From Pseudobdellovibrionaceae bacterium (GTDB lineage Bacteria; Bdellovibrionota; Bdellovibrionia; Bdellovibrionales; Bdellovibrionaceae), in assembly GCA_019637915.1 (NCBI GenBank), contig JAHBUV010000001.1, forward strand, positions 2,202,565 through 2,266,564: a stretch of 64,000 bases of DNA, in the 5' to 3' direction. Position numbers and translations under genes: made by a program. A model generated the notes under the pieces. The model had not been told where the DNA came from. It ran no database searches and saw only the letters and a list, made by a program, of their open reading frames with translations. Below, one piece after another: positions 1 to 64,000 of this stretch (the stretch's first letter is position 1; every line of letters begins with the position of its first letter).

Positions 1-39
1 TTCCCCGTGAAAGGGAAAAGAGACCGTCATGGAAAACTC

Positions 40-2853
40 CTAGTGCTTGTTCGCCGGATTGCGGGACGGCCAGAGTTCGGTCCAGTGGGTCGGCGAAGCG
101 CCGGCCGCCTGGTGGGCCTCTCCCAGGGCCTGTTCGCTGACGATGGTCTGCTCGAGGGCTGTCTCCGAAAGGACTTTGCCGCAGGCCTCGACGATGGATT
201 CGGCGTCGATGCCGTGATAGGCGAAAATCTCGCTCGGACGCCCCACCTTCGAGTGCTTGCGCACGGCGCAGGCCTCGTGGCGGACGCCGACGACGGAGCC
301 CAGGTTGTCGAGCAAGCCGGCCTCCCCGTCGTGCACGCTGACGATCGGCACACGCTTGCCGGCGACGGTGATCAGTTCCCCGGCGGCGACGTCTTCGGTG
401 CGGCGCAGGTGCAGATCGGCGTTGATGCCGAGGCCTTCGCGCAACCAGTGGTAATCGTTTTCATGGGCGAGGATCCCGCACAGCAAATCCGGCGAGGTCA
501 CGACGACGACGTTGGCGTAAATGCCGCGCTCCAAGAGGGCTTCCGAGGCTTTCAGCGCCTCCGTGGAGGGAGAGCCCATGGAGAAGATGTTGACGACGTT
601 GTCCCCGGGTTCGTAACCGGCGTAGCCGCGGTAATCAACCAGGTAGTAAGCGCCTTGCAGGACATCCTCACGGATCTTCAGCAGGATGTCGGCATCATCC
701 ATGGCGGCGACTTCGCTTTCGCTGATGGCGCCCGCCATCGGGAATTCGGCGCGGGCGAGAGCTTGCGAGGCGTCGGCCTTGAAGCGGCGCTGGCGTTTCA
801 GGTTCGTCATCATGTCTTTTTGCTCCACGCCGCGGGTGACGCCGCGGATGAGAACGCCGTTGCGGCCGGCGTTGTCGTTGAGCAGGTGGCGCTTCATGGC
901 GTCCGACAGGATCCAGTCGAGCTCCTGGCAGAAGAAAGGCTCCCAAGTCACCTGGTTCGGGATCTGGATGTCGGATTTCCAGCCGTGCTGCGCGCCTTCC
1001 GGCGACAGGGTCACGCCCGAGGGCGTGCCGACGCAGATGAAGCTCGATTTCCAATAAAGATTGTAGAAGTACTGGTCGAGAGCGCGTTTGATGAAGAAGT
1101 CGTAGACCGTCATCAAGGGCATGATCGGCACGCCGACGGTGTCGCGCAGGCGGCCGAAGGAGCCGACGCAGCTCATGACGTTGCACTCGGCGATTTCGAA
1201 ACGCAGGAAACGGTCGCTGACGTCCTCGCCGGGCACGAGGTCCGGGGTCTTCTCGTCTTTGACGCCGTATTCCTCCTCGAGATCGGTGACCACGGGGGCG
1301 CCGAAGATCTTCCCGTCCATGGCGGGGTTCAGGTTCGTCGAGGTGCCGACGTCGGGGGCCATGGAGATGAACAGCTCCCCGGCGGTTTTCCATGACTTCT
1401 CGAAGTCGTTCAGGGGTTTCTGGCCCTGGGCGGCTTTCTTGTCGTCCCAAGGCGTGTTGGCGATGCGCACGAGCTTGGCGGTCAATTGCCCCAGCATCCA
1501 TTGCGTGTGCGGGTAGCTCGCCATCTTCAGATTGATGTCCAGGGAGTCCGGGATGCCGCCGTTCTTCTCGATCTGATCGAGGAAGAGTTTCTGGTTGCGC
1601 TCTTTGAGGGCAGCCTGGTTCCTCAAATCAGCGTAAAGCTTCTCGCCTCGCTCTTTGAGGAACTTGCCTTCCGCGCTGCCGGCGCTGAAACGCTCGAACA
1701 GTTTGTCGCCTTTGAGGCCTTGTTTGTTCTTGAGCTCGGCCACTTCGTCTTCGCTCGGGAGGGCGGAGTGGTTGCCCGGTTGCGCGGCCATGCGCAGGCC
1801 CCAGCCCTTCAGGGTGTGGGCGACGATCATCGTCGGGCGGCGCTTCGAGTCGCGGGCTTTGATCATGGCTTCGGCCAGGGACAGCATGTCGTGGCCGCCG
1901 AAGTCGCGGAAAGCGTCGAAGAGCTCCTGCTCGCTGACGTTGTCGAGGAACTTCTTCAGGTGCGGGTGTTCCTTGGCGATGCCTTTTTTCAGGGCCTTGA
2001 TGTCTTGCACGAGCAGGATGGCCTGAAGCTCGTAGTCCTGCAGGTCCTGCTCCAGGAATTTCTGGAAGAGCTCCCCGCCCGGTTTCTTGAACAGGGCCTG
2101 GCGCTTGTGGCCGTGGCGGACCTGGATGACGTCCCAGCCGTTGGCACGCATGGTGCGCTCGACGCGGTCGGCGTCGGTGCCGTTCATGATCTCTTTGTTG
2201 GTGATGCGGTGGCCGTCCAGGGACTGGCGGTTGTAGTCGACGATCCAGGTGACGCCGCCGATCTCGCGCTCGGCGAAATCCGGGATCGCCTCGTACATTG
2301 AGCCCTCGCGGAACTCCGAGTCGCCGGAGATCGCCCAGAAGTGGGCGTCCGGGACCTCATAGCCGTGCTCGCGGGCGTAGCGGTAGGCGAGCGCCATGTA
2401 GCCGGCGTTCACCGGCGGGATGCCGACGGTGCCCGAGGGGAAAAAGCCGTAGCCGTCGGGATCCAGGGCGGAGTGATAGGATTGGAAAACCGGTTCGCCG
2501 TTCTGCGAGAATTTGCGCAGACCCATCATGGCGGTGTCGCACTCCTCCTGGCTCAGGCGCGACAGGTCCTGCTTCAGCAGGAGATCGAGCAGGTAGTTGT
2601 AGGAGTGATCGGCCGGGGAGGCGTGGGGTTTGTTGGCGATCATGTCGTGGCCGGACTTCACGATCAGGTGCAAGGCGCCCAAAATATGCAGGGCGCTCGC
2701 GGCGGCGGCCGGGTGACCGCCGATCTTCGGATCACCTTTGCTTTTTTCGGCGCGGTGGTTGGCCTGGTAGATCATCTGCGTCGACAGATAATGAGCCCGG
2801 CGGGCGATGGATTCGAGCACGTCACGATTGATGTTTTTCAGAGATTTGTCCAT
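40..2853 (-). CDS. aceE: Pyruvate dehydrogenase E1 component, homodimeric type
   Basis: This 937-residue protein matches the single-chain E1 family, which decarboxylates pyruvate with thiamine diphosphate and passes the acetyl group to the E2 lipoyl domain. The thiamine diphosphate motif is visible as GDSEFREGS followed about 30 residues later by NRQSLDG. The N-terminal GGHPAAAASA and HSALPS segments are also typical of the transketolase-like fold. It is slightly longer than the E. coli enzyme (about 887 residues). It lies 60 bp downstream of the TonB-like gene on the same strand. No E2 or E3 gene is in view; they would lie beyond the left edge if clustered. The ATG start has only a weak ribosome-binding sequence. 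The related alpha-ketoglutarate or transketolase families are less likely because of the length and motif order. Confidence 0.9.
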   Translation of the reverse strand: MDKSLKNINRDVLESIARRAHYLSTQMIYQANHRAEKSKGDPKIGGHPAAAASALHILGALHLIVKSGHDMIANKPHASPADHSYNYLLDLLLKQDLSRLSQEECDTAMMGLRKFSQNGEPVFQSYHSALDPDGYGFFPSGTVGIPPVNAGYMALAYRYAREHGYEVPDAHFWAISGDSEFREGSMYEAIPDFAEREIGGVTWIVDYNRQSLDGHRITNKEIMNGTDADRVERTMRANGWDVIQVRHGHKRQALFKKPGGELFQKFLEQDLQDYELQAILLVQDIKALKKGIAKEHPHLKKFLDNVSEQELFDAFRDFGGHDMLSLAEAMIKARDSKRRPTMIVAHTLKGWGLRMAAQPGNHSALPSEDEVAELKNKQGLKGDKLFERFSAGSAEGKFLKERGEKLYADLRNQAALKERNQKLFLDQIEKNGGIPDSLDINLKMASYPHTQWMLGQLTAKLVRIANTPWDDKKAAQGQKPLNDFEKSWKTAGELFISMAPDVGTSTNLNPAMDGKIFGAPVVTDLEEEYGVKDEKTPDLVPGEDVSDRFLRFEIAECNVMSCVGSFGRLRDTVGVPIMPLMTVYDFFIKRALDQYFYNLYWKSSFICVGTPSGVTLSPEGAQHGWKSDIQIPNQVTWEPFFCQELDWILSDAMKRHLLNDNAGRNGVLIRGVTRGVEQKDMMTNLKRQRRFKADASQALARAEFPMAGAISESEVAAMDDADILLKIREDVLQGAYYLVDYRGYAGYEPGDNVVNIFSMGSPSTEALKASEALLERGIYANVVVVTSPDLLCGILAHENDYHWLREGLGINADLHLRRTEDVAAGELITVAGKRVPIVSVHDGEAGLLDNLGSVVGVRHEACAVRKHSKVGRPSEIFAYHGIDAESIVEACGKVLSETALEQTIVSEQALGEAHQAAGASPTHWTELWPSRNPANKH

Positions 2854-2913
2854 GTTAGGTTGATTACGTGAGAACCCGGGAAGGGGACATGGATAACAGT
2901 ATGCGTCGTAGTG

Positions 2914-3786
2914 TTACGACTCGAGAATGAAATCCCAACGGATTTTGACCGTGCCATCGGCCTCGATGATGCCCTTCGGCGGATTCGGAAAAGGGGCGGC
3001 GGAACGGAAGGCTTCCATGGCGGCGTCATCGAGGTCGGCGACGCCGGACTCGTTCATGACCTGCACCCTCACCAGATTGCCTTTTTCATTCAGGACGATC
3101 AGCAGTTTGGTGATGTGATCCTGATCCGAGGCGATGCGGCGACCCTGCTTGAACATCTTGTTCAGCTTCACCTTCACCGTGGGCTCCCAGTACTGCGACA
3201 GCTGGCGGCGGATGCGGGAGTAATAGGTGAAGTACTTGAACTCGCGCGTGTTGAGCATGGTCTCGGCGCCGGATTCGACGTTTTTGAGGTAATCGTTGGT
3301 GCGGCTCGAGTCGGAGGCGGCCTGACCGGCGCCTTTCTCCCCAAAGCGTTTTTGTTCTCTTTCCTGCAGCTGATTGACCGGGTTGTTGCCGGTGAGGTCG
3401 CGCAGGGTGGGGCGGTTTTTGGCGACGGGTTTTTCCGCGGTTTCGCCGGCGGGGCGGCTCGTGCGGCGCGCGGCGTTCTTGAGATTGCGGAATTCGCCGC
3501 GCTCGCGGGCCGCGGTTTCTTTTTCCACGCGTTGGTCGTGGGCCGACAGGTAAGCCTCTTTGACGGGCTTTTCATCGTTCGCGGATTTTTCGGCCATGTC
3601 GACGATGTGCTTGGTTTTCGGGGTCGGATCGGCGGCGTTTTTCTCGCGCGCGTCGATGAAGTCCACGGTCACGGTTTCCACGACGGGAGGGGTCGGACGC
3701 AGTTGGGACAGCGCCAAAAAAGCCGTCACCATGACGTGCAGGGCGAAAGATAAAATGAGCGCGTTCCGCAGGGTGAAATTCCGCAT
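2914..3786 (-). CDS. TonB/TolA-like envelope protein
   Basis: The 290-residue protein has one N-terminal membrane anchor (about residues 8-26, LILSFALHVMVTAFLAL), a long charged Lys/Glu/Arg-rich middle, and a C-terminal TonB/TolA-type domain. The domain shows IRRQLSQYW, a beta stretch, SGVADLDDAAMEAF, and APFPNPP near the end. Proteins of this plan span the periplasm and transmit force or contact from an inner-membrane ExbBD/TolQR motor to the outer membrane. No motor genes are adjacent, so its partner is unknown. The ATG is preceded by AGAGGGACC, a usable ribosome-binding site. It is transcribed divergently from the PP2C gene across an 88-bp gap. Confidence 0.75.
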   Translation of the reverse strand: MRNFTLRNALILSFALHVMVTAFLALSQLRPTPPVVETVTVDFIDAREKNAADPTPKTKHIVDMAEKSANDEKPVKEAYLSAHDQRVEKETAARERGEFRNLKNAARRTSRPAGETAEKPVAKNRPTLRDLTGNNPVNQLQEREQKRFGEKGAGQAASDSSRTNDYLKNVESGAETMLNTREFKYFTYYSRIRRQLSQYWEPTVKVKLNKMFKQGRRIASDQDHITKLLIVLNEKGNLVRVQVMNESGVADLDDAAMEAFRSAAPFPNPPKGIIEADGTVKIRWDFILES

Positions 3787-3874
3787 GGTCCCTCTGTGGG
3801 ACCTATCGGAAGACGAAAAAGGTCAATGAAGTGAAATCGACAGAATTTGACTTCCCTTCCGGGCGCGCGTCAGA

Positions 3875-4618
3875 ATGAGAAAGATGAAAATCGAGGCGTG
3901 GTTTTTGACGGACAAGGGGCTCCGCCGGGACTCCAATCAGGACTCCTGTCTCGTCAACACAGAGAAGGGCTTCTTCACCGTCGCGGACGGCATGGGAGGC
4001 CATTCCGGGGGCGAGGTCGCCTCCTCCATCGCCGTCAGCACCGTTGATGAAGTTCTGTCGGATCCCGAGGCCGCCCAACGCTCCCCCCGGGAAGTGATCC
4101 TGAAGGCCTACGAGACCGCCAGCCAGCGCATTTACGACAAGGCCGCCTACGAGAACACCGCCCTGGCCGGCATGGGCACGACCATGGTCCTGGCCTACGT
4201 GCGCGGGCAGTCGATTTACGTCGCCAACGTCGGCGATTCGCGTTGTTACATGTTCAAAAAGCCCTACCTTTGGCAAATCACCGAGGATCACTCGCTCGTG
4301 AACGAGCAGATCCGCGCCGGTCTGCTGTCCGAGGATCAGGCCCGAGCGATGGTCGGGAGAAACGTCATCACCCGCAGTGTCGGGTATGAACGGGAAGTGC
4401 ATCCTGATATCATCGAAAGACACATGCAGCCGGGCGAGATCTACATTCTCTGCTCGGATGGATTGACCAGCATGGTTCCCGACGAGCGCATCGGCGAGAT
4501 CCTGGACGGTCATCCTCCGGAGCGCATCGCCCGCCTGTGCATCGAGCAAGCCCTGGCCCACGGCGGGGACGACAACGTGACCGTCGTCGTCCTGCACGTG
4601 CTGGCGGATTCGAACTGA
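3875..4618 (+). CDS. PP2C-family Ser/Thr protein phosphatase
   Basis: A compact, cytosolic PPM phosphatase of 247 residues that should remove phosphate from Ser/Thr residues using two metal ions. All signature motifs are intact: RRDSNQDS near the N terminus, VADGMGGHSGGEVAS, GMGTTMV, ANVGDSRCY, EDHSLV, CSDGL and GGDDNVTV. It forms a likely two-gene unit with the M23 peptidase gene 16 bp downstream. A second in-frame ATG nine bases later (3884) is preceded by GAGAAAG, so either start is possible. It gives an internal reference for the degenerate PP2C-like protein at 62061-62744. No Ser/Thr kinase is visible in the window. Confidence 0.93.
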   Translation: MRKMKIEAWFLTDKGLRRDSNQDSCLVNTEKGFFTVADGMGGHSGGEVASSIAVSTVDEVLSDPEAAQRSPREVILKAYETASQRIYDKAAYENTALAGMGTTMVLAYVRGQSIYVANVGDSRCYMFKKPYLWQITEDHSLVNEQIRAGLLSEDQARAMVGRNVITRSVGYEREVHPDIIERHMQPGEIYILCSDGLTSMVPDERIGEILDGHPPERIARLCIEQALAHGGDDNVTVVVLHVLADSN

Positions 4619-4634
4619 AGGGCGCGGGGGAATC

Positions 4635-5639
4635 GTGGAACGGGAACAGATCACACTCTTCGTCGTCGGCAATCAATCCGGTTCCTCGCGCAAGATCGTC
4701 ATTCCCGCGGCCTGGGTGAAGCTCGGCGGTTTCGTGCTGGGCGTTTTGCTGCTGGCCTTCGCCGCCGGCATGGTCGATTACTTCGGGCTGCTCGTGCAAT
4801 CCATGGAGAACAAACGCCTGCGCGCCGAGAACGCCCAGCTCACGAAGCAGTTCCAGGCCGTGGAATCGAAGGTGAGCGCCCTCGAAAACAGCCTCGAGCG
4901 CGTGAAAACCTTCACGCAGAAACTGCAGCTGATCACCAACATCGACGCCCAGGACCGCATCCTGAAACTCACCGTCGGCACCAAACCCGCGCCGGGCCAG
5001 CAGATGGACGAGTACGAGCCCATGGATCAGCGCATGCCGCCGGAGGCCTTCACGGAGCAGGATCAGGTGTTCGCGCCGGAGCGCCCTTTGAACGAGCAGC
5101 GCAACGAGGTGGCGGAAGAGGCGAGCGGCCGCGATTACGCGAGCTTGGTCGTGCGCATCGACAAGGCCGTCAAAGAGACGCACCTGAAAGAGCAATCCGT
5201 CATCGAGCTCTGGGAAAGCCTCTCGGACCGCCAGAGCATCCTGAACGCCACGCCGAACATCAAACCGGCCAAGGGCTGGATCACCTCGCGCTTCGGCCGC
5301 CGGGTGAACCCGGTGACGGGCCGTCTGGCCCTGCACGCCGGGATCGACATCGCCGCCGCTCCGGGCTCGCCCGTCTACGCGCCGGCGGACGGCGTGGTCA
5401 CCTTCGCCTCCTACGATGAAAGCTACGGGAAGCTCGTCAGCATCGACCACGGCTACGGCGTGACGACGCGTTTCGGTCACAACTCGCAGATCTACGTTCA
5501 CGTCGGGCAGCGCGTTTCGAAGTACGACGTCATCGCCGCGGTCGGCAACACCGGTCGCTCGACGGGCCCGCACTCGCATTATGAAGTGCGCATCAACGGC
5601 ACGCCCGTCGACCCGATCAATTTCATTCTCGACGAATAA
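4635..5639 (+). CDS. M23-family peptidase with membrane anchor and coiled coil
   Basis: This 334-residue protein starts with GTG. It has a short cytoplasmic head, one membrane segment (about residues 34-55), a coiled coil (about 58-105), and a C-terminal LytM/M23 domain. The zinc-binding signatures are complete: HAGID (H234, D238) and HSH (H313, H315). It is therefore predicted to be an active periplasmic endopeptidase that cuts peptidoglycan cross-links. The layout resembles the MepM/DipM/EnvC class. It follows the PP2C gene by 16 bp. It converges end to end with the amidotransferase gene, whose stop codon begins at the very next base. Confidence 0.88.
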   Translation: MEREQITLFVVGNQSGSSRKIVIPAAWVKLGGFVLGVLLLAFAAGMVDYFGLLVQSMENKRLRAENAQLTKQFQAVESKVSALENSLERVKTFTQKLQLITNIDAQDRILKLTVGTKPAPGQQMDEYEPMDQRMPPEAFTEQDQVFAPERPLNEQRNEVAEEASGRDYASLVVRIDKAVKETHLKEQSVIELWESLSDRQSILNATPNIKPAKGWITSRFGRRVNPVTGRLALHAGIDIAAAPGSPVYAPADGVVTFASYDESYGKLVSIDHGYGVTTRFGHNSQIYVHVGQRVSKYDVIAAVGNTGRSTGPHSHYEVRINGTPVDPINFILDE

Positions 5640-6326
5640 TCAGCGGATCAGAAAGCCTTCGAGGGTTCTTTCGAACCAGCGCTGCAGCGGGGGCTGGTGC
5701 AACGGCCCGTCGCGCAGGATCTCCTCGCGGCTTTGCACGTGGCCCGTTTTCGGCAATTCGGCGTCGTTGGCGCACTCCTCGCTCCAGGCCAGCGTCGTTT
5801 CCGGATGGAATTGAAAACCGAGAGCGAGGTTGTCCCACACGAACGCCTGATGGGGCCACCAGGCGTTGCCGGCCAGGCGGGTGGCGCCGGCGGGAGTTTC
5901 AAACACATATCCATGCCACTGGAAAACCTTGAGTCGTCCCGGGGCTTCAAAGCCCGCGAGGCCGGGTTTGACCTGCAGATCGACGTCGAGCCAGCCGGCC
6001 TCCCAATCGCCGCGGGGGCCGACTTTCGCCCCGAGCACTTCCGCCAGCAATTGCCCGCCCAAACAAAGGCCCACCACGGGTTTGCCTTGTTTCAAGGCGG
6101 CTTCGATCAAACGCTTTTCCTCGCGCAACCACGGATGCAGGTGCTCCTGGTCGACGTTCATCTCGCCCCCGGCGATGATCAGGGCGTCGACCTCGTCCAC
6201 TTTGGGCAGGGGCTCGCGCTCGGACATGCGGCGGTGCAGGCTGCGGAAACCGCGGGCTTTCACCCAGGGAACGGCCGTGCCCGCGGCGGAAAAAACGGTG
6301 TGCTGGACGATGCCGATCGTTTTCAA
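5640..6326 (-). CDS. Class I glutamine amidotransferase-like protein
   Basis: The 228-residue protein carries the amidotransferase triad. The nucleophile elbow is GLCLGGQLL (C88) and the His-Glu pair is FHPETT. Stand-alone members (GuaA-N-like/YfeJ group) hydrolyse glutamine or related gamma-glutamyl compounds; the substrate here is unknown. The chosen start is TTG at 6326, because TTGA overlaps the TGA stop of the upstream gene and GAAAGG lies just before it. This indicates translational coupling. In-frame codons further upstream would only extend into the upstream gene. It is the last gene of the operon with the two large exported paralogues. Confidence 0.8.
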   Translation of the reverse strand: MKTIGIVQHTVFSAAGTAVPWVKARGFRSLHRRMSEREPLPKVDEVDALIIAGGEMNVDQEHLHPWLREEKRLIEAALKQGKPVVGLCLGGQLLAEVLGAKVGPRGDWEAGWLDVDLQVKPGLAGFEAPGRLKVFQWHGYVFETPAGATRLAGNAWWPHQAFVWDNLALGFQFHPETTLAWSEECANDAELPKTGHVQSREEILRDGPLHQPPLQRWFERTLEGFLIR

Positions 6327-8458
6327 GGCGAAGACCTTTCGTTCATGATGGAAAAAGGCGCCTTCGGGCATTGCAGCTCGCGCATCTTCCGGCTGATCAG
6401 AACCGCCCAGTCCTTGGAGCTGAACGGCGGGGAGAGACGGGCGTCGAGCAAGCTGCGCTTGAGAGCCGCCAGGCGCGCGGAGGACGTGGGTTTGGTGGCG
6501 AAGGACTCATCGCCCACGCAGATGCGCACGATCTCGGGACTGATCGTGTTGCTGAGCAGTTCGTCGATCATGTCGCACATGAACTCGCCGGCGCCCAGAT
6601 GATCGATGGCGGCTGACCAGTCGAACCAGGCGTTTTTCAGGACGCGGCAGGCGGTGACGTGGGCGCGGCTCTCGAGAGGCAGGTTTTCCAGCGTCATGTG
6701 AGCCAGAGGGGAGGCCTCGGGTGCGGCCGGAACCAGCTCGCGGGAAGAGACTTGCAGCGTGCGCAGATTGCCGCGGAAGGAACTCAGGCGGTTCCCGAAG
6801 ATCCTCAACGTGTGCTCCAGCCATTCGTGCACCGGGGCGCGCCCCAGGGAGAAGCCTCTTTTCCCGAACAGGGCGGACTTCAAGACATGATGGCGCTGCT
6901 CGAGCTCCGAGCGTTGGATGACGGAGTCGTCGGCGGCCAGGGTGCGCAGCGCGCGCACGATCCGTTGGTGGGTGATCTGGCTTTGCCGCAAATTCTCATT
7001 GTTGTCCCGCCAGAAGACGTACTCCGCGTCTTCGGCGTGCCGCTGCTCGAAAAAATCCCGCGCCTCATTGGTCAGGGTCAGGCTCAACGTCAGCGTCTGG
7101 CGCAGGGAGCCCACCCAGGCGCGGCTTTGGTCGGCGCAACGGTTCACGGCCTCCTCGTCGTGGACGGATTCATCCAGCGCGCGCCGCAAGGTCGCGGCCA
7201 GTTTGCGCCGCGCGATGGCTTCAAAGGCGCCGAGGGTGGAAACGCGGGTGTCCGGCGCCACGCCGGGCCGCAGCTGGGCGGCGGCATCGAGAACGTTCAG
7301 CATGGCGGCCGGAAACGCCGGCGTGGAATTGAAGCCGGAAAGGCCGCTCTGGAAGATACCCAGCAGCTCGTGGCCGGTCACGCAGGCGAGGAGGGGATTG
7401 TTCCTGGAGTCGCGCAGCTGCGCCTCGTAGATCATCAGGCCCTGATGATGGCGCGAGACCAGTCGTTCGATCTCCAGGGTGTCGATATCCATTTTCTGGC
7501 GGGACGCAATGGTGGCTTGCAGCGCGGGCGAGGGCTCGCCAACGCGTTCTTCGAACAGGGATTCCTCTTTTTGCAGGTCGCGCGTGATCTCGTCGATCTG
7601 CTGGGTGCTCGCCAGGCGCATGTAAGAGATTTTGCGGTCGATCTTCCAGAACTGGCAGGTGTTCTGCAGGATGGCCATGCGGTGTTCGGGCACGTTCATG
7701 TCGACGGTGTTCTGGTCCACCATTTTCACGAACGTGGAAAGCGCGCTGGTGGCGGCGGCGCCGCCGGTGAGGGCGAACTTCGCGGTCATGCCGACCGCGG
7801 GATTCACCGCGAAAGCCATGAGGGCGTAAGGGGCGAGATTGTTGGCGATGTCGTTGAGGGCCAGTAAGACCTTGCCCGTTCCCATGAGCTCGCGCCCGCA
7901 CTCGGAGCGCAGCAGGGGGTTGCTGCTGAAAACCGTTCCCAGCCGCGTCGCGGATTCGATGGCGATCCGGATGTGCTCGTCGAGCTGCCCCACGGGGAGC
8001 TGCCCGCTGACCGGGTCCTTCAGGCTGTCGGGCTGGCTCATGTACTGCTGGAGAACGACCAGGGCCTCGCGGATCCTCTGGGTGTTGTCATGGACCCCGC
8101 TCATCGTTTCCTTCATCGGCGCGCATTCCGGTGTCGTGTCGATGGTCGCCGACATGATGTCCAGGGCCTGGATCAGGGAGTCGTAGGGGCGGTTGTTGAA
8201 CAGCGGGCAGTCGTACTCGGGCGCCAGGCCGCAGGCGATGCGCAGGGACGAGGCGGCGTTCGTGTACGTCTCGTTGCAGGTTCGCGGCAGGGGATCGCTG
8301 CTGATCGGTCCGGGCCGCCGCTGACCGGGATAGTCGCTGCCGCTTCCCGATCCGCTGTTGTCTCCCGGGCAATTTTTGTTGGTGGTGATGCAGTCCCAAC
8401 TATCGAAGGCCGCCGCGGTCAGGCTGAAGAAAACCGTCAGCAGGAAAACCCTGATCAT
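6323..8458 (-). CDS. Large exported protein, paralogue A (unknown function)
   Basis: I do not recognise the family. The 711-residue product has a signal peptide (MIRVFLLTVFFSLTAAA), a Ser/Gly-rich segment, and then long helical stretches. It is clearly paralogous to the gene just upstream. Shared blocks include YDCPLFxNRP with QALDIMS, CGRELM, NNLAPYALM, FALTGGAAATSA, NTCQF, and SAAIDHLGAGEFMCDMID near the C terminus. A hydrophobic, Gly/Ala-rich stretch at about residues 204-243 could enter a membrane. Paired cysteines recur at matching places. The ATG at 8458 is preceded by AAGGAG, which decides the start over a longer frame. Eleven bases separate it from paralogue B, so they are co-transcribed. 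Confidence 0.8.
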   Translation of the reverse strand: MIRVFLLTVFFSLTAAAFDSWDCITTNKNCPGDNSGSGSGSDYPGQRRPGPISSDPLPRTCNETYTNAASSLRIACGLAPEYDCPLFNNRPYDSLIQALDIMSATIDTTPECAPMKETMSGVHDNTQRIREALVVLQQYMSQPDSLKDPVSGQLPVGQLDEHIRIAIESATRLGTVFSSNPLLRSECGRELMGTGKVLLALNDIANNLAPYALMAFAVNPAVGMTAKFALTGGAAATSALSTFVKMVDQNTVDMNVPEHRMAILQNTCQFWKIDRKISYMRLASTQQIDEITRDLQKEESLFEERVGEPSPALQATIASRQKMDIDTLEIERLVSRHHQGLMIYEAQLRDSRNNPLLACVTGHELLGIFQSGLSGFNSTPAFPAAMLNVLDAAAQLRPGVAPDTRVSTLGAFEAIARRKLAATLRRALDESVHDEEAVNRCADQSRAWVGSLRQTLTLSLTLTNEARDFFEQRHAEDAEYVFWRDNNENLRQSQITHQRIVRALRTLAADDSVIQRSELEQRHHVLKSALFGKRGFSLGRAPVHEWLEHTLRIFGNRLSSFRGNLRTLQVSSRELVPAAPEASPLAHMTLENLPLESRAHVTACRVLKNAWFDWSAAIDHLGAGEFMCDMIDELLSNTISPEIVRICVGDESFATKPTSSARLAALKRSLLDARLSPPFSSKDWAVLISRKMRELQCPKAPFSIMNERSSP

Positions 8459-8469
8459 CTCCGTCTCCT

Positions 8470-10731
8470 TCAGTTCAGATCGTTGTGCGACGGTTTCGAG
8501 CAGCGCAGCTCCGTCAGCTTCTTGTCCACGAGCAGGGCCCATTCTTTCGGGCTGAGGCTGGTGGTGACGCGGTCGCCTTTCAGGCGCGCTTTCGATTGCT
8601 GCAATTTGGAAGGCACGCGCTGGCTGCCGTCGAGGTTGATGTCGCCGCGGCAAACCGACACGAGCTCACGCTCCACCTTGTTGTCGATGTGGCGGTCGAT
8701 CATGTCGCACATGAACTCGCTGGCGCCCAGGTGATCGATGGCGGCCGACCAATCCAGCCAGGCGCTTTCCAGCAACTGGCAGGTGATTTCGTGACCCCGG
8801 GTGCCGGCTTGAATGATCCCGGGATTCAGGTTGGCCAGGGGTTCGCTCTCGGCTTTTCCGGGCGTCAGGCGCTGCGATCCCGCGAGCAGGCGCTGGGTGT
8901 TGTCGTTGAAGGAGCTGACGCGGCTGCCGTGCAGGCGCAGCGTGTGGTTGAACCACTCGGAAAGAGGCGAGCGTCCCACCGACCACGAGCCGCGGCGGCC
9001 GAACAGGGAGCCTTTCAGAAGGCTCATGCGCTGATCGAGCTCCGAGCGGTCGAAGACGGAATTCTCTTTGGCGAGCTCGCGCATGACTTTTTCCACGCGG
9101 CTCAAGGTGACCTCTTCGCGTTTGACGGCGTCGCGCTGATCGCGCCACTGGGCGTAGGAGCTGTTTTGGCCCAGCTCGTTTTCCAGCTTCAAGCGTTCTT
9201 CGTTGGCGAGCTCGGCGGTCAGGCGCAGGGCCTGGCGGAGCGAGCGCACCCAGGTGGTGGTGGTTTCCGCGCAAAGCTGCACGGCTTTGGCGTCGCCTTC
9301 GACGGCGGCGTTGTAAACGGCGCCGATGCGCTTGCGGGCCACGTCGTGCAGATTGATCAGGGGGATGATGCGCGGATCGAGATCGGCGCCGGGCTGATTC
9401 GGGTCCGCGGGGACGTTCGGATCGGGCGCCGGCGTGCTCCAGCTGCCGTTGTTGTAACCGCCGGAAGAAGGCTGATTCATCTGCACGGCGCGGATCATGT
9501 TCGCCAGGATCGTGGCGGGGAAGGTCACGGTCAGGGCATCGATGCCTTGCTGGCCCATGCGGTTCCAGTCCAGGCCGCCGTAAGCGGCCCCCGGCCGCAT
9601 GCTCTGGCGGTACAGCTCGGCCCCGATCAGGCAGGTCTGCAGGGTTTCGTTGCCTGCGTCGCGCAGCTGGCTTTCACGGTAGGACAGATTGAAGCTGTCC
9701 TTGCGCATCTGCTGCTCGATGCTGATGGTTTTGCCTTCCAGGGCCTCGCGGCGGCTGATCAACTGACTGATGTCTTCGGTGGCCGGCGCGCTGTACAGGG
9801 CGCGGTAGGCGTTTTTCTGCCGGTCCAGTTCGCTGGTGACGTCCTGGATGCGGCCGCTCTGCGCCCATTGCATGAAGCGGATTTTCTGCGCGATTTTATT
9901 GAACTGGCAGGTGTTTTTCAGGACGGCTTTGCGGTGCTCGGGATTGTTCATGTCGATGGTGTTGGTTTCCACCATTTGCACGAAAGAGGACACGGCCGAG
10001 GTGGCGGCGGCGCCGCCGGTGAGGGCGAACTTCGCCGGTAAGCCGATGCTGGGATTCACGGCGGCGAACATCAGCGCGTAGGGCGCCAGGTTGTTCATGA
10101 TGTCGGTGAGGGCGACCAGCACTTTTCCGGAACTCATCATCTCGCGGCCGCAGCGCGAGTTCAGCAGCGAATTGCTGCTGAAGATCTGGCCGAGGTTGTT
10201 GGCGGCGTAAATGGCGGAGGTGATCTGTCTTTCGAGATCGGCCAATTGCACGGGCGGCAGCGGTTCCACGCTGTTGCTTTGCAGGAGGGTTTGCAGCGTC
10301 TGCACGGTGGCGCGCAACTCGTCGGCGTTCCTTCCGATCCCGCCGAGGGCGGAACTCATGCTTTGGCACTCCGGGGTGGTCGCCACCGCCTGGCTCATGA
10401 TGTCGATGGCCTGATTGAGTTCCTCGTGAGGGCGGTTCTCGAAAAGGGGGCAGTCGTACTCGGCGGGCAGATTGCACGCCGGGTACATCACGGGTCTTTC
10501 GTTGTCATCGATGTCGGCGAGTTGACCCGGCAGGCGCACCTGACGGTACGTGGAGAAGGAATCCCCCGGGAGGCACAGATAAGAGCTGGGGTCGGCGTTT
10601 CGCGCCGGCATGGGATCGCGTCGCGGCACCCCCACCACTTGCGCTGACGCGACGGAATGCGCGCCACAGAGGACCAAGAGCAAAACGCCTTGGGTGAGAA
10701 AACGTCGGTGGGAACGGACCGGCTTCTTCAT
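8470..10731 (-). CDS. Large exported protein, paralogue B (unknown function)
   Basis: The 753-residue product begins with a signal peptide (about residues 1-31, with the hydrophobic core GVLLLVLCGAHSVASAQ). It shares the whole domain plan of paralogue A: YDCPLFENRP, ATTPECQSM, CGREMM, NNLAPYALM, FALTGGAAATSAVSSFV, NTCQF, and SAAIDHLGASEFMCDMID. It differs mainly by an Asn/Pro/Ser-rich insert in the middle (around PDPNVPADPNQPGADLD). The Gly/Ala-rich hydrophobic stretch lies at about residues 212-250. GAGGAG sits just upstream of the ATG. It is the first gene of a three-gene unit and is divergent from a small exported protein across about 320 bp. No function can be assigned from sequence alone. 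Confidence 0.8.
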   Translation of the reverse strand: MKKPVRSHRRFLTQGVLLLVLCGAHSVASAQVVGVPRRDPMPARNADPSSYLCLPGDSFSTYRQVRLPGQLADIDDNERPVMYPACNLPAEYDCPLFENRPHEELNQAIDIMSQAVATTPECQSMSSALGGIGRNADELRATVQTLQTLLQSNSVEPLPPVQLADLERQITSAIYAANNLGQIFSSNSLLNSRCGREMMSSGKVLVALTDIMNNLAPYALMFAAVNPSIGLPAKFALTGGAAATSAVSSFVQMVETNTIDMNNPEHRKAVLKNTCQFNKIAQKIRFMQWAQSGRIQDVTSELDRQKNAYRALYSAPATEDISQLISRREALEGKTISIEQQMRKDSFNLSYRESQLRDAGNETLQTCLIGAELYRQSMRPGAAYGGLDWNRMGQQGIDALTVTFPATILANMIRAVQMNQPSSGGYNNGSWSTPAPDPNVPADPNQPGADLDPRIIPLINLHDVARKRIGAVYNAAVEGDAKAVQLCAETTTTWVRSLRQALRLTAELANEERLKLENELGQNSSYAQWRDQRDAVKREEVTLSRVEKVMRELAKENSVFDRSELDQRMSLLKGSLFGRRGSWSVGRSPLSEWFNHTLRLHGSRVSSFNDNTQRLLAGSQRLTPGKAESEPLANLNPGIIQAGTRGHEITCQLLESAWLDWSAAIDHLGASEFMCDMIDRHIDNKVERELVSVCRGDINLDGSQRVPSKLQQSKARLKGDRVTTSLSPKEWALLVDKKLTELRCSKPSHNDLN

Positions 10732-11053
10732 CAAACACTCCTCTTTTTTCGGGGGACGGAAAAGTCTTCTTGGGCCCTGTGAATTAGTTCCTTTTTGGAA
10801 CCGGGGCACGCCTTTTCTCTGTCTAATTGCAGTGCATATAAAAATTAGTAACCTATTAGAATGACTTATGTGTTCCCAAACTGTTCCCGGACCTCCAGGG
10901 GCATTGTGACCCCGGTCTCAGGATGAAACGTCGAACTTTCGTTGTTCTGTGTAGAAAAGGAACTCGACCAGGCCCGAAAAATCTCAATGATTTCGATGGA
11001 AAGGGCCTAGAATGGTCCCCATGGTTGGCAAGGAGTTTGAAAGGAAAAAGGGC
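10732..11053. other. Divergent intergenic region, 322 bp
   Basis: This gap separates the exported-paralogue operon (minus) from a small exported protein (plus). It contains a locally AT-rich patch around 10820-10875, where promoters for either direction could lie, and a TAGAAT hexamer at about 11010. I see no convincing paired -35/-10 elements, no long dyad and no credible small gene. Confidence 0.5.
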
Positions 11054-11602
11054 ATGATGAAGGTGTTTTTTCTCTTCTCAGCGCTGCTTCTTCCCCTCTC
11101 GGCCGTGCAGGCCCGGGTGAAGCTCTCTCAAACCAAGCCGGTCGTGTTTCCGCAGACCGACGTGAAGCTGTCGGTGAATTCGGACGACGTCCGCAAAGTT
11201 ATTCCCATGGACATGAAAGCCACCAACGACGCGGGCGCGGTGGCGCAGCGGGTGGGCGACCGGGCCCTGCAGAATTGGCTCGAATCGCCGGCCGTGAAGA
11301 ACAGCTCCTTCGGTCGCACCGCCACCCACGTGGAAGGCGCCATGAAGACCGAGATGAGTTTGCAGGGCGGCGACGACAAGAAGACCGAGCACAAGATCGC
11401 GTTTCAGGTCCAGGCCCTGCAGGCCACCACGAAGCTGCAGTACAAAGGCTGGGTGAACGCCGAAGCCAATTACGACGCCCGCGCCAAGGCCTCTTCCGTG
11501 CAGCTCACGGAGAAGATGATGGACAATAAGAACGTCGTTCTTTCCCACACCGCCAACAGCCGCGAGGGCGTCAGCTCCCTGGGCGTTTCCTGGTCCTGGT
11601 AA
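11054..11602 (+). CDS. Small exported protein of unknown function
   Basis: The 182-residue product has a clear signal peptide (MMKVFFLFSALLLPLSAVQA) and no recognised domain. The mature part is polar, with alternating hydrophobic residues in its second half (FQVQALQATTKLQY, then WVNAEANYDARA), and it ends in an aromatic WSW. This suggests a beta-rich, possibly outer-membrane-associated protein. The start is taken at the ATG-ATG pair at 11054, preceded by AAGGAAAAAG, rather than 14 codons further upstream. It converges with purD, with four bases between the stop codons. Confidence 0.65.
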   Translation: MMKVFFLFSALLLPLSAVQARVKLSQTKPVVFPQTDVKLSVNSDDVRKVIPMDMKATNDAGAVAQRVGDRALQNWLESPAVKNSSFGRTATHVEGAMKTEMSLQGGDDKKTEHKIAFQVQALQATTKLQYKGWVNAEANYDARAKASSVQLTEKMMDNKNVVLSHTANSREGVSSLGVSWSW

Positions 11603-11606
11603 ATTC

Positions 11607-12857
11607 TTATTTCGCGCCGATGTCGCCGCGCCGGCGCTGGCCTTGCCAGCGGGCTTTGGCCGCCTGCGCGTAGGCGCTTTCCCGCGCCTCTTCCCGGGAG
11701 GATCCCAAACCCACCGCTCCCAGCACGCGCCCGCCCTGGACGCTCCAGCGGCCGTCGGGTGATTTTTTCGTGCCGGCGTGGATGAAGTAGGCGGTGGCGG
11801 ATTCCGCGCCGAGGTCGCCTTCGATGGGCGTGCCCTTGACGGGACTTTCCGGGTAACCGTCCGCCGCCAGCACCACGCAGACGGAATGCATGCGGCGCAA
11901 ACCGAAGGGCACCATGCGGCCGCGGGCGAGCTCGTGAAAGACGCGGCCCAGGTCGCCGTCGAGCAAGGGCAGGATCACCTGCGTTTCGGGGTCGCCGAAG
12001 CGGGTGTTGTACTCGAGGACCGTCGGGCCGTTTTCCGTGATCATCAATCCGATGAAAAGAACGCCGCGGAAAACCAGGCCTTTCTGCTCGATCAGGCGGA
12101 TGCTCGGGGCGACGATTTCCTTTTCGATGCGCTCGCGCAGGGCGGGATCGATCTCGAGCGGGGCCACCGTGCCCATGCCGCCGGTGTTGGGGCCTTCGTC
12201 ATCGTCCCGCAGGCGTTTGTGGTCCTGCGCGATCGGCAGGGATTTCCATTCGTGACCGTTGGTCAGGACCAGGTAGGACATTTCCCAACCGGGTTGGAAT
12301 TGCTCGAGCAGGGCGCGCTCGCCCGCGGCGCCGAGGGTTTTCTTTTCGAAGAGATCGGTGGCGCGCGCGATGAGCTCGTCCGTGGTTTTGCAGATGAACA
12401 CGCCCTTGCCGGCGGCCAGGCCGTCGGCTTTCAAAACATAAGGGGGCGTGAACTTCATCATCGCCTCGCGCACGGATCCGACGCTGTCGACGACGGCGAA
12501 GGCGGCGGTGGGAACCCCGGCCTCTTCCATGAACGTCTTCGCGAAGATTTTGCTGCCTTCCAGGCGGGCGCCTTCGCGGTTCGGGCCGACGACGAGAACG
12601 CCGCGATCGCGCAGCCGTTCCGCCAGGCCGTCGACGAGAGGATCCTCCGGACCGATGAAAACGAAGTCGATTTCGGTGCGCAGGCAGAAGCCGATCAGCT
12701 TTTCGGTGTCTTTCCAGTCGAGGGGGTGGCAAAGCGCCTCGCGGCTCATGCCGTCGTTGCCCGGAGCGGCGTGGATCTCGGTGATGGAGGGGGAGCGGGA
12801 CAGGGCTTTGACGAGGGCGTGTTCGCGACCGCCTTGTCCGATGACCAGGACTTTCAT
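11607..12857 (-). CDS. purD: Phosphoribosylamine--glycine ligase
   Basis: This 416-residue ATP-grasp enzyme catalyses the second step of purine synthesis, joining glycine to phosphoribosylamine. The N terminus MKVLVIGQGGREHAL and the segments IGPEDPLVDG, KADGLAAGKGV, GMGTVAPL and YNTRFGDPETQ are diagnostic of GARS. The length is normal for the family. The start at 12857 matches the family N terminus; the longer open frame upstream would only add unrelated sequence. It is transcribed divergently from the thiolase gene across 58 bp. Confidence 0.96.
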   Translation of the reverse strand: MKVLVIGQGGREHALVKALSRSPSITEIHAAPGNDGMSREALCHPLDWKDTEKLIGFCLRTEIDFVFIGPEDPLVDGLAERLRDRGVLVVGPNREGARLEGSKIFAKTFMEEAGVPTAAFAVVDSVGSVREAMMKFTPPYVLKADGLAAGKGVFICKTTDELIARATDLFEKKTLGAAGERALLEQFQPGWEMSYLVLTNGHEWKSLPIAQDHKRLRDDDEGPNTGGMGTVAPLEIDPALRERIEKEIVAPSIRLIEQKGLVFRGVLFIGLMITENGPTVLEYNTRFGDPETQVILPLLDGDLGRVFHELARGRMVPFGLRRMHSVCVVLAADGYPESPVKGTPIEGDLGAESATAYFIHAGTKKSPDGRWSVQGGRVLGAVGLGSSREEARESAYAQAAKARWQGQRRRGDIGAK

Positions 12858-12915
12858 CGTGACTCCGGGTGTTGAGAGTATGCAGGCATCCTGGCATCTC
12901 CTACTGTTTTTGCCA

Positions 12916-14106
12916 ATGGAAAATCTTGTTGTTCTCTCCGGGAAAAGAACGGCCTTCGGGGCCTTTGGTGGATCTCTCAAAGACGTCTCCGCGACGGACC
13001 TGACCGTGGCTTGCGCCAAGGCGGTCATGGAACAGGCCGGAGTCACCGCGGACAAAGTCGATCACGTGGTGATCGGCAACGTCGTGCAATCCAGCGCCGA
13101 CGCGGCTTATCTCCCGCGCCACATCGGCTTGAAAAGCGGCGTGCCGGTGAACGTCGGCGCCTTCCTGGTGAACCGCCTCTGCGGTTCGGGTTTCCAGAGC
13201 TGGGTGAGCGCCGCGCAGATGATCCGCGAGGGCGAGGCTTCCCTGGTGCTCGCCGGCGGGGTCGAGCAGATGTCCCAGATCCCTTACGTGTCCCGCAAAG
13301 CGCGCTTCGATGGCCTGCGCATGGGGAATTTCGAGCTTGAAGACGCCATGACCGGGGCCCTCACGGATTCCCACGTGGGCTTGCCGATGGCGCTGACGGC
13401 GGAGAATCTCGGCGAGCAATACGGCATCAGCCGCGAACAGTGCGATGAATTCTCCCTCTTGTCGCAAAGCCGTTACAAAGAGGCTTTGGCCCGCGGCGAT
13501 TTCAACATCGAGATCACCCCGGTGAAAGTCGTCACGAAAAAGGGCGAAGTCCTCGTCGAGAATGACGGGCATCCCAAGCCGGACGTGACGCTGGAAAAAC
13601 TCCGCGCCATGAAGTCTTTGTTCAAGAAAGACGGTCTGGTGACGGCGGCCACGGCGTCCGGCATCGTTGACGGGGCGGCTTGCACCCTGCTCGCTTCGGA
13701 AAGCCGCGCCAAGGCCTTGGGGCTGAAGCCTTTGGCCCGCATCGTGTCCTACGCTTCCGTGGGTTGCGATCCCAAGATCATGGGGATCGGCCCGGCGGCG
13801 GCGGCGCGCCTGGCCCTGCAGAAAGCTGGAATGAAGCTGGATCAGATGGACCTGGTGGAAGTGAATGAGGCTTTCGCCGCGCAATTTTTATCGGTGCAAA
13901 AAGAGCTGGGCCTGGATCCGAAGCGCACGAACGTCAACGGGGGCGCCATCGCCGTCGGCCATCCCTTGGGCGCTTCGGGCACGCGGATCATGAATCACCT
14001 GGTCTATGAGCTGCAGCGCCGTCAGGGGCGGTTCGCCCTGGGCAGCGCCTGTATTGGCGGCGGTCAGGGAATCGCCATCGTGATCGAACGGCTCTCGTTG
14101 TCTTGA
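12916..14106 (+). CDS. Acetyl-CoA acetyltransferase (thiolase)
   Basis: The 396-residue protein is a thiolase that condenses or cleaves acyl-CoA. The complete catalytic set is present: nucleophile C89 in [11 protein letters not shown]349 in VGHPLGASG, and C379 in [10 protein letters not shown]. The NEAF motif (VNEAFAAQF) is also intact. The length fits the biosynthetic acetoacetyl-CoA thiolase group (AtoB/PhaA), although a broader beta-oxidation role cannot be excluded. No PHB or fatty-acid genes are adjacent. The ATG at 12916 begins the family N terminus ([15 protein letters not shown]). Confidence 0.93.
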
Positions 14107-14201
14107 GCGGGTGACGGGGTTTCACGGTGCGTCGACAAGGCATCCTTGACCCAGGCGCTGTTCTGAGTCATTTTGGCCTTCATTTTTCAGAGATTTCCCG
14201 T

Positions 14202-14277
<76 letters not shown>

Positions 14278-14315
14278 TTTTTCAACTTATCAACTGAATT
14301 TCTTTTTTTGGTATC

Positions 14316-14342
14316 AACTTTCGATCAATTGAAAGTTTTTTG
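14316..14342 (+). terminator. Rho-independent terminator after tRNA-Thr
   Basis: AACTTTC (14316-14322) pairs with GAAAGTT (14331-14337) around an 8-nt loop and runs into a T tract. A second weaker dyad, TTGAGA/TCTCAA, follows at 14340-14358. The position 39 bases past the tRNA end fits termination of its transcript. Confidence 0.6.
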
Positions 14343-14440
14343 AGACAATTTATCTCAAAATTCATCAATAACTTTTTCTGTTTGCTGAAAATCAACTTCG
14401 GTTCCTTCATATCTTCAGTCAAAAAATTAATAAGTATTTT

Positions 14441-14470
14441 TTGACTTAGTCTTGATCACAATGATTTAAT
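14441..14470 (+). promoter_or_regulatory. Candidate sigma-70-type promoter for the first XRE gene
   Basis: TTGACT at 14441-14446 and TTTAAT at 14465-14470 are separated by 18 bases. They lie in an AT-rich stretch about 50 bases upstream of the first XRE start codon. Position and hexamers are good, but nothing else confirms use. Confidence 0.45.
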
Positions 14471-14500
14471 GAAATTCATCTTTGACTTCGCACACCTCCG

Positions 14501-14519
14501 TTCACCATCATGAGGTGAA
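14501..14519 (+). promoter_or_regulatory. Dyad operator candidate overlapping RBS and start of the first XRE gene
   Basis: TTCACC (14501-14506) and GGTGAA (14514-14519) form a perfect 6-bp inverted repeat with a 7-base spacer. The right arm contains the ribosome-binding site and ends on the A of the ATG. An overlapping CACCTC/GAGGTG dyad occurs at 14493-14517. A repressor bound here would block transcription or translation, as in autoregulated XRE systems. Confidence 0.5.
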
Positions 14520-14791
14520 TGTCTCAATATTCTCGACTCGGTCAACTACTCTTCGAGGCCCGCAAGCGATCTGGTTTAACCCAGCAACAGGTCGCCGACC
14601 GTCTGCAGCTGAAAAGTGGGCAATCCATATCTGACATCGAGCGTCGAGAGGACATTCGCATCCCCATCAAGACCCTGCGCCGTTTGATTGAGCTTTATCA
14701 GTTGGAGGCGGGTCCAACGTTTGATCTTTATCTTGAAAACGAGAAAATCCGGCTGGAGAAAAAGCTTTTGAAGCAGTTCCAAAAGGGTTAA
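14519..14791 (+). CDS. Small XRE-family HTH regulator 1
   Basis: The 90-residue protein is almost entirely one Cro/C1-type helix-turn-helix domain. Helices 2-3 read LTQQQVADRLQLKSGQSISDIE, followed by RIPIKTLRRLIELYQ and a charged tail. No second domain is present. GAGGTGA provides a strong ribosome-binding site. It is a paralogue of the next gene (shared QLKSGQSISDIE / KLQSAQSISDWE pattern and IKTLRRLI / IQSLKQLI). Codon use is plainer and more AT-rich than in neighbouring genes, and the pair sits beside a tRNA gene, so acquired origin is plausible. A GC-rich imperfect hairpin follows its stop. Confidence 0.85.
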   Translation: MSQYSRLGQLLFEARKRSGLTQQQVADRLQLKSGQSISDIERREDIRIPIKTLRRLIELYQLEAGPTFDLYLENEKIRLEKKLLKQFQKG

Positions 14792-14884
14792 AGCGGCGGG
14801 CCCGGAGGGGGCCCCCTTAAACATGGGACATTTTTCCTCCCTATCTTTGGCCAGAGCGGCTTACTGCCTGGCGTTACCTTTCGC

Positions 14885-14915
14885 ATTCCCAACAGGAATA
14901 CCCTAAGATTTTAGG
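14885..14915 (+). promoter_or_regulatory. Two dyads upstream of the second XRE gene
   Basis: ATTCC-N5-GGAAT (14885-14899) and CCTAA-GATT-TTAGG (14902-14915) lie back to back and end one base before the GTG start. They are placed like operators controlling the downstream HTH gene. The sequence differs from the dyad at the first XRE gene, so the two regulators may not share a site. Confidence 0.4.
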
Positions 14916-14916
14916 T

Positions 14917-15210
14917 GTGCGTAAAAAAGATTTAGGCGCTTTTCTCCAGACTGCACGACGGAAAAAAGGCCTTTCTCAAAGTGAAGTCGCGGGATATCTC
15001 AAACTCCAGTCCGCGCAAAGCATTTCTGATTGGGAGCGCAACTACGGGTCTGGCGTTCCGATCCAGTCTTTGAAACAGCTCATCAAGCTCTACGGTCTGA
15101 AGGATCAGCAGGTGTTCAAGTTGCTGCTGGATCACGAGTTTCAGAAACTCAAACGTTGCCTGACCGAGGATTTCTATTCCAAACCCGTGAGACGCAAACG
15201 GCGCTCTTGA
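14917..15210 (+). CDS. Small XRE-family HTH regulator 2
   Basis: This 97-residue protein with a GTG start is a Cro/C1-type HTH domain (LSQSEVAGYLKLQSAQSISDWE) with a basic C-terminal tail (KPVRRKRRS). It is paralogous to the preceding regulator, especially the unusual 'LQSAQSISDWE' recognition region, in which the loop is one residue longer than in most XRE proteins. No toxin or effector gene accompanies it. The nearby dyads suggest self-control. A role as a solitary transcription factor, for example in a developmental switch, is possible but not shown. Confidence 0.8.
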   Translation: MRKKDLGAFLQTARRKKGLSQSEVAGYLKLQSAQSISDWERNYGSGVPIQSLKQLIKLYGLKDQQVFKLLLDHEFQKLKRCLTEDFYSKPVRRKRRS

Positions 15211-15270
15211 AGAAAACGGCAGGAGTCCCCGATTGGGTTCCGGACCGGTTACGATGTACTTTGGTGTTCG

Positions 15271-16197
15271 ATGGAAACACAAAGGCAACAGGAGCATCTG
15301 GCTCAAGAAATCATTCACCGTCACTCCGATGAGTGGCTGCCCGCCGATCCGATCCTCAAGGCGTTCCACCGGGTGCCGCGGCATCTGTTCGTCAGCCGTT
15401 ACCGGATTCCGGGGACGGACCGGTGGGTGGACGTGAACGCCGAAAACCTCAAGCGCGTCTCGTCGTTCATCTACCAGGACCGTCCGCTGATCCTGTGGGG
15501 CAGCGAGGCTGATTTCCACGACGGGGACGCGCCGGTCTCGACCATTTCGCAGCCCTCGCTGGTGCTGCATCTGCTGGATTTGTTGCGCCTGGAAAAGGGC
15601 ATGCGGGTTTTCGAGCTGGGCACGGCGAGCGGTTGGAATGCGGCCCTGATGGCGGAGCTGGTCGGACCCGAAGGACATATCCTGACGGCGGAGATCATCC
15701 CGGAATTGGCCCGCGAGGCCCGGGAGCGCTTGCAGCGCCTGAAATATCCCCAGGTGGAGGTTTTCGCCGGCGACGCGTTCAACGCCGTCGCCGGAAAGAA
15801 GTTCGATCGCGTGATTTTCACGGCCGCGGCCGAGGATCTTCCCCGGAGCTTTTACGAGTGCCTGCCGGTGGGCGGGCTTTTGCTCTTCGTGTTGAAGAGC
15901 CCGCTCGGTCCCGACCATTTCGTTCTTTTGCGGAAGGGCGAGGAGGGTTTTCAGTCCGAAAAAATCGCGCCTTGTTCTTTCGTCTCCGTCACGGGGGACG
16001 GGAGCGGCGCGGAAAAAGCCCCGGCTTACGAAGAGGAATGGCATGAATTGCATCGCCACTTCGGTTGTTTCGTTCTGTCGCAGCTGACTTTGGAAATGCG
16101 GCCGGCGGAGGATCTCCCCGGCCTGGAGTCGACGCCCGATCAGGTGGTCTGGCGCCGCCCGCAATCACTGTTCATCTGGCGCCGGCGCTTTCACTGA
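15271..16197 (+). CDS. pcm: Protein-L-isoaspartate O-methyltransferase-like protein
   Basis: The 308-residue protein belongs to the PCMT fold, in which SAM is used to methylate isoaspartyl residues for protein repair. The SAM-binding loop is FELGTASGWNAALMAEL, the preceding STISQPSLVLHLL matches the PCMT 'ISxPxxV' motif, and the N-terminal AFHRVPRHLFV is typical. It is longer than the classical enzyme (about 210 residues) because of a C-terminal extension, so its substrate may differ. Its 3' end overlaps the convergent exported-protein gene by 33 bp. Confidence 0.82.
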   Translation: METQRQQEHLAQEIIHRHSDEWLPADPILKAFHRVPRHLFVSRYRIPGTDRWVDVNAENLKRVSSFIYQDRPLILWGSEADFHDGDAPVSTISQPSLVLHLLDLLRLEKGMRVFELGTASGWNAALMAELVGPEGHILTAEIIPELAREARERLQRLKYPQVEVFAGDAFNAVAGKKFDRVIFTAAAEDLPRSFYECLPVGGLLLFVLKSPLGPDHFVLLRKGEEGFQSEKIAPCSFVSVTGDGSGAEKAPAYEEEWHELHRHFGCFVLSQLTLEMRPAEDLPGLESTPDQVVWRRPQSLFIWRRRFH

Positions 16198-17124
16198 CAG
16201 CATTTTTTGCGTCGCGGGCGTGAGCATCGCCCACGTGAGCCCGCGCCAGGCCATGGTGCAGGACAGGGAGCGCGCGGCTTCGCGCAGCGACGGGTTCGGC
16301 GCGGCGTATTTCACGAATTGATCGAGCAGGATCCGTTGAATGGCCGGCGTCGGCGGGGTGGCGTAGGCCGGACACAGCAGCAGATCTTCCGTCAGGGACA
16401 TGGCCTCGGCGATTTCCCCGGGGTCTTTCAAGCGGAAGGCCCGGGCGCGAAGATTTTCAAATCGCTCGCCCAGCTGGCGGGCGGATTCCCGCTCGCAAAG
16501 CTCCGAAGGGGAATTTCCACGCAAGAAGGCGCTTTGCCTGTCATCGGGGGAGCAGAGGGCGGCGAAGCGCGCGTCCAACGCGGCCGGAATGGCGCGATCG
16601 GGAGCCGTGCCGTGCAAGCGCACGGGCTTGAGGCCGACTTGAACGCGCCACTCGTTGATCCGCAGGGAATCCACGAAGGCCTCCGCGGAGGGACGCGGGG
16701 ACGGGGCCTGGCCGCAGCTCGCGGCCGCCCAGTCGCGCAAGGCGGGGCTGGAGGACTGGCGGGCGTCGATGGGGCGGGTGACGCCGTCCCAGACGGAAAG
16801 GCTCCAGCGGCCGAAAGAGCCGCTGGGATTGGGCTGGGATTCGTAGCGCAGGCCATCGCACACCACTTCATCGCCGGTTTCGGAGCCGGCGAAGCTCACG
16901 GAATGGGCGCCGTTCACCGCGTGAGGGCGGCCGCTTTCATCGAGGCAGATATAACCGCATTCGTAGCGAACGGTGGTGTTGAACAGCCCGCTGGTGCGGG
17001 AGTTCGGCGGGTAGTTCTTCGTGGAGTTGTCCCAGATGCAGGAGCAGGGCGCGAATTCGGTGGTCGGAGCCGCGGCCCAGGCCGCGGAGGCCAGGAGTCC
17101 GCTCAGGATCAACAAACATCGCAT
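16165..17124 (-). CDS. Exported protein of unknown function
   Basis: The 319-residue product has a signal peptide (MRCLLILSGLLASAAWA) and no family I recognise. The N-terminal half is beta-rich with several cysteines (PCSCIWDNST, CGYICLDESG, VVCDGL), suggesting a disulfide-stabilised periplasmic domain. The C-terminal half is helical with further cysteines. It is convergent with the pcm-like gene and overlaps its end by 33 bp. The gene upstream on the same strand, the MCP-hemerythrin, is 122 bp away, so they are probably separate units. Confidence 0.65.
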   Translation of the reverse strand: MRCLLILSGLLASAAWAAAPTTEFAPCSCIWDNSTKNYPPNSRTSGLFNTTVRYECGYICLDESGRPHAVNGAHSVSFAGSETGDEVVCDGLRYESQPNPSGSFGRWSLSVWDGVTRPIDARQSSSPALRDWAAASCGQAPSPRPSAEAFVDSLRINEWRVQVGLKPVRLHGTAPDRAIPAALDARFAALCSPDDRQSAFLRGNSPSELCERESARQLGERFENLRARAFRLKDPGEIAEAMSLTEDLLLCPAYATPPTPAIQRILLDQFVKYAAPNPSLREAARSLSCTMAWRGLTWAMLTPATQKMLSVKAPAPDEQ

Positions 17125-17246
17125 GAAAACGCCTCCGTCGAAATTCTGGACACTGCGGAAATTCCTCCAGGGTCGGGGCGGCGGGGGACGATTTGCCGCG
17201 AGCCGGGAATTCCATCGCTTCCCTCAGCGAAAGGCGTGCCGCGGGA

Positions 17247-18671
17247 TCAGGCCGATTTCTGCGGGGAATCCTGATGATAGAAATGCGCGTACTGCATGTC
17301 GACGCCCATGATGTGGCTGAAGAGCCAATTCTTCAGGAAGGCCGTGAAGGCCGCGGAGTCGACCTGGCCGGATTGAATGGACGCGGCGAAACCGCCGTAG
17401 GTTTTTTCAAGCTTGTGGTGGATCGCCTCATGGGACTTCAAGCCCGGATAGCTGATCGAGCGCAAAAAACCCTCTTCACTGCGGAAGTGCTGTCCCACGT
17501 AGGCGCCCAGGTCCTCATAGGCCCGTTTGAGATCCGCGAGCGGCGTTTCGGGGTCGAAGTGCCGGATCAGGATGTTGATCTTGTCGACCAGGATCCTGTG
17601 TTCGTCGTCGATCTGATCGATGTGGGTTTCCAGGCGCGGCGTCCAGTCGAAGGTCGTCAGGTTCGCGCGGGAGTCGGCGTCGATGCGGTACTCGGATTCC
17701 AGCGTCTCATGGGCCCGGCGCATGTCGCTCATGTGGTGTTCGAACAGGTTGCCGTACTCGATGGCCTGCGAGGCCACCAGGCGGTTTTTGTTCGCGACCT
17801 CGTCGATGTCGATCAGGTTCGTGCCCAGCACGGTCACGCCCTGGGACTGCTCGCGCAGGCAGTCGAGGATCTTTTTGATGGAGGGAGTGACCTCGCCGAT
17901 GCGGCCGGTGATCTGCGAAAAAATGCTCGAGCAGTCGTCGATGCGCGCGGCCACTTCGTTCAGCGATTGGTGATTGCCGTCGGCCAGGCGATCGATCGTG
18001 GTTTTCGCCTCGCTCAAGGATCCCTGGATGTGGGTTTGGCTGTCCTTCATGATGCCGGCGATTTCATCGGCGGCTTTGCCGGTCATGACCGCGAGGGAGG
18101 CGATCTCCTGGGCGACGATGGAAAAACCCCGCCCGGCCTCCCCGGCGCGGTTGGCCTCGATGGAGGCGTTGAAGGACAGGATTTTCGTTTGAAAAACGAT
18201 TTCTTCGATCAACCGGGTTTTTTCCGCGATGCGATTGATCATCGCCATGGAGGACGACAGGTTTTCCAGGGTGTGCTTGAGGTCATCGCGGAAGCGCTGG
18301 CCCTGTTCGCGCAACCCCTGGCTGGAATCGGCGAGGGAGGCGACGTTGTTTTGGCCTTGGGAGGACAGCTCGACCAGGAACTGGACCTGGTCGCCGACCG
18401 CCTGGGACAGGTCGTTGGTGCTGGCCATCATCTCCTGGATCTCGTGCTGGGCGGCGGCGGCGCTTTGCACGCGCTCCATCTGCTGCTCGGAGGTTTGCGT
18501 GATTTCCTGGCTGACCTGCTGCAATTCGCGGGCGACGCTGCGGATATCGCCCTGGATGCGGTGGGAATCGCCCAGCATAGCGGAGGTTTTTCTCTTCAGA
18601 CGAAAGGCCCGCCAGGCGCAGAAACTCAGGAGGAGGGTCGTTATCAGACATGATAAAATGACGTAGATCAT
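17247..18671 (-). CDS. Methyl-accepting chemotaxis protein fused to a bacteriohemerythrin domain
   Basis: The 474-residue protein has one N-terminal membrane segment (about residues 4-22). A cytoplasmic MCP signalling coiled coil follows, with its hairpin around ETKIL-like KTKILSFNASIEANRAGEAGRGFSIV. The C terminus (about residues 355-470) is a hemerythrin domain. All di-iron ligands can be matched: H in IDDEHRILVDKIN, HFRSEE, HEAIHH, and HIMGVD. Such fusions (as in DcrH) sense oxygen or redox state and pass the signal to CheA/CheW. Here the sensor lies at the cytoplasmic end and there is no periplasmic ligand domain. It probably drives aerotaxis. Confidence 0.9.
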   Translation of the reverse strand: MIYVILSCLITTLLLSFCAWRAFRLKRKTSAMLGDSHRIQGDIRSVARELQQVSQEITQTSEQQMERVQSAAAAQHEIQEMMASTNDLSQAVGDQVQFLVELSSQGQNNVASLADSSQGLREQGQRFRDDLKHTLENLSSSMAMINRIAEKTRLIEEIVFQTKILSFNASIEANRAGEAGRGFSIVAQEIASLAVMTGKAADEIAGIMKDSQTHIQGSLSEAKTTIDRLADGNHQSLNEVAARIDDCSSIFSQITGRIGEVTPSIKKILDCLREQSQGVTVLGTNLIDIDEVANKNRLVASQAIEYGNLFEHHMSDMRRAHETLESEYRIDADSRANLTTFDWTPRLETHIDQIDDEHRILVDKINILIRHFDPETPLADLKRAYEDLGAYVGQHFRSEEGFLRSISYPGLKSHEAIHHKLEKTYGGFAASIQSGQVDSAAFTAFLKNWLFSHIMGVDMQYAHFYHQDSPQKSA

Positions 18672-18724
18672 CGATCCCCTCCAATGGCTTGGCTGAGAAT
18701 CCTATCGACGGGAACGTGAGGAGC

Positions 18725-20011
18725 CTAAAGGCTTTTTTCGTCCAGAATTTTTTTAGCGGCTTTGTAGTTCTCAGGAGCGACGTAGAGGCGATCGATGATG
18801 CGAGCCCCTTCGTAGCGTTTGAAAATTTCCGTGCTCTGGTTGATGGGCGAGGGAAGGTCGCGACGGTCATATTGATCCACCACGTAGATGTCCATGGCGT
18901 GGTCTTCGGGCGAACCGGAGTGGTACTTCGACAACCGGGCTTTGGACGAGGCCCAGATCACGTCGATGCCGAGGTTCTCCATCGTCTCCTTAATATGGAG
19001 GGGCCGGTCGCTGTCGCCGGTGTTGTGCAGCTCGGTCAGCATGCGGTAGGGGCGGCGGAAGGCGATCCGCTGCGCCCAGGGGTTGTTCGAGGACGCCAGG
19101 TGCTCGTGCAGTTTGTAGTCGTTGAAGCGCACGTACTCCTGGATGTCCGCCGGCAGGTGGAAGGTGCAGTCCGGGGAGGACAGGTACCGGTTCAGCATCT
19201 CCTCGTAGATGATCGACTTGTGGTGGAAGTAGACCATCAAGTGCATGTGATGGCGCGAGATCAGGAAATCGTCGAAGGAGTAAAGGGCGCGGCGGTTTAG
19301 GGCCAGGTGCAGTTTTTCGTCCTGGCGGTGGAAGGTCATGTTCTGGATCAGCCACTCGTGGTCGATCTTGCCGTAGCTGGTTCCGCAGAAGTAGGAGTCG
19401 CGTTCCAGGTAATCGATGCGATCGGCGTCGAGCTCCGAGCTCACGATCTGCGAGAGAACCGGGCGCAGGTCCGTGTTGCCGTCCATGAAAAAGTCGTCCG
19501 GGGCGGCCAGGCTTTTGTCGATGAGGCAGGCCACGTGCAGCGGCGTGATGTCGCTGAATTCCCTCGTGATGGTGCGGGCGATCTCGGAATCGGTGACGAG
19601 CTTGATCGTGTAGTCTTCGTGGTTGGCGCGCCGGCCGCCCTGGGTCGGATCGGCGTAAACGCCCACGCGCAGGTCCGCGACTTTCGGCATGACGGTTTCG
19701 GTCGTGTGGCTCAGGGGCCCGTGGCCCACGTCATGAAGGAGCGCGCCGAGGCGGGTCGCCTGGCGCAGGCGCTGACGGGTGGACGCTTTCTGAAAAGGAT
19801 AAACCCGGAAAATCGAATCGAAACACAGGCCGGTCAGGTGACCCACGCCCACCGAGTGCAGGTAGCGGTTGTGGGTGGCTCCGGGGAAACTGAACTCCGC
19901 GAAACCGAGTTGCTTGATGCTCCTCAGACGCTGGAATTCCAGCGTGTCGAGCACCGCCACTTCCTGATCCGAATAATAAAGCGACCCATGCACCGGATCC
20001 CGAATTTCCAT
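18725..20011 (-). CDS. HD-domain phosphohydrolase (dNTPase-like)
   Basis: This 428-residue protein begins with MEIRDPVHG, typical of the YdhJ/SAMHD1-like HD family. The metal-binding set is visible in THNRYLHSVGVGH and LLHDVGHGPLSHTTE. Members hydrolyse deoxynucleoside triphosphates or related nucleotides; the exact substrate is not clear. The start codon lies immediately beside a REP-type repeat, so its ribosome-binding region (AGGCGG, then GTACCT before ATG) is formed by that repeat. It is transcribed away from the transposase unit. Confidence 0.85.
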   Translation of the reverse strand: MEIRDPVHGSLYYSDQEVAVLDTLEFQRLRSIKQLGFAEFSFPGATHNRYLHSVGVGHLTGLCFDSIFRVYPFQKASTRQRLRQATRLGALLHDVGHGPLSHTTETVMPKVADLRVGVYADPTQGGRRANHEDYTIKLVTDSEIARTITREFSDITPLHVACLIDKSLAAPDDFFMDGNTDLRPVLSQIVSSELDADRIDYLERDSYFCGTSYGKIDHEWLIQNMTFHRQDEKLHLALNRRALYSFDDFLISRHHMHLMVYFHHKSIIYEEMLNRYLSSPDCTFHLPADIQEYVRFNDYKLHEHLASSNNPWAQRIAFRRPYRMLTELHNTGDSDRPLHIKETMENLGIDVIWASSKARLSKYHSGSPEDHAMDIYVVDQYDRRDLPSPINQSTEIFKRYEGARIIDRLYVAPENYKAAKKILDEKSL

Positions 20012-20012
20012 A

Positions 20013-20035
20013 GGTACCGCCTACTTTCTGGTACC
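20013..20035 (+). repeat. REP-like repeat, left copy of the transposase unit
   Basis: A 23-bp element of form GGTACC-N11-GGTACC, with N11 being GCCTACTTTCT. The ends can pair as a hairpin. It is repeated in inverted orientation at 20823-20845 with one mismatch. It lies one base upstream of the HD gene's start codon and therefore makes up that gene's leader. Confidence 0.8.
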
Positions 20036-20173
20036 CCTCCGCGTCAAGTTTGGAGAGGTTTTTGGCTTCTGGTTTTGTTCTATCTGAAGGCCTTTTCCAA
20101 AGCCATCAGTGCATCAAGAGAAGGATCATTGTCGCAATGCATCGATGGTCCGGTCTTCGCTCTAGGTCTCTTC

Positions 20174-20869
20174 ATGCCGCGTAATAGAAATTTTGTGCAT
20201 CAACCAGGTGTCTTCCATGTCGGGTCTCGGACAAACAACAAGGAATGGTTTGAGATGCCACTTCCGCAAGTCTGGGAGCTTTCCACGGATCTCTTATGGT
20301 TCAGCTCGAGGGCTTTCGGTGTGGAACTTCAAGCCTTTGTCTTGATGAGCAACCATTATCATCTGCTTTTACGGACTTCCGAGGCGAACCTGCCCGCATT
20401 CATGTGCTATTTTTCACGGGAAATGAGCCGGGCAATAAACAGAGAGATGGGACGGATCAATCATATTTTCGGGGCCCGGTATTTTGCGAGCCTGGTGGAC
20501 GATTGGAAATATCACCATGCCGTCTATAAATATATTTATCGCAACCCTGTCGATGCGGGTTTGGGCAAAAAGGTTGAACTCTATCCCTATTCAACCCTTC
20601 AAGGGCTTTTGGGTTTCAGTCGTCTTCCTGTGGGGGTGGTTGATCCTCTGGAACTCGTTGAAAGACCGGAGGAAACGCTCGATTGGTTGAACTTCTCCTT
20701 CCATGAGGATCAAAGAGAGTGCATTCGGAAAGGACTGAAAGGGGCCCGCTTTGAATGGAAGACGGGACGAAGAAAACGAAATTGCTGGACGAATGACCTG
20801 GTTTTCCCGACTAACGCAGAGGGATACCAGAAAGTAGGCGGTACCTTCGGCCAGATTTTCTCATTTTGA
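20174..20869 (+). CDS. REP-associated Y1 (HUH) transposase
   Basis: The 231-residue protein is a TnpA-REP (RAYT) transposase. The HUH motif is SNHYHLLLRT and the catalytic tyrosine lies in YKYIYRNPVDAG. The N terminus MPRNRNFVHQPGVFHVGSR fits the family start, so the much longer open frame upstream is not coding. The unit is flanked by inverted REP-like repeats, as expected for RAYTs. The right repeat lies inside the coding sequence and encodes the YQKVGGT segment of the C-terminal tail. The stop codon is three bases from the flagellin promoter. Confidence 0.88.
   Translation: MPRNRNFVHQPGVFHVGSRTNNKEWFEMPLPQVWELSTDLLWFSSRAFGVELQAFVLMSNHYHLLLRTSEANLPAFMCYFSREMSRAINREMGRINHIFGARYFASLVDDWKYHHAVYKYIYRNPVDAGLGKKVELYPYSTLQGLLGFSRLPVGVVDPLELVERPEETLDWLNFSFHEDQRECIRKGLKGARFEWKTGRRKRNCWTNDLVFPTNAEGYQKVGGTFGQIFSF
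20823..20845 (-). repeat. REP-like repeat, right copy inside the transposase gene
   Basis: An inverted copy of the repeat at 20013-20035, differing at one base (GATACC instead of GGTACC at the outer end). The two copies bracket an 833-bp unit that contains only the Y1 transposase. Confidence 0.8.
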
Positions 20870-20871
20870 CT

Positions 20872-20897
20872 TAAGCATTTTGAGACGCCGCCGATCA
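20872..20897 (+). promoter_or_regulatory. FliA (sigma-28) promoter of flagellin 1
   Basis: TAAGCATT and GCCGATCA with a 10-base spacer closely match the flagellar sigma-28 consensus (TAAA-type -35, GCCGATAA -10). It lies about 90 bases upstream of the flagellin start codon. The -35 begins three bases after the transposase stop. Confidence 0.75.
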
Positions 20898-20922
20898 GTG
20901 AGGTAAGCGAAATATCACCCAT

Positions 20923-20963
20923 GGAGTCCAAGGTGGACTCCCTCGGTCTCAAGGATTGAGATC
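20923..20963 (+). promoter_or_regulatory. Two tandem hairpins in the flagellin 1 leader
   Basis: GGAGTCCA-AGG-TGGACTCC (20923-20941) is a perfect 8-bp stem. GGTCTCAA-GGA-TTGAGATC (20945-20963 with one G-U pair) follows four bases later. They lie between the FliA promoter and the ribosome-binding site, so they would be part of the flagellin mRNA leader. A stabilising or regulatory role is inferred. Confidence 0.5.
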
Positions 20964-20987
20964 GCGATTCTTCAAGGAGGAGGAAAG

Positions 20988-21833
20988 ATGGGTCTGCGTA
21001 TCAATACCAACACAGCCTCGCTGAATTCGCAGCGGGTCCTGTGGGGGACGAAAATCAACCTCGATAAGAGCATGGAAAAGCTCTCTTCGGGTTACCGTAT
21101 CAACCGGGCTGGCGACGATGCCGCCGGACTCGCGATCTCCGAAAACCTGCGCGCTCAGATCCGCGGCTTGAAACAAGCCTCGCGGAACGCCCAGGACGGG
21201 ATCTCGCTGGTCCAAGTGGCGGAAGGTTCGATGAACGAGATCTCCTCGATCTTGATTCGTCTCCGCGAACTCGCCGTGCAAGCCGCTTCCGACACGATCG
21301 GGCCGGTCGAGCGTCAATTCCTGAACGTGGAATATGACCAGCTCGTCTCGGAAATCGACCGCGTCTCCGAAGGGACCGAGTTCAACGGAACTCAGCTCCT
21401 CGCCGGGGTGGGATCGATCCTCGATTTCCAGGTCGGAACCCGCAACAATCCTGAAATCGACCGCATCTCCTTCGATGCTTCGAAGGCCGATGCGAACTCC
21501 GCGGCTCTGGGTGTGAACCTGTCGAGCGTCGCCGATAAAGCCTCCGCGCAGAACGCGCTGGCCTCCATCGACAACGCCATCGTCAGCGTCTCCGCGATGC
21601 GCGCCGACTTCGGCGCCATCCAGAACCGCCTTCAGTCCACCGTCAGCAACCTGCAGGTGAGCCTGGAGAACATGTCCGCCGCCAACTCCCGCATCCGCGA
21701 TGTGGACGTTGCCGAAGAGACATCTGAAATGATGAAGAACAACATCTTGCTGCAAGCCGGTACCTCGGTCCTGGCCCAAGCGAATCAGCAAGCGAACACC
21801 GCACTTGGACTCTTGAACAAGTCCTTCAGCTGA
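20988..21833 (+). CDS. fliC: Flagellin 1
   Basis: The 281-residue protein is a flagellin reduced to the conserved core. The N-terminal D0/D1 domain runs MGLRINTNTASLNSQR through SGYRINRAGDDAAGLAISENLRAQ. The C-terminal D1/D0 domain includes ANSRIRDVDVAEETSEMMK and ends QANTALGLLNKS. There is almost no variable D2/D3 domain, as in other short flagellins. AAGGAGGAGG precedes the ATG. It is exported by the flagellar type III system and polymerises into the filament. A second flagellin gene lies downstream in the same direction, so the filament is probably composed of several flagellins. Confidence 0.96.
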   Translation: MGLRINTNTASLNSQRVLWGTKINLDKSMEKLSSGYRINRAGDDAAGLAISENLRAQIRGLKQASRNAQDGISLVQVAEGSMNEISSILIRLRELAVQAASDTIGPVERQFLNVEYDQLVSEIDRVSEGTEFNGTQLLAGVGSILDFQVGTRNNPEIDRISFDASKADANSAALGVNLSSVADKASAQNALASIDNAIVSVSAMRADFGAIQNRLQSTVSNLQVSLENMSAANSRIRDVDVAEETSEMMKNNILLQAGTSVLAQANQQANTALGLLNKSFS

Positions 21834-22410
21834 TCATGAGGTCCCCCGCGAGGGGGATTGAGTGAAGCGGTCCCTCACGGGACCCAGGCTGGTTGACCGG
21901 GTTTCTCCGATCTTTCTTCCGAGAAGATCTGATGCACACCCTCGAGCACAAAGGCCGCTGTTTGCGGAGCTGACCAAATGAATCTGTTTCCTGCGACTCG
22001 GGGCCACGCGAGTGGCTCCCGTTTTAGGGGGACGAAAAGATCCGGCGCCGACACCGCGAGGTGACCGTCGGGGAAAAGCGAAGGCCTGAAAACCGTCGCG
22101 TGATCATTGAGCTGCCGTCGAGGCTCGTAAAAATCATCGACCGGACATATCGATCCTCCAGGATGGGGGATCCACGGCGTTTTCCGTCACGGATGAAGGG
22201 ATCGGAAACGCGTCATCAAGCCTCGTCCGAGGATCCCGTCAAAAAATTGTCGCTAAGTTTGACGCTTTTTTAAAATCTGGACTCGATCAATGAACACGAC
22301 GTTCCGATCCGGGATTCAGGTTCCAACAAAACCCGGCGCATGGATGTGCCGGCTAGCCAAATGGAAGGCGATCATCACGGAGGATGAGTTTTATGCAGGG
22401 AGGATAGAGC
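21834..22410. other. Intergenic region between flagellin genes, 577 bp
   Basis: It holds several stem-loops: TCCCCC/GGGGGA near 21842, GGTCCC-TCAC-GGGACC near 21869, and a terminator-like stem at 22000-22025. The stretch TAAGTTT at 22254-22260, followed by an AT-rich run, might contribute to a promoter for flagellin 2, but I see no clear sigma-28 -10 element. A 70-codon open frame at 22061-22273 has no plausible start signal and looks non-coding. Confidence 0.5.
22000..22025 (+). terminator. Possible terminator of flagellin 1
   Basis: GGGGCCAC-GCGA-GTGGCTCC forms an 8-bp stem (one G-U pair) closed by a GCGA tetraloop and followed by CGTTTT. It is 167 bases after the flagellin stop. The T tract is short. 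Confidence 0.4.
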
Positions 22411-23244
22411 ATGGGGCTCAGAATTTCCACGAACGTGGGTGCGATCAACGCACAGAAGAACTTGTACATGACCCAGATCAACATGCAGCGCTCGATGGCG
22501 CGGCTGGCTTCGGGTCAACGGATCAACCAAGCGGCCGATGACGCCGCCGGCCTCGCGATCAGCGAGAACCTCAAAGCGCAGATCCGCGGTTTGAGACAGG
22601 CCAACCGCAACGCCAACGACGGCATCTCGCTTGTTCAAATCGCCGAGGGCAGCTTGAACGAAGTGTCGAACATGCTGATCCGTTTGCGCGAACTCGGGGT
22701 TCAAGGGGCTTCGGACACCGTCGGTGACACCGAACGCAAATTCCTGGACGTCGAATACCAACAGCTGAAATCCGAAATCCAGCGGGTCACGGAATCGACC
22801 CAGTACAACGGCTTTGACCTGCTCAACGGAACGGGCGGGATCATCGACATCCAGGTCGGCGTGCAGAACGACGCGTTCAAGGACCGCATCTCCTTCAACG
22901 CCGGCGCCGCCAACTCGACGCTCGAGTCTCTGGGCCTCGTGGCCGAGGCGATCGACACGAAGGAAAGCGCGCAGCAGTCCCTGGCCGTCATCGACAGCGC
23001 GATGACGTCGGTGAACGCCATCCGCGCCAACTTCGGCGCCATGCAGAACCGTCTGCAGTCGACCTCGAACAACCTGCTGATTTACGATGAGAACATGTCG
23101 GCCGCCAACTCCCGCATCCGCGATACGGATGTCGCCGCGGAGAGTTCGGAAATGACCCGCAACAACATTCTCATCCAGGCGGGCGTGTCGACCCTCGCGC
23201 AAGCGAACCAGGTCCCGCAACTCGCGCTGAAATTGCTCGGCTAA
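22411..23244 (+). CDS. fliC: Flagellin 2
   Basis: This 277-residue flagellin has the same short plan as its upstream neighbour: N-terminal SGQRINQAADDAAGLAISENLKAQ and C-terminal ANSRIRDTDVAAESSEMTRNN. It ends in a different C-terminal helix (QVPQLALKLLG). GGGAGG lies upstream of the ATG. The two proteins are similar across the full length but clearly diverged, so this is an old duplication rather than a recent copy. Confidence 0.96.
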   Translation: MGLRISTNVGAINAQKNLYMTQINMQRSMARLASGQRINQAADDAAGLAISENLKAQIRGLRQANRNANDGISLVQIAEGSLNEVSNMLIRLRELGVQGASDTVGDTERKFLDVEYQQLKSEIQRVTESTQYNGFDLLNGTGGIIDIQVGVQNDAFKDRISFNAGAANSTLESLGLVAEAIDTKESAQQSLAVIDSAMTSVNAIRANFGAMQNRLQSTSNNLLIYDENMSAANSRIRDTDVAAESSEMTRNNILIQAGVSTLAQANQVPQLALKLLG

Positions 23245-23310
23245 GGGGAAAGACACCGGTGAATGGTGTCGGGACAACCCCCTGCATTCCGAAGCTCTTC
23301 ACTGGTGGAG

Positions 23311-23330
23311 GACCGGGTGAAAACCCGGTC
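23311..23330. terminator. Hairpin between convergent genes
   Basis: GACCGGGT-GAAA-ACCCGGTC is a perfect 8-bp stem with a GNRA tetraloop. It lies 66 bases after flagellin 2 and 20 bases before the end of the convergent gene. It lacks a T tract, so it is either a weak bidirectional terminator or an RNA-stabilising stem. Confidence 0.4.
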
Positions 23331-23350
23331 CCTCCCGATCAGGAAGGGGT

Positions 23351-24781
23351 TCAGCCTTTGTTTTTCTGTTGAATGTAGTTATCGCGCATCCACAGGCGCA
23401 CGTGTTTGATCTCGTGATCCGACATGCCGAAAAAGACGAAGTGGTTCAGGAAGCCGCCGGCTTGACCCGGGCCCGGCCGCGCCAGGTAACAGCGCGCCGT
23501 CAGGAAGGGCATTCCCGCCTCGACGGGCAGCCACAGGACGAAACGCCGGACCGTGCCGATGGGCAGGGCGCGTTCGTACTTCATCACCAATCCCGCCTCG
23601 TTCATCTCCGTGATCTCGATCGCTTGCCCGACATCCAGGTTTTCCTTCCACGGGAAACTGTGGATGGACAATTCCTCGTCCGCTTTCATCTGCGGAAACA
23701 GCACCGACATCGTTTTCACGAAAGCCATGCGCTCGGTCGGCAGCTTCACCACGTCGATGGACTTGTCGGCGAAAGCGCGGAACTCCTCGTCCTTCGGCGT
23801 CGCGGTGACGAGGATGATGCGCGGGATCTCCTTGAAGCGCGGGTCCGTCATGCAGCGATCGAGGAGATCGCGGTGCACGAACACCGCCGTCAGAGGCGAA
23901 GGCAGGGGGACTTTGGGCCCGGGAAGATCGGTGTAGGACTGGATTACGGAGGAGGAGAAGGTCCGCGACAAGGTCCCGGCCAGATCGGAGCCGGCGGGGC
24001 TGGGGTCGCCCAGGATCAGGAAATTCACCGTCTCCGTGGGCTTGTTCTCTTTCCAGACCAGGGGGAGTTCCTCTTTTTTCGTGAACCGCGAACGGATCTG
24101 CAGCAACTGCTCGCGGGGCGTCCCGAACCAGGTGAGGAAAATGGTCTTTTCATTCGGCGCCAGGGGATGGGCGCGCTGATCGTGGCAGCGGGCGAAGACG
24201 CTGAGCTGAGTGCCCCATTCGAAAACCTTGCCGTAGAATTTGGTCACCCGGCCGTGGGGGACTTCGCGGTCGCTGCGGGTGGTGAAGCCCACTTCCGACA
24301 AGGCCTCCATCGGGATGCTTTTCAGCATTTCGATCAAGGCGGTGGTTTTCATGTTGTGCACGGTGAACTCGCCGGGCGGATGATCGCCGCTCAAAGCCAT
24401 GAGCAGATGCTGTTTCAGCAGCAAGGGGTCGTAAGGCTTGAAAAGCAGGTTGAAGACCCCGCGCGCCGCCCACTGCCTCACCAGGTCTTCGGAGTGCTCG
24501 AAGTCGACGACGATGACCGGCCCGCGGTCGGCGACGCTGATGTTCGGATCGGATTTCAGGATCAACAGGCAGGCGCGCGCTCCCGGCGGGAACTCCGGGG
24601 TGCCTTCATTGAGGATTTTTTCGAACTCCTCTTTGTCCTTGGCCCGCAAGAGGGAGTATTTCGGGTCGATGCCGGCCAAGGCCTGCCGCACGGGCTCGAC
24701 GAAACGATCGTCCTCCTCCCAGAGGATGACGGTGGAAACGGGCGCGGGGTTGGCGGCGGCGGGATTGTTCGTCTCGCTCAT
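23351..24781 (-). CDS. Receiver-like/PilZ-like regulatory protein
   Basis: The 476-residue cytosolic protein starts with a response-regulator-like fold: the acidic patch EEDDR, a central beta strand (CLLILKSD), and a conserved KPYD lysine loop. The usual phospho-acceptor Asp is not in its normal place, suggesting a pseudo-receiver. A middle domain of unknown type (about 135-240), a second receiver-like stretch (about 240-360), and a C-terminal PilZ-like beta barrel follow. The barrel has EMNEAGLVMKYE and FFGMSDHEIKHVRLW, with a degenerate c-di-GMP motif. The ATG at 24781 overlaps the stop of the LysR gene (ATGA), so the two are translationally coupled. Confidence 0.55.
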   Translation of the reverse strand: MSETNNPAAANPAPVSTVILWEEDDRFVEPVRQALAGIDPKYSLLRAKDKEEFEKILNEGTPEFPPGARACLLILKSDPNISVADRGPVIVVDFEHSEDLVRQWAARGVFNLLFKPYDPLLLKQHLLMALSGDHPPGEFTVHNMKTTALIEMLKSIPMEALSEVGFTTRSDREVPHGRVTKFYGKVFEWGTQLSVFARCHDQRAHPLAPNEKTIFLTWFGTPREQLLQIRSRFTKKEELPLVWKENKPTETVNFLILGDPSPAGSDLAGTLSRTFSSSVIQSYTDLPGPKVPLPSPLTAVFVHRDLLDRCMTDPRFKEIPRIILVTATPKDEEFRAFADKSIDVVKLPTERMAFVKTMSVLFPQMKADEELSIHSFPWKENLDVGQAIEITEMNEAGLVMKYERALPIGTVRRFVLWLPVEAGMPFLTARCYLARPGPGQAGGFLNHFVFFGMSDHEIKHVRLWMRDNYIQQKNKG

Positions 24782-25551
24782 GACACGTCCACCACGGAAC
24801 GGATTTTTTCCCACAGGACGGGGCTGAGCAGTTCCGAGCCGATCAGGAGAACCTGCTCGTGGTCCTTGGTTTTCCCCTTGCGCGGTTCGGTCGGCAGCGT
24901 GCCGGTGCCGCCGAAGGCCTCGAACCAGTCTTTTTTGACGGCCAGGGAATTCGACACGAGCACGTGGGGGAAGCGCTCGTGGTTTTTTTTCGCCAGGCGG
25001 TTGTATTCGAAGGTGGAGAAAAGGCCGAATTTCCTGTTCGATTTCACCGCGGTCATGTCCTGGTAGCCCAATTCCTCGATGTGCCGGAACTTCTGCCTTC
25101 CGGGGGTTTTCGAGGTGAAAATCAGATCCAGGTCGCCGGAAAGGAAATTCGCCTCCAGTTCGCTGAGGTCGAGGACGTCGAGGCTGATGCGCTGGATGCC
25201 GATGCTCTCGAAACAGCCGTGCACGGTTTTCATGGCGGAGGAAGCCAGTCCCTCCAGAGTGCCCACGTGCAGCTCGGACACCATCTGCAGGTTGCTGGCC
25301 GACAGGATCTCCCCTTCGAGGCGTTTGTTGGATTTCTCGAAGATCTCCGCCAGTTGAAAAGCCACCGGTGTCCAGCCGGATTTTCTTTTCGCCGAGCGGT
25401 CGAGGAGGACGACCTTCAGCTCATCCTCGATCTTGGCGATGATGCGCGAGAGTTGCGGCTGGCTGAGGCCGACGTGCAAAGCCGCCGCCGAGAGGTTCTT
25501 GAAATGCACGGCTTTGTTCAGAACGCTGAGTTCGTGATAAAGTGGCTGCAT
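24778..25551 (-). CDS. LysR-family transcriptional regulator
   Basis: The 257-residue protein has an N-terminal winged HTH typical of LysR proteins (LSAAALHVGLSQPQLSRIIAKIEDEL, then LLDRSAKRKSGWTPVA). A substrate-binding-like domain follows, with DLDLIFTSKTPG. It is shorter than the usual 290-330 residues, so the effector domain is compact. Its stop codon overlaps the start of the pseudo-receiver/PilZ-like gene, an unusual pairing for a LysR regulator, which normally controls a divergent metabolic gene. The ubiB-like gene lies 12 bp upstream in the clockwise reading, with no co-transcription signal needed. Confidence 0.75.
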   Translation of the reverse strand: MQPLYHELSVLNKAVHFKNLSAAALHVGLSQPQLSRIIAKIEDELKVVLLDRSAKRKSGWTPVAFQLAEIFEKSNKRLEGEILSASNLQMVSELHVGTLEGLASSAMKTVHGCFESIGIQRISLDVLDLSELEANFLSGDLDLIFTSKTPGRQKFRHIEELGYQDMTAVKSNRKFGLFSTFEYNRLAKKNHERFPHVLVSNSLAVKKDWFEAFGGTGTLPTEPRKGKTKDHEQVLLIGSELLSPVLWEKIRSVVDVS

Positions 25552-25563
25552 CCCGGAACCCCC

Positions 25564-27258
25564 TTATGATTTGCGGATGTAATTGAAGAACCCGAGCACT
25601 CCCAGGAGTCCCGCCGACAGGTACATGATGAAGCTCGGCATCGGCATGCCGAGGATGGTGCGCAGGTTCCCCGGAAAGGCGAACAGCAGGGAGGCGCTGA
25701 CGATCAGGGCGCTGATGATCACGCCGAGGAAAAGCAGGTTGAAGGAGATCTCGATGGCGCGCTTGACGTCGTCCAGGCCGCGGATCTCGATCCGGTTGGC
25801 GTAATCGGGCGCGTTCATCTTGCGGATGAAAAAGGACAGTTGCCGCGGCAGGGCCTGGATCAGGTTGCGCGACTCGCGCAGGGTCTGGGTGACATCGCTG
25901 AACAGGCGCTGCGGTTCCATCTGGTGCTTGGCGAGTTCGCCGGCGAACTCCAGGGCGGTCTTCAGGAAATCGAAATTTTTGTCGATGCGGCGGCCCAGGC
26001 CTTCGATGGCGACGATGGATTTGAAGAACATCATCAACTCCGTCGGCACCGCCAGATGGTGGCGGGCGGCGATGGAGGAGGAGCCCATCAGGATCTTGCC
26101 GAGGTTCACGTTCTTCAGGGTCAGTCCGAAAAAAGGCGCGATCAGCTCGCGCAGTTCGCGGCCGAACAGATCGACGTTCACGCGGTCCGTGAAGGGGGCC
26201 AGATCGACGTACTCCAGGGCCAGTCGCTCGTAGTCCTCTTTGGAAAGGGCGAGCAGCATGTTGATGATCGAACTCTGCGTTTTGGGGTTCAGGCGGCCGA
26301 CGACGCCGAAATCGATGAGCCCGATGCGGTTGCCGGGCATGACGAAAAAATTGCCGGCGTGCAGATCACCGTGGAAAAGCCCGTCGATGAAGACCATTTT
26401 CAAATACGTCCGCAGGCCGATGCGCACGATCTCCTGGGGATCGACGCCCGGCTGCTGCAGGGCTTCGTCATGGCTCAGGGGGATGCCGGGCACCGCCTCC
26501 ATGACCAGGATGCGCTCGGTGGTGAGATCCATGTGGACGTGCGGGATCTTCACTTTGACGTTGGCCGGGTTGTCCTCGGGGGCGAAGTTCTCGGCGAAGC
26601 GGCGGATGTTGTTCGCCTCGACGATGAAGTTCGTTTCCAGCTCCAGAGTCTTGAAGAATTCGTTCACGATAGCGACGGGATCGTAGGGCCGCGTTTCCGG
26701 AACATAACGCTGCAGCAGCTCCGCCAGCATGTACAGGACGTTGAGGTCGTCGCTGATGGTCTCGAGGATGCCGGGCCGTTGCACTTTGATGACGACGTCC
26801 TGGCCGCCGCGCAGACGCGCCCGGTGAACTTGCGCGATGCTGGCCGAGCCCAGAGGCTCCGGGTCGACCGACGCGAAAATGGCGTGGCGTTCCTCGCCGA
26901 ACTCCTCGTTCAGAATGTCTTCAATGCGGCTGAAGGGCAGGGGCTGCACGCGATCGTGCAGCTTTTCGAACTCGACGATGTAGTCTTCGGGGACGAGGTC
27001 AGGGCGGGTCGCCAGAAGCTGCCCGAGTTTGACGAAGGTGGGTCCGAGTTCCTCGAAGGACATCCGGACCCGTTCCGCAACGCTGTACCTATCGACGTCG
27101 GCGCTGGCGTTGAGCCTTTCGACCAGAAATTTTCCCAGGCGGACCTTTTCGGCCACCTTGTGGAACCCGTGCTTCGCGAACACCCCCACGATCGTCCTCA
27201 GACGAGCCGCGTTTTTCAGGGTCTTTCCGAAGGGGTTCAGACGCAGACGGACGGGCAA
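25564..27258 (-). CDS. ubiB: UbiB/ABC1-family atypical kinase-like protein
   Basis: The 564-residue protein belongs to the AarF/UbiB/COQ8 family, linked to ubiquinone biosynthesis and lipid-quinone extraction. The family marks are KLGQLLATRPDLVP (the KxGQ motif), SIAQVHRA, HGDLHAGNFFV (catalytic loop), and LIDFGVVGRL (metal-binding). Two hydrophobic segments at the C terminus anchor it in the membrane. The start is TTG at 27258 with AGGAG seven bases upstream. The first 57 codons overlap the 3' end of rnr in another frame, yet residues 10-45 read as a normal family N terminus, so the overlap appears real. Confidence 0.85.
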   Translation of the reverse strand: MPVRLRLNPFGKTLKNAARLRTIVGVFAKHGFHKVAEKVRLGKFLVERLNASADVDRYSVAERVRMSFEELGPTFVKLGQLLATRPDLVPEDYIVEFEKLHDRVQPLPFSRIEDILNEEFGEERHAIFASVDPEPLGSASIAQVHRARLRGGQDVVIKVQRPGILETISDDLNVLYMLAELLQRYVPETRPYDPVAIVNEFFKTLELETNFIVEANNIRRFAENFAPEDNPANVKVKIPHVHMDLTTERILVMEAVPGIPLSHDEALQQPGVDPQEIVRIGLRTYLKMVFIDGLFHGDLHAGNFFVMPGNRIGLIDFGVVGRLNPKTQSSIINMLLALSKEDYERLALEYVDLAPFTDRVNVDLFGRELRELIAPFFGLTLKNVNLGKILMGSSSIAARHHLAVPTELMMFFKSIVAIEGLGRRIDKNFDFLKTALEFAGELAKHQMEPQRLFSDVTQTLRESRNLIQALPRQLSFFIRKMNAPDYANRIEIRGLDDVKRAIEISFNLLFLGVIISALIVSASLLFAFPGNLRTILGMPMPSFIMYLSAGLLGVLGFFNYIRKS

Positions 27259-29419
27259 ATTTCTTCTCCTGTTTCCGTTTGCTATTGAAGCCGATTTTCA
27301 CCGGCCCGGCAATGTCTCTTTCGGCGCGCGGCCCGGCGCTCTTGCCGCCGGAAGACGAACGGCGCTCCGAACGCCGTTCATCGCGCCGATCCGATCGGCG
27401 CTCCGAGTGCTTTTCGGGGCGTCGATCCGGGCGTCGCTCTTCCCGGCTCTTGGAACGCTCTCCGCGTTCCTGTTTGCCGGACGCCGGGGAAGAGGCCTTG
27501 CGGACGTTTCTCTCCGCGGGCATGAAAGTGACCTGGCCCGTCACCGGATCCGCCGCGGCGACGATCACTTTCATCATGTCGCCGATGCCGATGGTGGCGC
27601 CGCCGCGGCCGACGAGTTTCAGCAGATCCTCATTGTATTCCCAGCGGCCATCGCCGATCTCCTCCGTGCGGATCAGGCCGTCGATGTCGTACTCGCGCAA
27701 TAGCACGAAAGCGCCGAAGCGGGCGACGGAGCTCACCAGGCCCTCGAACTCCTTGCCGACGAATTGCTGCATGAAACGGGCTTTCTTGATGGCCATGAGC
27801 TGGCGTTCGGCTTTCACGGAACGTTGTTCGCAAGCCGACAGCCACGTGCCCGCGGTGTTGAGCTCCTCCTCGCTCATCAGGCGGTAGGAGGAATGCGGCA
27901 GGATCTGGTTCTTCAGCAGGCGGTGCACGATCAGATCCGGGTAACGACGGATCGGCGAGGTGAAGTGCGTGTAGAAATCAAAACCCAGGCCGAAATGGCC
28001 GACGTTGTCTTTCTGGTATTTCGCCTGACTCATCGAGCGCAAAGTCAGGATGTGCAGAACCTGGGCCTCGGGGCGGCCCTGGAACTCCTCTAGCACGTAA
28101 GTGAGGCGTTTTTGCAGTTTGCCGCCGCCCAGGCGGGTGCGGCCTCCGAAAGCCTCGAGGTAGCGCTCGAGCATGCGGATCGCCATCTCGTTCGGCGGTT
28201 CATGCACGCGGTAGAGCGCTGGCACGTCCCGGCTTCCCAGGAACTTGGCGACGGCGACGTTGGCGGCCAACATCATTTCCTCGATCAAACGGTGGGCGAA
28301 CAGGCGTTCGGAACGGATGACGTCGACGGGGCGGCCGGCGCCGTCGATCTGCAACTGCGTTTCGGGGATCTCCAGGTCCACGGAACCCTCGCGGAAGCGT
28401 TTGGCCATGAGGATTTTGGCGAGATCGCTGGCGCGCAGGATTTCCTCGTGCACGTGCTCCAGGGATTCCGCGCCCGAACCGTCGATGACCTCCTGCGCTT
28501 GCCCGTAAGTGACGCGCGCCTGGCTCTCCATGACCGCCTCGTAGAATTTCGATTCCGTCATCGTCCCGGTGAAATCAAAGAGCATCTCCGCCACCAGGCA
28601 GAGGCGGGGCACGTGGGGGTTCAGGGAGCACAGCCCGTTGCTCAGCACCTCGGGCAGCATGGGGATGACGAAGTTCGGGAAGTAGACGCTCGTGCCGCGC
28701 ACGTAGGCCTCGCGGTCGATGGCGGACCCGACTTGCACGTAATGGCTGACGTCGGCGATGGCGACGTACAGGCGGAATCCGCGGTTCTCCATTTCCACCA
28801 GGATCGCGTCGTCGAAATCCTTGGCGGTGACGCCGTCGATGGTGATGAGCTTTTTACCGCGCAGGTCGACGCGGCCTTTGAAATCCTTCTCGGTGGGCAC
28901 CGGACCGAAGACTTTGGCTTCGTGGTCGACCTCTTTGGGGAATTCGTCGGGGATGTTGTTGCCGTGGACCACGCGGCGGATGTCGTTCATCGGGTCCTCG
29001 ATGTCCCCGATGATCTCGATCACGCGGCCGGCGAACTTGCCGCCCTCTTCGGGGTACTGCGTGATTTCGGCGGCGACGATCTGGCCGTTGCTCGCGCCTT
29101 TGGAGTGCTCGAGGCTGATGCGCAGGTCCTGGCCCCAGCCGTGTCCTTCATCGCGGACGATTCCATAAGCCTCATTGAGTTTGGAGAAATGCCCGACGAC
29201 CTTTTTCACGCCGCGGGCGACGATGCGGATGATCTCCCCGCGGAAACGCTCGCCGCCGCGTTCGGGCTCGATGTGCGCGAGCACGCGGTCACCGGACATC
29301 ACGCCGACCATGGAATGGCGGGGAATGTAAACATCAGGTTGGTTTTTGTCGTCCGGAATCAAAAAACCAAAACCGTCGGGATGCCGTTTGATCAGGCCGG
29401 GAACGAACTGCTTTTTCAT
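27089..29419 (-). CDS. rnr: Ribonuclease R
   Basis: This 776-residue protein is a processive 3'-5' exoribonuclease of the RNB family that degrades structured RNA. It has N-terminal cold-shock/OB domains, the RNB catalytic centre ITIDGVTAKDFDDAILV, the segment HFGLGFDFYTHFTSPIRRYPDL, and a C-terminal S1 domain (VGKEFEGLVSSVARFGAFV). A highly charged Arg/Glu/Asp/Lys tail of about 140 residues follows. The last 170 bp of the tail overlap ubiB out of frame. GGAG lies just before the ATG. RNase R tails are often basic, but the length and RRxERR-type repetition here are pronounced. Confidence 0.95.
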   Translation of the reverse strand: MKKQFVPGLIKRHPDGFGFLIPDDKNQPDVYIPRHSMVGVMSGDRVLAHIEPERGGERFRGEIIRIVARGVKKVVGHFSKLNEAYGIVRDEGHGWGQDLRISLEHSKGASNGQIVAAEITQYPEEGGKFAGRVIEIIGDIEDPMNDIRRVVHGNNIPDEFPKEVDHEAKVFGPVPTEKDFKGRVDLRGKKLITIDGVTAKDFDDAILVEMENRGFRLYVAIADVSHYVQVGSAIDREAYVRGTSVYFPNFVIPMLPEVLSNGLCSLNPHVPRLCLVAEMLFDFTGTMTESKFYEAVMESQARVTYGQAQEVIDGSGAESLEHVHEEILRASDLAKILMAKRFREGSVDLEIPETQLQIDGAGRPVDVIRSERLFAHRLIEEMMLAANVAVAKFLGSRDVPALYRVHEPPNEMAIRMLERYLEAFGGRTRLGGGKLQKRLTYVLEEFQGRPEAQVLHILTLRSMSQAKYQKDNVGHFGLGFDFYTHFTSPIRRYPDLIVHRLLKNQILPHSSYRLMSEEELNTAGTWLSACEQRSVKAERQLMAIKKARFMQQFVGKEFEGLVSSVARFGAFVLLREYDIDGLIRTEEIGDGRWEYNEDLLKLVGRGGATIGIGDMMKVIVAAADPVTGQVTFMPAERNVRKASSPASGKQERGERSKSREERRPDRRPEKHSERRSDRRDERRSERRSSSGGKSAGPRAERDIAGPVKIGFNSKRKQEKKFARPSASEPLRKDPEKRGSSEDDRGGVREARVPQGGRKGPPGKISGRKAQRQRRRR

Positions 29420-29963
29420 GAAACTCCAATGCGTTTGATCTCAGGACTATGGTCCTGTTGTTTGAGTTGAGAACAAAAGAAAAAGGCACAGAGATGTTGC
29501 GCGTCGCAAAAACTGGACCTTGATCGAGTGCGTAAATGACACGCTGAATGCGTGAAAAAAAATGACTGCAAGGAAATGTGTTGAAGAAGTCGTCACGTGG
29601 TTTCCCAACAATGAAATCAATGGAGCGAAAACACTGGTGAAGAAAGCTCGAACTCATCCCTCAAAGCCTTGTGTAGCACGGATTTCGCTGATTGGCCTCA
29701 ACTGATTTTCGAGAGGCTTCGGCGGGGGTTCGCGCGCTCTTGAAAATCACGAGGAAAGACGGACGGGAGGAGGGAGGCGATGGGAGCTGCGGCTTTCCCG
29801 CCACATTCAGACTTTGCGGGGAGAGCAGGTCAAACGCATTTCTTCAACCCCCTGTTTTTTTTTGATCTTGATCTTGGGCTGGGTTGCTCATTACGATCAT
29901 TTTGAATTGAGTAAGAGATCAACAGTTCACCTTTAACGGAAACTGATAACGAAAGGACGCAAC
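29420..29963. other. Divergent intergenic region, 544 bp
   Basis: The region separates rnr (minus) from the outer-membrane protein gene (plus) and is noticeably more AT-rich than the surrounding genes. It ends with GAAAGGACG before the plus-strand ATG. I see no strong paired promoter hexamers, long dyads or plausible small genes. A 107-codon minus-strand frame here runs into rnr and has no coding character. Confidence 0.5.
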
Positions 29964-31169
29964 ATGAAAAAGACCATGCTGATTGCGGCTCTGACGATGG
30001 CGGCGGCTCCGGCCTTCGCTTCCAAAGCCCGCTTGAACGCCTTGCAGAACGCCGAGCACATCTCGGACATCCAACGCACCTTCGACCGTCCGTATGAAGC
30101 CGCCATGTACGGCGAATACGCCACGGTGGAATTCGGTTCCCCGACGGGCACGCCGAACGCGGAAGGCGGTTTCGTCCGTCAAATGGGCGAAGGCAGCTAC
30201 CTCGGTCTCTACCTCGGTCACAACCCGGAAGCGCTGAACAAAGTCATCACCGCTTCGCAATTGACGGTCGACCAGAGCAACGCCGGTCTCAAAGCCAGCG
30301 CCGCCGGAAGCGCCGCCGTCTGGAGATCCTCTCTGGAAGCCCCCCTCAACATCTTCTACGCCTCCAAAGCCGGTGACATCACCTGGGGCGCGAACCTGTT
30401 CTATCTGACCAGCAACAAAAAATCGACTTCGACCGTCGTGGTCGGCGACTTCAACAACAACGGTAACACGACGGATCCGGGTGAAGAAGTCAGCGCGGCG
30501 AACCGCAAGGCCAACGTGGCCGGCGTTTCCTTCGGCGCGACGGCTGCCAACTGGGAAGCTGACGCCACCGTCGGTTTGATGGGCAAAGACCAATTCGAAG
30601 TGTCCACCGCCCTCGGCACCGAGATCGCCCTCGAGAGCAACATGAACCTCGTTCTGCGCGGCGCTTACAAAATGGACACCCTGTACTTCTACGGTAAGTA
30701 CTCGATGGCCGGCGCGAAAGTGAAAGTCACGGGCGCTGAAGACCGCAAAGTGGATCTGAACGAAGCCGCCGTCGGCATCATCGACAGCCGCAAAAAAGAC
30801 GGCGTTGAGTTCTTCTACGGCGCGTCCTACGTCATGACGAACGTCAAAGGCAACAGCCTCGTCGGCGACAACAAAACCGAAGTCACCAAGCTCCCCGTCA
30901 TCGTCGGCGTGGAAGCCGAAGCCAACTCCTGGCTGGTGCTGCGTGGCTCGCTCACGCAAAACCTCGGTCTGCTCGGCACGACCAAAACCACGACGGCTGG
31001 CACGGCCGGTGAGTCCGACTCCCTCGGCAGCACCACGGTGGCCGCTGGCGCCGGCATGAAGTTCGGCAAGTTCACGGTCGACACGACCTTGAAAGCCGCC
31101 ACCACGGGCACGATCGGCTCCGATGGCGCGAACTTCCTGGGCGATGCTTCGCTGACCTACTTGTTCTAA
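29964..31169 (+). CDS. Outer-membrane beta-barrel protein, porin-like
   Basis: The 401-residue product has a signal peptide (MKKTMLIAALTMAAAPAFA) and a mature chain of alternating polar and hydrophobic strands rich in Gly, Ala, Thr and Asn. It ends DASLTYLF, a C-terminal aromatic residue as used by the BAM machinery. I recognise no specific family; a major porin or OmpA-less barrel is the natural reading. Codon choice is strongly biased (for example AAC, AAA and GGC/GGT throughout), consistent with high expression. A strong terminator follows. Confidence 0.72.
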   Translation: MKKTMLIAALTMAAAPAFASKARLNALQNAEHISDIQRTFDRPYEAAMYGEYATVEFGSPTGTPNAEGGFVRQMGEGSYLGLYLGHNPEALNKVITASQLTVDQSNAGLKASAAGSAAVWRSSLEAPLNIFYASKAGDITWGANLFYLTSNKKSTSTVVVGDFNNNGNTTDPGEEVSAANRKANVAGVSFGATAANWEADATVGLMGKDQFEVSTALGTEIALESNMNLVLRGAYKMDTLYFYGKYSMAGAKVKVTGAEDRKVDLNEAAVGIIDSRKKDGVEFFYGASYVMTNVKGNSLVGDNKTEVTKLPVIVGVEAEANSWLVLRGSLTQNLGLLGTTKTTTAGTAGESDSLGSTTVAAGAGMKFGKFTVDTTLKAATTGTIGSDGANFLGDASLTYLF

Positions 31170-31197
31170 TCCAGTCGCAAGACGGCGGAACAAAAAC

Positions 31198-31233
31198 AAA
31201 AACCCCGTGGCTTCCACGGGGTTTTGTTTTTTT
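31198..31233 (+). terminator. Strong rho-independent terminator of the outer-membrane protein gene
   Basis: AACCCCGTGG and CCACGGGGTT pair around CTT, with extra A-T pairs below, followed by a T-rich run (TTTTGTTTTTTT). It is 28 bases past the stop codon. Confidence 0.9.
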
Positions 31234-31260
31234 AAAGGGCTCCCTGCAGCGGAGCCCTTT
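31234..31260. terminator. Second hairpin, probably for the convergent gene
   Basis: AAAGGGCTCC (31234-31243) and GGAGCCCTTT (31251-31260) form a perfect 10-bp stem around a 7-nt loop. It stands directly beside the first terminator and 26 bases past the end of the minus-strand nuclease gene. It can act for either strand, though no long T tract follows on the minus strand. Confidence 0.55.
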
Positions 31261-31285
31261 GCTTTGCCGGGGTCCTTCGTTGTCC

Positions 31286-32380
31286 CTACTGGGCTTTGGA
31301 GGTTTCGCCCGAAGCGGGAGTCAGGTAATCCAGAGGAACGAAATCCGGGGTGAAGGGGTAGCGGTAACTGCGGTACCCGGAAAGATCCGGCTTGCCGGCG
31401 GCGGCGTAGGCATCGTCCCAGAGGGCCGCCAGGAAGCGGGAGGCCCGGGCCATGTCCCCGGTGATCATCCTTTCGTAGCGTTTCCAGCCGATGGAGGGAT
31501 CGTGGCGTTCCGCCGGGGTCTTGATGGCCATGCCCTTTTCCACCCGCGCTTCCGATTTTCTTTTGATCGGATCTTTTCCCAGCAGTTGCGGCAGCTCCGC
31601 CTCCGACTCCGCGCTGAAGGCCCGGAGACGTTCCAGCGGCGGGCCGGGTTTCAGCCAGGGGGCCTTGCGGATGCGGCGGGCTTCTTCATAAACGCGGCTT
31701 TCCAGGTTGGCGGGGGCCGCGGAAACCACGGCCTCTTCAAAATAAGAATGCAGACCGCCGTGCCCGCTGGCGTAGCCGTCGTAGTCCGCCGTGTTGTGCA
31801 GGGGCTGGGCGGCGTCGCCGACAAAGTGGCCCATCAGCCCCATATTGACCATCATGGCGTAGACTTCCTGGTTGTAGGGGAGCTTGTCGTCCTGCTCTTC
31901 CTTGCGGTTCTGCGGCGTCTTGGCGGCCGCGAAAGCGTCCTTGCGGCCGGTGATCAGCCGGAAAAACTGATCGGCGCGCCACCACAAGGAACCGAAATCA
32001 TCCGCCACGGAAAAGATTTTCGCCGCCGGTTTGAAGCGGTTGTCCCGGCCCAGGAAATCTTTTTCGATCTTGGCGTAGTCGAGGGGGATGTTCTTCACCT
32101 TCAGGCCCAGCACTTCGGGATCGAGGAAGTGCGCGGGATCGCCCGAGCGCGACACCGAGGGCGGCAGCGACTTCCAGTAAATATCCGGGATGTTGCAGAG
32201 GTGTCCCATGGTGTGCGGCCGGCCTTGCAGAAAACGGCGGAGATTTTCGTTCTGCACCAGGTGGACGGCGGAGGAGCAGATCACATGGTGGCCGCGGCCA
32301 CCCCAGGCCTGGGCGATCGTCGGTGAAAACACATTGCCAAATAACAGCAAGCAACACATTGGAAGAGAACTTCTCAGCAT
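31286..32380 (-). CDS. Secreted S1/P1-type nuclease (zinc-dependent)
   Basis: The 364-residue product matches the S1/P1 nuclease-phospholipase C fold. A signal peptide ends in AQA, and cleavage would leave Trp as the first residue (WGGRGHHV). The family uses this N-terminal Trp and the following His to bind zinc. Further ligands appear in CNIPD, HFVGDAAQPLH and DYDG, then HGGLH. Members hydrolyse single-stranded nucleic acids and release 5' nucleotides. A secreted nuclease fits a lifestyle that digests other cells or environmental DNA. It ends against the outer-membrane protein terminators. Confidence 0.85.
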   Translation of the reverse strand: MLRSSLPMCCLLLFGNVFSPTIAQAWGGRGHHVICSSAVHLVQNENLRRFLQGRPHTMGHLCNIPDIYWKSLPPSVSRSGDPAHFLDPEVLGLKVKNIPLDYAKIEKDFLGRDNRFKPAAKIFSVADDFGSLWWRADQFFRLITGRKDAFAAAKTPQNRKEEQDDKLPYNQEVYAMMVNMGLMGHFVGDAAQPLHNTADYDGYASGHGGLHSYFEEAVVSAAPANLESRVYEEARRIRKAPWLKPGPPLERLRAFSAESEAELPQLLGKDPIKRKSEARVEKGMAIKTPAERHDPSIGWKRYERMITGDMARASRFLAALWDDAYAAAGKPDLSGYRSYRYPFTPDFVPLDYLTPASGETSKAQ

Positions 32381-32508
32381 GGTTTTTCTCCAAATTCCTA
32401 AGTCAGTCTGAGGATTTGGGCGTCACTCTAGAGTCCGCTTCAGTTGTGGTCAAAAACAAAATGAAAGAGGCACGGGTTTTCGGACTAAGATTCCCGGAGC
32501 ATCAGAAG

Positions 32509-32522
32509 ATGTTCTTCAACAT
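32509..32522 (+). promoter_or_regulatory. Dyad upstream of the CRP/FNR gene
   Basis: ATGTT-CTTC-AACAT is a perfect 5-N4-5 inverted repeat ending 14 bases before the ATG. FNR/CRP-type proteins bind dyads of this size and spacing class (TTGAT-N4-ATCAA for FNR). It is a candidate autoregulatory operator. Confidence 0.4.
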
Positions 32523-32536
32523 AGAAGGAGGCAAAG

Positions 32537-33238
32537 ATGGAGAGAGTGCTTTTTGCCGGAAATCAAAACAGCGTGATGACCCCGGCTGTTGAGTTGCCCT
32601 TCGAGACAATTGAGTTGAACGAGGGCGAGGTCCTTTTTCGTCAAGGTGAAGTCCCCCGCGGTTTGTATTACGTGCAGAGCGGCTGCCTGAAAATGGTGGT
32701 GCAACGAAGCCTGGCGCGCGGCCGGACCACCACGCCGGAATACGTGACGAAGCTGCTTTCACCCGGCGAGTACTTTGGCTACAAAGCCCTGGTGCGCGGC
32801 GGGGAACACCGTGGCGCCGCCACGGCGGTCAAAAAAAGCACTTTGTGGATGTACCCGCGCGAACTCGTGCAGATCGCCATCCGCAACGCCAGCCCGCTGA
32901 TCAAGTACCTGCTGGAGCAATCGGTTTCGGACCTCGAGAACTACGAAAAGACCAGCCAGCTGCATTACCTGGCCTCGGTGCAGGAGCGCATCGCCTATCA
33001 ATTGGTTTTGTTGGCTGAGAAATTCGGCGTGCCTTCGCCGCAGGGGATTTTCCTGAACCTGAAACTGACCCGCAACGAATTCGCGCAACTGGCCAGCACG
33101 ATCAACGAATCCCTGTCGCGTCATCTGACGGAGTTCAAGAACGAGGGTTTGGTCGACGTGAACGGCAAAGAGATCGTGATCAAGGATATCGAGGGACTGC
33201 GGAAAAAATCCGGCAACTTCCAGGTGAGCGCGTCTTAA
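32537..33238 (+). CDS. CRP/FNR-family transcriptional regulator
   Basis: The 233-residue protein has an N-terminal cyclic-nucleotide-binding-type barrel (EGEVLFRQGEVPRGLYYVQSGCLKM, then SPGEYFGYKALV). A dimerisation helix and a C-terminal winged HTH follow (LTRNEFAQLASTINESLSRHLTEFKNEGLV). There is a single cysteine, so no FNR-like iron-sulfur cluster is possible. The cAMP-contact Arg-Ser pair of CRP is not obvious, so the ligand is unknown. AAGGAGG precedes the ATG. Its stop codon overlaps the convergent subtilase stop. Confidence 0.88.
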   Translation: MERVLFAGNQNSVMTPAVELPFETIELNEGEVLFRQGEVPRGLYYVQSGCLKMVVQRSLARGRTTTPEYVTKLLSPGEYFGYKALVRGGEHRGAATAVKKSTLWMYPRELVQIAIRNASPLIKYLLEQSVSDLENYEKTSQLHYLASVQERIAYQLVLLAEKFGVPSPQGIFLNLKLTRNEFAQLASTINESLSRHLTEFKNEGLVDVNGKEIVIKDIEGLRKKSGNFQVSAS

Positions 33239-34812
33239 AATCCCAGCATCAGGCCTGAGGTGACGTCCACGCGCCCGCAAAGACCCATTTCGAGGGGGCG
33301 TTGAAAAACTTCCGCCGCGCCCTGCGGGATCATGCCGTAGCGGGAAAAGACCTGCAGCCCGCTTTCCGTGGCGACGATCATGTCGTCCGGGCGCGAACGC
33401 TGCAGGCGGCCCGGCGCCAGCAGGACGGGATCGTAGGGCAGCATGATCCGCCAGCCGGCCGTCGTCTGCACGAGCTTGCCGCCCGCGTTCAGGATCTGCT
33501 GGATATAGGGCGGAGCCTCCTGCCACTGGCCCTCGGTGAAACAGCCGCCTTGATGGGGCCCGAAACGCAGCGTCTGCAAAGACATGTTTCCTTCCGACCA
33601 CGAAAAACCGCGCAATTGCGACAGGAACCCGCCGCGGGTCAGGCGTGGATCGCGGCGCTTCAGCAGCGCCACCGCCGCCGCCGTGAAGGCCGCCGCGTTG
33701 GAGCTGCCACGGAATTCGGCGCCTTGGCCCTGATCCAGGATCACCGACGAGGGCGCCAGCAGATCGGGTTTCCCGAGGCGCAGGGAGCGGCTGGATTTTT
33801 CGCTGTCGATCGCGCCCACGACGATGGCCTCGCGGTTGTCCGCCGGGGTGAGCAGGTTCTCGTCGAGATCGGCGCGGGCCATCTCGATGCCCTGGCCGTC
33901 GACGCTGATGCGCAGGCGGTCGCGGCTGGTGAAGTTGCGGCTCGCGTCCTTCACCTTGATGAAGAAGGTGCCGCCGTCGATCTGCGCCTCGATGATCTCG
34001 CGCGGGTATTTGGAATAACCCGGGCGCTCCTCTTTGCGGTCGGCGGATTGTTTCAGGGTGCTGGTTTGCACGACGTTCATCATGTCGTCGAGAAGGGCGA
34101 CATCGAGATCCTTGTTGGTGCCGGCCTCGGAGTCGTTTTTGAAATCGTTCCAGCTCAGCACGACGCGGATCGGGCATTTGCGCTTTTCGGGGGCGCGGCA
34201 GGTGATTTTCAGGCCGTTGTTCTGGTCCGGCAGGCGAACCCAGTTTTCACCGATCGTGGTGATGGAGCCGTTGTACGTGGTGCGCCCGAAGTTCCCGGCG
34301 GCGTTGACCCACAGGACGCCGGCGCGGATGGCGCGGTTGACCTGGGCGTTGATGAAGCCGCCGCCGTCGCCGTTGCCGCCATATTCCCACACTTCGGAAT
34401 ACAGCACGACATCGAAGCGCTTGCGGACCACGTCGTCGATGGCGGCTTTGAAGTTGCTGTAGCCGAAGACGTTGTAGAGGCTCAGCTCCAGGCCTTCCGA
34501 GCGGCCCGGGTCGCGGGAATAAAGACCCGCCAGCATCTGCGCCATGCGCAGCCCGTGATCGATTTTCAGGTCTTCCGGGGACGGCAAGGGGCCCGGCGAA
34601 TAAACCGTGGACGCCGGCAGGCTGCGGCCCAGTTCTTTTTGGAAACCGAAGAAACCCTTGTCGAGAACGGCGACTTTGACTTTGCGATTGGAGGAACCGA
34701 GTTCAAGTTTGGCGAGGCCGAGATTCTGGCGGATGTCCTCGAGATTTTTGAAGGGACCCGCGTTTGCGCCGCTGGCGGCCAGCAGAAGGGAGAGGAAAAT
34801 GAACCGAATCAC
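33235..34812 (-). CDS. Secreted subtilisin-like serine protease (S8)
   Basis: The 525-residue product has a signal peptide (VIRFIFLSLLLAASGANA; GTG start at 34812 with GGAGG seven bases upstream). All catalytic regions are recognisable: Asp in KVAVLDKGF, His in DHGLRMAQML, the oxyanion Asn in VNAAGNFG, and the Ser in FRGSSNAAAFTAAA. The Ser motif departs from the canonical GTSxAAP (GSSNAAA), so activity is likely but the substrate pocket may differ. An insert between the Asn and Ser regions carries a beta-rich domain (about 230-350). It is probably an exported degradative protease. Confidence 0.82.
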   Translation of the reverse strand: MIRFIFLSLLLAASGANAGPFKNLEDIRQNLGLAKLELGSSNRKVKVAVLDKGFFGFQKELGRSLPASTVYSPGPLPSPEDLKIDHGLRMAQMLAGLYSRDPGRSEGLELSLYNVFGYSNFKAAIDDVVRKRFDVVLYSEVWEYGGNGDGGGFINAQVNRAIRAGVLWVNAAGNFGRTTYNGSITTIGENWVRLPDQNNGLKITCRAPEKRKCPIRVVLSWNDFKNDSEAGTNKDLDVALLDDMMNVVQTSTLKQSADRKEERPGYSKYPREIIEAQIDGGTFFIKVKDASRNFTSRDRLRISVDGQGIEMARADLDENLLTPADNREAIVVGAIDSEKSSRSLRLGKPDLLAPSSVILDQGQGAEFRGSSNAAAFTAAAVALLKRRDPRLTRGGFLSQLRGFSWSEGNMSLQTLRFGPHQGGCFTEGQWQEAPPYIQQILNAGGKLVQTTAGWRIMLPYDPVLLAPGRLQRSRPDDMIVATESGLQVFSRYGMIPQGAAEVFQRPLEMGLCGRVDVTSGLMLGF

Positions 34813-34886
34813 CACACGACCTCCGACAGAAAGAAAGGCCGGCTTTGCAGCCGACCTTTGACTCACTATGTCAGAAATGGTGTATC

Positions 34887-35423
34887 TTAGTACCAGCGGT
34901 TAGGCGAGTAATAATAGTAGTTGTACGGGTAGGTATTGTAATTATAGCAGGGCGAGTAGTTGTTGCCGTAGTAGTACATGTTGGCATAGCCGTAGCCGCC
35001 ACCGTAAGCGTAACCACCGCCATAAGCGTAGCCACCGCCGTAGCCGTAGCCGTAGCCACCGCCGTAGGCGTAACCGCCGCCATAAGCGTAACCACCACCG
35101 TAACCGTAACCAGCGCCATAACCGTAACCGGCACCGTAGATGTACCAGCTGGAAGCGCCCGCGGAGCTATCGAGCTCGCTCTTCATGTTTTTGGCCAGAA
35201 CGGGTTGGAATTTTCCGTTTTTCGCCAGGGCTTGAGCTTGCTTGTTGGAGCTGATTTTACCGGTTTTCAGGTAAGAGACCTTGTTGGTCCGCTTGTCGAT
35301 GCGGACGATGATCGTGCCTTGCAGGCCACGGTTATTGGTAACGGCTCTCTCGTTGTCGAGTTCGCCGGCGACAGCGGCGGCCGTTCCGAACACCAGAGCG
35401 GCAGACAGCATAAAACGCAGCAT
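34887..35423 (-). CDS. Exported Gly/Tyr-repeat protein
   Basis: The 178-residue product has a signal peptide (MLRFMLSAALVFGTAAAVA) and a folded-looking N-terminal region (about 20-90). It is followed by a low-complexity tract of tandem GGYAYGGGY/GYGYG units (about residues 95-150) and a Tyr/Asn-rich tail ending in SPNRWY. The repeat arrangement is nearly palindromic in amino-acid order. GAGGTC precedes the ATG. Tyr/Gly-rich exported tracts may self-associate or adhere, but I recognise no family. Confidence 0.7.
   Translation of the reverse strand: MLRFMLSAALVFGTAAAVAGELDNERAVTNNRGLQGTIIVRIDKRTNKVSYLKTGKISSNKQAQALAKNGKFQPVLAKNMKSELDSSAGASSWYIYGAGYGYGAGYGYGGGYAYGGGYAYGGGYGYGYGGGYAYGGGYAYGGGYGYANMYYYGNNYSPCYNYNTYPYNYYYYSPNRWY
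34986..35136 (-). repeat. Tandem codon repeats encoding the GGYAYGGGY tract
   Basis: The minus strand contains many copies of a unit built from GGY, TAY and GCx/GGx codons, with small synonymous changes between units. The repeat length is a multiple of three and in frame. Unit number may vary between strains by slippage. Confidence 0.8.
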
Positions 35424-35563
35424 ATTTGACCTCCTCAATTTTTGATCACTTTTGCTTTCGAATCAGTTTCTTGTTATAGGCAGGGCGTTTCTTGTCGAGA
35501 AAAAAGTCGAAGTCAAGTTGTTAAGCTTTCATCACGTGAGTTGAACGACGAAGGTGGTGAGCA

Positions 35564-36472
35564 GTGAAAAAAACGCATTCCCCATTCACGTTCGAGCCCA
35601 TCGGCGTTCTGGAATCCTGCTACAAAGACAAATTCGGCGTCCCCCGGCAATCAGGGCTGGTGAAGGCGGCGACCGCCAGGCTCAAGCTGCGCGCCGATCT
35701 TCACCCGGACCAGGCTTTGCAAGGTTTACATGGTTTCAGCCACGTCTGGTTGATCTGGGTTTTCCACGAGAACCGCACCGCCCGCTACCACGCCAAAGTG
35801 CATCCGCCGCGCCTGGGCGGCGAGAGCCTCGGCGTCTTCGCCACGCGCAGCCCCCACCGTCCAAATCCGATCGGTTTGTCCCTGGTTGAAATCATCGCCA
35901 TCGAGGGGGACACCCTGTTCCTGGCGGGCATTGACGTGATGGACGGGACGCCCGTGCTGGATCTGAAACCCTACCTGCCCGGCGTGGAGGCCCTGCCGGA
36001 GGCGCGCGCCGGCTGGATGCCGCAGGCCTCGGGGGAAGAGCTGCGGGTCTCCTGGACGGACGCGGCGGAGGAGGCCTTCCAGGAATGGCGGGAGCGCCTG
36101 CGGCACCGGGGTTTTCGCGAGGAAGCCGCGCGCTTGCGTGAAATCATCACGGACACGATCCGCCTCGATCCCCGGCCGGTGCTTTACCGGGGCGGGGAGG
36201 GGGACGGGGGCTATCAGCGCCGCCCCAACCATGCCTTTCGTTTGTATGACGGGGACGTGCATTTCGTCATGACCGGCGCGGGGCAGGCGGAAATTTTCGA
36301 AATTCGCCCTCTGCATGATGAATTTCCCCCCGCGAACTTGCGGAATTTCGACCCATCGATTAAGTCTGGCGGAGTTGTCGAAACGCCCGAAAGGGAGGGG
36401 AAAAATCATGGAACTCATGGAAACGTCCGCGACCAACGCCAACCACGCCAAAACAAACGACCAAAAACGTGA
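35564..36472 (+). CDS. trmO: tRNA (N6-threonylcarbamoyladenosine) methyltransferase TrmO-like
   Basis: The 302-residue protein belongs to the TsaA/TrmO family, which N6-methylates t6A37 in certain tRNA-Thr molecules using SAM. The family core is FEPIGVLESCYKDKFGVPRQSGL, then LHGFSHVWLIWVFHEN and FATRSPHRPNPIGLSLV. The last part (about 240-302) extends beyond the E. coli length. The start is GTG with a purine-rich ribosome-binding site. Its 3' end overlaps the oxygenase gene by 65 bp in another frame. Confidence 0.9.
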   Translation: MKKTHSPFTFEPIGVLESCYKDKFGVPRQSGLVKAATARLKLRADLHPDQALQGLHGFSHVWLIWVFHENRTARYHAKVHPPRLGGESLGVFATRSPHRPNPIGLSLVEIIAIEGDTLFLAGIDVMDGTPVLDLKPYLPGVEALPEARAGWMPQASGEELRVSWTDAAEEAFQEWRERLRHRGFREEAARLREIITDTIRLDPRPVLYRGGEGDGGYQRRPNHAFRLYDGDVHFVMTGAGQAEIFEIRPLHDEFPPANLRNFDPSIKSGGVVETPEREGKNHGTHGNVRDQRQPRQNKRPKT

Positions 36473-37412
36473 AGTCCCGACCCTGAGTCTGGCGGCTTAC
36501 ACGCAAGGCTCCCCGGAAGAACGCGCCCATTTCGTCGAGAACCTGGCGCGCGGATTCAAGGAGTACGGCTTCGTGATCCTGAAAGATCACGGCGTCGACA
36601 CCGCGCTTTTCGACCGCGGTTACGAGATCCTCGAGCGGGTTTTCCGCATGCCGACGGAAGCCAAATTGAAATATGTTCCCCCCTCGGGCGATGGCCAGCG
36701 CGGCTACACGCCCTTCGGCCGCGAGCACGCCAAAGACAGCCCCGTCATGGACCTGAAAGAGTTTTGGCACGTCGGCCGCGAGTTGCCGGCCGACCATCCC
36801 GACAAAGCCCATCAGCCCGACAACATCTGGCCGCAAGAGGCCCCGGAATTCCGTCCCTTGTTCCTGTCGCTCTTCGAGCAGCTGGAAAAAGCCGGCGCCG
36901 TGATGCTGGAAGCTTTGACCGGTCCCTTGAAGGTGGAAAAAGACTTCTTCGCGAAGATGATCCACAACGGCAGCTCGGTCTTCCGTTTGCTGCATTACCC
37001 GCCGATTCCCGAAGGCACGGACCCGCGCTGCCTGCGCGCGGCCCCGCACGAGGACATCAACTTCATCACCATTCTGCCGGCCGCGACGTCGGCGGGCCTG
37101 CAGTTGAAGGACCGCGACGGCCGCTGGCTGGACGTCAACGCCGAAAACGGCACCTTGATCGTCGACGCCGGCGACATGCTGGCGCGCCTGACCAATGACG
37201 TGATCCCGTCCACCACCCACCAGGTGGTGAATTCGCCCGGGGCGGTCTCGAAGAGCCGCTACAGCATGCCCTTCTTCATGCACCCGCGTCCGGACGCCAT
37301 GCTGTCGTGCCTGCCCTCTTGCCGGGGCGAGGGCGCCAAGCACGCGGACATCACCGCCGGTGAGTTCCTCTATCAACGCCTGGTTGAGATCGGTTTGATC
37401 AAGCCGGCATGA
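36408..37412 (+). CDS. 2-oxoglutarate/Fe(II)-dependent dioxygenase, IPNS-like
   Basis: The 334-residue protein fits the isopenicillin-N-synthase-like oxygenases, which use Fe(II) and an oxo-acid to oxidise a substrate. The iron triad is visible in PHEDINFITIL (H and D) and STTHQVVNSP (second H). SRYSMPFF provides the RxS that binds 2-oxoglutarate. The N-terminal DIOX_N region includes GFKEYGFVILKDHG. AGGGAGGGG lies upstream of the ATG. The substrate is unknown. It is translationally coupled to the next gene (ATGA overlap). Confidence 0.85.
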   Translation: MELMETSATNANHAKTNDQKREVPTLSLAAYTQGSPEERAHFVENLARGFKEYGFVILKDHGVDTALFDRGYEILERVFRMPTEAKLKYVPPSGDGQRGYTPFGREHAKDSPVMDLKEFWHVGRELPADHPDKAHQPDNIWPQEAPEFRPLFLSLFEQLEKAGAVMLEALTGPLKVEKDFFAKMIHNGSSVFRLLHYPPIPEGTDPRCLRAAPHEDINFITILPAATSAGLQLKDRDGRWLDVNAENGTLIVDAGDMLARLTNDVIPSTTHQVVNSPGAVSKSRYSMPFFMHPRPDAMLSCLPSCRGEGAKHADITAGEFLYQRLVEIGLIKPA

Positions 37413-38167
37413 ACCGTCACGTCGTTCTTTTCCTCGCCGTCGGGTTTTTTGTTTTCGCCGTCTGGAAAAGCTGCCACACGGATTCGGATTCGCCTTTGCC
37501 GGCGGCGGAAGAACAAGAGACGGTGACCGAGACCCAGGAAGAGATGGGGGAGGCGCAACCCGCGCCGGTGACGGCTGACCCCGCGGCGGGCGCGAACCCG
37601 GACGCTCTGGCGGAACCCTCCGCCATCGTCGATGAGGATCTGATCCAGGCCCGCTTCGCCGGCGCTTTGACGGCGGCGGGCACCTGCCTGGGGTTCAACG
37701 TGCCATCGCCGGGTGACCGTGTCGCGCCGACCCTGGAGAACTGGGTCAGCTCCGTGAAACCCGAATTGGGCGAAGTCGTCCTGCAGACCGAGGACTGGAG
37801 CACGGCCGACCTCACCACGCCCGGCGGTGAAAAGCGCCGGCTGCGCATCGAGATGGATTATTCGGGCGAAGACCGCATCGTCCGCCGCGTGAAGTACTTC
37901 CGCGTCGGGGAAGACGAGAGCCTGGAACCGATCCCTCTGGATGACCAGAACTCGGCGGATCCATCCGAGACCTTTCTGGCCTCCCTCGAGTCGGACGGTC
38001 AGATCACGCGCCGTGAGCGCTCCGAGCGGATTTATTTCCCGTCCGGGGAGGAGATCGTCGTCACGGAGCGCGACGGGCGCGTTTACGAGCTGGACATGAC
38101 CCGCGGCGGGAAGACTTTCCGCTGCAAACCGGACGATCCCAGTCCGGACGCGTGCCGCTGCCTCTGA
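37409..38167 (+). CDS. Membrane-anchored protein of unknown function
   Basis: The 252-residue product starts with a hydrophobic segment (about 4-19, VVLFLAVGFFVFAVW) followed by KSC. This is not a canonical lipobox, so it is either a signal anchor or an unusual lipoprotein. A Glu/Ala/Pro-rich linker (about 27-70) leads to a beta-rich domain with RRLRIEMDY and EIVVTERDGRVYELD. It ends in a Cys-containing segment (CKPDDPSPDACRCL). Its ATG overlaps the oxygenase stop, so the two form one transcription unit closed by a strong terminator. Confidence 0.65.
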   Translation: MNRHVVLFLAVGFFVFAVWKSCHTDSDSPLPAAEEQETVTETQEEMGEAQPAPVTADPAAGANPDALAEPSAIVDEDLIQARFAGALTAAGTCLGFNVPSPGDRVAPTLENWVSSVKPELGEVVLQTEDWSTADLTTPGGEKRRLRIEMDYSGEDRIVRRVKYFRVGEDESLEPIPLDDQNSADPSETFLASLESDGQITRRERSERIYFPSGEEIVVTERDGRVYELDMTRGGKTFRCKPDDPSPDACRCL

Positions 38168-38200
38168 GGGGCGGTTTGAAAAAATCCTGAAAAATGAAAA

Positions 38201-38228
38201 GGGCGGATGATGAATCCGCCCTTTTTTT
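38201..38228 (+). terminator. Rho-independent terminator, bidirectional
   Basis: GGGCGGAT-GATGA-ATCCGCCC forms an 8-bp stem followed by seven T and preceded by four A. It serves the plus-strand unit and, in reverse, the convergent valS gene, which ends eight bases away. Confidence 0.9.
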
Positions 38229-38235
38229 CGCGACG

Positions 38236-40914
38236 CTACTGGAAGCGGGTGAGGGCTTCGCGCATCGACGTCAGTTGAACCTTGGATTGGCTGAGGAGCA
38301 GGCGATCGGCGGCGACCACCTCCTCGTCGGCGTTCTGCACGAATTTCTCGTTGGACAGCTTGTTCGTGAGCAGGCCGATGTCCTTTTCCAGTTTCTCGAT
38401 GGTCTTGCGCATGCGCTTGATCTCCTCGTCGAAGTCGACCAGGCCCTCGAGGGGGATGATCACCTTCACCGTGGATTCTTTCACCGTCACCAGGGCCACG
38501 GCGCACTTGCGCAGATCGCCTTCGACGCCGATTTCGATGTCCTCCAGGCGGCCCATGGTCATCAGGGCGCTTTTGTTCGTGCCGAGGATCTTCTGGACCG
38601 AGTCCTCCGTCACGCCCAGGCGGATCCTGATTTTCAGGGCCGGGCTCAGGCGGTTTTCACCGCGGATGTTGCGGATGGCGGTGATGGTTTCCTTCACCAG
38701 ATCCACCTCGAAGGCGGATTGCTCGTTGCCGAAAGCCAGGAAGTCCTTGTCGTTGCGCGTGTTCGGGAACTGATCGACGATGCAGGCTTCGCCCTTGATC
38801 GGCAGCTTCGAGTGGATCTCTTCCGTGATGAAGGGGCAGAATGGGTGCATCAGGCGCACGACGCGGTTCAGGACCTGCGCCAGCACCAGCTGGCTCGTGC
38901 GGCGTTCGGCGGCGTTGTCGCCGTTCATGATGGGTTTCATGAATTCGATGTACCAGTCGCAGAATTGCCCCCACACGAAGTGGTACAAGGCCTGGGCGGC
39001 GTCCGAGAAACGGTCCGACTCCAGGGCCTCTTCCACGGCTTTTTCCACTTCCGCGAGCTTGAAGATGATCCAGCGGTCGAAGCTGCTCATGTTGGCTTTG
39101 TCGGGCAGGGCTTTCACGCCCTCCGACGGCGCGGTGAAATCGGACAGGTTCTGGAGCGCGAAACGGGTGGCGTTCCAGATCTTGTTCATGAAGTTGCGGT
39201 AGCCCTCGATGCGTTGCTCGGACACCTTGATGTCCTTGCCCGAGTAGAGGTGCGCGATCAGGCTGAAACGCAGGGCGTCCGCCCCGTATTTCTCGATCAG
39301 CTCGACGGGGTCCAAGGAGTTGCCCAGGGACTTGGACATCTTGCGGCCTTGCGAGTCGCGCACGATGCCGTGCAGGTAGACCGTGCGGAAGGGCACGTCG
39401 CGCTTGAACTCGAGTCCCATCATGATCATGCGGGCGACCCAGAAAAAGATGATGTCGGGGGCCGTGACCAGATAGTTGGTCGGGTAGAAGGTTTTCTGCG
39501 TCTCGGTCTCTTCCGGCCAGCCCATCGTGGAAAAGGGCCACAGGGCCGAGGAGAACCAGGTGTCGAGGACGTCGTCGTCCTGCTTGAGATTCGTGTCGCC
39601 GCACTTTTCACAAGCCGCGGGATCGGTCTCGCTCACCGTGACGTGTTCGCATTTTCCGCAGGTCCAGGCCGGGATGCGGTGGCCCCACCACAGCTGGCGC
39701 GAGATGCACCAGTCCTCGATGTTGTTCATCCAGTGCAGGTACACTTTGGTCCAGGATTCCGGTTCGAAGCGGATGGTGCCGCTTTCGACCACGCGTTTGG
39801 CGGGCACGGCCAGGTGCTCGGTTTTCACGAACCATTGTTCGGACAGGAAGGGCTCGACGACGGCGTCGGTGCGCGAGCAGTGGCCCACGGACAGGGCGTG
39901 CGGCTCTTCCTTCACCAGCAGGTTCAGGCTCTTCAGGTCCTCGACGACTTTCTTGCGGGCGTCGGCGACTTTCATCCCCTGGTAAGCGCCGGCGTTTTCA
40001 TTGAGGGTGCCGTTGCGGTTCAGGATGTTGATGAACTCCAGGCCGTGGGTTTTGCCGATCCTGAAGTCGTTGAAGTCGTGGGCCGGCGTGATCTTCACGA
40101 CGCCGGAGCCGAACTCCTTGTCGACGTAGGTGTCGGCGATGATCGTCACCTTGCGGTTGATCAGGGGCACGGTCACGCCCATGCCGATCAGGTGCTTGTA
40201 GCGCGGATCCTCGGGATTCACGCAGACGGCGGTGTCGCCGAGCATGGTTTCGGGACGGGTGGTGGCGATGGTCAGAAAGCCACTGCCGTCCTCCAGGGGA
40301 TAGTTGATGTGCCAGAGGGTGCCTTTGGTCTGCTTGTGCTCGACCTCGAGGTCCGAGATGGCGGATTCCAGGGGCGCCGACCAGTTCACCAGGCGCAGTC
40401 CCTTGTAGATCCAACCTTTTTTGTGGAGGCTCACGAACACTTTGCGCACGGCCTTCGAAACGTTTTCATCGAGGGTGAAGACGGCGCGGTCCCAGTCGCA
40501 GGAGTCGCCCAGGCGGCGCATCTGCGCGTAGATGCGGTCGCCGTACTGGTGCTTCCAATCCCAGACTTTCTCGATGAAGGCGTCGCGGCCCAACTGGTGG
40601 CGGTTGGTGCCTTGTTTTTTGAGCTCTTTTTCGACGACGGTCTGCGTGGCGATGCCGGCGTGATCCGTGCCCGGCAACCAAAGGGCGTTGTAGCCGTTCA
40701 TGCGTTTCCAGCGGATCAGCAGATCCTGGATGGTGTGGTCCAGCGCATGACCCATGTGCAGGAAGCCCGTCACGTTCGGGGGAGGGAGGATGATGCAGAA
40801 AGGCGGCTTGGTGCTGCGGTCGTGGGCTTTGAAAAAACCCGACGACTCCCACCACTGGTAAATGCGTCCCTCGACATCGGCGGAATTGTAACGATCACTG
40901 AGTGTTTCGGCCAT
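38236..40914 (-). CDS. valS: Valyl-tRNA synthetase
   Basis: The 892-residue class I synthetase charges tRNA-Val and edits mis-charged threonine. The HIGH motif appears as HMGH in PNVTGFLHMGHALD, the KMSKS motif is exact (GRKMSKSLGNSLDP), and the editing domain contains TTRPETMLGDTA. A zinc-finger-like CGKC/CEKC pair lies in the middle, and a coiled-coil tail closes the protein. The ATG at 40914 begins the usual family N terminus; an in-frame GTG nine bases earlier is an alternative. Confidence 0.97.
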   Translation of the reverse strand: MAETLSDRYNSADVEGRIYQWWESSGFFKAHDRSTKPPFCIILPPPNVTGFLHMGHALDHTIQDLLIRWKRMNGYNALWLPGTDHAGIATQTVVEKELKKQGTNRHQLGRDAFIEKVWDWKHQYGDRIYAQMRRLGDSCDWDRAVFTLDENVSKAVRKVFVSLHKKGWIYKGLRLVNWSAPLESAISDLEVEHKQTKGTLWHINYPLEDGSGFLTIATTRPETMLGDTAVCVNPEDPRYKHLIGMGVTVPLINRKVTIIADTYVDKEFGSGVVKITPAHDFNDFRIGKTHGLEFINILNRNGTLNENAGAYQGMKVADARKKVVEDLKSLNLLVKEEPHALSVGHCSRTDAVVEPFLSEQWFVKTEHLAVPAKRVVESGTIRFEPESWTKVYLHWMNNIEDWCISRQLWWGHRIPAWTCGKCEHVTVSETDPAACEKCGDTNLKQDDDVLDTWFSSALWPFSTMGWPEETETQKTFYPTNYLVTAPDIIFFWVARMIMMGLEFKRDVPFRTVYLHGIVRDSQGRKMSKSLGNSLDPVELIEKYGADALRFSLIAHLYSGKDIKVSEQRIEGYRNFMNKIWNATRFALQNLSDFTAPSEGVKALPDKANMSSFDRWIIFKLAEVEKAVEEALESDRFSDAAQALYHFVWGQFCDWYIEFMKPIMNGDNAAERRTSQLVLAQVLNRVVRLMHPFCPFITEEIHSKLPIKGEACIVDQFPNTRNDKDFLAFGNEQSAFEVDLVKETITAIRNIRGENRLSPALKIRIRLGVTEDSVQKILGTNKSALMTMGRLEDIEIGVEGDLRKCAVALVTVKESTVKVIIPLEGLVDFDEEIKRMRKTIEKLEKDIGLLTNKLSNEKFVQNADEEVVAADRLLLSQSKVQLTSMREALTRFQ

Positions 40915-41308
40915 GCGGGCCACTCTAAAGGGTCAGGGCCTTCTTTTTGAGGCTCGGTGCGTTATTCGCGGAATTTTCCCCGCTTCTTTCCAGAAGTGGC
41001 TCGGAGAGGGCGCCTTTTCGGGAAGGCGGCGGGCGCGGCGAAGTCGCTCCCTTATGACGCGGGACGCTTTCTTGGGGAGAGGAGGCGAGGAGATGTCCCG
41101 GGATGACTTCCGCCGAGAGTCGTTCGGCGTCCTTGGCTCCCGTGAACGGGGGGTGTTTGCTGGAGAGCGAAACGAAAAACACAGTGAATAAAATGAATTG
41201 ATCTGGACGAAGGTCGTTCCGCCAGAGTCTTCAGTTGGCCGGGCGCGGATCCATTTTTATGATCGGATTTTGTTCTTGCGATGAACGAAATTGATTCAAG
41301 GAGGATGC
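40915..41308. other. Divergent intergenic region, 394 bp
   Basis: This gap separates valS (minus) from a lipoprotein gene (plus). Apart from the AAGGAGG ribosome-binding site at its right end, I see no clear promoter hexamers, dyads or conserved RNA. Short open frames on both strands lack start signals. Confidence 0.5.
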
Positions 41309-42334
41309 ATGATTTCTTTGCGTTGGGCGACTTTGGTTTTGGCGGGCTTCCAGCTGCTGGCGTGCTCGGGCGGCGGAGGCGGAGGTGGTGGTTCTTCAGC
41401 GCGCGGTGTGGCCACGGGGGCATTTTCCATTCCCGCCGCCAGTTGCGGCACCGGGGTCTGCATTTCTTCCCTCAGCCCGATGAGCGATCTGGCGGCGATG
41501 AACATGTCGTCTCAGGAGGCGGCGTTGGAATTCGCCTCGACGGTCTATGACGTCTTCAAGTCGCAGACGATTCCCGACATCAATGCCAAACTGTACGAGA
41601 TCGAGCAGGCCTTTAAAAACGAGGGCTATACGACCTGCGCGCAGGCCGTCGTTATTCCTCCCGTGAGTTCCTACCCCTTGGGTGGCGGATACACGGTCGA
41701 TGTGGCGAACGGGGACCGGAACTTCCCCACGGGAATGAGCTTGCACGGGCAGGCTGATCGCAAGTTCACTCTCGCTTTGAATTCGACGAAGTTCGCGGAA
41801 ATCCAGTTGAAGTGCTCGGGCTCGGATCGCGCCATCTACGTGCGCGTGGTGCCGGCGGCCGGCACGGCCTATGAGTTTTTCGCCGAAGAGACGGGCAGCG
41901 CGAAAACGATCTACGGGGCCTCGGATGTCGGTTCTGAAAAAAGAACGGTCTATTTCAAATCCTCTTCCGCCAGCGTGTTTCAATTGACCATGGTGGGGAT
42001 CGGCGTGGATGCGGGAGTGCCCATCAACGTCGCGGTTTCGGGTGGCGCGAATCTCGCGGGCACGGGCAAGCTGGACGCGCAATTGACCTTGAACAACCAG
42101 TCCCTGGTGGTCCCCGCTACGAGCGAAAGCTTCGTGGCGAACCTGCCGAACTGGGATTTCCTGACCCCGGACTCCGTCCGTCATTGCTACACGAGTTTCT
42201 CCCCGATCACGATCGTGACGGACGCTTCCTGCAGTTCCCTGCAGGCGGCCGTGCCGGCCCACCCTTTGCGCGGTGGAACGGCGGATTGGTCGATCAGCGA
42301 TATGCAGTCGGCCTCGGTCAGCACCAGCTTCTGA
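41309..42334 (+). CDS. Lipoprotein of unknown function
   Basis: The 341-residue product has a lipoprotein signal (LVLAGFQLLAC, lipobox LLAC) followed by eight consecutive Gly residues, a flexible spacer that would hold the domain away from the membrane. The mature chain is mostly beta (strand-like segments KFTLALNS, IQLKCSG, YEFFAEETG, FQLTMVGIGVDAG). Several cysteines may form disulfides. No family is recognised. The ATG at 41309 is chosen because AAGGAGG precedes it; a longer frame is possible. Confidence 0.7.
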   Translation: MISLRWATLVLAGFQLLACSGGGGGGGGSSARGVATGAFSIPAASCGTGVCISSLSPMSDLAAMNMSSQEAALEFASTVYDVFKSQTIPDINAKLYEIEQAFKNEGYTTCAQAVVIPPVSSYPLGGGYTVDVANGDRNFPTGMSLHGQADRKFTLALNSTKFAEIQLKCSGSDRAIYVRVVPAAGTAYEFFAEETGSAKTIYGASDVGSEKRTVYFKSSSASVFQLTMVGIGVDAGVPINVAVSGGANLAGTGKLDAQLTLNNQSLVVPATSESFVANLPNWDFLTPDSVRHCYTSFSPITIVTDASCSSLQAAVPAHPLRGGTADWSISDMQSASVSTSF

Positions 42335-42358
42335 TCTTCAATTTGCGGAATTGTCCAG

Positions 42359-42386
42359 GCAAAGGGCCCCTCAAGGGGCCCTTTGC
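42359..42386 (+). terminator. Terminator-like hairpin
   Basis: GCAAAGGGCCCC-TCAA-GGGGCCCTTTGC is a perfect 12-bp stem, 24 bases past the lipoprotein stop. Only a short T run follows (CTTTG). It may be a terminator for the lipoprotein transcript ahead of ggt. Confidence 0.55.
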
Positions 42387-42449
42387 CTTTGAGCGAAGCT
42401 TCATTGAAAAAGCCTTGTTCCGTGGCGGAAGCCTGGGTTCAATCAATCC

Positions 42450-44189
42450 ATGTCAAAGGCTCTCAAAAATTCGATCTGCCTGTTCTTCCTCCTCACCGCC
42501 TGCCAGAGCAAACCCCCGGGGAGCAGTTCCCTTTTTGTCGCGCAGGGCGCGACAAAAAGGGAACTGCTCCCCGCGGAGGGGCGGAGGTACGCGATTTCCA
42601 CGCAAGGGGATTTCGCGACGCGGGCGGGGCGCGAGATGTTCGAGAGCGGCGGCAATCTGATTGATGCCGCGGTCGCCGCCTCGTTCGTGATCGCGGTGGA
42701 AAGACCTCACTCCACCGGAATCGGGGGCGGGGGCTTCATGGTTTTCCGCGACGGGAAAACAGCGCGGGTCTTCGCCGTCGACTTTCGCGAGCGGGCCCCG
42801 GCGAAGGCGGCGAAGAACATGTTTCTCGGGCGTGACGGCCGGCCGGTGAAGGGTCTTTCCGAAAACGGCGTCCTGGCGGTGGCCGTGCCGGGGCTGGTGG
42901 CGGGGCTCCTCGAGATCCACGAACGATTCGGTTCATTGCCGCGGCAAAAAATCCTGAGACCGGCGATCGATCTCGCGGAAAAAGGCTTTCCGGTTTATCC
43001 GGCTTTGGCGGAAGCCCTGAAGGAACAAGGGCCCCTGCTGGCCCGCGATGCGGCGGCGAAAAAAATCTTTTTCAGCAAAAAAGGACCGGTTCTCGGAGAG
43101 GGGGAAACCCTCGTGCAGGCGGATCTGGGGAAGACCCTGCGGGCCATCGCGGCCGGCGGAAGGAAAGCCTTTGATGACGGCGCCTTCGCCCGCGCCCTGG
43201 ACTCTTTGTCGAAAAAAAGCGGCGGCGTCATCAGGGCTTCGGATTTGAAAAACTACCGCGTGCTGTGGCGCGAACCCCTGCGGGACCAATACCGCGGTTT
43301 CGAAGTTTACTCCATGCCGCCGCCGAGCTCAGGCGGTCTGCACGTGCTGCAGTTTTTGAAATTCCTCGCGAACGACCGGTTGGCGGACAAGGGTTTTCTT
43401 TCCGCCGAAAGCATCCACCTGGAGGCCTCCGCCCTGCAGTCGGCCTTCGCGGATCGCGCCACCTACCTGGGCGATCCCGATTTCGTGAACGTGCCGGTGA
43501 GGGAACTGCTGTCCGCGGATTACCTGCAAAAACGCCGCGCCGAAGTCCCGAAAGACCGCGCCCGCCGCGCCGATGAGGTGCGCGCCGGCGAATTGACGGT
43601 CCGGAGCGAATCCACCGAGACCACGCATCTGTCGATCATCGATTCCGAAGGCGGCATGGTCGCCACCACCCAGACCATCAACGGCTGGTTCGGGGCGGGC
43701 CTCGTCGTTGGCGGCACCGGCGTGGTTTTGAACAACGAGATGGATGATTTTTCCGCCCAAACCGGGGCCCAGAACATGTTCGGCGCGGTGGGGGGCGAGG
43801 CCAACTCGATCGCCCCCGGCAAAACCCCGCTCAGCAGCATGTCGCCGACCTTGCTGTTGAAAGACGGCAAGCCCCGTCTGGCGATCGGGGCTCCCGGAGG
43901 CACGCGCATCATCAGCTGCGTGGCGCAGACGATCCTGAATCACCTGGAATTCGCTTTGCCGTTGCGTGAGTCCATCGCGGCCGTGCGCCTGCATCATCAA
44001 TGGAAGCCCGATGTTCTGAGCCTGGATCCCCCGGGGCCGGGGGAGAAAACCGTTCAGGAATTGCGGCGCATGGGTTACCGGGTGGAACTCAAACCCGTTC
44101 CCTGCAACGTGATGGCGGTTTCCCAGGAAAACGGTCTGCTGAGCGCCGTTTCCGATCCCCGCGATATCGGCACCGCTTTCGCCCGTTAG
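42450..44189 (+). CDS. ggt: Gamma-glutamyltransferase, lipoprotein form
   Basis: The 579-residue proenzyme cleaves itself and transfers or hydrolyses gamma-glutamyl groups, typically from glutathione, outside the inner membrane. The N-terminal nucleophile is T391 at the start of TTHLSIID. The segments PHSTGIGGGGF, SSGGLHVLQ, PLSSMSPTL and GAPGGTRI are family marks. It has a lipobox (LTAC) instead of a plain signal peptide. Right after the lipobox, the coding sequence contains a 27-bp perfect inverted repeat, which encodes the linker before the enzyme core begins at about YAISTQGDFA. Confidence 0.92.
   Translation: MSKALKNSICLFFLLTACQSKPPGSSSLFVAQGATKRELLPAEGRRYAISTQGDFATRAGREMFESGGNLIDAAVAASFVIAVERPHSTGIGGGGFMVFRDGKTARVFAVDFRERAPAKAAKNMFLGRDGRPVKGLSENGVLAVAVPGLVAGLLEIHERFGSLPRQKILRPAIDLAEKGFPVYPALAEALKEQGPLLARDAAAKKIFFSKKGPVLGEGETLVQADLGKTLRAIAAGGRKAFDDGAFARALDSLSKKSGGVIRASDLKNYRVLWREPLRDQYRGFEVYSMPPPSSGGLHVLQFLKFLANDRLADKGFLSAESIHLEASALQSAFADRATYLGDPDFVNVPVRELLSADYLQKRRAEVPKDRARRADEVRAGELTVRSESTETTHLSIIDSEGGMVATTQTINGWFGAGLVVGGTGVVLNNEMDDFSAQTGAQNMFGAVGGEANSIAPGKTPLSSMSPTLLLKDGKPRLAIGAPGGTRIISCVAQTILNHLEFALPLRESIAAVRLHHQWKPDVLSLDPPGPGEKTVQELRRMGYRVELKPVPCNVMAVSQENGLLSAVSDPRDIGTAFAR
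42517..42573. repeat. Perfect 27-bp inverted repeat inside ggt
   Basis: Arms 42517-42543 and 42547-42573 are exact complements with a 3-base spacer (AGG). The left arm runs CGGGGAGCAGTTCCC and so on. In RNA it would form a very stable hairpin about 65 bases after the ggt start codon. The repeat stays in the ggt reading frame and encodes the post-lipobox linker. Confidence 0.9.
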
Positions 44190-44338
44190 GGGGAAAAACC
44201 CCCGTTTTTGGCCCGGGTCTTGAAATGTCCTCTTCCGTGACGGAATCGATCGTCGTCGGGCGCGCTCCAGGCCCGTTCTTTCCCCGGAAGGGGCGGAACT
44301 CACGACGGCTGTCGAAAAGTTCGTCACTGGAGGCGTTG

Positions 44339-45328
44339 ATGAAAAACCTGACGGGACGAATCCTGCTGTGGTCCTTGGTGATGACCGGCGTGGTGGCCTG
44401 CGCGGAGAAAAAATCCGATCGGCCGGCCGTGAACGCCTCGCCCACCCAGGATGAGGTCAACCGCAAAGAGCCTTCCACCAAAGACGCCAAAGCCGCTCCG
44501 GAAACCAGGCCGGAACCCACGTTCGAAGTCGGCGATGTCCTGCCGCCCCCGGTTCTGCGGGAGGAACTGAAAAAAGCCGCGGACCCGAAGGGCGAAACGA
44601 AGACGGCCGACTCCGCGCCGGCCTCCGCCGGTGTCGGTGCCGGCGCCAAGTCCGAAGAGACCGCGGCCGCTCGGGACGAAAGCGGGGAGGACGCGCCGGC
44701 CGCGGCGGATTTGGAACGCCGGGTTTTCGTGTTTTTCCGTCAGGCCCGCAATCTGATCGCTCGCCATCACGTGGGTCTTGATGCCATGGCCCGCGGTGAT
44801 TTTCAGGAGCAGTTCAACAAGCTGTCGCTCGCCATGGAAGAGCCCGTCTTTCGCGCGCTCAGCGAGGCCTTGACCCTCGAAGCCGGGCATTTGAACGACA
44901 TCCATCGCGAGATTTTGAACAACAAGGATGTCGCCCTGCAGGTCCTGCAGGCCCGGCACAATCAAGCCGTCATGTCGTTTTTGCTCCTGGCGATCCCGCA
45001 AACGAACGGCAACGAGAGATTCGACGCCGCTTTGAACGCCAAGCTGCCGAGCTTCCTGAATCCCGGCTTCGCCTGGTCCTTCGATTTCAACCGCGAGACC
45101 CTCTATGACGACGCCAAAGCCCGGCAGATGATCCGCTCGCTGAAGACGGCGTTGGAAACGCGTCAGCTGCTGGAGCGCGCGCAAACCGCCCCGCTCATCG
45201 ATTCCAAAGTGAGGATTTTCCTGAAGAAGATCAAAGTGGTCCCGCTGAAAAAATACGAGGGTCCCCGCGCCGCCCAGTTCGCGGAACTGGCGACCCTTAT
45301 TTACCGAGTTCGGCACGGAGCGCGCTGA
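44339..45328 (+). CDS. Lipoprotein of unknown function, DUF-like helical
   Basis: The 329-residue product has a lipoprotein signal (VMTGVVAC lipobox), a long disordered Lys/Glu/Ala/Pro linker (about 20-120), and a helical C-terminal domain. That domain contains RQARNLIARHHVGLDAM and a repeated heptad character up to the end. I recognise no family. The start at 44339 is preceded by GGAGG, and a much longer frame upstream overlaps ggt and is not coding. Its last 32 bases overlap the convergent rhodanese gene. Confidence 0.65.
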   Translation: MKNLTGRILLWSLVMTGVVACAEKKSDRPAVNASPTQDEVNRKEPSTKDAKAAPETRPEPTFEVGDVLPPPVLREELKKAADPKGETKTADSAPASAGVGAGAKSEETAAARDESGEDAPAAADLERRVFVFFRQARNLIARHHVGLDAMARGDFQEQFNKLSLAMEEPVFRALSEALTLEAGHLNDIHREILNNKDVALQVLQARHNQAVMSFLLLAIPQTNGNERFDAALNAKLPSFLNPGFAWSFDFNRETLYDDAKARQMIRSLKTALETRQLLERAQTAPLIDSKVRIFLKKIKVVPLKKYEGPRAAQFAELATLIYRVRHGAR

Positions 45329-45635
45329 CCCCGCCGCTCACGTAGTAAACGTTCGTGTAGCCGGCATTCTCGAGGGCGTCCACCAGGGCGCCTGACTCCC
45401 GCCCGCTGTCGCACAAAATCAGAATGGCTTGATCGGCCGGAACGCCGCGGGCGCGCACGTCCTGCACGGCGGTCGCGGGCGTCGAAGCCAGAGTCTGCGC
45501 CTCCAGATGGTTCTGATAAAAGCCCTGAAACAGGCCCTTCGTGTCGGCGCCCAGGTTGAGCAGCAGGAAGGACACGCGGTTGCGCACCAGATTTTCGAAT
45601 TGGAAAAAACCGATTTCGTGCAAGATCGACGGCAT
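45297..45635 (-). CDS. Rhodanese-like sulfurtransferase domain protein
   Basis: The 112-residue protein is a single rhodanese domain that can carry a persulfide on Cys. The active-site loop is ILCDSGRESG with the catalytic Cys, and the fold continues with GYTNVYYVSGGVSAL. ATG at 45635 has AGGAAG upstream, while an earlier in-frame TTG lacks spacing. It follows the MFS gene by two bases, so they are co-transcribed. Its partner in sulfur transfer is unknown. Confidence 0.8.
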   Translation of the reverse strand: MPSILHEIGFFQFENLVRNRVSFLLLNLGADTKGLFQGFYQNHLEAQTLASTPATAVQDVRARGVPADQAILILCDSGRESGALVDALENAGYTNVYYVSGGVSALRAELGK

Positions 45636-45637
45636 GT

Positions 45638-46858
45638 TCAAGCTTCCTGCCGGGCGGTATCCGGCACGCGCAGACCCAATGAAAACACGGTGAGCAAAGC
45701 GAGTAAGGCGAAAGTCGCGCCGCCGACGAAAGGCGCCGTGGGATGCAGGTGATCAAAGAGAAATCCCCCGAAGGCCGGACCGAGGATGCGCCCCAGGGAG
45801 GCGAGACTCTGCGTCGCCCCCATGGCCGTGCCCTGTTCCTCCGTCGGCGACAACAGGCTGATGCTGCCCAGGAGAGAGGGGTTGCTCAGGCCCGAGCCGA
45901 CGGACAAAAGCGTCATGGCCACGGCCATCATGCCGATGTTCGGCGCAAGAGCGATGCCGGCCAGGCCCAAAGTGAAAGAAGCCAGGCCCAGGCGAAGCGT
46001 GAAACGCTCGCCGAATTTGGGCAAAAGACGCCGCACGATCAAACCCTGGGTCACCACGATCATCACGCCGATGTAGGCGAAACCGAAACTCACTTCGCGC
46101 AGACCCCAGGAGAACTTGTCCCCCATGTACAGCACGAGGCTCGCCTCCATGGACGCCATGGCGAAGGACGACACGAAAAAGACCGCCATCAGCGTGCCCA
46201 CCACCGGGCGGGAGAAGAAATTCCCCAAAGAGGCGAATCGATGGCCTTTGACGGTGGGCGCGTCGCTGAATTTCCGCGTTTCCGGCAGGTAGCGGCAGCC
46301 GAACAGGAAGGTCACGAAACACAGGACCGACACCCAGGACATGGTGAAGCTCGTTTGGAAATGCGGGGCCGAGGACAGGCTCTTTCCCCACATGGCGAGC
46401 AGCCCGCCGATGGCGGGCCCGAACATGAAGCCGAGGCCGAAGGCGACGCCGATCAGGGCCAGGCCTTTCGACCGTTCTTTGGGCGGCGTCAGGTCGGTGA
46501 TGGCGGCGGAAGCCGTTGAAATGCTGGCGCCGAAAAAACCGGCCAAGAGTCGGGCCGCGAACAGCATGGGCAGATCCCGGGCCACGGCGAAGAGCAGATA
46601 GGTGAGACTTTCGCCGAGCAAACACCCCAAAAGAATGCGCCGGCGGCCGTAACGATCGCTCAACCGGCCCCAAAAGGGCGAAAACAGGAACTGCATCAGG
46701 GAGTAGGCGGACAAAAGCAGGCCGGCCTCCAGGGCATTGGCCCCGAAATCGCGGCTGAGGAGGGGGATGATGGGGATGACGATGCCGAAGCCCAACAGGT
46801 AGATGAAGACCGTCATGAAGATCACGGTCAGATGGGACTTTCGTTGAGTCTCGGACAA
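45638..46858 (-). CDS. MFS transporter, TetA/DHA1-like
   Basis: The 406-residue protein has about twelve membrane helices and major-facilitator motif A between helices 2 and 3 (GRLSDRYGRRRILL). The antiporter segment GPAIGGLL fits the DHA1 drug-proton antiporters. It probably expels a toxic or signalling small molecule; the substrate is unknown. It starts the two-gene unit with the rhodanese and is divergent from a barrel protein gene. Confidence 0.85.
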   Translation of the reverse strand: MSETQRKSHLTVIFMTVFIYLLGFGIVIPIIPLLSRDFGANALEAGLLLSAYSLMQFLFSPFWGRLSDRYGRRRILLGCLLGESLTYLLFAVARDLPMLFAARLLAGFFGASISTASAAITDLTPPKERSKGLALIGVAFGLGFMFGPAIGGLLAMWGKSLSSAPHFQTSFTMSWVSVLCFVTFLFGCRYLPETRKFSDAPTVKGHRFASLGNFFSRPVVGTLMAVFFVSSFAMASMEASLVLYMGDKFSWGLREVSFGFAYIGVMIVVTQGLIVRRLLPKFGERFTLRLGLASFTLGLAGIALAPNIGMMAVAMTLLSVGSGLSNPSLLGSISLLSPTEEQGTAMGATQSLASLGRILGPAFGGFLFDHLHPTAPFVGGATFALLALLTVFSLGLRVPDTARQEA

Positions 46859-46897
46859 GCTTTACCTCGCGTGTTGAGCTGTTATTATGGGAGAGTC

Positions 46898-48073
46898 ATG
46901 AAAAGAGCAACTCTTCTGCTTCCCCTTTTCGCGGCGTTTTCGCTGTTGTTGGAGCCCGCGCAGGCCTATGTGGGTTTTCGTCGTTTTCACCCCGGGGAAT
47001 GGGAGAGCCGCTTTGGCGCCGGTTATTTCATCACGGATCGCAATTACGACCCGACCGGACAGGAAAAATCCCTGCCGAGCAATTCCTCCTACAGCCTCAT
47101 GGAAGCGGGGGCCAACGCCCGCTACGTTCTGTCGCCGTCATGGTCGCTGACGGGGGATCTGGCGCTCGGCTACGCTGAGTCAAAAGCTCTCAACATCAAC
47201 CGCTCCAATTCCGGCCTGACCGGGGCGCGGCTGGGGATCGAATACGCCACGGGCTTTGAGAGCTTCGATCTCATTCCGGAATTCTCGTATTATTTCCCGA
47301 TGGAAAAAGTCGATCTCAATCAGGACAAGGCGATGATTTCCGAAGGGGTCAGCGAAACCCTGTTCAACATGAACATGCAGGCGGCCTTTGAAAATTTCGT
47401 GCTGTACGGATCGCTCGGTTATCTGATGCGGGACGAGGGACGCTCCGACCTGGCCCCCTGGGGCGTCGGTTTTGAGTTCCCTTTGACGAACTCCTCCCTG
47501 GGCGCGCGTCTTTTCGGCCATGAATCCATTTCGAACGACATCGACCATGGGGACGTCACCTCGGAAAACCTGCGTCAATCCACCAGTGCCCGCGTGAACG
47601 GCGGTTCGCTGAAGTTTTACGGCATCAACCCGTCCTTGATCGCCACCGAGGGGTACGTCAATTTCAACCTCTCAGGCGCTTTCGGCGTTTCCTTGGGCGC
47701 GGGACTGACGCTGAAGGGGGCCGACACCGCCGCGGGTTATCATTTGCAGGCGGCGTTGATTTATCGCTTCAAACCGCGTCCGAAGAGCCTGCGCCCCCGC
47801 CAGGAAAACCGCTTGTCCCTGGACCCCTACGTGGATCAGTTCGTTGAGGACACCAACGACGGCGTCGACCAGAAACTCTTCCAGCCGACCCCGAAACCTT
47901 TGCCGAAGCATCTTTTGCCGCCCCTGCCACCGGAGCCGAAAAATCCTCCGCCGAAAAAACGTCCCCGCCGCTCCGAGGTGGAGACCAAGCGCCTGCGTCA
48001 GCAGATGAACGAGGCGGAGATGACGATCGAGCTGAAAGCCGACAAAAAAAGCAAGCGCCGCAAGAAATATTGA
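46898..48073 (+). CDS. Outer-membrane barrel protein with basic Pro/Lys tail
   Basis: The 391-residue product has a signal peptide (LLLPLFAAFSLLLEPAQA) and a long beta-rich region with strand signatures (ESRFGAGYFI, SLTGDLALGYAES, ARLGIEYATGF, FNLSGAFGVSLGAGLTLKG), ending about residue 290. The C-terminal 100 residues are quite different: Pro/Lys-rich (PKPLPKHLLPPLPP) and then a basic Lys/Arg/Glu coiled tail (RRSEVETKRLRQQMNEAEM, ending KSKRRKKY). The tail would lie in the periplasm and might bind peptidoglycan. GGGAGAG precedes the ATG. Confidence 0.7.
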   Translation: MKRATLLLPLFAAFSLLLEPAQAYVGFRRFHPGEWESRFGAGYFITDRNYDPTGQEKSLPSNSSYSLMEAGANARYVLSPSWSLTGDLALGYAESKALNINRSNSGLTGARLGIEYATGFESFDLIPEFSYYFPMEKVDLNQDKAMISEGVSETLFNMNMQAAFENFVLYGSLGYLMRDEGRSDLAPWGVGFEFPLTNSSLGARLFGHESISNDIDHGDVTSENLRQSTSARVNGGSLKFYGINPSLIATEGYVNFNLSGAFGVSLGAGLTLKGADTAAGYHLQAALIYRFKPRPKSLRPRQENRLSLDPYVDQFVEDTNDGVDQKLFQPTPKPLPKHLLPPLPPEPKNPPPKKRPRRSEVETKRLRQQMNEAEMTIELKADKKSKRRKKY

Positions 48074-48175
48074 TCCCATTTGGAAGAAATCCCGAACTCC
48101 CTGTCCGGGACTACACCCCTTTGAAAACACATCATATTTTATATGGGCTTGCGAAGGATGTGAACGGGGGGATTC

Positions 48176-50137
48176 ATGGAGCTCGAAACACGGCGGATGA
48201 ACTCCGTTGATGCGCCGATTTCTCCGATCCGTATTCTGGTCGTTGACGACCGGCCGGAGAATTTCCTGGTCATGGAAGCGGTGTTCAGCGGCACCGATTA
48301 CGAATTGGTGCAGGCATTGTCCGGTCCGGAGGCTCTGGAAAAAGTCCGCGGCGGGGACTTCGCCGTCATCCTGATGGACGCCCAGATGCCGAAGATGGAC
48401 GGCTTCGAGACCGCGCGGCGCATCCGGAACGACATCAAAAACCACAAGATCCCCATCATTTTCATCACCGCGATCGATCGCGAGCAGCACTACGTGCATC
48501 GCGCTTACGAAGTGGGCGCCATCGATTTCATCTTCAAGCCTCTGGACGCTTACGTGCTGCAGTCCAAAGTCGCCTTGCTGGTGGAGCTTTACCGCAAGGA
48601 CCGGCAGCTCAAGCAAAGCGAGCTGCGCGGCCGCCATGATTTTTTGGAAAACGCCTTGGACGCTTCCGTCGCGATCAATGAAAAGCAGCAAGTCGTTTTT
48701 TGGAACCAGCAGGCGGAGAAAATCTTCGGCTACACCAAGGCGGAGGCCCTGGGCCAGATCATGGCGAACCTGATCGTGCCGCGCCCTTTGCGGGAAGCGC
48801 ACCAGCAGGGCATGGCGCATTTTCTGAAAACCGGTCAGGGTCCCATTCTCGGGCGCCGGATCGAGGTGACGGCGCTCCGGAAAAACGGCTCGGAATTCCC
48901 CATCGAGCTCACCATCTCGGCCCTGGCGTCGGAGGACGGCTGGCTCTTTTACTCCTTTATCCGGGACATCACCAACCGACGCAAAAAAGAAAATCTGATC
49001 CGCGAGAGCGAGCGGCGGTTCCGCCTCATGGCCGACATGGCGCCGGTGATGATCTGGGTGACGGGGCGCGATCAACACTGCACTTGGTGCAATCAATGCT
49101 GGCTCGATTTCACCGGCCGCACGCTGGAGCAGGAAAAAGGCACCGGATGGGCGGACGGCGTGCACCCCGAGGATCTTGAAAGATGCCTCGAGATCTACGG
49201 CAAAGCCTTCGAAGAGCGCCGTGATTTCACCCTCGAGTACCGGCTGCGCCGCCATGACGGCCAGTACCGCTGGCTTCTCGCCCGGGGGACGCCGCTTTAC
49301 GACGAGAACGACGAGTTCTCCGGATATGTGGGATCCTGCGTGGATCTGCATGATCAGAAGGAGGCGCAGGAGACCCTGCGCCGCACGCATGATGAGCTCG
49401 AGCACCTGGTTCAGGAGCGCACCATCGCCCTCACCTCCGCCAATCACGAGCTGGAGTCGTTCAGTTACTCGGTCTCCCACGACCTGCGCACGCCTTTGCG
49501 GGCCATCGCCGGTTTTTCGCAAGCCTTGGAGGAGGATTACGGCAAGGTCCTGGACCAGGAGGCCCTCCATTACCTGCGGCGCATCCGTTCGGGCACGGAA
49601 AGAATGGCGAACCTCATCGATGATCTTTTGGGATTGTCGCGGATCTCGCGGACGCCCATGTCCCGTCAGGAACTGGATCTATCCGCCATGGTGAAGGAGG
49701 TGACGGAGGAGCTGCGGGCCGAACAGCCGGGGCGCGCCGTCACTTTCGTCATCCAGCCGGACGTGCGGGCTTTCGCCGACGCGGGCCTGTGTCTGGTGAT
49801 CCTCGAGAACCTTCTGCACAACGCCTGGAAGTACACCTCCAAGCACGCCGAGGCGCGGATCGAATTCGGATTTTTCGAGCAAGACGGCGAAAAAATTTAT
49901 TTTGTCCGCGATGACGGGGCCGGTTTCGCCATGGAGTACGCCAACCGCCTGTTCGGGGCCTTCCAGCGCCTGCACACGGAAGAGGAGTTCTCGGGCAGCG
50001 GCATCGGCCTGGCGACGGTTCGCCGGGTGGTGCACCGTCACGGCGGACGAATCTGGGCCGAAGCGGCCTTGGAGCAAGGCGCGACGTTTTATTGGACCCT
50101 GGAACCCAAGGAGAAGTTGGATGCCGCAGCGGAATAA
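48176..50137 (+). CDS. Histidine kinase with N-terminal receiver and two PAS domains
   Basis: The 653-residue protein contains a receiver domain (phospho-acceptor D68 in VILMDAQMP), PAS-1 (about 155-275), PAS-2 (about 280-405), a HisKA domain with H435 in YSVSHDLRTPL, and a HATPase_c domain (N box LENLLHNAWKY, G boxes DDGAGFA and GSGIGLA). It has no membrane segment. It is likely cytosolic and senses via PAS domains. The C terminus overlaps the single-domain response regulator gene by 17 bp, so the kinase and the regulator are expressed together. This arrangement resembles the Cph1/Rcp1 class. Confidence 0.93.
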   Translation: MELETRRMNSVDAPISPIRILVVDDRPENFLVMEAVFSGTDYELVQALSGPEALEKVRGGDFAVILMDAQMPKMDGFETARRIRNDIKNHKIPIIFITAIDREQHYVHRAYEVGAIDFIFKPLDAYVLQSKVALLVELYRKDRQLKQSELRGRHDFLENALDASVAINEKQQVVFWNQQAEKIFGYTKAEALGQIMANLIVPRPLREAHQQGMAHFLKTGQGPILGRRIEVTALRKNGSEFPIELTISALASEDGWLFYSFIRDITNRRKKENLIRESERRFRLMADMAPVMIWVTGRDQHCTWCNQCWLDFTGRTLEQEKGTGWADGVHPEDLERCLEIYGKAFEERRDFTLEYRLRRHDGQYRWLLARGTPLYDENDEFSGYVGSCVDLHDQKEAQETLRRTHDELEHLVQERTIALTSANHELESFSYSVSHDLRTPLRAIAGFSQALEEDYGKVLDQEALHYLRRIRSGTERMANLIDDLLGLSRISRTPMSRQELDLSAMVKEVTEELRAEQPGRAVTFVIQPDVRAFADAGLCLVILENLLHNAWKYTSKHAEARIEFGFFEQDGEKIYFVRDDGAGFAMEYANRLFGAFQRLHTEEEFSGSGIGLATVRRVVHRHGGRIWAEAALEQGATFYWTLEPKEKLDAAAE

Positions 50138-50567
50138 AGTGATTCTCCTGATCGAGGACAACCAGGACGACGTCGAGTTGACCCTGCGGGCCTTCAAGAA
50201 GAACGCCATCAACGACGAGGTCGTCATCGCCCGCGACGGCCAGGAGGCGGTGGATTACCTGTTCGGCGAAGGCGCTTATGAAGGGCGCGATCCGAGCCAG
50301 ACGCCGCGGGTGGTCCTGTTGGACCTGAAAATCCCGCGCTTGAGCGGTTTGGAGGTTCTGCGCCGGGTGAGGGCGGATGAACGCACGCGCCGCACGCCCG
50401 TGGTCATCCTGACCTCCTCGAAAGAGGAAAGCGATCTCGTGCAAGGTTACGATCTCGGCGCCAACAGTTACGTGCGCAAACCGGTGGATTTCAACGTGTT
50501 CGTCGAGGCGGCGCGGAGTCTGGGGCGTTACTGGCTTCTCTTGAACGAAACACCGAAGGAGACATGA
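50121..50567 (+). CDS. Single-domain response regulator, Rcp1/CheY-like
   Basis: The 148-residue protein is a bare receiver: acidic pair EDNQDD near the N terminus, phospho-acceptor D68 in VVLLDLKIP, conserved Thr/Ser (VVILTSS), and the KP loop (RKPVDF). It has no output domain, so it must act by protein contact or phosphotransfer. The ATG lies within the end of the kinase gene, and four bases separate its stop from the next gene, which suggests a phosphorelay with both neighbours. Confidence 0.93.
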   Translation: MPQRNKVILLIEDNQDDVELTLRAFKKNAINDEVVIARDGQEAVDYLFGEGAYEGRDPSQTPRVVLLDLKIPRLSGLEVLRRVRADERTRRTPVVILTSSKEESDLVQGYDLGANSYVRKPVDFNVFVEAARSLGRYWLLLNETPKET

Positions 50568-50571
50568 AGAC

Positions 50572-52572
50572 ATGGGCCATCGGATCAATCTCCTCATGAT
50601 CGAAGATCAGCCGGATGATGCGGATCTGATCCTGCGGGCCATGCGCCGCGCGGGTTACGAGGTGAACTTCCAGCGCGTGTTCACCGCTCCGCAAATGAGC
50701 GCCGCCTTGCAGGAAAGGACCTGGGATCTCATCATCTCCGACCACAACCTGCCTGGTTTCAGTTCTTTCGGGGCCCTCAAGGTTCTGCGCGAAAGCGGTC
50801 TGGACGTGCCGTTTTTGGTGGTGTCGGGAACGATCGGCGAGGAAACGGCGGTGGAAACGATGAAATCGGGCGCCCAGGACTACATCATGAAAACCAACCT
50901 GGCGCGATTGATCCCCGCCATCGAGCGCGAACTGCGCGAGGTCGCCGAGCGCCGCGGCCGGCGGGAGGTTTCGCGCAACCTGGCGAGCGTCGAGGAGAAC
51001 TTCCGCCTGTTCGTGGAGAGCGTCAAGGACTACGCCATCATGATGCTCGATCACGAAGGCCATATCATCAGCTGGAACCCGGGCGCGGAAAGGATTTTCG
51101 GCTACAAGGAGGAGGAGATTCTCGGACGCTCCCTGCGGATTTTCTACGTCGGGGAGGACCGCGATTCGGAGGTCCCGGAGCGCGAACTCAACATCGCGCT
51201 GGCCACCGGCCGTTCCGTCAGCGAACGCTGGCTCCTGCGCCAGGACCAGACCCGTTTCTGGGGCAGCGAGGTGCTGACGAGCCTGCGGGACGAAAGCGGC
51301 CGGGAACGCGGTTTCGTGAAAGTCGTGCGCGACATGACGGCGCGCAAGCAGCTTGAAAACGAGCAGTTGCGGGCCCGCGAGGAGGCCGAGGCCGCCAGCC
51401 AGGCGAAAACGAATTTCCTCGCCAATGTCAGCCACGAGCTGCGCACCCCTTTGAGCGCCATCATCGGCTTCGTCGACCTTTTGCGCGGGCCCGACGCCAC
51501 GTCCTCCGACAAGGTCGATTTCATCGAAACCATCCGCCGCAATGCCGAGCAGTTGGTGAAACTCATCGACGACCTTCTTGACATCACCAAAGTGGAATCG
51601 GGACGGCTGAACCTCGAAAAGATCTCAATCAACCTGATGGAGTTCCTGCACGAGACCGAGGAGGTCCTCAAGCTGCGCGCCCTGGAAAAGGACATCGGCC
51701 TGCATTTCGTGTTTCGCGGGCCGATGCCGGCGACGATCATTTCGGACCCGACGCGCTTGCGCCAGATCCTGCTGAACGTCATCGGCAATTCGATCAAATT
51801 CACGCAATCGGGCGGGGTGAAAGTCGTCATTCACGCCGAGGCTTCGGAGACCGAAGGCGCCCTGGTGTTCCTGATCCGCGACACCGGCATCGGCATGAAC
51901 GAGGAGCAGAAGACGCAGATCTTCCAACCCTTCGTGCAGGCCGACAGCTCGATGACCCGCCGTTTCGGCGGCACGGGACTGGGCTTGATCCTCTCAAAAA
52001 CCCTGGCGGAATCCATGGGCGGTCATTTGCGTCTCTTGTCGAGCGAGGTGGGCCGCGGCAGCGACTTCGAAATCCGCGTGCTGGTGGGTCCCATGCGGGA
52101 AATGCAACCCGTCGTCGGCCAGCCCGTGGAAAAAGCCATGCCGCCTCCGAAGAGCGCGCCTTCGGGCGGCGGCCATGAGCTGTTGGGCAAACGCATCCTG
52201 TATGTCGAGGACGCCCCGGACAACCAGTTCCTCATCAACCGCTATCTGAAAATGGCGGGGGCCCAGGTCGTCATCGCCAACGACGGGATCGAGGGCGTGG
52301 AAAAAGGCCTTCAGGGGAATTTCGACCTGATCCTGATGGATCTGCAGATGCCGCGTTTGGACGGCTACGGGGCCACCCGGCAACTGCGGGAAGGCGGTTA
52401 CGCGAAACCGATCCTGGCCTTGAGCGCCCACGCCATGGAGACGGAAAAACGCCAGTCCATCGCGGCCGGCTGCAACGACCACCTGACCAAGCCCCTGACC
52501 CGGAGTTTCCTGATTTCCAAAATCCTCGAGTACCTGCCGCCGGAGCAAAGCTCCCCGACGCCCTCGCCTTAG
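50572..52572 (+). CDS. Hybrid histidine kinase (REC-PAS-HisKA-HATPase-REC)
   Basis: The 666-residue protein begins with a receiver domain (D57 in LIISDHNLPG), followed by a PAS domain (about 142-265), HisKA with H288 in ANVSHELRTPL, a HATPase_c domain with DTGIGM and GGTGLGL, and a second receiver (D590 in LILMDLQMP). It has no transmembrane segment. Two receivers in one chain, plus the single-domain regulator next door, imply a multi-step phosphorelay. It ends three bases into the convergent yggU gene. Confidence 0.93.
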   Translation: MGHRINLLMIEDQPDDADLILRAMRRAGYEVNFQRVFTAPQMSAALQERTWDLIISDHNLPGFSSFGALKVLRESGLDVPFLVVSGTIGEETAVETMKSGAQDYIMKTNLARLIPAIERELREVAERRGRREVSRNLASVEENFRLFVESVKDYAIMMLDHEGHIISWNPGAERIFGYKEEEILGRSLRIFYVGEDRDSEVPERELNIALATGRSVSERWLLRQDQTRFWGSEVLTSLRDESGRERGFVKVVRDMTARKQLENEQLRAREEAEAASQAKTNFLANVSHELRTPLSAIIGFVDLLRGPDATSSDKVDFIETIRRNAEQLVKLIDDLLDITKVESGRLNLEKISINLMEFLHETEEVLKLRALEKDIGLHFVFRGPMPATIISDPTRLRQILLNVIGNSIKFTQSGGVKVVIHAEASETEGALVFLIRDTGIGMNEEQKTQIFQPFVQADSSMTRRFGGTGLGLILSKTLAESMGGHLRLLSSEVGRGSDFEIRVLVGPMREMQPVVGQPVEKAMPPPKSAPSGGGHELLGKRILYVEDAPDNQFLINRYLKMAGAQVVIANDGIEGVEKGLQGNFDLILMDLQMPRLDGYGATRQLREGGYAKPILALSAHAMETEKRQSIAAGCNDHLTKPLTRSFLISKILEYLPPEQSSPTPSP

Positions 52573-52856
52573 TCCTTGATGCCGAGGAGTTTTTTGGCTT
52601 CGTCGAGGCCGAGGCCGGAGATGTCGACGGTTTTCTGGCGGGCGCCGTCGCCGCGCACGAGGCTCAGCTGCCGTTTGGCGAGGCCGAGCACGTCCGCGAG
52701 GAACTCGATCAATTCCTCGTTGGCGCGACCGTCGATCGGCGGGGCTTGAATGCGAATTTTAAGGGCCCCGTTGTGGGGCCCGATGATTTCATTGCGCGAG
52801 GCTTTGGGTTGGATCAGGAGGCGCAATCTCAGGCCTCCCGGGATTTCCTCGATCAT
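52569..52856 (-). CDS. yggU: DUF167/YggU-family protein
   Basis: The 95-residue protein carries the DUF167 signature: IQPKASRNEI, LKIRIQAPPIDGRANEELIEFLAD, and VRGDGARQKTVDI. The family is widespread, small and of unclear role. Its start overlaps the divIVA stop (ATGA), so translation is coupled. The close association with divIVA, proC and yggS is conserved in several bacterial lineages. Confidence 0.92.
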   Translation of the reverse strand: MIEEIPGGLRLRLLIQPKASRNEIIGPHNGALKIRIQAPPIDGRANEELIEFLADVLGLAKRQLSLVRGDGARQKTVDISGLGLDEAKKLLGIKD

Positions 52857-53386
52857 CCCGCGGTCAGCGGCGACACGCCCGTGCTGCGGGGGGCGGCGTT
52901 TTCGTTCATCGCGACGTTGGGTAACTGCATCTGCGGCATGTACTTCTCGCCCTGCTCGATCAGCGACAGGTGCGCTTGCACGAGGGCTTTCAGGTTCGCC
53001 TCGAACTGCAGGCGGGCGCGCTTGAGGTCGGTGATTTCCTGGTACATTTTTTTCAGGGAATCGCGGGAGTCGCGCATGATGATCTCGGCCTTTTGCTGGG
53101 CGTCGGCGATGATCAGGCGGGCTTCGCGATCGGCGTCCTGGCGCAGGCGATCGGACATCTGCGAGGCGGTGGCGATGGTGTCCTTCAGGACTTTGTCGCG
53201 ATCCTTGTATTCGGCCAAAGCCAGGTCCCTTTCACGCATGCTCTCTTTCAAGGCATTGCGCTCATGGATCAAAGTTTCCATCTGGCTGGCGACCTGTTGG
53301 AGGAAGTCCATGACCTCTTCCTGGTCCAGACCGAACATTTTTTTGCCGAAAGACTTGTGCGCGATATCAATGGGCGTGACTCTCAT
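52853..53386 (-). CDS. divIVA: DivIVA-domain cell-pole/division protein
   Basis: The 177-residue protein starts with the DivIVA N-terminal domain (MRVTPIDIAHKSFGKKMFGLDQEEVMDFL), which binds curved or negatively charged membrane at poles and septa. Long coiled coils follow (about 30-145), ending in a short disordered tail. DivIVA is better known from Gram-positives, but a functional copy in Bdellovibrio has been reported; that report is recalled, not checked here. GGGAGGAACG precedes the ATG. It sits between proC and yggU. Confidence 0.9.
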   Translation of the reverse strand: MRVTPIDIAHKSFGKKMFGLDQEEVMDFLQQVASQMETLIHERNALKESMRERDLALAEYKDRDKVLKDTIATASQMSDRLRQDADREARLIIADAQQKAEIIMRDSRDSLKKMYQEITDLKRARLQFEANLKALVQAHLSLIEQGEKYMPQMQLPNVAMNENAAPRSTGVSPLTAG

Positions 53387-53443
53387 CGTTCCTCCCTGAA
53401 CTTGAGTCTTCAGGATAAGATCGGGGCGAGCGCCTTCGCAAGA

Positions 53444-54277
53444 CTATTTCAGGTCGCGGGCGATCTCGGAGTTGCGCAGGGCCGCCTTCTCGAAGGAAAT
53501 CCGCAGCGCGCGCTCGATCTCGAGTTCCCGCATGGACTGAAGTCCAGCCGTCGTGACGCCTTTTCGCGAGGCCACGCGGTTTTGCAGCTCTTCCAGGGGG
53601 ATTTGCTCGCTTTGCGACGCCAGCAAAGAGGCCCCGACGAAAGTCTCGACCGTCATGCGACGGGCGGTTTCCTGGTCGAAGTCGTGCTCCATCAGCCAGT
53701 CCTGCCAGTACATCATCAGCTCGAACACGAAACCGGTGCCCGAAGAGCAGGCGACCATGAGGGCTTCCAGCTGATCCTCGTCGGCCATGCGCAGAACCTG
53801 GCCGAGGGAGGAAAAAAGATCCTCGACGGTGCTTTCAAGGGCCGAGTCCTCGTCGTCGTTCATGAGGTAGCCGATGACGCCGCGGCCGATGAGGGAGGGC
53901 GTGTTCGGCATCAGTCTCACGAGGCGGCATTCCGGCAGGAGTTTTTCCAGGACCGGCATGCGCACGCCGGCGGCCAGGCTGATGACGATCTGATCCTGGC
54001 TGAAGGAGCGCGCGATCGGCTCCAGGGCCGCCAACAAATCCTGTGGTTTCACCGAAAGGACGACGATGTCGGACTGCTCGACGAGTTCCTCGTTGTTGGG
54101 TGTCGTGCGGATGCCGTACTGCTCGCTGAGTTTCTGCAGTTTCCCGGGAGTGCGGTTGGAGGCGAGGATTTTCTCCGGGACGACGAAGTCCGTTTCCAGG
54201 AGACCGCGGATCATGGTCTGCGCCATGTTGCCGGCGCCCAGAAAACCGATGCGTCGGGACTTGATGTACTGATTCAT
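53444..54277 (-). CDS. proC: Pyrroline-5-carboxylate reductase
   Basis: The 277-residue protein reduces pyrroline-5-carboxylate to proline with NAD(P)H. The Rossmann motif is IGFLGAGNMAQTMIRGLL, and the C-terminal half contains the family segment TVETFVGASLL and SRKGVTTAGLQSM. The length is normal. The gene follows the nuclease gene by three bases, so it is part of the maf-to-yggU operon. Confidence 0.93.
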   Translation of the reverse strand: MNQYIKSRRIGFLGAGNMAQTMIRGLLETDFVVPEKILASNRTPGKLQKLSEQYGIRTTPNNEELVEQSDIVVLSVKPQDLLAALEPIARSFSQDQIVISLAAGVRMPVLEKLLPECRLVRLMPNTPSLIGRGVIGYLMNDDEDSALESTVEDLFSSLGQVLRMADEDQLEALMVACSSGTGFVFELMMYWQDWLMEHDFDQETARRMTVETFVGASLLASQSEQIPLEELQNRVASRKGVTTAGLQSMRELEIERALRISFEKAALRNSEIARDLK

Positions 54278-54280
54278 CCT

Positions 54281-54745
54281 TCACTCCAGGGCCGCGGGCG
54301 AGCGCTGGCACCAGTTGGCCTTCGTTTTGGTTTTTCCCTCGTAAGCGAGGGCGAGGTTGTTTTTCATGAGCACGTCCGACAGCAGGCGCCCGTCGACCCG
54401 CACGTCGGCGAGGATGCGGAAGTATTTATCCTTGCCGACGTCCTCGAGATCGATGCGTTGGGCGCGTTTGAGGATGTTCTCGATCAGGCGCTTGGCGGTG
54501 CGGGCGGCCTCTTTCTCACAAGGGGCTTTGCCTTTGATCTCGGGTGTGTCGATGTGGCGGACGCGCACGGCGATGCGGTCACCGAGCAGGGGATGCACTT
54601 CCGGGATGTTGAACGTGATGGTGTCGGCGTCGTAGTTGCGCACGTACTTCACGCAACGGAAGGTTTTTCGGTCGTGTCGGCAGTCCTCGGAGGCGGCGAA
54701 AACGGGAAGGGTGGTGAAGAGGAGGAGCGGGAAAAACCACTTCAT
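54281..54745 (-). CDS. Secreted thermonuclease-like nuclease (SNase)
   Basis: The 154-residue product has a signal peptide (MKWFFPLLLFTTLPVFA) and one staphylococcal-nuclease domain. The catalytic regions are YDADTITFN, VRHIDTPEIKG, and DKYFRILADVRVDG with the conserved Arg/Glu/Asp residues. Disulfide-forming cysteines flank the core. It should cut nucleic acids outside the inner membrane. AAGGA directly abuts the ATG, an unusually short spacing, but the signal peptide leaves no better start. Its place inside a housekeeping operon is odd. Confidence 0.85.
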   Translation of the reverse strand: MKWFFPLLLFTTLPVFAASEDCRHDRKTFRCVKYVRNYDADTITFNIPEVHPLLGDRIAVRVRHIDTPEIKGKAPCEKEAARTAKRLIENILKRAQRIDLEDVGKDKYFRILADVRVDGRLLSDVLMKNNLALAYEGKTKTKANWCQRSPAALE

Positions 54746-54776
54746 TCCTTGATGCTGACGGATGCCCGACGGAAGG

Positions 54777-55463
54777 TCAACCGGCGCGTTCACCGAAAAG
54801 AACGGTGCCCAGGCGCACCAGGGTGGCGCCTTCCTCCACGGCCACGACAAAATCATGACTTGTGCCCATGGACAGTTCCCGCAGGGGATGCCGCGCGGTG
54901 GAATGGCGGGCCCGCAGCTCGGCGGCCAGTTCGCGAAGCCGGCGGAAGAAAGGGCGGTTTTGTTCGGCGTCGTTTTGCAGGGGCGGCATGGTCATCAGGC
55001 CCTGGATTTCCAGATGCGGCAAAGCGAAAATCAGCGCGGCGTCCTGGCGCAGTTTCTCCGGCGAAAAGCCCTCTTTGGTGATCTCTTCACCGACGTTCAC
55101 CTGCAGCAGGATTTTTTCCGTGAGGCCCCGCTCGCCCGCGCGGCGGTTCAGGGCCTCCGCCAGGGCCAAGGAGTCGACGGAGTGGATCAGGGCGCAGCGG
55201 CCGCTGACGAGCTTGATTTTATTTTTTTGCAGATGGCCGATGAGGTGCCAGCGCAGGCCGCGGCCCTCGAGGGCCGTCATCTTGGCGGCCAGCTCCTGAA
55301 CGTAGTTTTCGCCGAAATCGTCCTGGCCTTGCGCCGACAAATCCACGATCTTTTCCACCGGCTGGCGTTTGGAGACGGCCAGGATGCGCACGCAGGACGC
55401 CTCGCGGCCGGCGCGGCGGCAGGCTTCCTCGATGAGCTGACGGGCTTGTCGCAAGGGGGTCAC
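54777..55463 (-). CDS. yggS: YggS-family pyridoxal-phosphate homeostasis protein
   Basis: The 228-residue protein folds as a single TIM-barrel alanine-racemase-like domain. It carries PLP on the Lys of ILAVSKRQP, and the segments FGENYVQELAAK, WHLIGHLQKNK and SMGTSHDF are typical. It buffers PLP and amino-acid balance rather than catalysing. The GTG start overlaps the maf stop (GTGA), so the two genes are coupled. Confidence 0.94.
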   Translation of the reverse strand: MTPLRQARQLIEEACRRAGREASCVRILAVSKRQPVEKIVDLSAQGQDDFGENYVQELAAKMTALEGRGLRWHLIGHLQKNKIKLVSGRCALIHSVDSLALAEALNRRAGERGLTEKILLQVNVGEEITKEGFSPEKLRQDAALIFALPHLEIQGLMTMPPLQNDAEQNRPFFRRLRELAAELRARHSTARHPLRELSMGTSHDFVVAVEEGATLVRLGTVLFGERAG

Positions 55464-56053
55464 GCGCGGAAGCTCCAGTCGTTTTGTTGAATCATTTTCT
55501 TCACCGCTCCGACCGGCAGGCCCACGACGTTCTGAAAATCGCCCTCGATGCGCTCGACCAGCCGGCCGCCCAGGCCTTGGATGCCGTAGGACCCGGCTTT
55601 GTCCATGGGTTCGCCGGTGGCGACATAGTCGCGGATCTCGGTTTCCGAGAGGATCCGGAAGAAGACCTTGGTCGTCTCAAGATGAGAAACGGCCTTTCCG
55701 CTCGAACTGTCGATCATCCAGACGGCGGTGATCACTTCGTGGACACGTCCAGAAAGGTTTTTCAGCGTCCTCACCGCGTCTTCGGGCGAGGAGGGCTTTC
55801 CCAGGGGACCATCGTCCAGGATCACTTCCGTGTCCGCCGCGAGCACGACGAAAGGTTCCTTGAAACGCCCGCGGAGATCTTCGAAAGCCGCCCTCGCTTT
55901 TCGTCCGGCAATTTCCAAAATCTGCTCATTCACATTCAAATTTTTATCAGGGATTTCCGATACTTTAACAGGGACCACCTGGAACCGGAAACCGGCGTTT
56001 TGCAGGAGCTCTTTGCGGCGGGGCGATTCGGAAGCGAGGATCAGGTGGCGCAT
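55460..56053 (-). CDS. maf: Maf-family nucleotide pyrophosphatase
   Basis: The 197-residue protein hydrolyses dTTP/UTP or modified nucleoside triphosphates, preventing their use. The N-terminal ILASESPRRKELL is the Maf phosphate-binding motif, VVLAADTEVILDDG holds the catalytic Asp, and GSYGIQGLGG is conserved. It is the first gene of the minus-strand divIVA operon. It lies 28 bp from the divergent tadC start, so the two promoters overlap or face each other. Confidence 0.93.
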   Translation of the reverse strand: MRHLILASESPRRKELLQNAGFRFQVVPVKVSEIPDKNLNVNEQILEIAGRKARAAFEDLRGRFKEPFVVLAADTEVILDDGPLGKPSSPEDAVRTLKNLSGRVHEVITAVWMIDSSSGKAVSHLETTKVFFRILSETEIRDYVATGEPMDKAGSYGIQGLGGRLVERIEGDFQNVVGLPVGAVKKMIQQNDWSFRA

Positions 56054-56081
56054 GTGATTGTTGAATCACGAAGAGGGTGAA

Positions 56082-56993
56082 ATGGGAAGTGCGGAGTTGA
56101 TGCTGATCGGGGGATTGCTGCTGGCGGGGCTGGCGGTGTTTCTCTTTTTGTCGGCGATCTTCGCGAGCAACGCTGACAAGGCGCAGCTCTCCTGGGCGAA
56201 CAACACCGAACCGGCGAAATCCAGGAACGGCATCATCAACTTCTCGCGCCCGCTCGTTCACCAGTTCACTTTGCAGCACGCCCTGCGCATCAAGTCCGAG
56301 GGCTACCGCAAGCGCATCCGCAAGGTCATCCTGACTTCGGGTCTTTCCCGCGAGCTGAACGAGGACGAATTCATCGGCCTGCAGATCCTGTGGGGGGTGA
56401 TGTTCCCGGCTTTCGTCATCGTCATGAATTTCTCCCTCGAGATGGGTTTCAACAACCTGTTCCTCCTCGCCATGATCCCGGTGGGTTACTACCTGCCCAT
56501 CATGCACGCCAACGCCAACAAGAAACGCCGCGAGCTTTCCGTCCGCGGCGACATGCCCTTCTTCGTCGACCTGCTCGCCTTGTCCGTGGAGGCGGGTTTG
56601 GATTTCTTCTCCGCCATCCAGAAGCTCGTCGACAAGGCCGATGGCACGGAGTCGGTCCTGGCGGACGAGTTCGCGACGGTGCTGAAGGACGTGAAGATCG
56701 GCGCGTCGAAAGCCCAGGCTTTGAAGGAGCTCGCCGAGCGCCTGGACATGTCCGAGATCACGAGCTTCGTGGCCGTGCTGATCGACGCCGAGCACACCGG
56801 CGCGCCGATCGCGCAGGTGCTGAAAGACCAATCCACGCAGATGCGCCTGGAGCGTTTCGTGCGCGCCGAGAAAGCCGGGGCGCGCGCCTCCCAGGCCATG
56901 ATGATCCCGCTGATGATCTTCATCGTGCCGGCCGTGTTCATCATGGTCTTCGGCCCGGTCGCCATCAGCTTCATGTACGGGAACGGGCAATGA
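56082..56993 (+). CDS. tadC: Type II/Tad secretion inner-membrane protein, TadC-like
   Basis: The 303-residue protein is a GspF/TadC-class inner-membrane protein, acting as a platform in Tad (Flp) pilus assembly. It has an N-terminal hydrophobic segment (about 5-27), two middle segments near residues 110 and 140, the GspF-type helical domain (FFVDLLALSVEAGLDFFSAIQKL, then VLIDAEHTGAPIAQVL), and a C-terminal membrane helix. The ATG at 56082 has GAGGGTGA upstream; an earlier TTG frame is not needed. No tadA, tadB, pilin or secretin gene is visible, so this copy is separated from the usual cluster or acts with remote partners. Confidence 0.82.
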   Translation: MGSAELMLIGGLLLAGLAVFLFLSAIFASNADKAQLSWANNTEPAKSRNGIINFSRPLVHQFTLQHALRIKSEGYRKRIRKVILTSGLSRELNEDEFIGLQILWGVMFPAFVIVMNFSLEMGFNNLFLLAMIPVGYYLPIMHANANKKRRELSVRGDMPFFVDLLALSVEAGLDFFSAIQKLVDKADGTESVLADEFATVLKDVKIGASKAQALKELAERLDMSEITSFVAVLIDAEHTGAPIAQVLKDQSTQMRLERFVRAEKAGARASQAMMIPLMIFIVPAVFIMVFGPVAISFMYGNGQ

Positions 56994-57340
56994 TGGCGAA
57001 GTTGAAGAGCCTCTCCCGCAACCAGGAACTCCTCAGCGACCTGCAGGTCGCCTCGCGCTTTTGGGAGCGCGGCATCGGCCTGCTCGGGCGCGCGTCCTTG
57101 GGCGAGCGGGAAGGGCTGTGGATCCACCGCTGTCCCAGCATCCACACCTGGTTCATGATGTTCCCGATCGATTGCGTTTTTGTCGATCGCGACCTCAAGG
57201 TCAAAGCCGTTTTCGAGAACGTCAAACCCTGGCGGGTGGTGTTTCCGGTCCGGGGGGCGAGTTCGGTGATCGAGATGACGGCCGGGGCGGTCAAACGCCT
57301 GGGCATCCAGGTCGGGGAGAATCTGCATGTGGTCGCTTAG
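56990..57340 (+). CDS. DUF192-family small protein
   Basis: The 116-residue protein is one DUF192 domain: VASRFWERGIGLLGR, then GLWIHRCPSIHTWFMMFPIDCVFVDRDLKVKAV, and AGAVKRLGIQVGE. The family is found across bacteria with no settled role, often next to Tad or secretion genes. Its ATG overlaps the tadC stop (ATGATGG), and its end overlaps the FHA gene by 14 bp, so three proteins are made from coupled reading frames. No signal peptide is present, unlike many DUF192 proteins. Confidence 0.85.
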   Translation: MMAKLKSLSRNQELLSDLQVASRFWERGIGLLGRASLGEREGLWIHRCPSIHTWFMMFPIDCVFVDRDLKVKAVFENVKPWRVVFPVRGASSVIEMTAGAVKRLGIQVGENLHVVA

Positions 57341-58967
57341 GGTGCTCAGCGGACCTCAGGCGGGCAGCGTGCACGGCTTGAAGCTGGGCCGCAACCTCAT
57401 CGGCCGCGGCGCGACCTGTGACATCAAGATCAACAGCTCCGGCGTCTCCAAGGAGCACGCCGAGATCCATGTTTACAAGGACAAGATCCTCGTCGTCGAC
57501 CTGCGCTCGAGCAACGGCACCTACCTGAACGGCATCAAAGTGCAGAACGGCCTGGTCCGCCTGGGCGACAAGATGAGCATCCATGACGTCATTCTCGACA
57601 TCATCCCGGCCGCTGAAAAGGCGGCTCCCGCGGCGAACGCGCCCGCGGTGACGGCGGCGAACATGAATCCGGCTTACCCGCCGGGTTACGGGACCCCGCC
57701 GCCCCTGTACAACCACCAGCAAATGCCTTATCCGCCGCCGATGCACGGCGGGGAGGGCGAGGTCCGCGCGGCGCCCGTCCTGCAGGCCCCGCAAGGTCCT
57801 CTCAAGGGCTTGCTGACGAGCTTTGAAGACTACATGAACCGCGTGGCCCTGCCCGGCGTCTACAAAATGGCCGAGGTGCTGGAATTCAAGATGGTGCTGG
57901 CCACGTTCCTGGTGGTCTTCGTCTTCGCGGTGACCCTGCTGTCGATGATCCCCATGGTGCAGATCACCCGCGCCAGCATCACCCAGGAGAGCATGCGCCG
58001 GGCTTCGTCCCTGGCGCGCACCCTGGCCCGGGTCAATCAACAGGCTTTGTTGCAGGGTTCCTACTCCGCCCTCAGCACCCACGACGTGGAGACCGAAGAC
58101 GGCGTGAAACGCGCCCTCATCGTGCAGCAATCGGACGGCGTGATCCTGGCCCCGGCCTCCCAGAGCGGCAACAGCCCGGACCTGCCTTTCGTGGTTTCGG
58201 CCCGCCGGGAAACCAAGGCCCAGGCCCAGCAGATCGACGACTCCACCATCGGCGCGAGTTTCCCCATCGGCATGTACGACCCGAACACGGGGGAACCCAT
58301 CGTGAAGGCCCATGCCATCATCCTTTACGACATCGGCAGCCTCGCCTTCGACGACGGCCGCGCGTTGTCCCTGTTCTTCCAGACCCTGGTCATCGCTTCG
58401 CTGCTGGGCTTGGCGCTCTTCTATTTCATGTACAAACTGATCGAATATCCGATGGTGAGCCTGAACGAACAGCTCGACATCGCCATGCGGGAAAAACGCG
58501 ACAACCTGGAAGTCAAATTCATGTTCCCGGCCCTGCAATCCCTGATCGGGAACCTGAACAGCCTGCTCACCCGTTATATCCACGGCGACGCCGAGGGCGG
58601 CGGCGGTGGCGGGGTGTTCGCGAACAAAGACACCGAGGCCGCAAACCTGCTGCACCTGATCGGGTTCCCCGCCGTGGCGGTGCGCGCCGATCACAGCGTC
58701 ATCGGCTGCAACCAGGGTTTCGAGCAGATCGCCCGCAACACCTCGGCGATGATGATGAACCAGACCCTGGATTCCATCAAGGACGCGGCCTTGCGGCAGA
58801 ACATCGAGCATCTGCTGGGCAAGGCCCGCGAGGTGCCGAGTTCCATCCACAGCGATCAACTGGATTTCAGCGGCCACTTGTGCGCCATCAACTGCCAGGC
58901 AGTGAGCACTTCGGAAACCGTTGATTACTTCCTGATCTCGATCGTCCCGTCGGAAGGGGGAGGCTGA
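57327..58967 (+). CDS. Membrane FHA protein with periplasmic sensor and PAS-like C terminus
   Basis: The 546-residue protein has an intact FHA domain (about 20-85) with the phosphothreonine-binding residues GR (LIGRGATC), S..H (SKEHAEI) and NG (SSNGTYLNG). A Pro/Tyr-rich linker (about 95-150) leads to a membrane helix (about 188-210), a periplasmic segment of about 135 residues, a second membrane helix (about 347-369), a HAMP-sized region, and a PAS-like domain (about 447-546: FPAVAVRADHSVIGCNQGF). It thus combines a phosphothreonine reader, an extracytoplasmic sensor and a PAS output or input domain. I know no named family with this order. Confidence 0.82.
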   Translation: MWSLRVLSGPQAGSVHGLKLGRNLIGRGATCDIKINSSGVSKEHAEIHVYKDKILVVDLRSSNGTYLNGIKVQNGLVRLGDKMSIHDVILDIIPAAEKAAPAANAPAVTAANMNPAYPPGYGTPPPLYNHQQMPYPPPMHGGEGEVRAAPVLQAPQGPLKGLLTSFEDYMNRVALPGVYKMAEVLEFKMVLATFLVVFVFAVTLLSMIPMVQITRASITQESMRRASSLARTLARVNQQALLQGSYSALSTHDVETEDGVKRALIVQQSDGVILAPASQSGNSPDLPFVVSARRETKAQAQQIDDSTIGASFPIGMYDPNTGEPIVKAHAIILYDIGSLAFDDGRALSLFFQTLVIASLLGLALFYFMYKLIEYPMVSLNEQLDIAMREKRDNLEVKFMFPALQSLIGNLNSLLTRYIHGDAEGGGGGGVFANKDTEAANLLHLIGFPAVAVRADHSVIGCNQGFEQIARNTSAMMMNQTLDSIKDAALRQNIEHLLGKAREVPSSIHSDQLDFSGHLCAINCQAVSTSETVDYFLISIVPSEGGG

Positions 58968-60043
58968 TGAGCGCGGCCCCGTCCATCGCCGACAATCTGC
59001 GTTTCACGCTGGAGGTCCTGAAGGGTCCCCACGCCGGCATGAAATTGGAGTTCGACAAGGGCACGATCAGCATCGGTCGCGGCGTGGAGAACGACGTCGT
59101 CCTGGCGAACGATCCCCGCGTCAGCCGTCAGCACGCCGAGATCAAGCAGAGCCTCGGGCAGTTCTACCTGGTGAACCTGAGCCAGAAGAACTTCGTCCTG
59201 CTGAACGGTCAGAACATCGCCACGGAAAAAATGGAATCGAAGGCCGTCTTGCAGATCGGCGAATCGGAGATCCGTTTCACCGTGCAGGGTTCGACGAACC
59301 TGCTGGAGCCGATTTCGCCCGCCGCCGTGGTGGTGCCCCTGAAAGCGGAGGCGCCGGCCGCGCGCCCGTCGGCGGCCCCGGGTCCCCGGCCCCAGCAGGC
59401 GCCGGCCTTCCCGCCGCCTCCGGTTTCGCCCGGTATGCCGGCGGGTTTCAACGCGTCCTCCATGCCCCGTCCGCCGTCCGGGCCTTCTTCCGGCGGCGGT
59501 CTGTTCGCCAACAGGAAATTCGTCATGTACGCGGTGATCGCGCTGATGGTCGTCCTGTTCGTGCTCGCCAACGCGGGCAAAAAAACCAAGAAGGTCGAGG
59601 ACCGTCCGTTCCGCACCGAGGAGGAACTCGGCGTCGCCCGCCAGGAGGCGGAAAACGAGATCAAGGCTTTCCAGGAGCGCAAAGAGCGCATGAATCAGCA
59701 GATCTACCAGAAGGCCTACGAGAATTTCCTGCGCGGCTACCGCGATTACCGCCAGGGCCAGTACCTGCGGGCGCGCGAGTCCTTCCAGGTGGTGCTGAAT
59801 CTCGATCCGGAGAACGAGCTCGCCCGCCGCTACATGAACCTCTCGAAGATCCGTTTCGACGAGCTGGTGAAATTCAACATGCTGCAAGGCCGCCGTTACC
59901 TGGAGAAACAGAACTACCGCATGTGCAAGGCCCGTTATCAGACCGTGATGACCATGCTGGGCTATGATCCCTCCAGCCCGGAGTACAAAGAGGCGTTGAT
60001 GATGCACAAGCAGTGCAGCGTCGCCCTGGAGGGCCGTTACTGA
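58967..60043 (+). CDS. FHA-linker-TM-TPR protein
   Basis: The 358-residue protein begins with an FHA domain (about 20-95; SIGRGVEN, VSRQHAEIK, LLNGQN). A Pro/Ala/Ser-rich linker (about 115-180), one membrane helix (about 185-204, FVMYAVIALMVVLFVLANA), and a helical C-terminal region (about 215-358) with tetratricopeptide-like repeats (FLRGYRDYRQGQYLRARESFQ) follow. Start and stop share one base with the neighbouring genes (TGATG), as tight coupling requires. The FHA head is cytoplasmic, while the TPR region would project across the membrane into the periplasm. Confidence 0.82.
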   Translation: MSAAPSIADNLRFTLEVLKGPHAGMKLEFDKGTISIGRGVENDVVLANDPRVSRQHAEIKQSLGQFYLVNLSQKNFVLLNGQNIATEKMESKAVLQIGESEIRFTVQGSTNLLEPISPAAVVVPLKAEAPAARPSAAPGPRPQQAPAFPPPPVSPGMPAGFNASSMPRPPSGPSSGGGLFANRKFVMYAVIALMVVLFVLANAGKKTKKVEDRPFRTEEELGVARQEAENEIKAFQERKERMNQQIYQKAYENFLRGYRDYRQGQYLRARESFQVVLNLDPENELARRYMNLSKIRFDELVKFNMLQGRRYLEKQNYRMCKARYQTVMTMLGYDPSSPEYKEALMMHKQCSVALEGRY

Positions 60044-62064
60044 TGGCGCGCCTGAAGGTCAAACTCAGGGGGAAGACCGTTTCGGAGATCCCGCTCTCCG
60101 AAGAGCGCCAGTACCTGGCGGGCCGCAAGGACGATTGCGACATCATCCTGCAGGGTGAAAAGGGCATTTCCCGGGAGCACTTCCGCCTGGTGGCCAACGG
60201 CGACGCCTGGACTTTGGAGGCCCTTTCCCGTTTCGGCGAAGTGTCGGTGGGCGGGGAGAAGGTTTCGAACCTCGTGTTGGAACACGGCACGGTGTTCAAC
60301 GTTCCCCCCTATGAATTCGAATTCCTGATGACGACGGCGGATTCGGCGATGCCCGAAGCCCGTCCCGAGGCGGAATTGCCGGCCCCGTCTTCGGATTTCG
60401 CCGCGGAAGGCGGTTTCAGCGACATCGCCGACGCCTCCGAAAAAACCGTGGTCGGCGTCGCGCCGAGCGTCCCTTACATCAAATTCATGGACGGCAACGG
60501 CGAGGCCAGGGAGTTGATCCGCCTGGAGGGCGGGGACTCCTGGATCGCCGGGCGCGATTCCTCCTGCAACATCCACATCCGCGATTCACGGGTGAGCCGT
60601 CGTCAGTTCGAAATCCGCAAGCAGGGGTCCAGCTACTCGATCATCGACATGGGCAGCGTCAACGGCACCTTGCTGAACGGCACGCCGATCTCGACGAACG
60701 ATCCCACGCCGCTGAAGAGCGGCGACGCCATCACGGTGCTGGAGAACTACCTCTACTTCGAGTTGCACGATCCCAACTTCAAGAGCCGCCTGGATCTGGT
60801 GAACCTGCAGCCGGCCGAGGTGGTCGACAACCCCCTCGTTCCGATGAGCGAAAATCCGCTGCCGCCGTCCGCCTATCCGGCTTACCAGCCCGCGCCCTGG
60901 GGCCAGGGCATGCCGGTCCCTTATGATCCAAACATGATGCCCCCGCCGGTCATGCCGCCTCCGGCCGCGCCGGCGCCTTCGGGCAAATTCGATTACCAGA
61001 AGCACCGTCCGCGTCTGATCCTGGGCGCGATCGCCATCGTCGCCCTGGTGTTCGCCTTCAACGGCAACGACGAATCCGACCTGGAAGGCCCTCCCGCGGA
61101 GCAGTCCGCGCAGGACCCGCTGTCGAAACTCACCCCGGAGCAGAAAAAACTCGTCGAGGACACCTATCAGCTTTCATCCAGCTATTACATGCAGGGCAAG
61201 TACGAGTTCGCCAAGTCGGAGCTCTTGAAGATGACCGAGCTCACGCCCGAATACAAAGACAGCCCGGAGCTGATGAAGCGGATCGAAGAGGCGCTTTACG
61301 TGCAGCTGCAGATGCAGAAGCAGGAGCAGTTCGAGAAGAACCAGCGCGAGCAGGAAGAGAAAATCCAGCGCAAGGCGGCCGAGTGCCGCGGCACCCTCAA
61401 CGACGACACGACCCGCGACGCCATGGAGACCTGCTTGAGCGAGGTGCTGCCCTTCAACCCGGAGCACGCGCTTTTCCGCGACCTCTTCAACGAGATCGAG
61501 CGCCGTCAGGCCGAAAAAGCCACGAAACTCGCCGCCGACGCCGCCCACCGCGCCGAGATCGAGCGTTTGCGCGGCCTCTACGGCCAGGCGAAAAAGCTGG
61601 AGGAGGGCAAAAAACCCCTGACCGCGATCCGCGCCTACGAGCGGGTCCTCGCCGCGGCTTTGCCGGATCCGGGCGGTTTGAAAGGCGCCGCGCGCGAGCG
61701 CATCAACGCCCTGAAGGACATGATCAATTCCCGCACGGCCGATCTGCAGAAAGCCGCGGAGCAATCGGCGCGCGACGGCCGTTTGAAGGAGGCGATCTAC
61801 TCCCTCCGCCGCGCCAAGCAGGTGGACCCGCAGAACGAGTCGCTGGACGGCAAGATCGATCAGCTCCGCCTGCGTTTGCAGGAGGATATGATGCGCATCT
61901 ATCAGGAAGGCGTCCTCGACGAGAGCTTCGGAAACGTCGATGGCGACGACACTCATCCGGGCGCCAAGCAAAAATGGAAAAAGATCTTGGACACCGACGT
62001 CGAGGACGGGGAATATTATAAAAAGGCCCTGATCAAACTCAAAAAATACGGATCGCCGCGATGA
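60043..62064 (+). CDS. Double-FHA membrane protein with long helical tail
   Basis: The 673-residue protein has two FHA domains: the first at about 20-95 (LAGRKDDC, ISREHFRL, without the Asn-Gly loop), the second at about 160-240 (IAGRDSSC, VSRRQFEI, SVNGTLLNG, with the conserved His replaced by Gln). A Pro-rich linker, one membrane helix (about 324-341), and a long helical/coiled region with TPR-like repeats (about 370-640) follow. The changed residues suggest that only part of the recognition surface still reads phosphothreonine. It is coupled to its neighbours by TGATG and ATGA junctions. Confidence 0.82.
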   Translation: MARLKVKLRGKTVSEIPLSEERQYLAGRKDDCDIILQGEKGISREHFRLVANGDAWTLEALSRFGEVSVGGEKVSNLVLEHGTVFNVPPYEFEFLMTTADSAMPEARPEAELPAPSSDFAAEGGFSDIADASEKTVVGVAPSVPYIKFMDGNGEARELIRLEGGDSWIAGRDSSCNIHIRDSRVSRRQFEIRKQGSSYSIIDMGSVNGTLLNGTPISTNDPTPLKSGDAITVLENYLYFELHDPNFKSRLDLVNLQPAEVVDNPLVPMSENPLPPSAYPAYQPAPWGQGMPVPYDPNMMPPPVMPPPAAPAPSGKFDYQKHRPRLILGAIAIVALVFAFNGNDESDLEGPPAEQSAQDPLSKLTPEQKKLVEDTYQLSSSYYMQGKYEFAKSELLKMTELTPEYKDSPELMKRIEEALYVQLQMQKQEQFEKNQREQEEKIQRKAAECRGTLNDDTTRDAMETCLSEVLPFNPEHALFRDLFNEIERRQAEKATKLAADAAHRAEIERLRGLYGQAKKLEEGKKPLTAIRAYERVLAAALPDPGGLKGAARERINALKDMINSRTADLQKAAEQSARDGRLKEAIYSLRRAKQVDPQNESLDGKIDQLRLRLQEDMMRIYQEGVLDESFGNVDGDDTHPGAKQKWKKILDTDVEDGEYYKKALIKLKKYGSPR

Positions 62065-62744
62065 AGTTCCAGGAGCGCTCCTACAGCTCGACGCTCTTCC
62101 GTCCCAAGCCGCACATCCATCTCGAGGGTGACGGCAGCCTGTTGTTGATCACCACGTCCTGGGGGGAGCCGGAATTCGCCGCGACCGCCGCCGGTGAGAT
62201 CGCCCGTTACGTCACGGCCGCCCGGGGCGACATCGAAGTCACTTCGCCTTTCGAATTCCTGACGGGCATTTCCGACGAAGCCAATCATTTGCGTATCGGC
62301 CTGCTGCTCGCGAACGATGTCCTGTACCGCGGGGAAAACCGCATCGAGTACGTCTCGGGCGTCGAAGTGATGGCCGTCAGCCGCACGGAAAATGAAATCG
62401 CCTGGGCCCATGTGGGCGCCCCGCATTTGCTTCTGCGCCGGCCGGGACGGCCGCTGGCGCCGCTCGCGACGAGCTTCGATCATTCCTTCGAGCTGGCCCT
62501 GCAGGGCCGTCGCGAAGCGCCCTTGCCGTCGAGACTGCTGGGCGTGGAGCCTTCGTGCCACGTGGCCTGCGGAAACCTGCAGATCGGTTCGGGGGACCTG
62601 CTGGTGCTTCTCGCCTCGTCGCATCTGCCGCCGGCTTTGTGGACCACCAACGATTCCTACGACCTGCCGACCATCACGAAACAGATGATCCAGGCGGACA
62701 CGGAGTCGCCGTTCTGGCTCGGGCTCGTGGATTTTGAGGAGTGA
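62061..62744 (+). CDS. PP2C-fold protein with lost metal-binding motifs (pseudophosphatase)
   Basis: The 227-residue protein aligns with the C-terminal half of PP2C phosphatases: RIGLLLANDVLY, SGVEVMAVSR, WAHVGAPHLLLRRPGRPLAPLATSFDHSF, LPSRLLGVEP, and GSGDLLVLLASSHLP. The metal-binding positions are changed. The N-terminal DGMGG-equivalent reads TTSWGEPEF, GDSR reads GAPH, and SDGL reads SSHL. It should therefore fold like a phosphatase but not hydrolyse phosphate. The fold assignment is by eye and inferred. It is the last gene of the tad-FHA operon, coupled by an ATGA overlap. The family position suggests a regulator or decoy for phosphothreonine signalling. Confidence 0.6.
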   Translation: MKFQERSYSSTLFRPKPHIHLEGDGSLLLITTSWGEPEFAATAAGEIARYVTAARGDIEVTSPFEFLTGISDEANHLRIGLLLANDVLYRGENRIEYVSGVEVMAVSRTENEIAWAHVGAPHLLLRRPGRPLAPLATSFDHSFELALQGRREAPLPSRLLGVEPSCHVACGNLQIGSGDLLVLLASSHLPPALWTTNDSYDLPTITKQMIQADTESPFWLGLVDFEE

Positions 62745-62882
62745 TTCTCAGGCCCCTAAGGGAAAATCACATGAGCATTTTGTTTTTAATTAAATAAATT
62801 TATTTAAGTCCATTGACTTCCTTCTTTTCTTTTTGAATCATCAACCGGCGTGATGAAAATAAAAATTATTTTTTTGCTCGCT
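62745..62882. other. AT-rich spacer before the insertion sequence
   Basis: This 138-bp stretch is much more AT-rich than the operon before it (TTTTTAATTAAATAAATTTATTTAAG is a typical tract, shown only by position 62780-62807). I see no gene. A terminator is expected here but none is convincing. Confidence 0.5.
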
Positions 62883-62908
62883 TGACCTGAACCCGATGTT
62901 TGATCCAG

Positions 62909-63727
62909 TTACATTGCGACTGGTCGAATCTCAACACTTGCCTGAAATGGCGTAAAAGTTTCCGGCGCTGGCGGCCGATAACCAAGAGAACTGTGTGGCC
63001 TAACGGTGTTGTAGTGCTTTCTCCATCTCTCAATCATCACTTGCGCCTCCTTCATTGAATAAAAGATCTCCCGATTCAAAAGCTCATCGCGAAGTTTGCC
63101 GTTAAACGATTCCAGATAGCCATTCTCCCAAGGGCTTCCGGGCTGGATAAAAAGGGGCTTAAGTTCCAAGGCCTCAAACCAAATTCGAAGCTTCGCCGCA
63201 ATGAACTCAGATCCGTTGTCGGATCTAACGTGTGTTGGAACCCCTCTTTGTAAAAAGAGTTCACAGAGGGAATCGAGCACGTCCTGATGAGTGAGCCTTC
63301 GCGCCGCCTTGATCATCAAACACTCTCTCGTGAACTCATCGATCACGTTAAACATCTTAAACGTCTTTCCCTCATGAGTTTGATCGAATACAAAATCATA
63401 AGACCAGACATGATTGGGTCTTTCGGGCCTAAGCCTGATACAAGAGCCTTCTCGATCCCAAAGCCGGGCTCGTTTCTTTTGTTTTTTGGGAACTTTGAGC
63501 CCTTGCTCTTTCCAAATTCTCGCAACCCGCTTGGCATTGACCTTCCAGCCCTTTTCTTTCAGAAGGGCTGTGATGCGGCGATATCCGTATCGCCCGTAGG
63601 TTTGCGCAAGTTCAATGATGTCACGAGTAAGGCGGTCTTCGTCTGGTCGAAAGGTCACGGTGTAGCGCTGAGTGGATCTTCCCTGATCGAGGATTTTACA
63701 GGCCCGTCTTTCTGAGATGCCAAACAC
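62909..63727 (-). CDS. IS3-family transposase OrfB
   Basis: The reading from the first internal ATG gives 272 residues, but the frame continues upstream without a stop to join OrfA. The HTH_21 segment (YGRYGYRRITALLKEKGWKVNAKRV) precedes the rve integrase core, whose DDE residues lie in VWSYDFVFDQ, HVRSDNGSEF, and the glutamate of GYLESFNGKLRDE. It is expressed as an OrfAB fusion through -1 frameshifting. It appears intact. Confidence 0.92.
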   Translation of the reverse strand: MFGISERRACKILDQGRSTQRYTVTFRPDEDRLTRDIIELAQTYGRYGYRRITALLKEKGWKVNAKRVARIWKEQGLKVPKKQKKRARLWDREGSCIRLRPERPNHVWSYDFVFDQTHEGKTFKMFNVIDEFTRECLMIKAARRLTHQDVLDSLCELFLQRGVPTHVRSDNGSEFIAAKLRIWFEALELKPLFIQPGSPWENGYLESFNGKLRDELLNREIFYSMKEAQVMIERWRKHYNTVRPHSSLGYRPPAPETFTPFQASVEIRPVAM

Positions 63728-63768
63728 TTCGATCGCGTGCTCAACGGCCTCTCTTTTGCGTGACGGGC

Positions 63769-64000
63769 TTAGAAGTTTCCCTTGTTGATCTCTTTCAGAA
63801 CGGAGTTATCTAGAGCGAGTTCGGCGACGACTTTTTTGAGGCGCTGGTTTTCAATCTCAAGTTCTTTCAGCCTTCGGGTTTGATCCACTTGCAAACCACC
63901 GAACTCTTTTCTCCAGCGGTAGAAAGTTTGCAGCGTGATGCCGTGTTTCCTGCAAGCCTCTTCTTGGCTTATTCCTCGGCCTGTTTCGATCTCCATGTTT
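63769..64000 (-). CDS. IS3-family transposase OrfA (partial)
   Basis: The visible 77-residue part is an IS3-type HTH protein (EEACRKHGITLQTFYRWRKEFGG) followed by a leucine-zipper-like region (LKELEIENQRLKKVVAEL). The N terminus lies beyond the window edge; the ATG at 63996 is an internal Met, not the real start. It ends in GNF three codons after the slippery site. Confidence 0.88.
   Translation of the reverse strand, partial: NMEIETGRGISQEEACRKHGITLQTFYRWRKEFGGLQVDQTRRLKELEIENQRLKKVVAELALDNSVLKEINKGNF
63775..63781 (-). other. Programmed -1 frameshift site between orfA and orfB
   Basis: On the minus strand, the OrfA codons AAG-GGA-AAC contain the heptamer G GGA AAC. This fits the X XXY YYZ rule for -1 slippage. 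The OrfA stop TAA follows one codon later, and the -1 frame continues directly into OrfB (KLLSPSRKREAVEH). Confidence 0.65.

Follow-up and report, generated by a model that had tools for sequence, protein, structure and literature searches.

A probably mobile, RAYT-linked palindrome family in (probably) Bdellovibrionaceae, with one copy read as coding sequence in the linker of a ggt-like lipoprotein gene

Among described palindromic repeats, the REPINs and BIMEs that occur with RAYT transposases (PMC3116915, PMC8266576) consist of two inverted units forming one hairpin, are dispersed and mostly extragenic, and are tied to a RAYT that bears the same sequence at its flanks. For one such RAYT/REP pair, single-stranded REPs are reported to be cleaved and recombined in vitro (PMC8266576). 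A second described group comprises the TIR repeats of TIRYT transposases (TIRtrons; Di Nocera et al. 2013, PMC3733652), in which inverted repeats lacking the GTAG tag stand on either side of a RAYT-like HuH tyrosine transposase, and in which these repeats are moderately abundant, dispersed and often present as dimers. The same paper describes REPs near gene 3' ends, the frequent provision of stop codons by the termini of GTAG REPs, and REPs located inside genes; the latter, as well as the Rickettsia palindromic elements, are palindromic repeats read in frame at a tolerant site (PMC3733652). The name Bdellovibrio is absent from the main text of PMC3733652, and among titles and abstract openings of the open-licence literature, no report of REP, RAYT or IS200 elements in Bdellovibrio was found.

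Here, we analysed a palindrome near the 5' end of a ggt-like gene. It lies in a 64-kb stretch of genomic DNA, referred to as the window, to which all positions refer unless another locus is named. The features of this region are as follows:

42357–42388, + strand: another perfect inverted repeat (15 bp), outside the element and upstream of ggt, probably a terminator for the gene before ggt
42450–44189, + strand: ggt-like gene for a gamma-glutamyltransferase lipoprotein of 579 aa (open reading frame; PF01019; TIGR00066)
42492–42503, + strand: lipobox LTAC, residues 15–18, recognised by eye in the translation
42504–42587, + strand: linker Q19–R46, 28 residues between the lipobox cysteine and the conserved YAISTQG
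42517–42573, no strand assigned: full copy of the palindromic element, two 27-nt arms and a 3-nt loop
42517–42543, + strand: left arm of the element
42547–42573, - strand: right arm of the element
42519–42571: core common to the other copies, 53 nt

The ggt product matches the Pfam family G_glu_transpept (PF01019) with an E-value of 3.3e-161 and scores above the cut-off of the NCBIfam model g_glut_trans (TIGR00066). A lipobox-like cysteine is present at a similar distance in ggt relatives. The two arms are complementary at 27 of 27 positions around the loop AGG, and extension to 42514–42576 gives 29 of 30 complementary positions. The initial annotation had placed a 27-bp perfect inverted repeat with a 3-base spacer in frame in ggt and had called it far above chance. 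The coordinates proved exact, and the longest perfect inverted repeat reached 9–12 nt in six order-1 Markov simulations of the window (loop up to 10), compared with 27 nt at ggt. The palindrome also tops the inverted-repeat list of the entire window, while the sole match of an Rfam search of the window was a tRNA, no family being found for the palindrome. Elsewhere in the window, positions 31192–31232 hold a terminator-like, 89% complementary 19-nt inverted repeat with a T run at its end.

Looking for more copies in the genome, as the initial annotation had advised, revealed a dispersed family. A 67-base query around the palindrome gave many further places, and a covariance model built from 20 aligned copies identified 25 full copies in the 3.3-Mb genome at E ≤ 1 (50 matches, each place being matched on both strands; 150 of 1875 first-look candidates scored). 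Single arms occur in addition to the full copies. The 53-nt core mostly reads GGT[A/C/G]ACAGTTCCCTTTTTGTCGCGC nnn GCGCGACAAAAAGGGAACTGT..ACC. Across the 20 aligned copies, pairing is found in 93.7% of 520 cells, with compensatory changes in 24 cells compared with 5.4 in shuffles and changes on both sides in 11 of 26 pairs compared with 3.9; in addition, the palindrome structure outscores all slid versions. At two column pairs (8/56 and 10/54), the ggt copy itself has matching changes in its two arms, reading GGGGAGCAG as opposed to GGGTAACAG, and both of these variants are absent from every other aligned copy. At another locus of this genome (L053, 2495–2590; near genome position 3172598–3172688), a single arm and a full copy that has diverged lie together, and a second diverged copy is found 0.6 kb away; a transposase unit since lost may have left this cluster behind.

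Of the 25 full copies, that in ggt alone is interior to a gene; the other 24 lie outside gene interiors and, as described for REPs and REPINs, are mostly near gene 3' ends. A stop codon lies in the core or at most 20 nt away in 21 of these 24 copies and is overlapped or touched by the core in 15, while 8 of the 24 are situated between convergent genes. The gene list was compiled by hand, neighbouring genes being accepted by a Pfam match, which most of the genes flanking non-ggt copies have, or by codon composition. In many copies the stop codon is the TAA of GGTAACAG or the TGA of GGTGACAG. When arms facing an open reading frame of at least 100 codons were counted (automatic reading frames, some probably spurious), the gene stop coincided with the +2 codon of the element at 18 of 30 arms in this genome. 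The pattern differs in relatives, with 3 of 16 arms in G075, 1 of 11 in G080, 2 of 5 in G085, 1 of 5 in G056 and 0 of 16 in G021. In G021 (loci L184–L199), about 16 palindromes are built in the same way and mostly have GGTACCAG arms; here the gene often ends with a TAG that arises at the element's left edge. In our genome, two copies are located in a cell-wall gene cluster (L045, 2579–2631 and 3530–3582; genome positions 1282073 and 1283024), following murB and a Mur ligase gene, and each supplies the stop codon of that gene. Such provision of stop codons by an element is not new, as it has already been described for GTAG REPs (PMC3733652).

The connection to a transposase comes from relatives. 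A 224-aa protein (L073) of G056, a relative at the order level, matches Pfam Y1_Tnp (PF01797), and its gene is bracketed by GGTAACAGTTCCCTTTTT on the left and the reverse complement of this sequence on the right. L073, L091 and L097 score above the PF01797 cut-off and L098 just below, whereas the model NF047646 REP_Tyr_transpos gave L073 57.9 bits, below its cut-off of 80. Both the HYH motif and the conserved Tyr region are invariant in seven aligned RAYT rows, and we take these to be signatures of the IS200-like HuH tyrosine group. A protein search with L073 found RAYTs in 119 of 196 genomes, and the termini were tested at the 30 RAYT loci listed from this search. Among RAYTs with at least 53% identity, six of nine possess palindrome-type inverted termini on both sides (≤2 mismatches). 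The terminus is found on one side only, with 3 mismatches, at L094, and no such termini were found at either of the genes L095 and L096. At 45% identity or below, related termini (2–3 mismatches) were observed for 1 of 21 RAYTs, L100. In the RAYT tree, which leaves out L115 and L118 of the 30 loci as they gave no usable protein, the nine RAYTs fall in one supported clade along with L099, at which palindrome-type termini were not found.

Termini and dispersed arms also agree genome by genome. In G021, 24 of the 26 collected dispersed arms contain GGTACCAG, as does the RAYT of this genome, while in G075, G080, G085 and G056 the 50 collected arms read GGTAACAG bar single changes, and their RAYTs likewise. 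In several clade RAYTs, the right terminus encodes the final residues KKGTVT. Model matches at E ≤ 0.001 occur in 20 of 66 family genomes. A clade RAYT is present in five of the seven family genomes with at least eight model matches (G021, G075, G080, G085 and G064), but none was found among the matches listed for the other two, G000 and G083, the latter having 8 model matches; G031 possesses a clade RAYT yet has only 2. A contig scan with the 19-mer GGTAACAGTTCCCTTTTTG gave 15 places, 11 of them in one Bdellovibrio MAG, while a scan with the 20-mer CAGTTCCCTTTTTGTCGCGC gave 0 places. The combination of dispersed copies with the same termini on RAYT genes in relatives identifies the element as a non-autonomous RAYT-linked palindrome of the REPIN or TIR-dimer type. 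The family is new, belongs to a known general kind of mobile palindrome, includes one coding copy and is itself probably mobile.

In the genome carrying the ggt copy, no cognate RAYT was found, and the clade profile detects just two RAYTs, both outside the clade:

20174–20869, + strand: gene for a RAYT-type transposase (231 aa counted from the ATG), outside the ggt-palindrome clade
contig C1 near 670750–671364: second RAYT (L059), outside the clade

The former has its own inverted termini, GGTACCGCCTACTTTCTGGTACC, at about 20013–20035 and 20823–20845 (by eye). L059 is flanked on both sides by GGTGCCAG(C/G)TCCT-type repeats, which resemble but differ from the ggt palindrome arms. A role of these two RAYTs as mobilisers is not supported, since they lie outside the clade and their termini differ as judged by eye.

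Compared with the described systems, the family shares with TIRtrons a transposase of the IS200-like HuH tyrosine group, here present in relatives and flanked there by the repeat, inverted on both sides, in six of the nine clade RAYTs, together with inverted dimers dispersed in the genome as 25 full hairpins. Unlike in TIRtrons, the transposase was not found in this genome. The TIR motif GGGGWSAS, common to only some TIRs in PMC3733652, fits GGGGTCAC in 3 of the 20 aligned copies by eye but does not fit the consensus GGGTAACA. In contrast to GTAG REPs and REPINs, the GTAG tetranucleotide is absent, the copies mostly reading GGT[A/C/G]ACAG and the ggt copy GGGGAGCAG. The family further differs from REPINs in that it numbers about 25 copies and that its arms taken singly are not clearly palindromic, one consensus arm folding weakly with 3 pairs (RNA, -3.9 kcal/mol, z -1.0). 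Elements of the Rickettsia type have many in-frame copies within genes, whereas here 1 of 25 full copies is of this kind, and PMC3733652 stresses replication and repair genes, a kind of site unlike the spacer after a lipobox.

At the ggt locus, the reading frame is open through the whole element. The palindrome wholly encodes 18 of the 28 linker residues (G24–P41), 5 residues past C18. A lipobox was recognised in 23 of 26 homologues at the family or order level, and in these the linker comprises 23–52 residues with a median of 28, so the ggt linker is of ordinary length among its relatives. Without the element, about 10 residues would be left, below every measured relative (n = 23), so a plain insertion does not fully explain the ggt locus; the shortfall suggests a loss of native linker DNA during or after the arrival of the element. 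At 53 nt, moreover, the core does not consist of whole codons, and inserting it precisely and by itself would have put the downstream frame out of register. The matching 5' stretch of the homologues contains perfect repeats of at most 5–9 nt (24 of 26 homologues examined, the stretch not being located in two). In this comparison with relatives, which the initial annotation had called for, linkers vary and all 24 homologues are without the palindrome, ruling out that the arms are ordinary conserved ggt codons. The congener G001 gave no ggt match and, for one element neighbourhood tested as an empty site with no positive control, no DNA match; a plasmid search with the ggt gene gave no match either.

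The initial annotation had offered an inserted element, a regulatory hairpin or a protein-binding palindrome as readings. The inserted element is strongly supported by the roughly 25 copies and the RAYT termini in relatives, and the protein-binding palindrome finds no support beyond a likely role as transposase substrate. A hairpin selected to regulate ggt, by slowing ribosomes, by serving as an RNase III target or by acting as an attenuator, is possible in view of the strong RNA fold but unlikely as the explanation of the palindrome. The RNA of the region (191 nt) folds at -97.7 kcal/mol with a z of -7.8, and each arm forms a small hairpin followed by five T; four terminator-like sites, all within the two arms, compare with 0.5 in shuffles. 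The ggt arm is also predicted to be more stable than the consensus arm (-6.1 versus -3.9 kcal/mol), and two arm changes are compensated. However, the same palindrome occurs at 24 other places, ggt homologues do without it, compensated arms are common across the family, and the folding of single arms is not clearly stronger than that of shuffled sequences (z -1.0 to -1.3). An effect of the palindrome on ggt expression would nevertheless be possible according to these folding predictions.

Hairpins with compensatory changes are reported to be generated and preserved by template switching during replication (quasipalindrome correction; PMC8794818). This process may account for the continued match between the arms, and the two both-arm variants of the ggt copy are unique among the aligned copies. 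That the arms arose or became perfect at the ggt site itself, rather than being carried in finished, is improbable, as the sequence is common to 24 dispersed copies and local creation cannot explain its origin. It is similarly doubtful that the ggt copy has been co-opted, having replaced the native spacer, with the hairpin or the arm hairpins with their T runs setting ggt expression and the perfection of the arms maintained jointly by selection and template switching. Were this true, the built-in stop of the element would suit gene ends, while its other frame would give a usable hydrophilic spacer peptide. Perfect inverted repeats can also arise artificially, but a false hairpin from a chimeric read is very hard to reconcile with 25 places that have different flanks and their own variants, with the intact reading frame of ggt and with related elements in other assemblies.

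Weighing these possibilities, we consider it very probable that the ggt palindrome is a copy of a non-autonomous RAYT-linked palindrome that was spread by a RAYT and kept as a coding linker in ggt. The putative miniature element of about 53–57 bp would consist of two inverted copies of the RAYT terminal sequence (GGTAACAGTTCCCTTTTTG...) around a short loop, most likely spread as single-stranded hairpin DNA by a RAYT/TIRYT-type IS200-like transposase as present in relatives. Most surviving copies sit at gene ends, their own TAA or TGA often serving as the stop, and copies would persist where harm is small, namely after genes, as stop codons and once in a lipoprotein spacer. At ggt, the element would have entered the spacer after the lipid anchor, which is probably disordered and tolerant of insertion, with the frame open throughout, and would have replaced native linker DNA with a presumably near-neutral effect on the enzyme. 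It would then have been retained as coding sequence, now accounting for 18 of 28 linker residues, and its arms may stay matched through template switching, selection or the transposition of copies that were already matched.

With this analysis, a family of RAYT-linked palindromes whose transposase termini are clade-specific is placed in (probably) Bdellovibrionaceae, and the ggt copy clearly exemplifies a mobile palindrome that a gene tolerates as part of its coding sequence. Combined, the genome-by-genome match of RAYT termini and arms and the palindromes kept in a genome where no matching RAYT was found make this family a natural case for the spread and persistence of such elements and the loss of their transposase.
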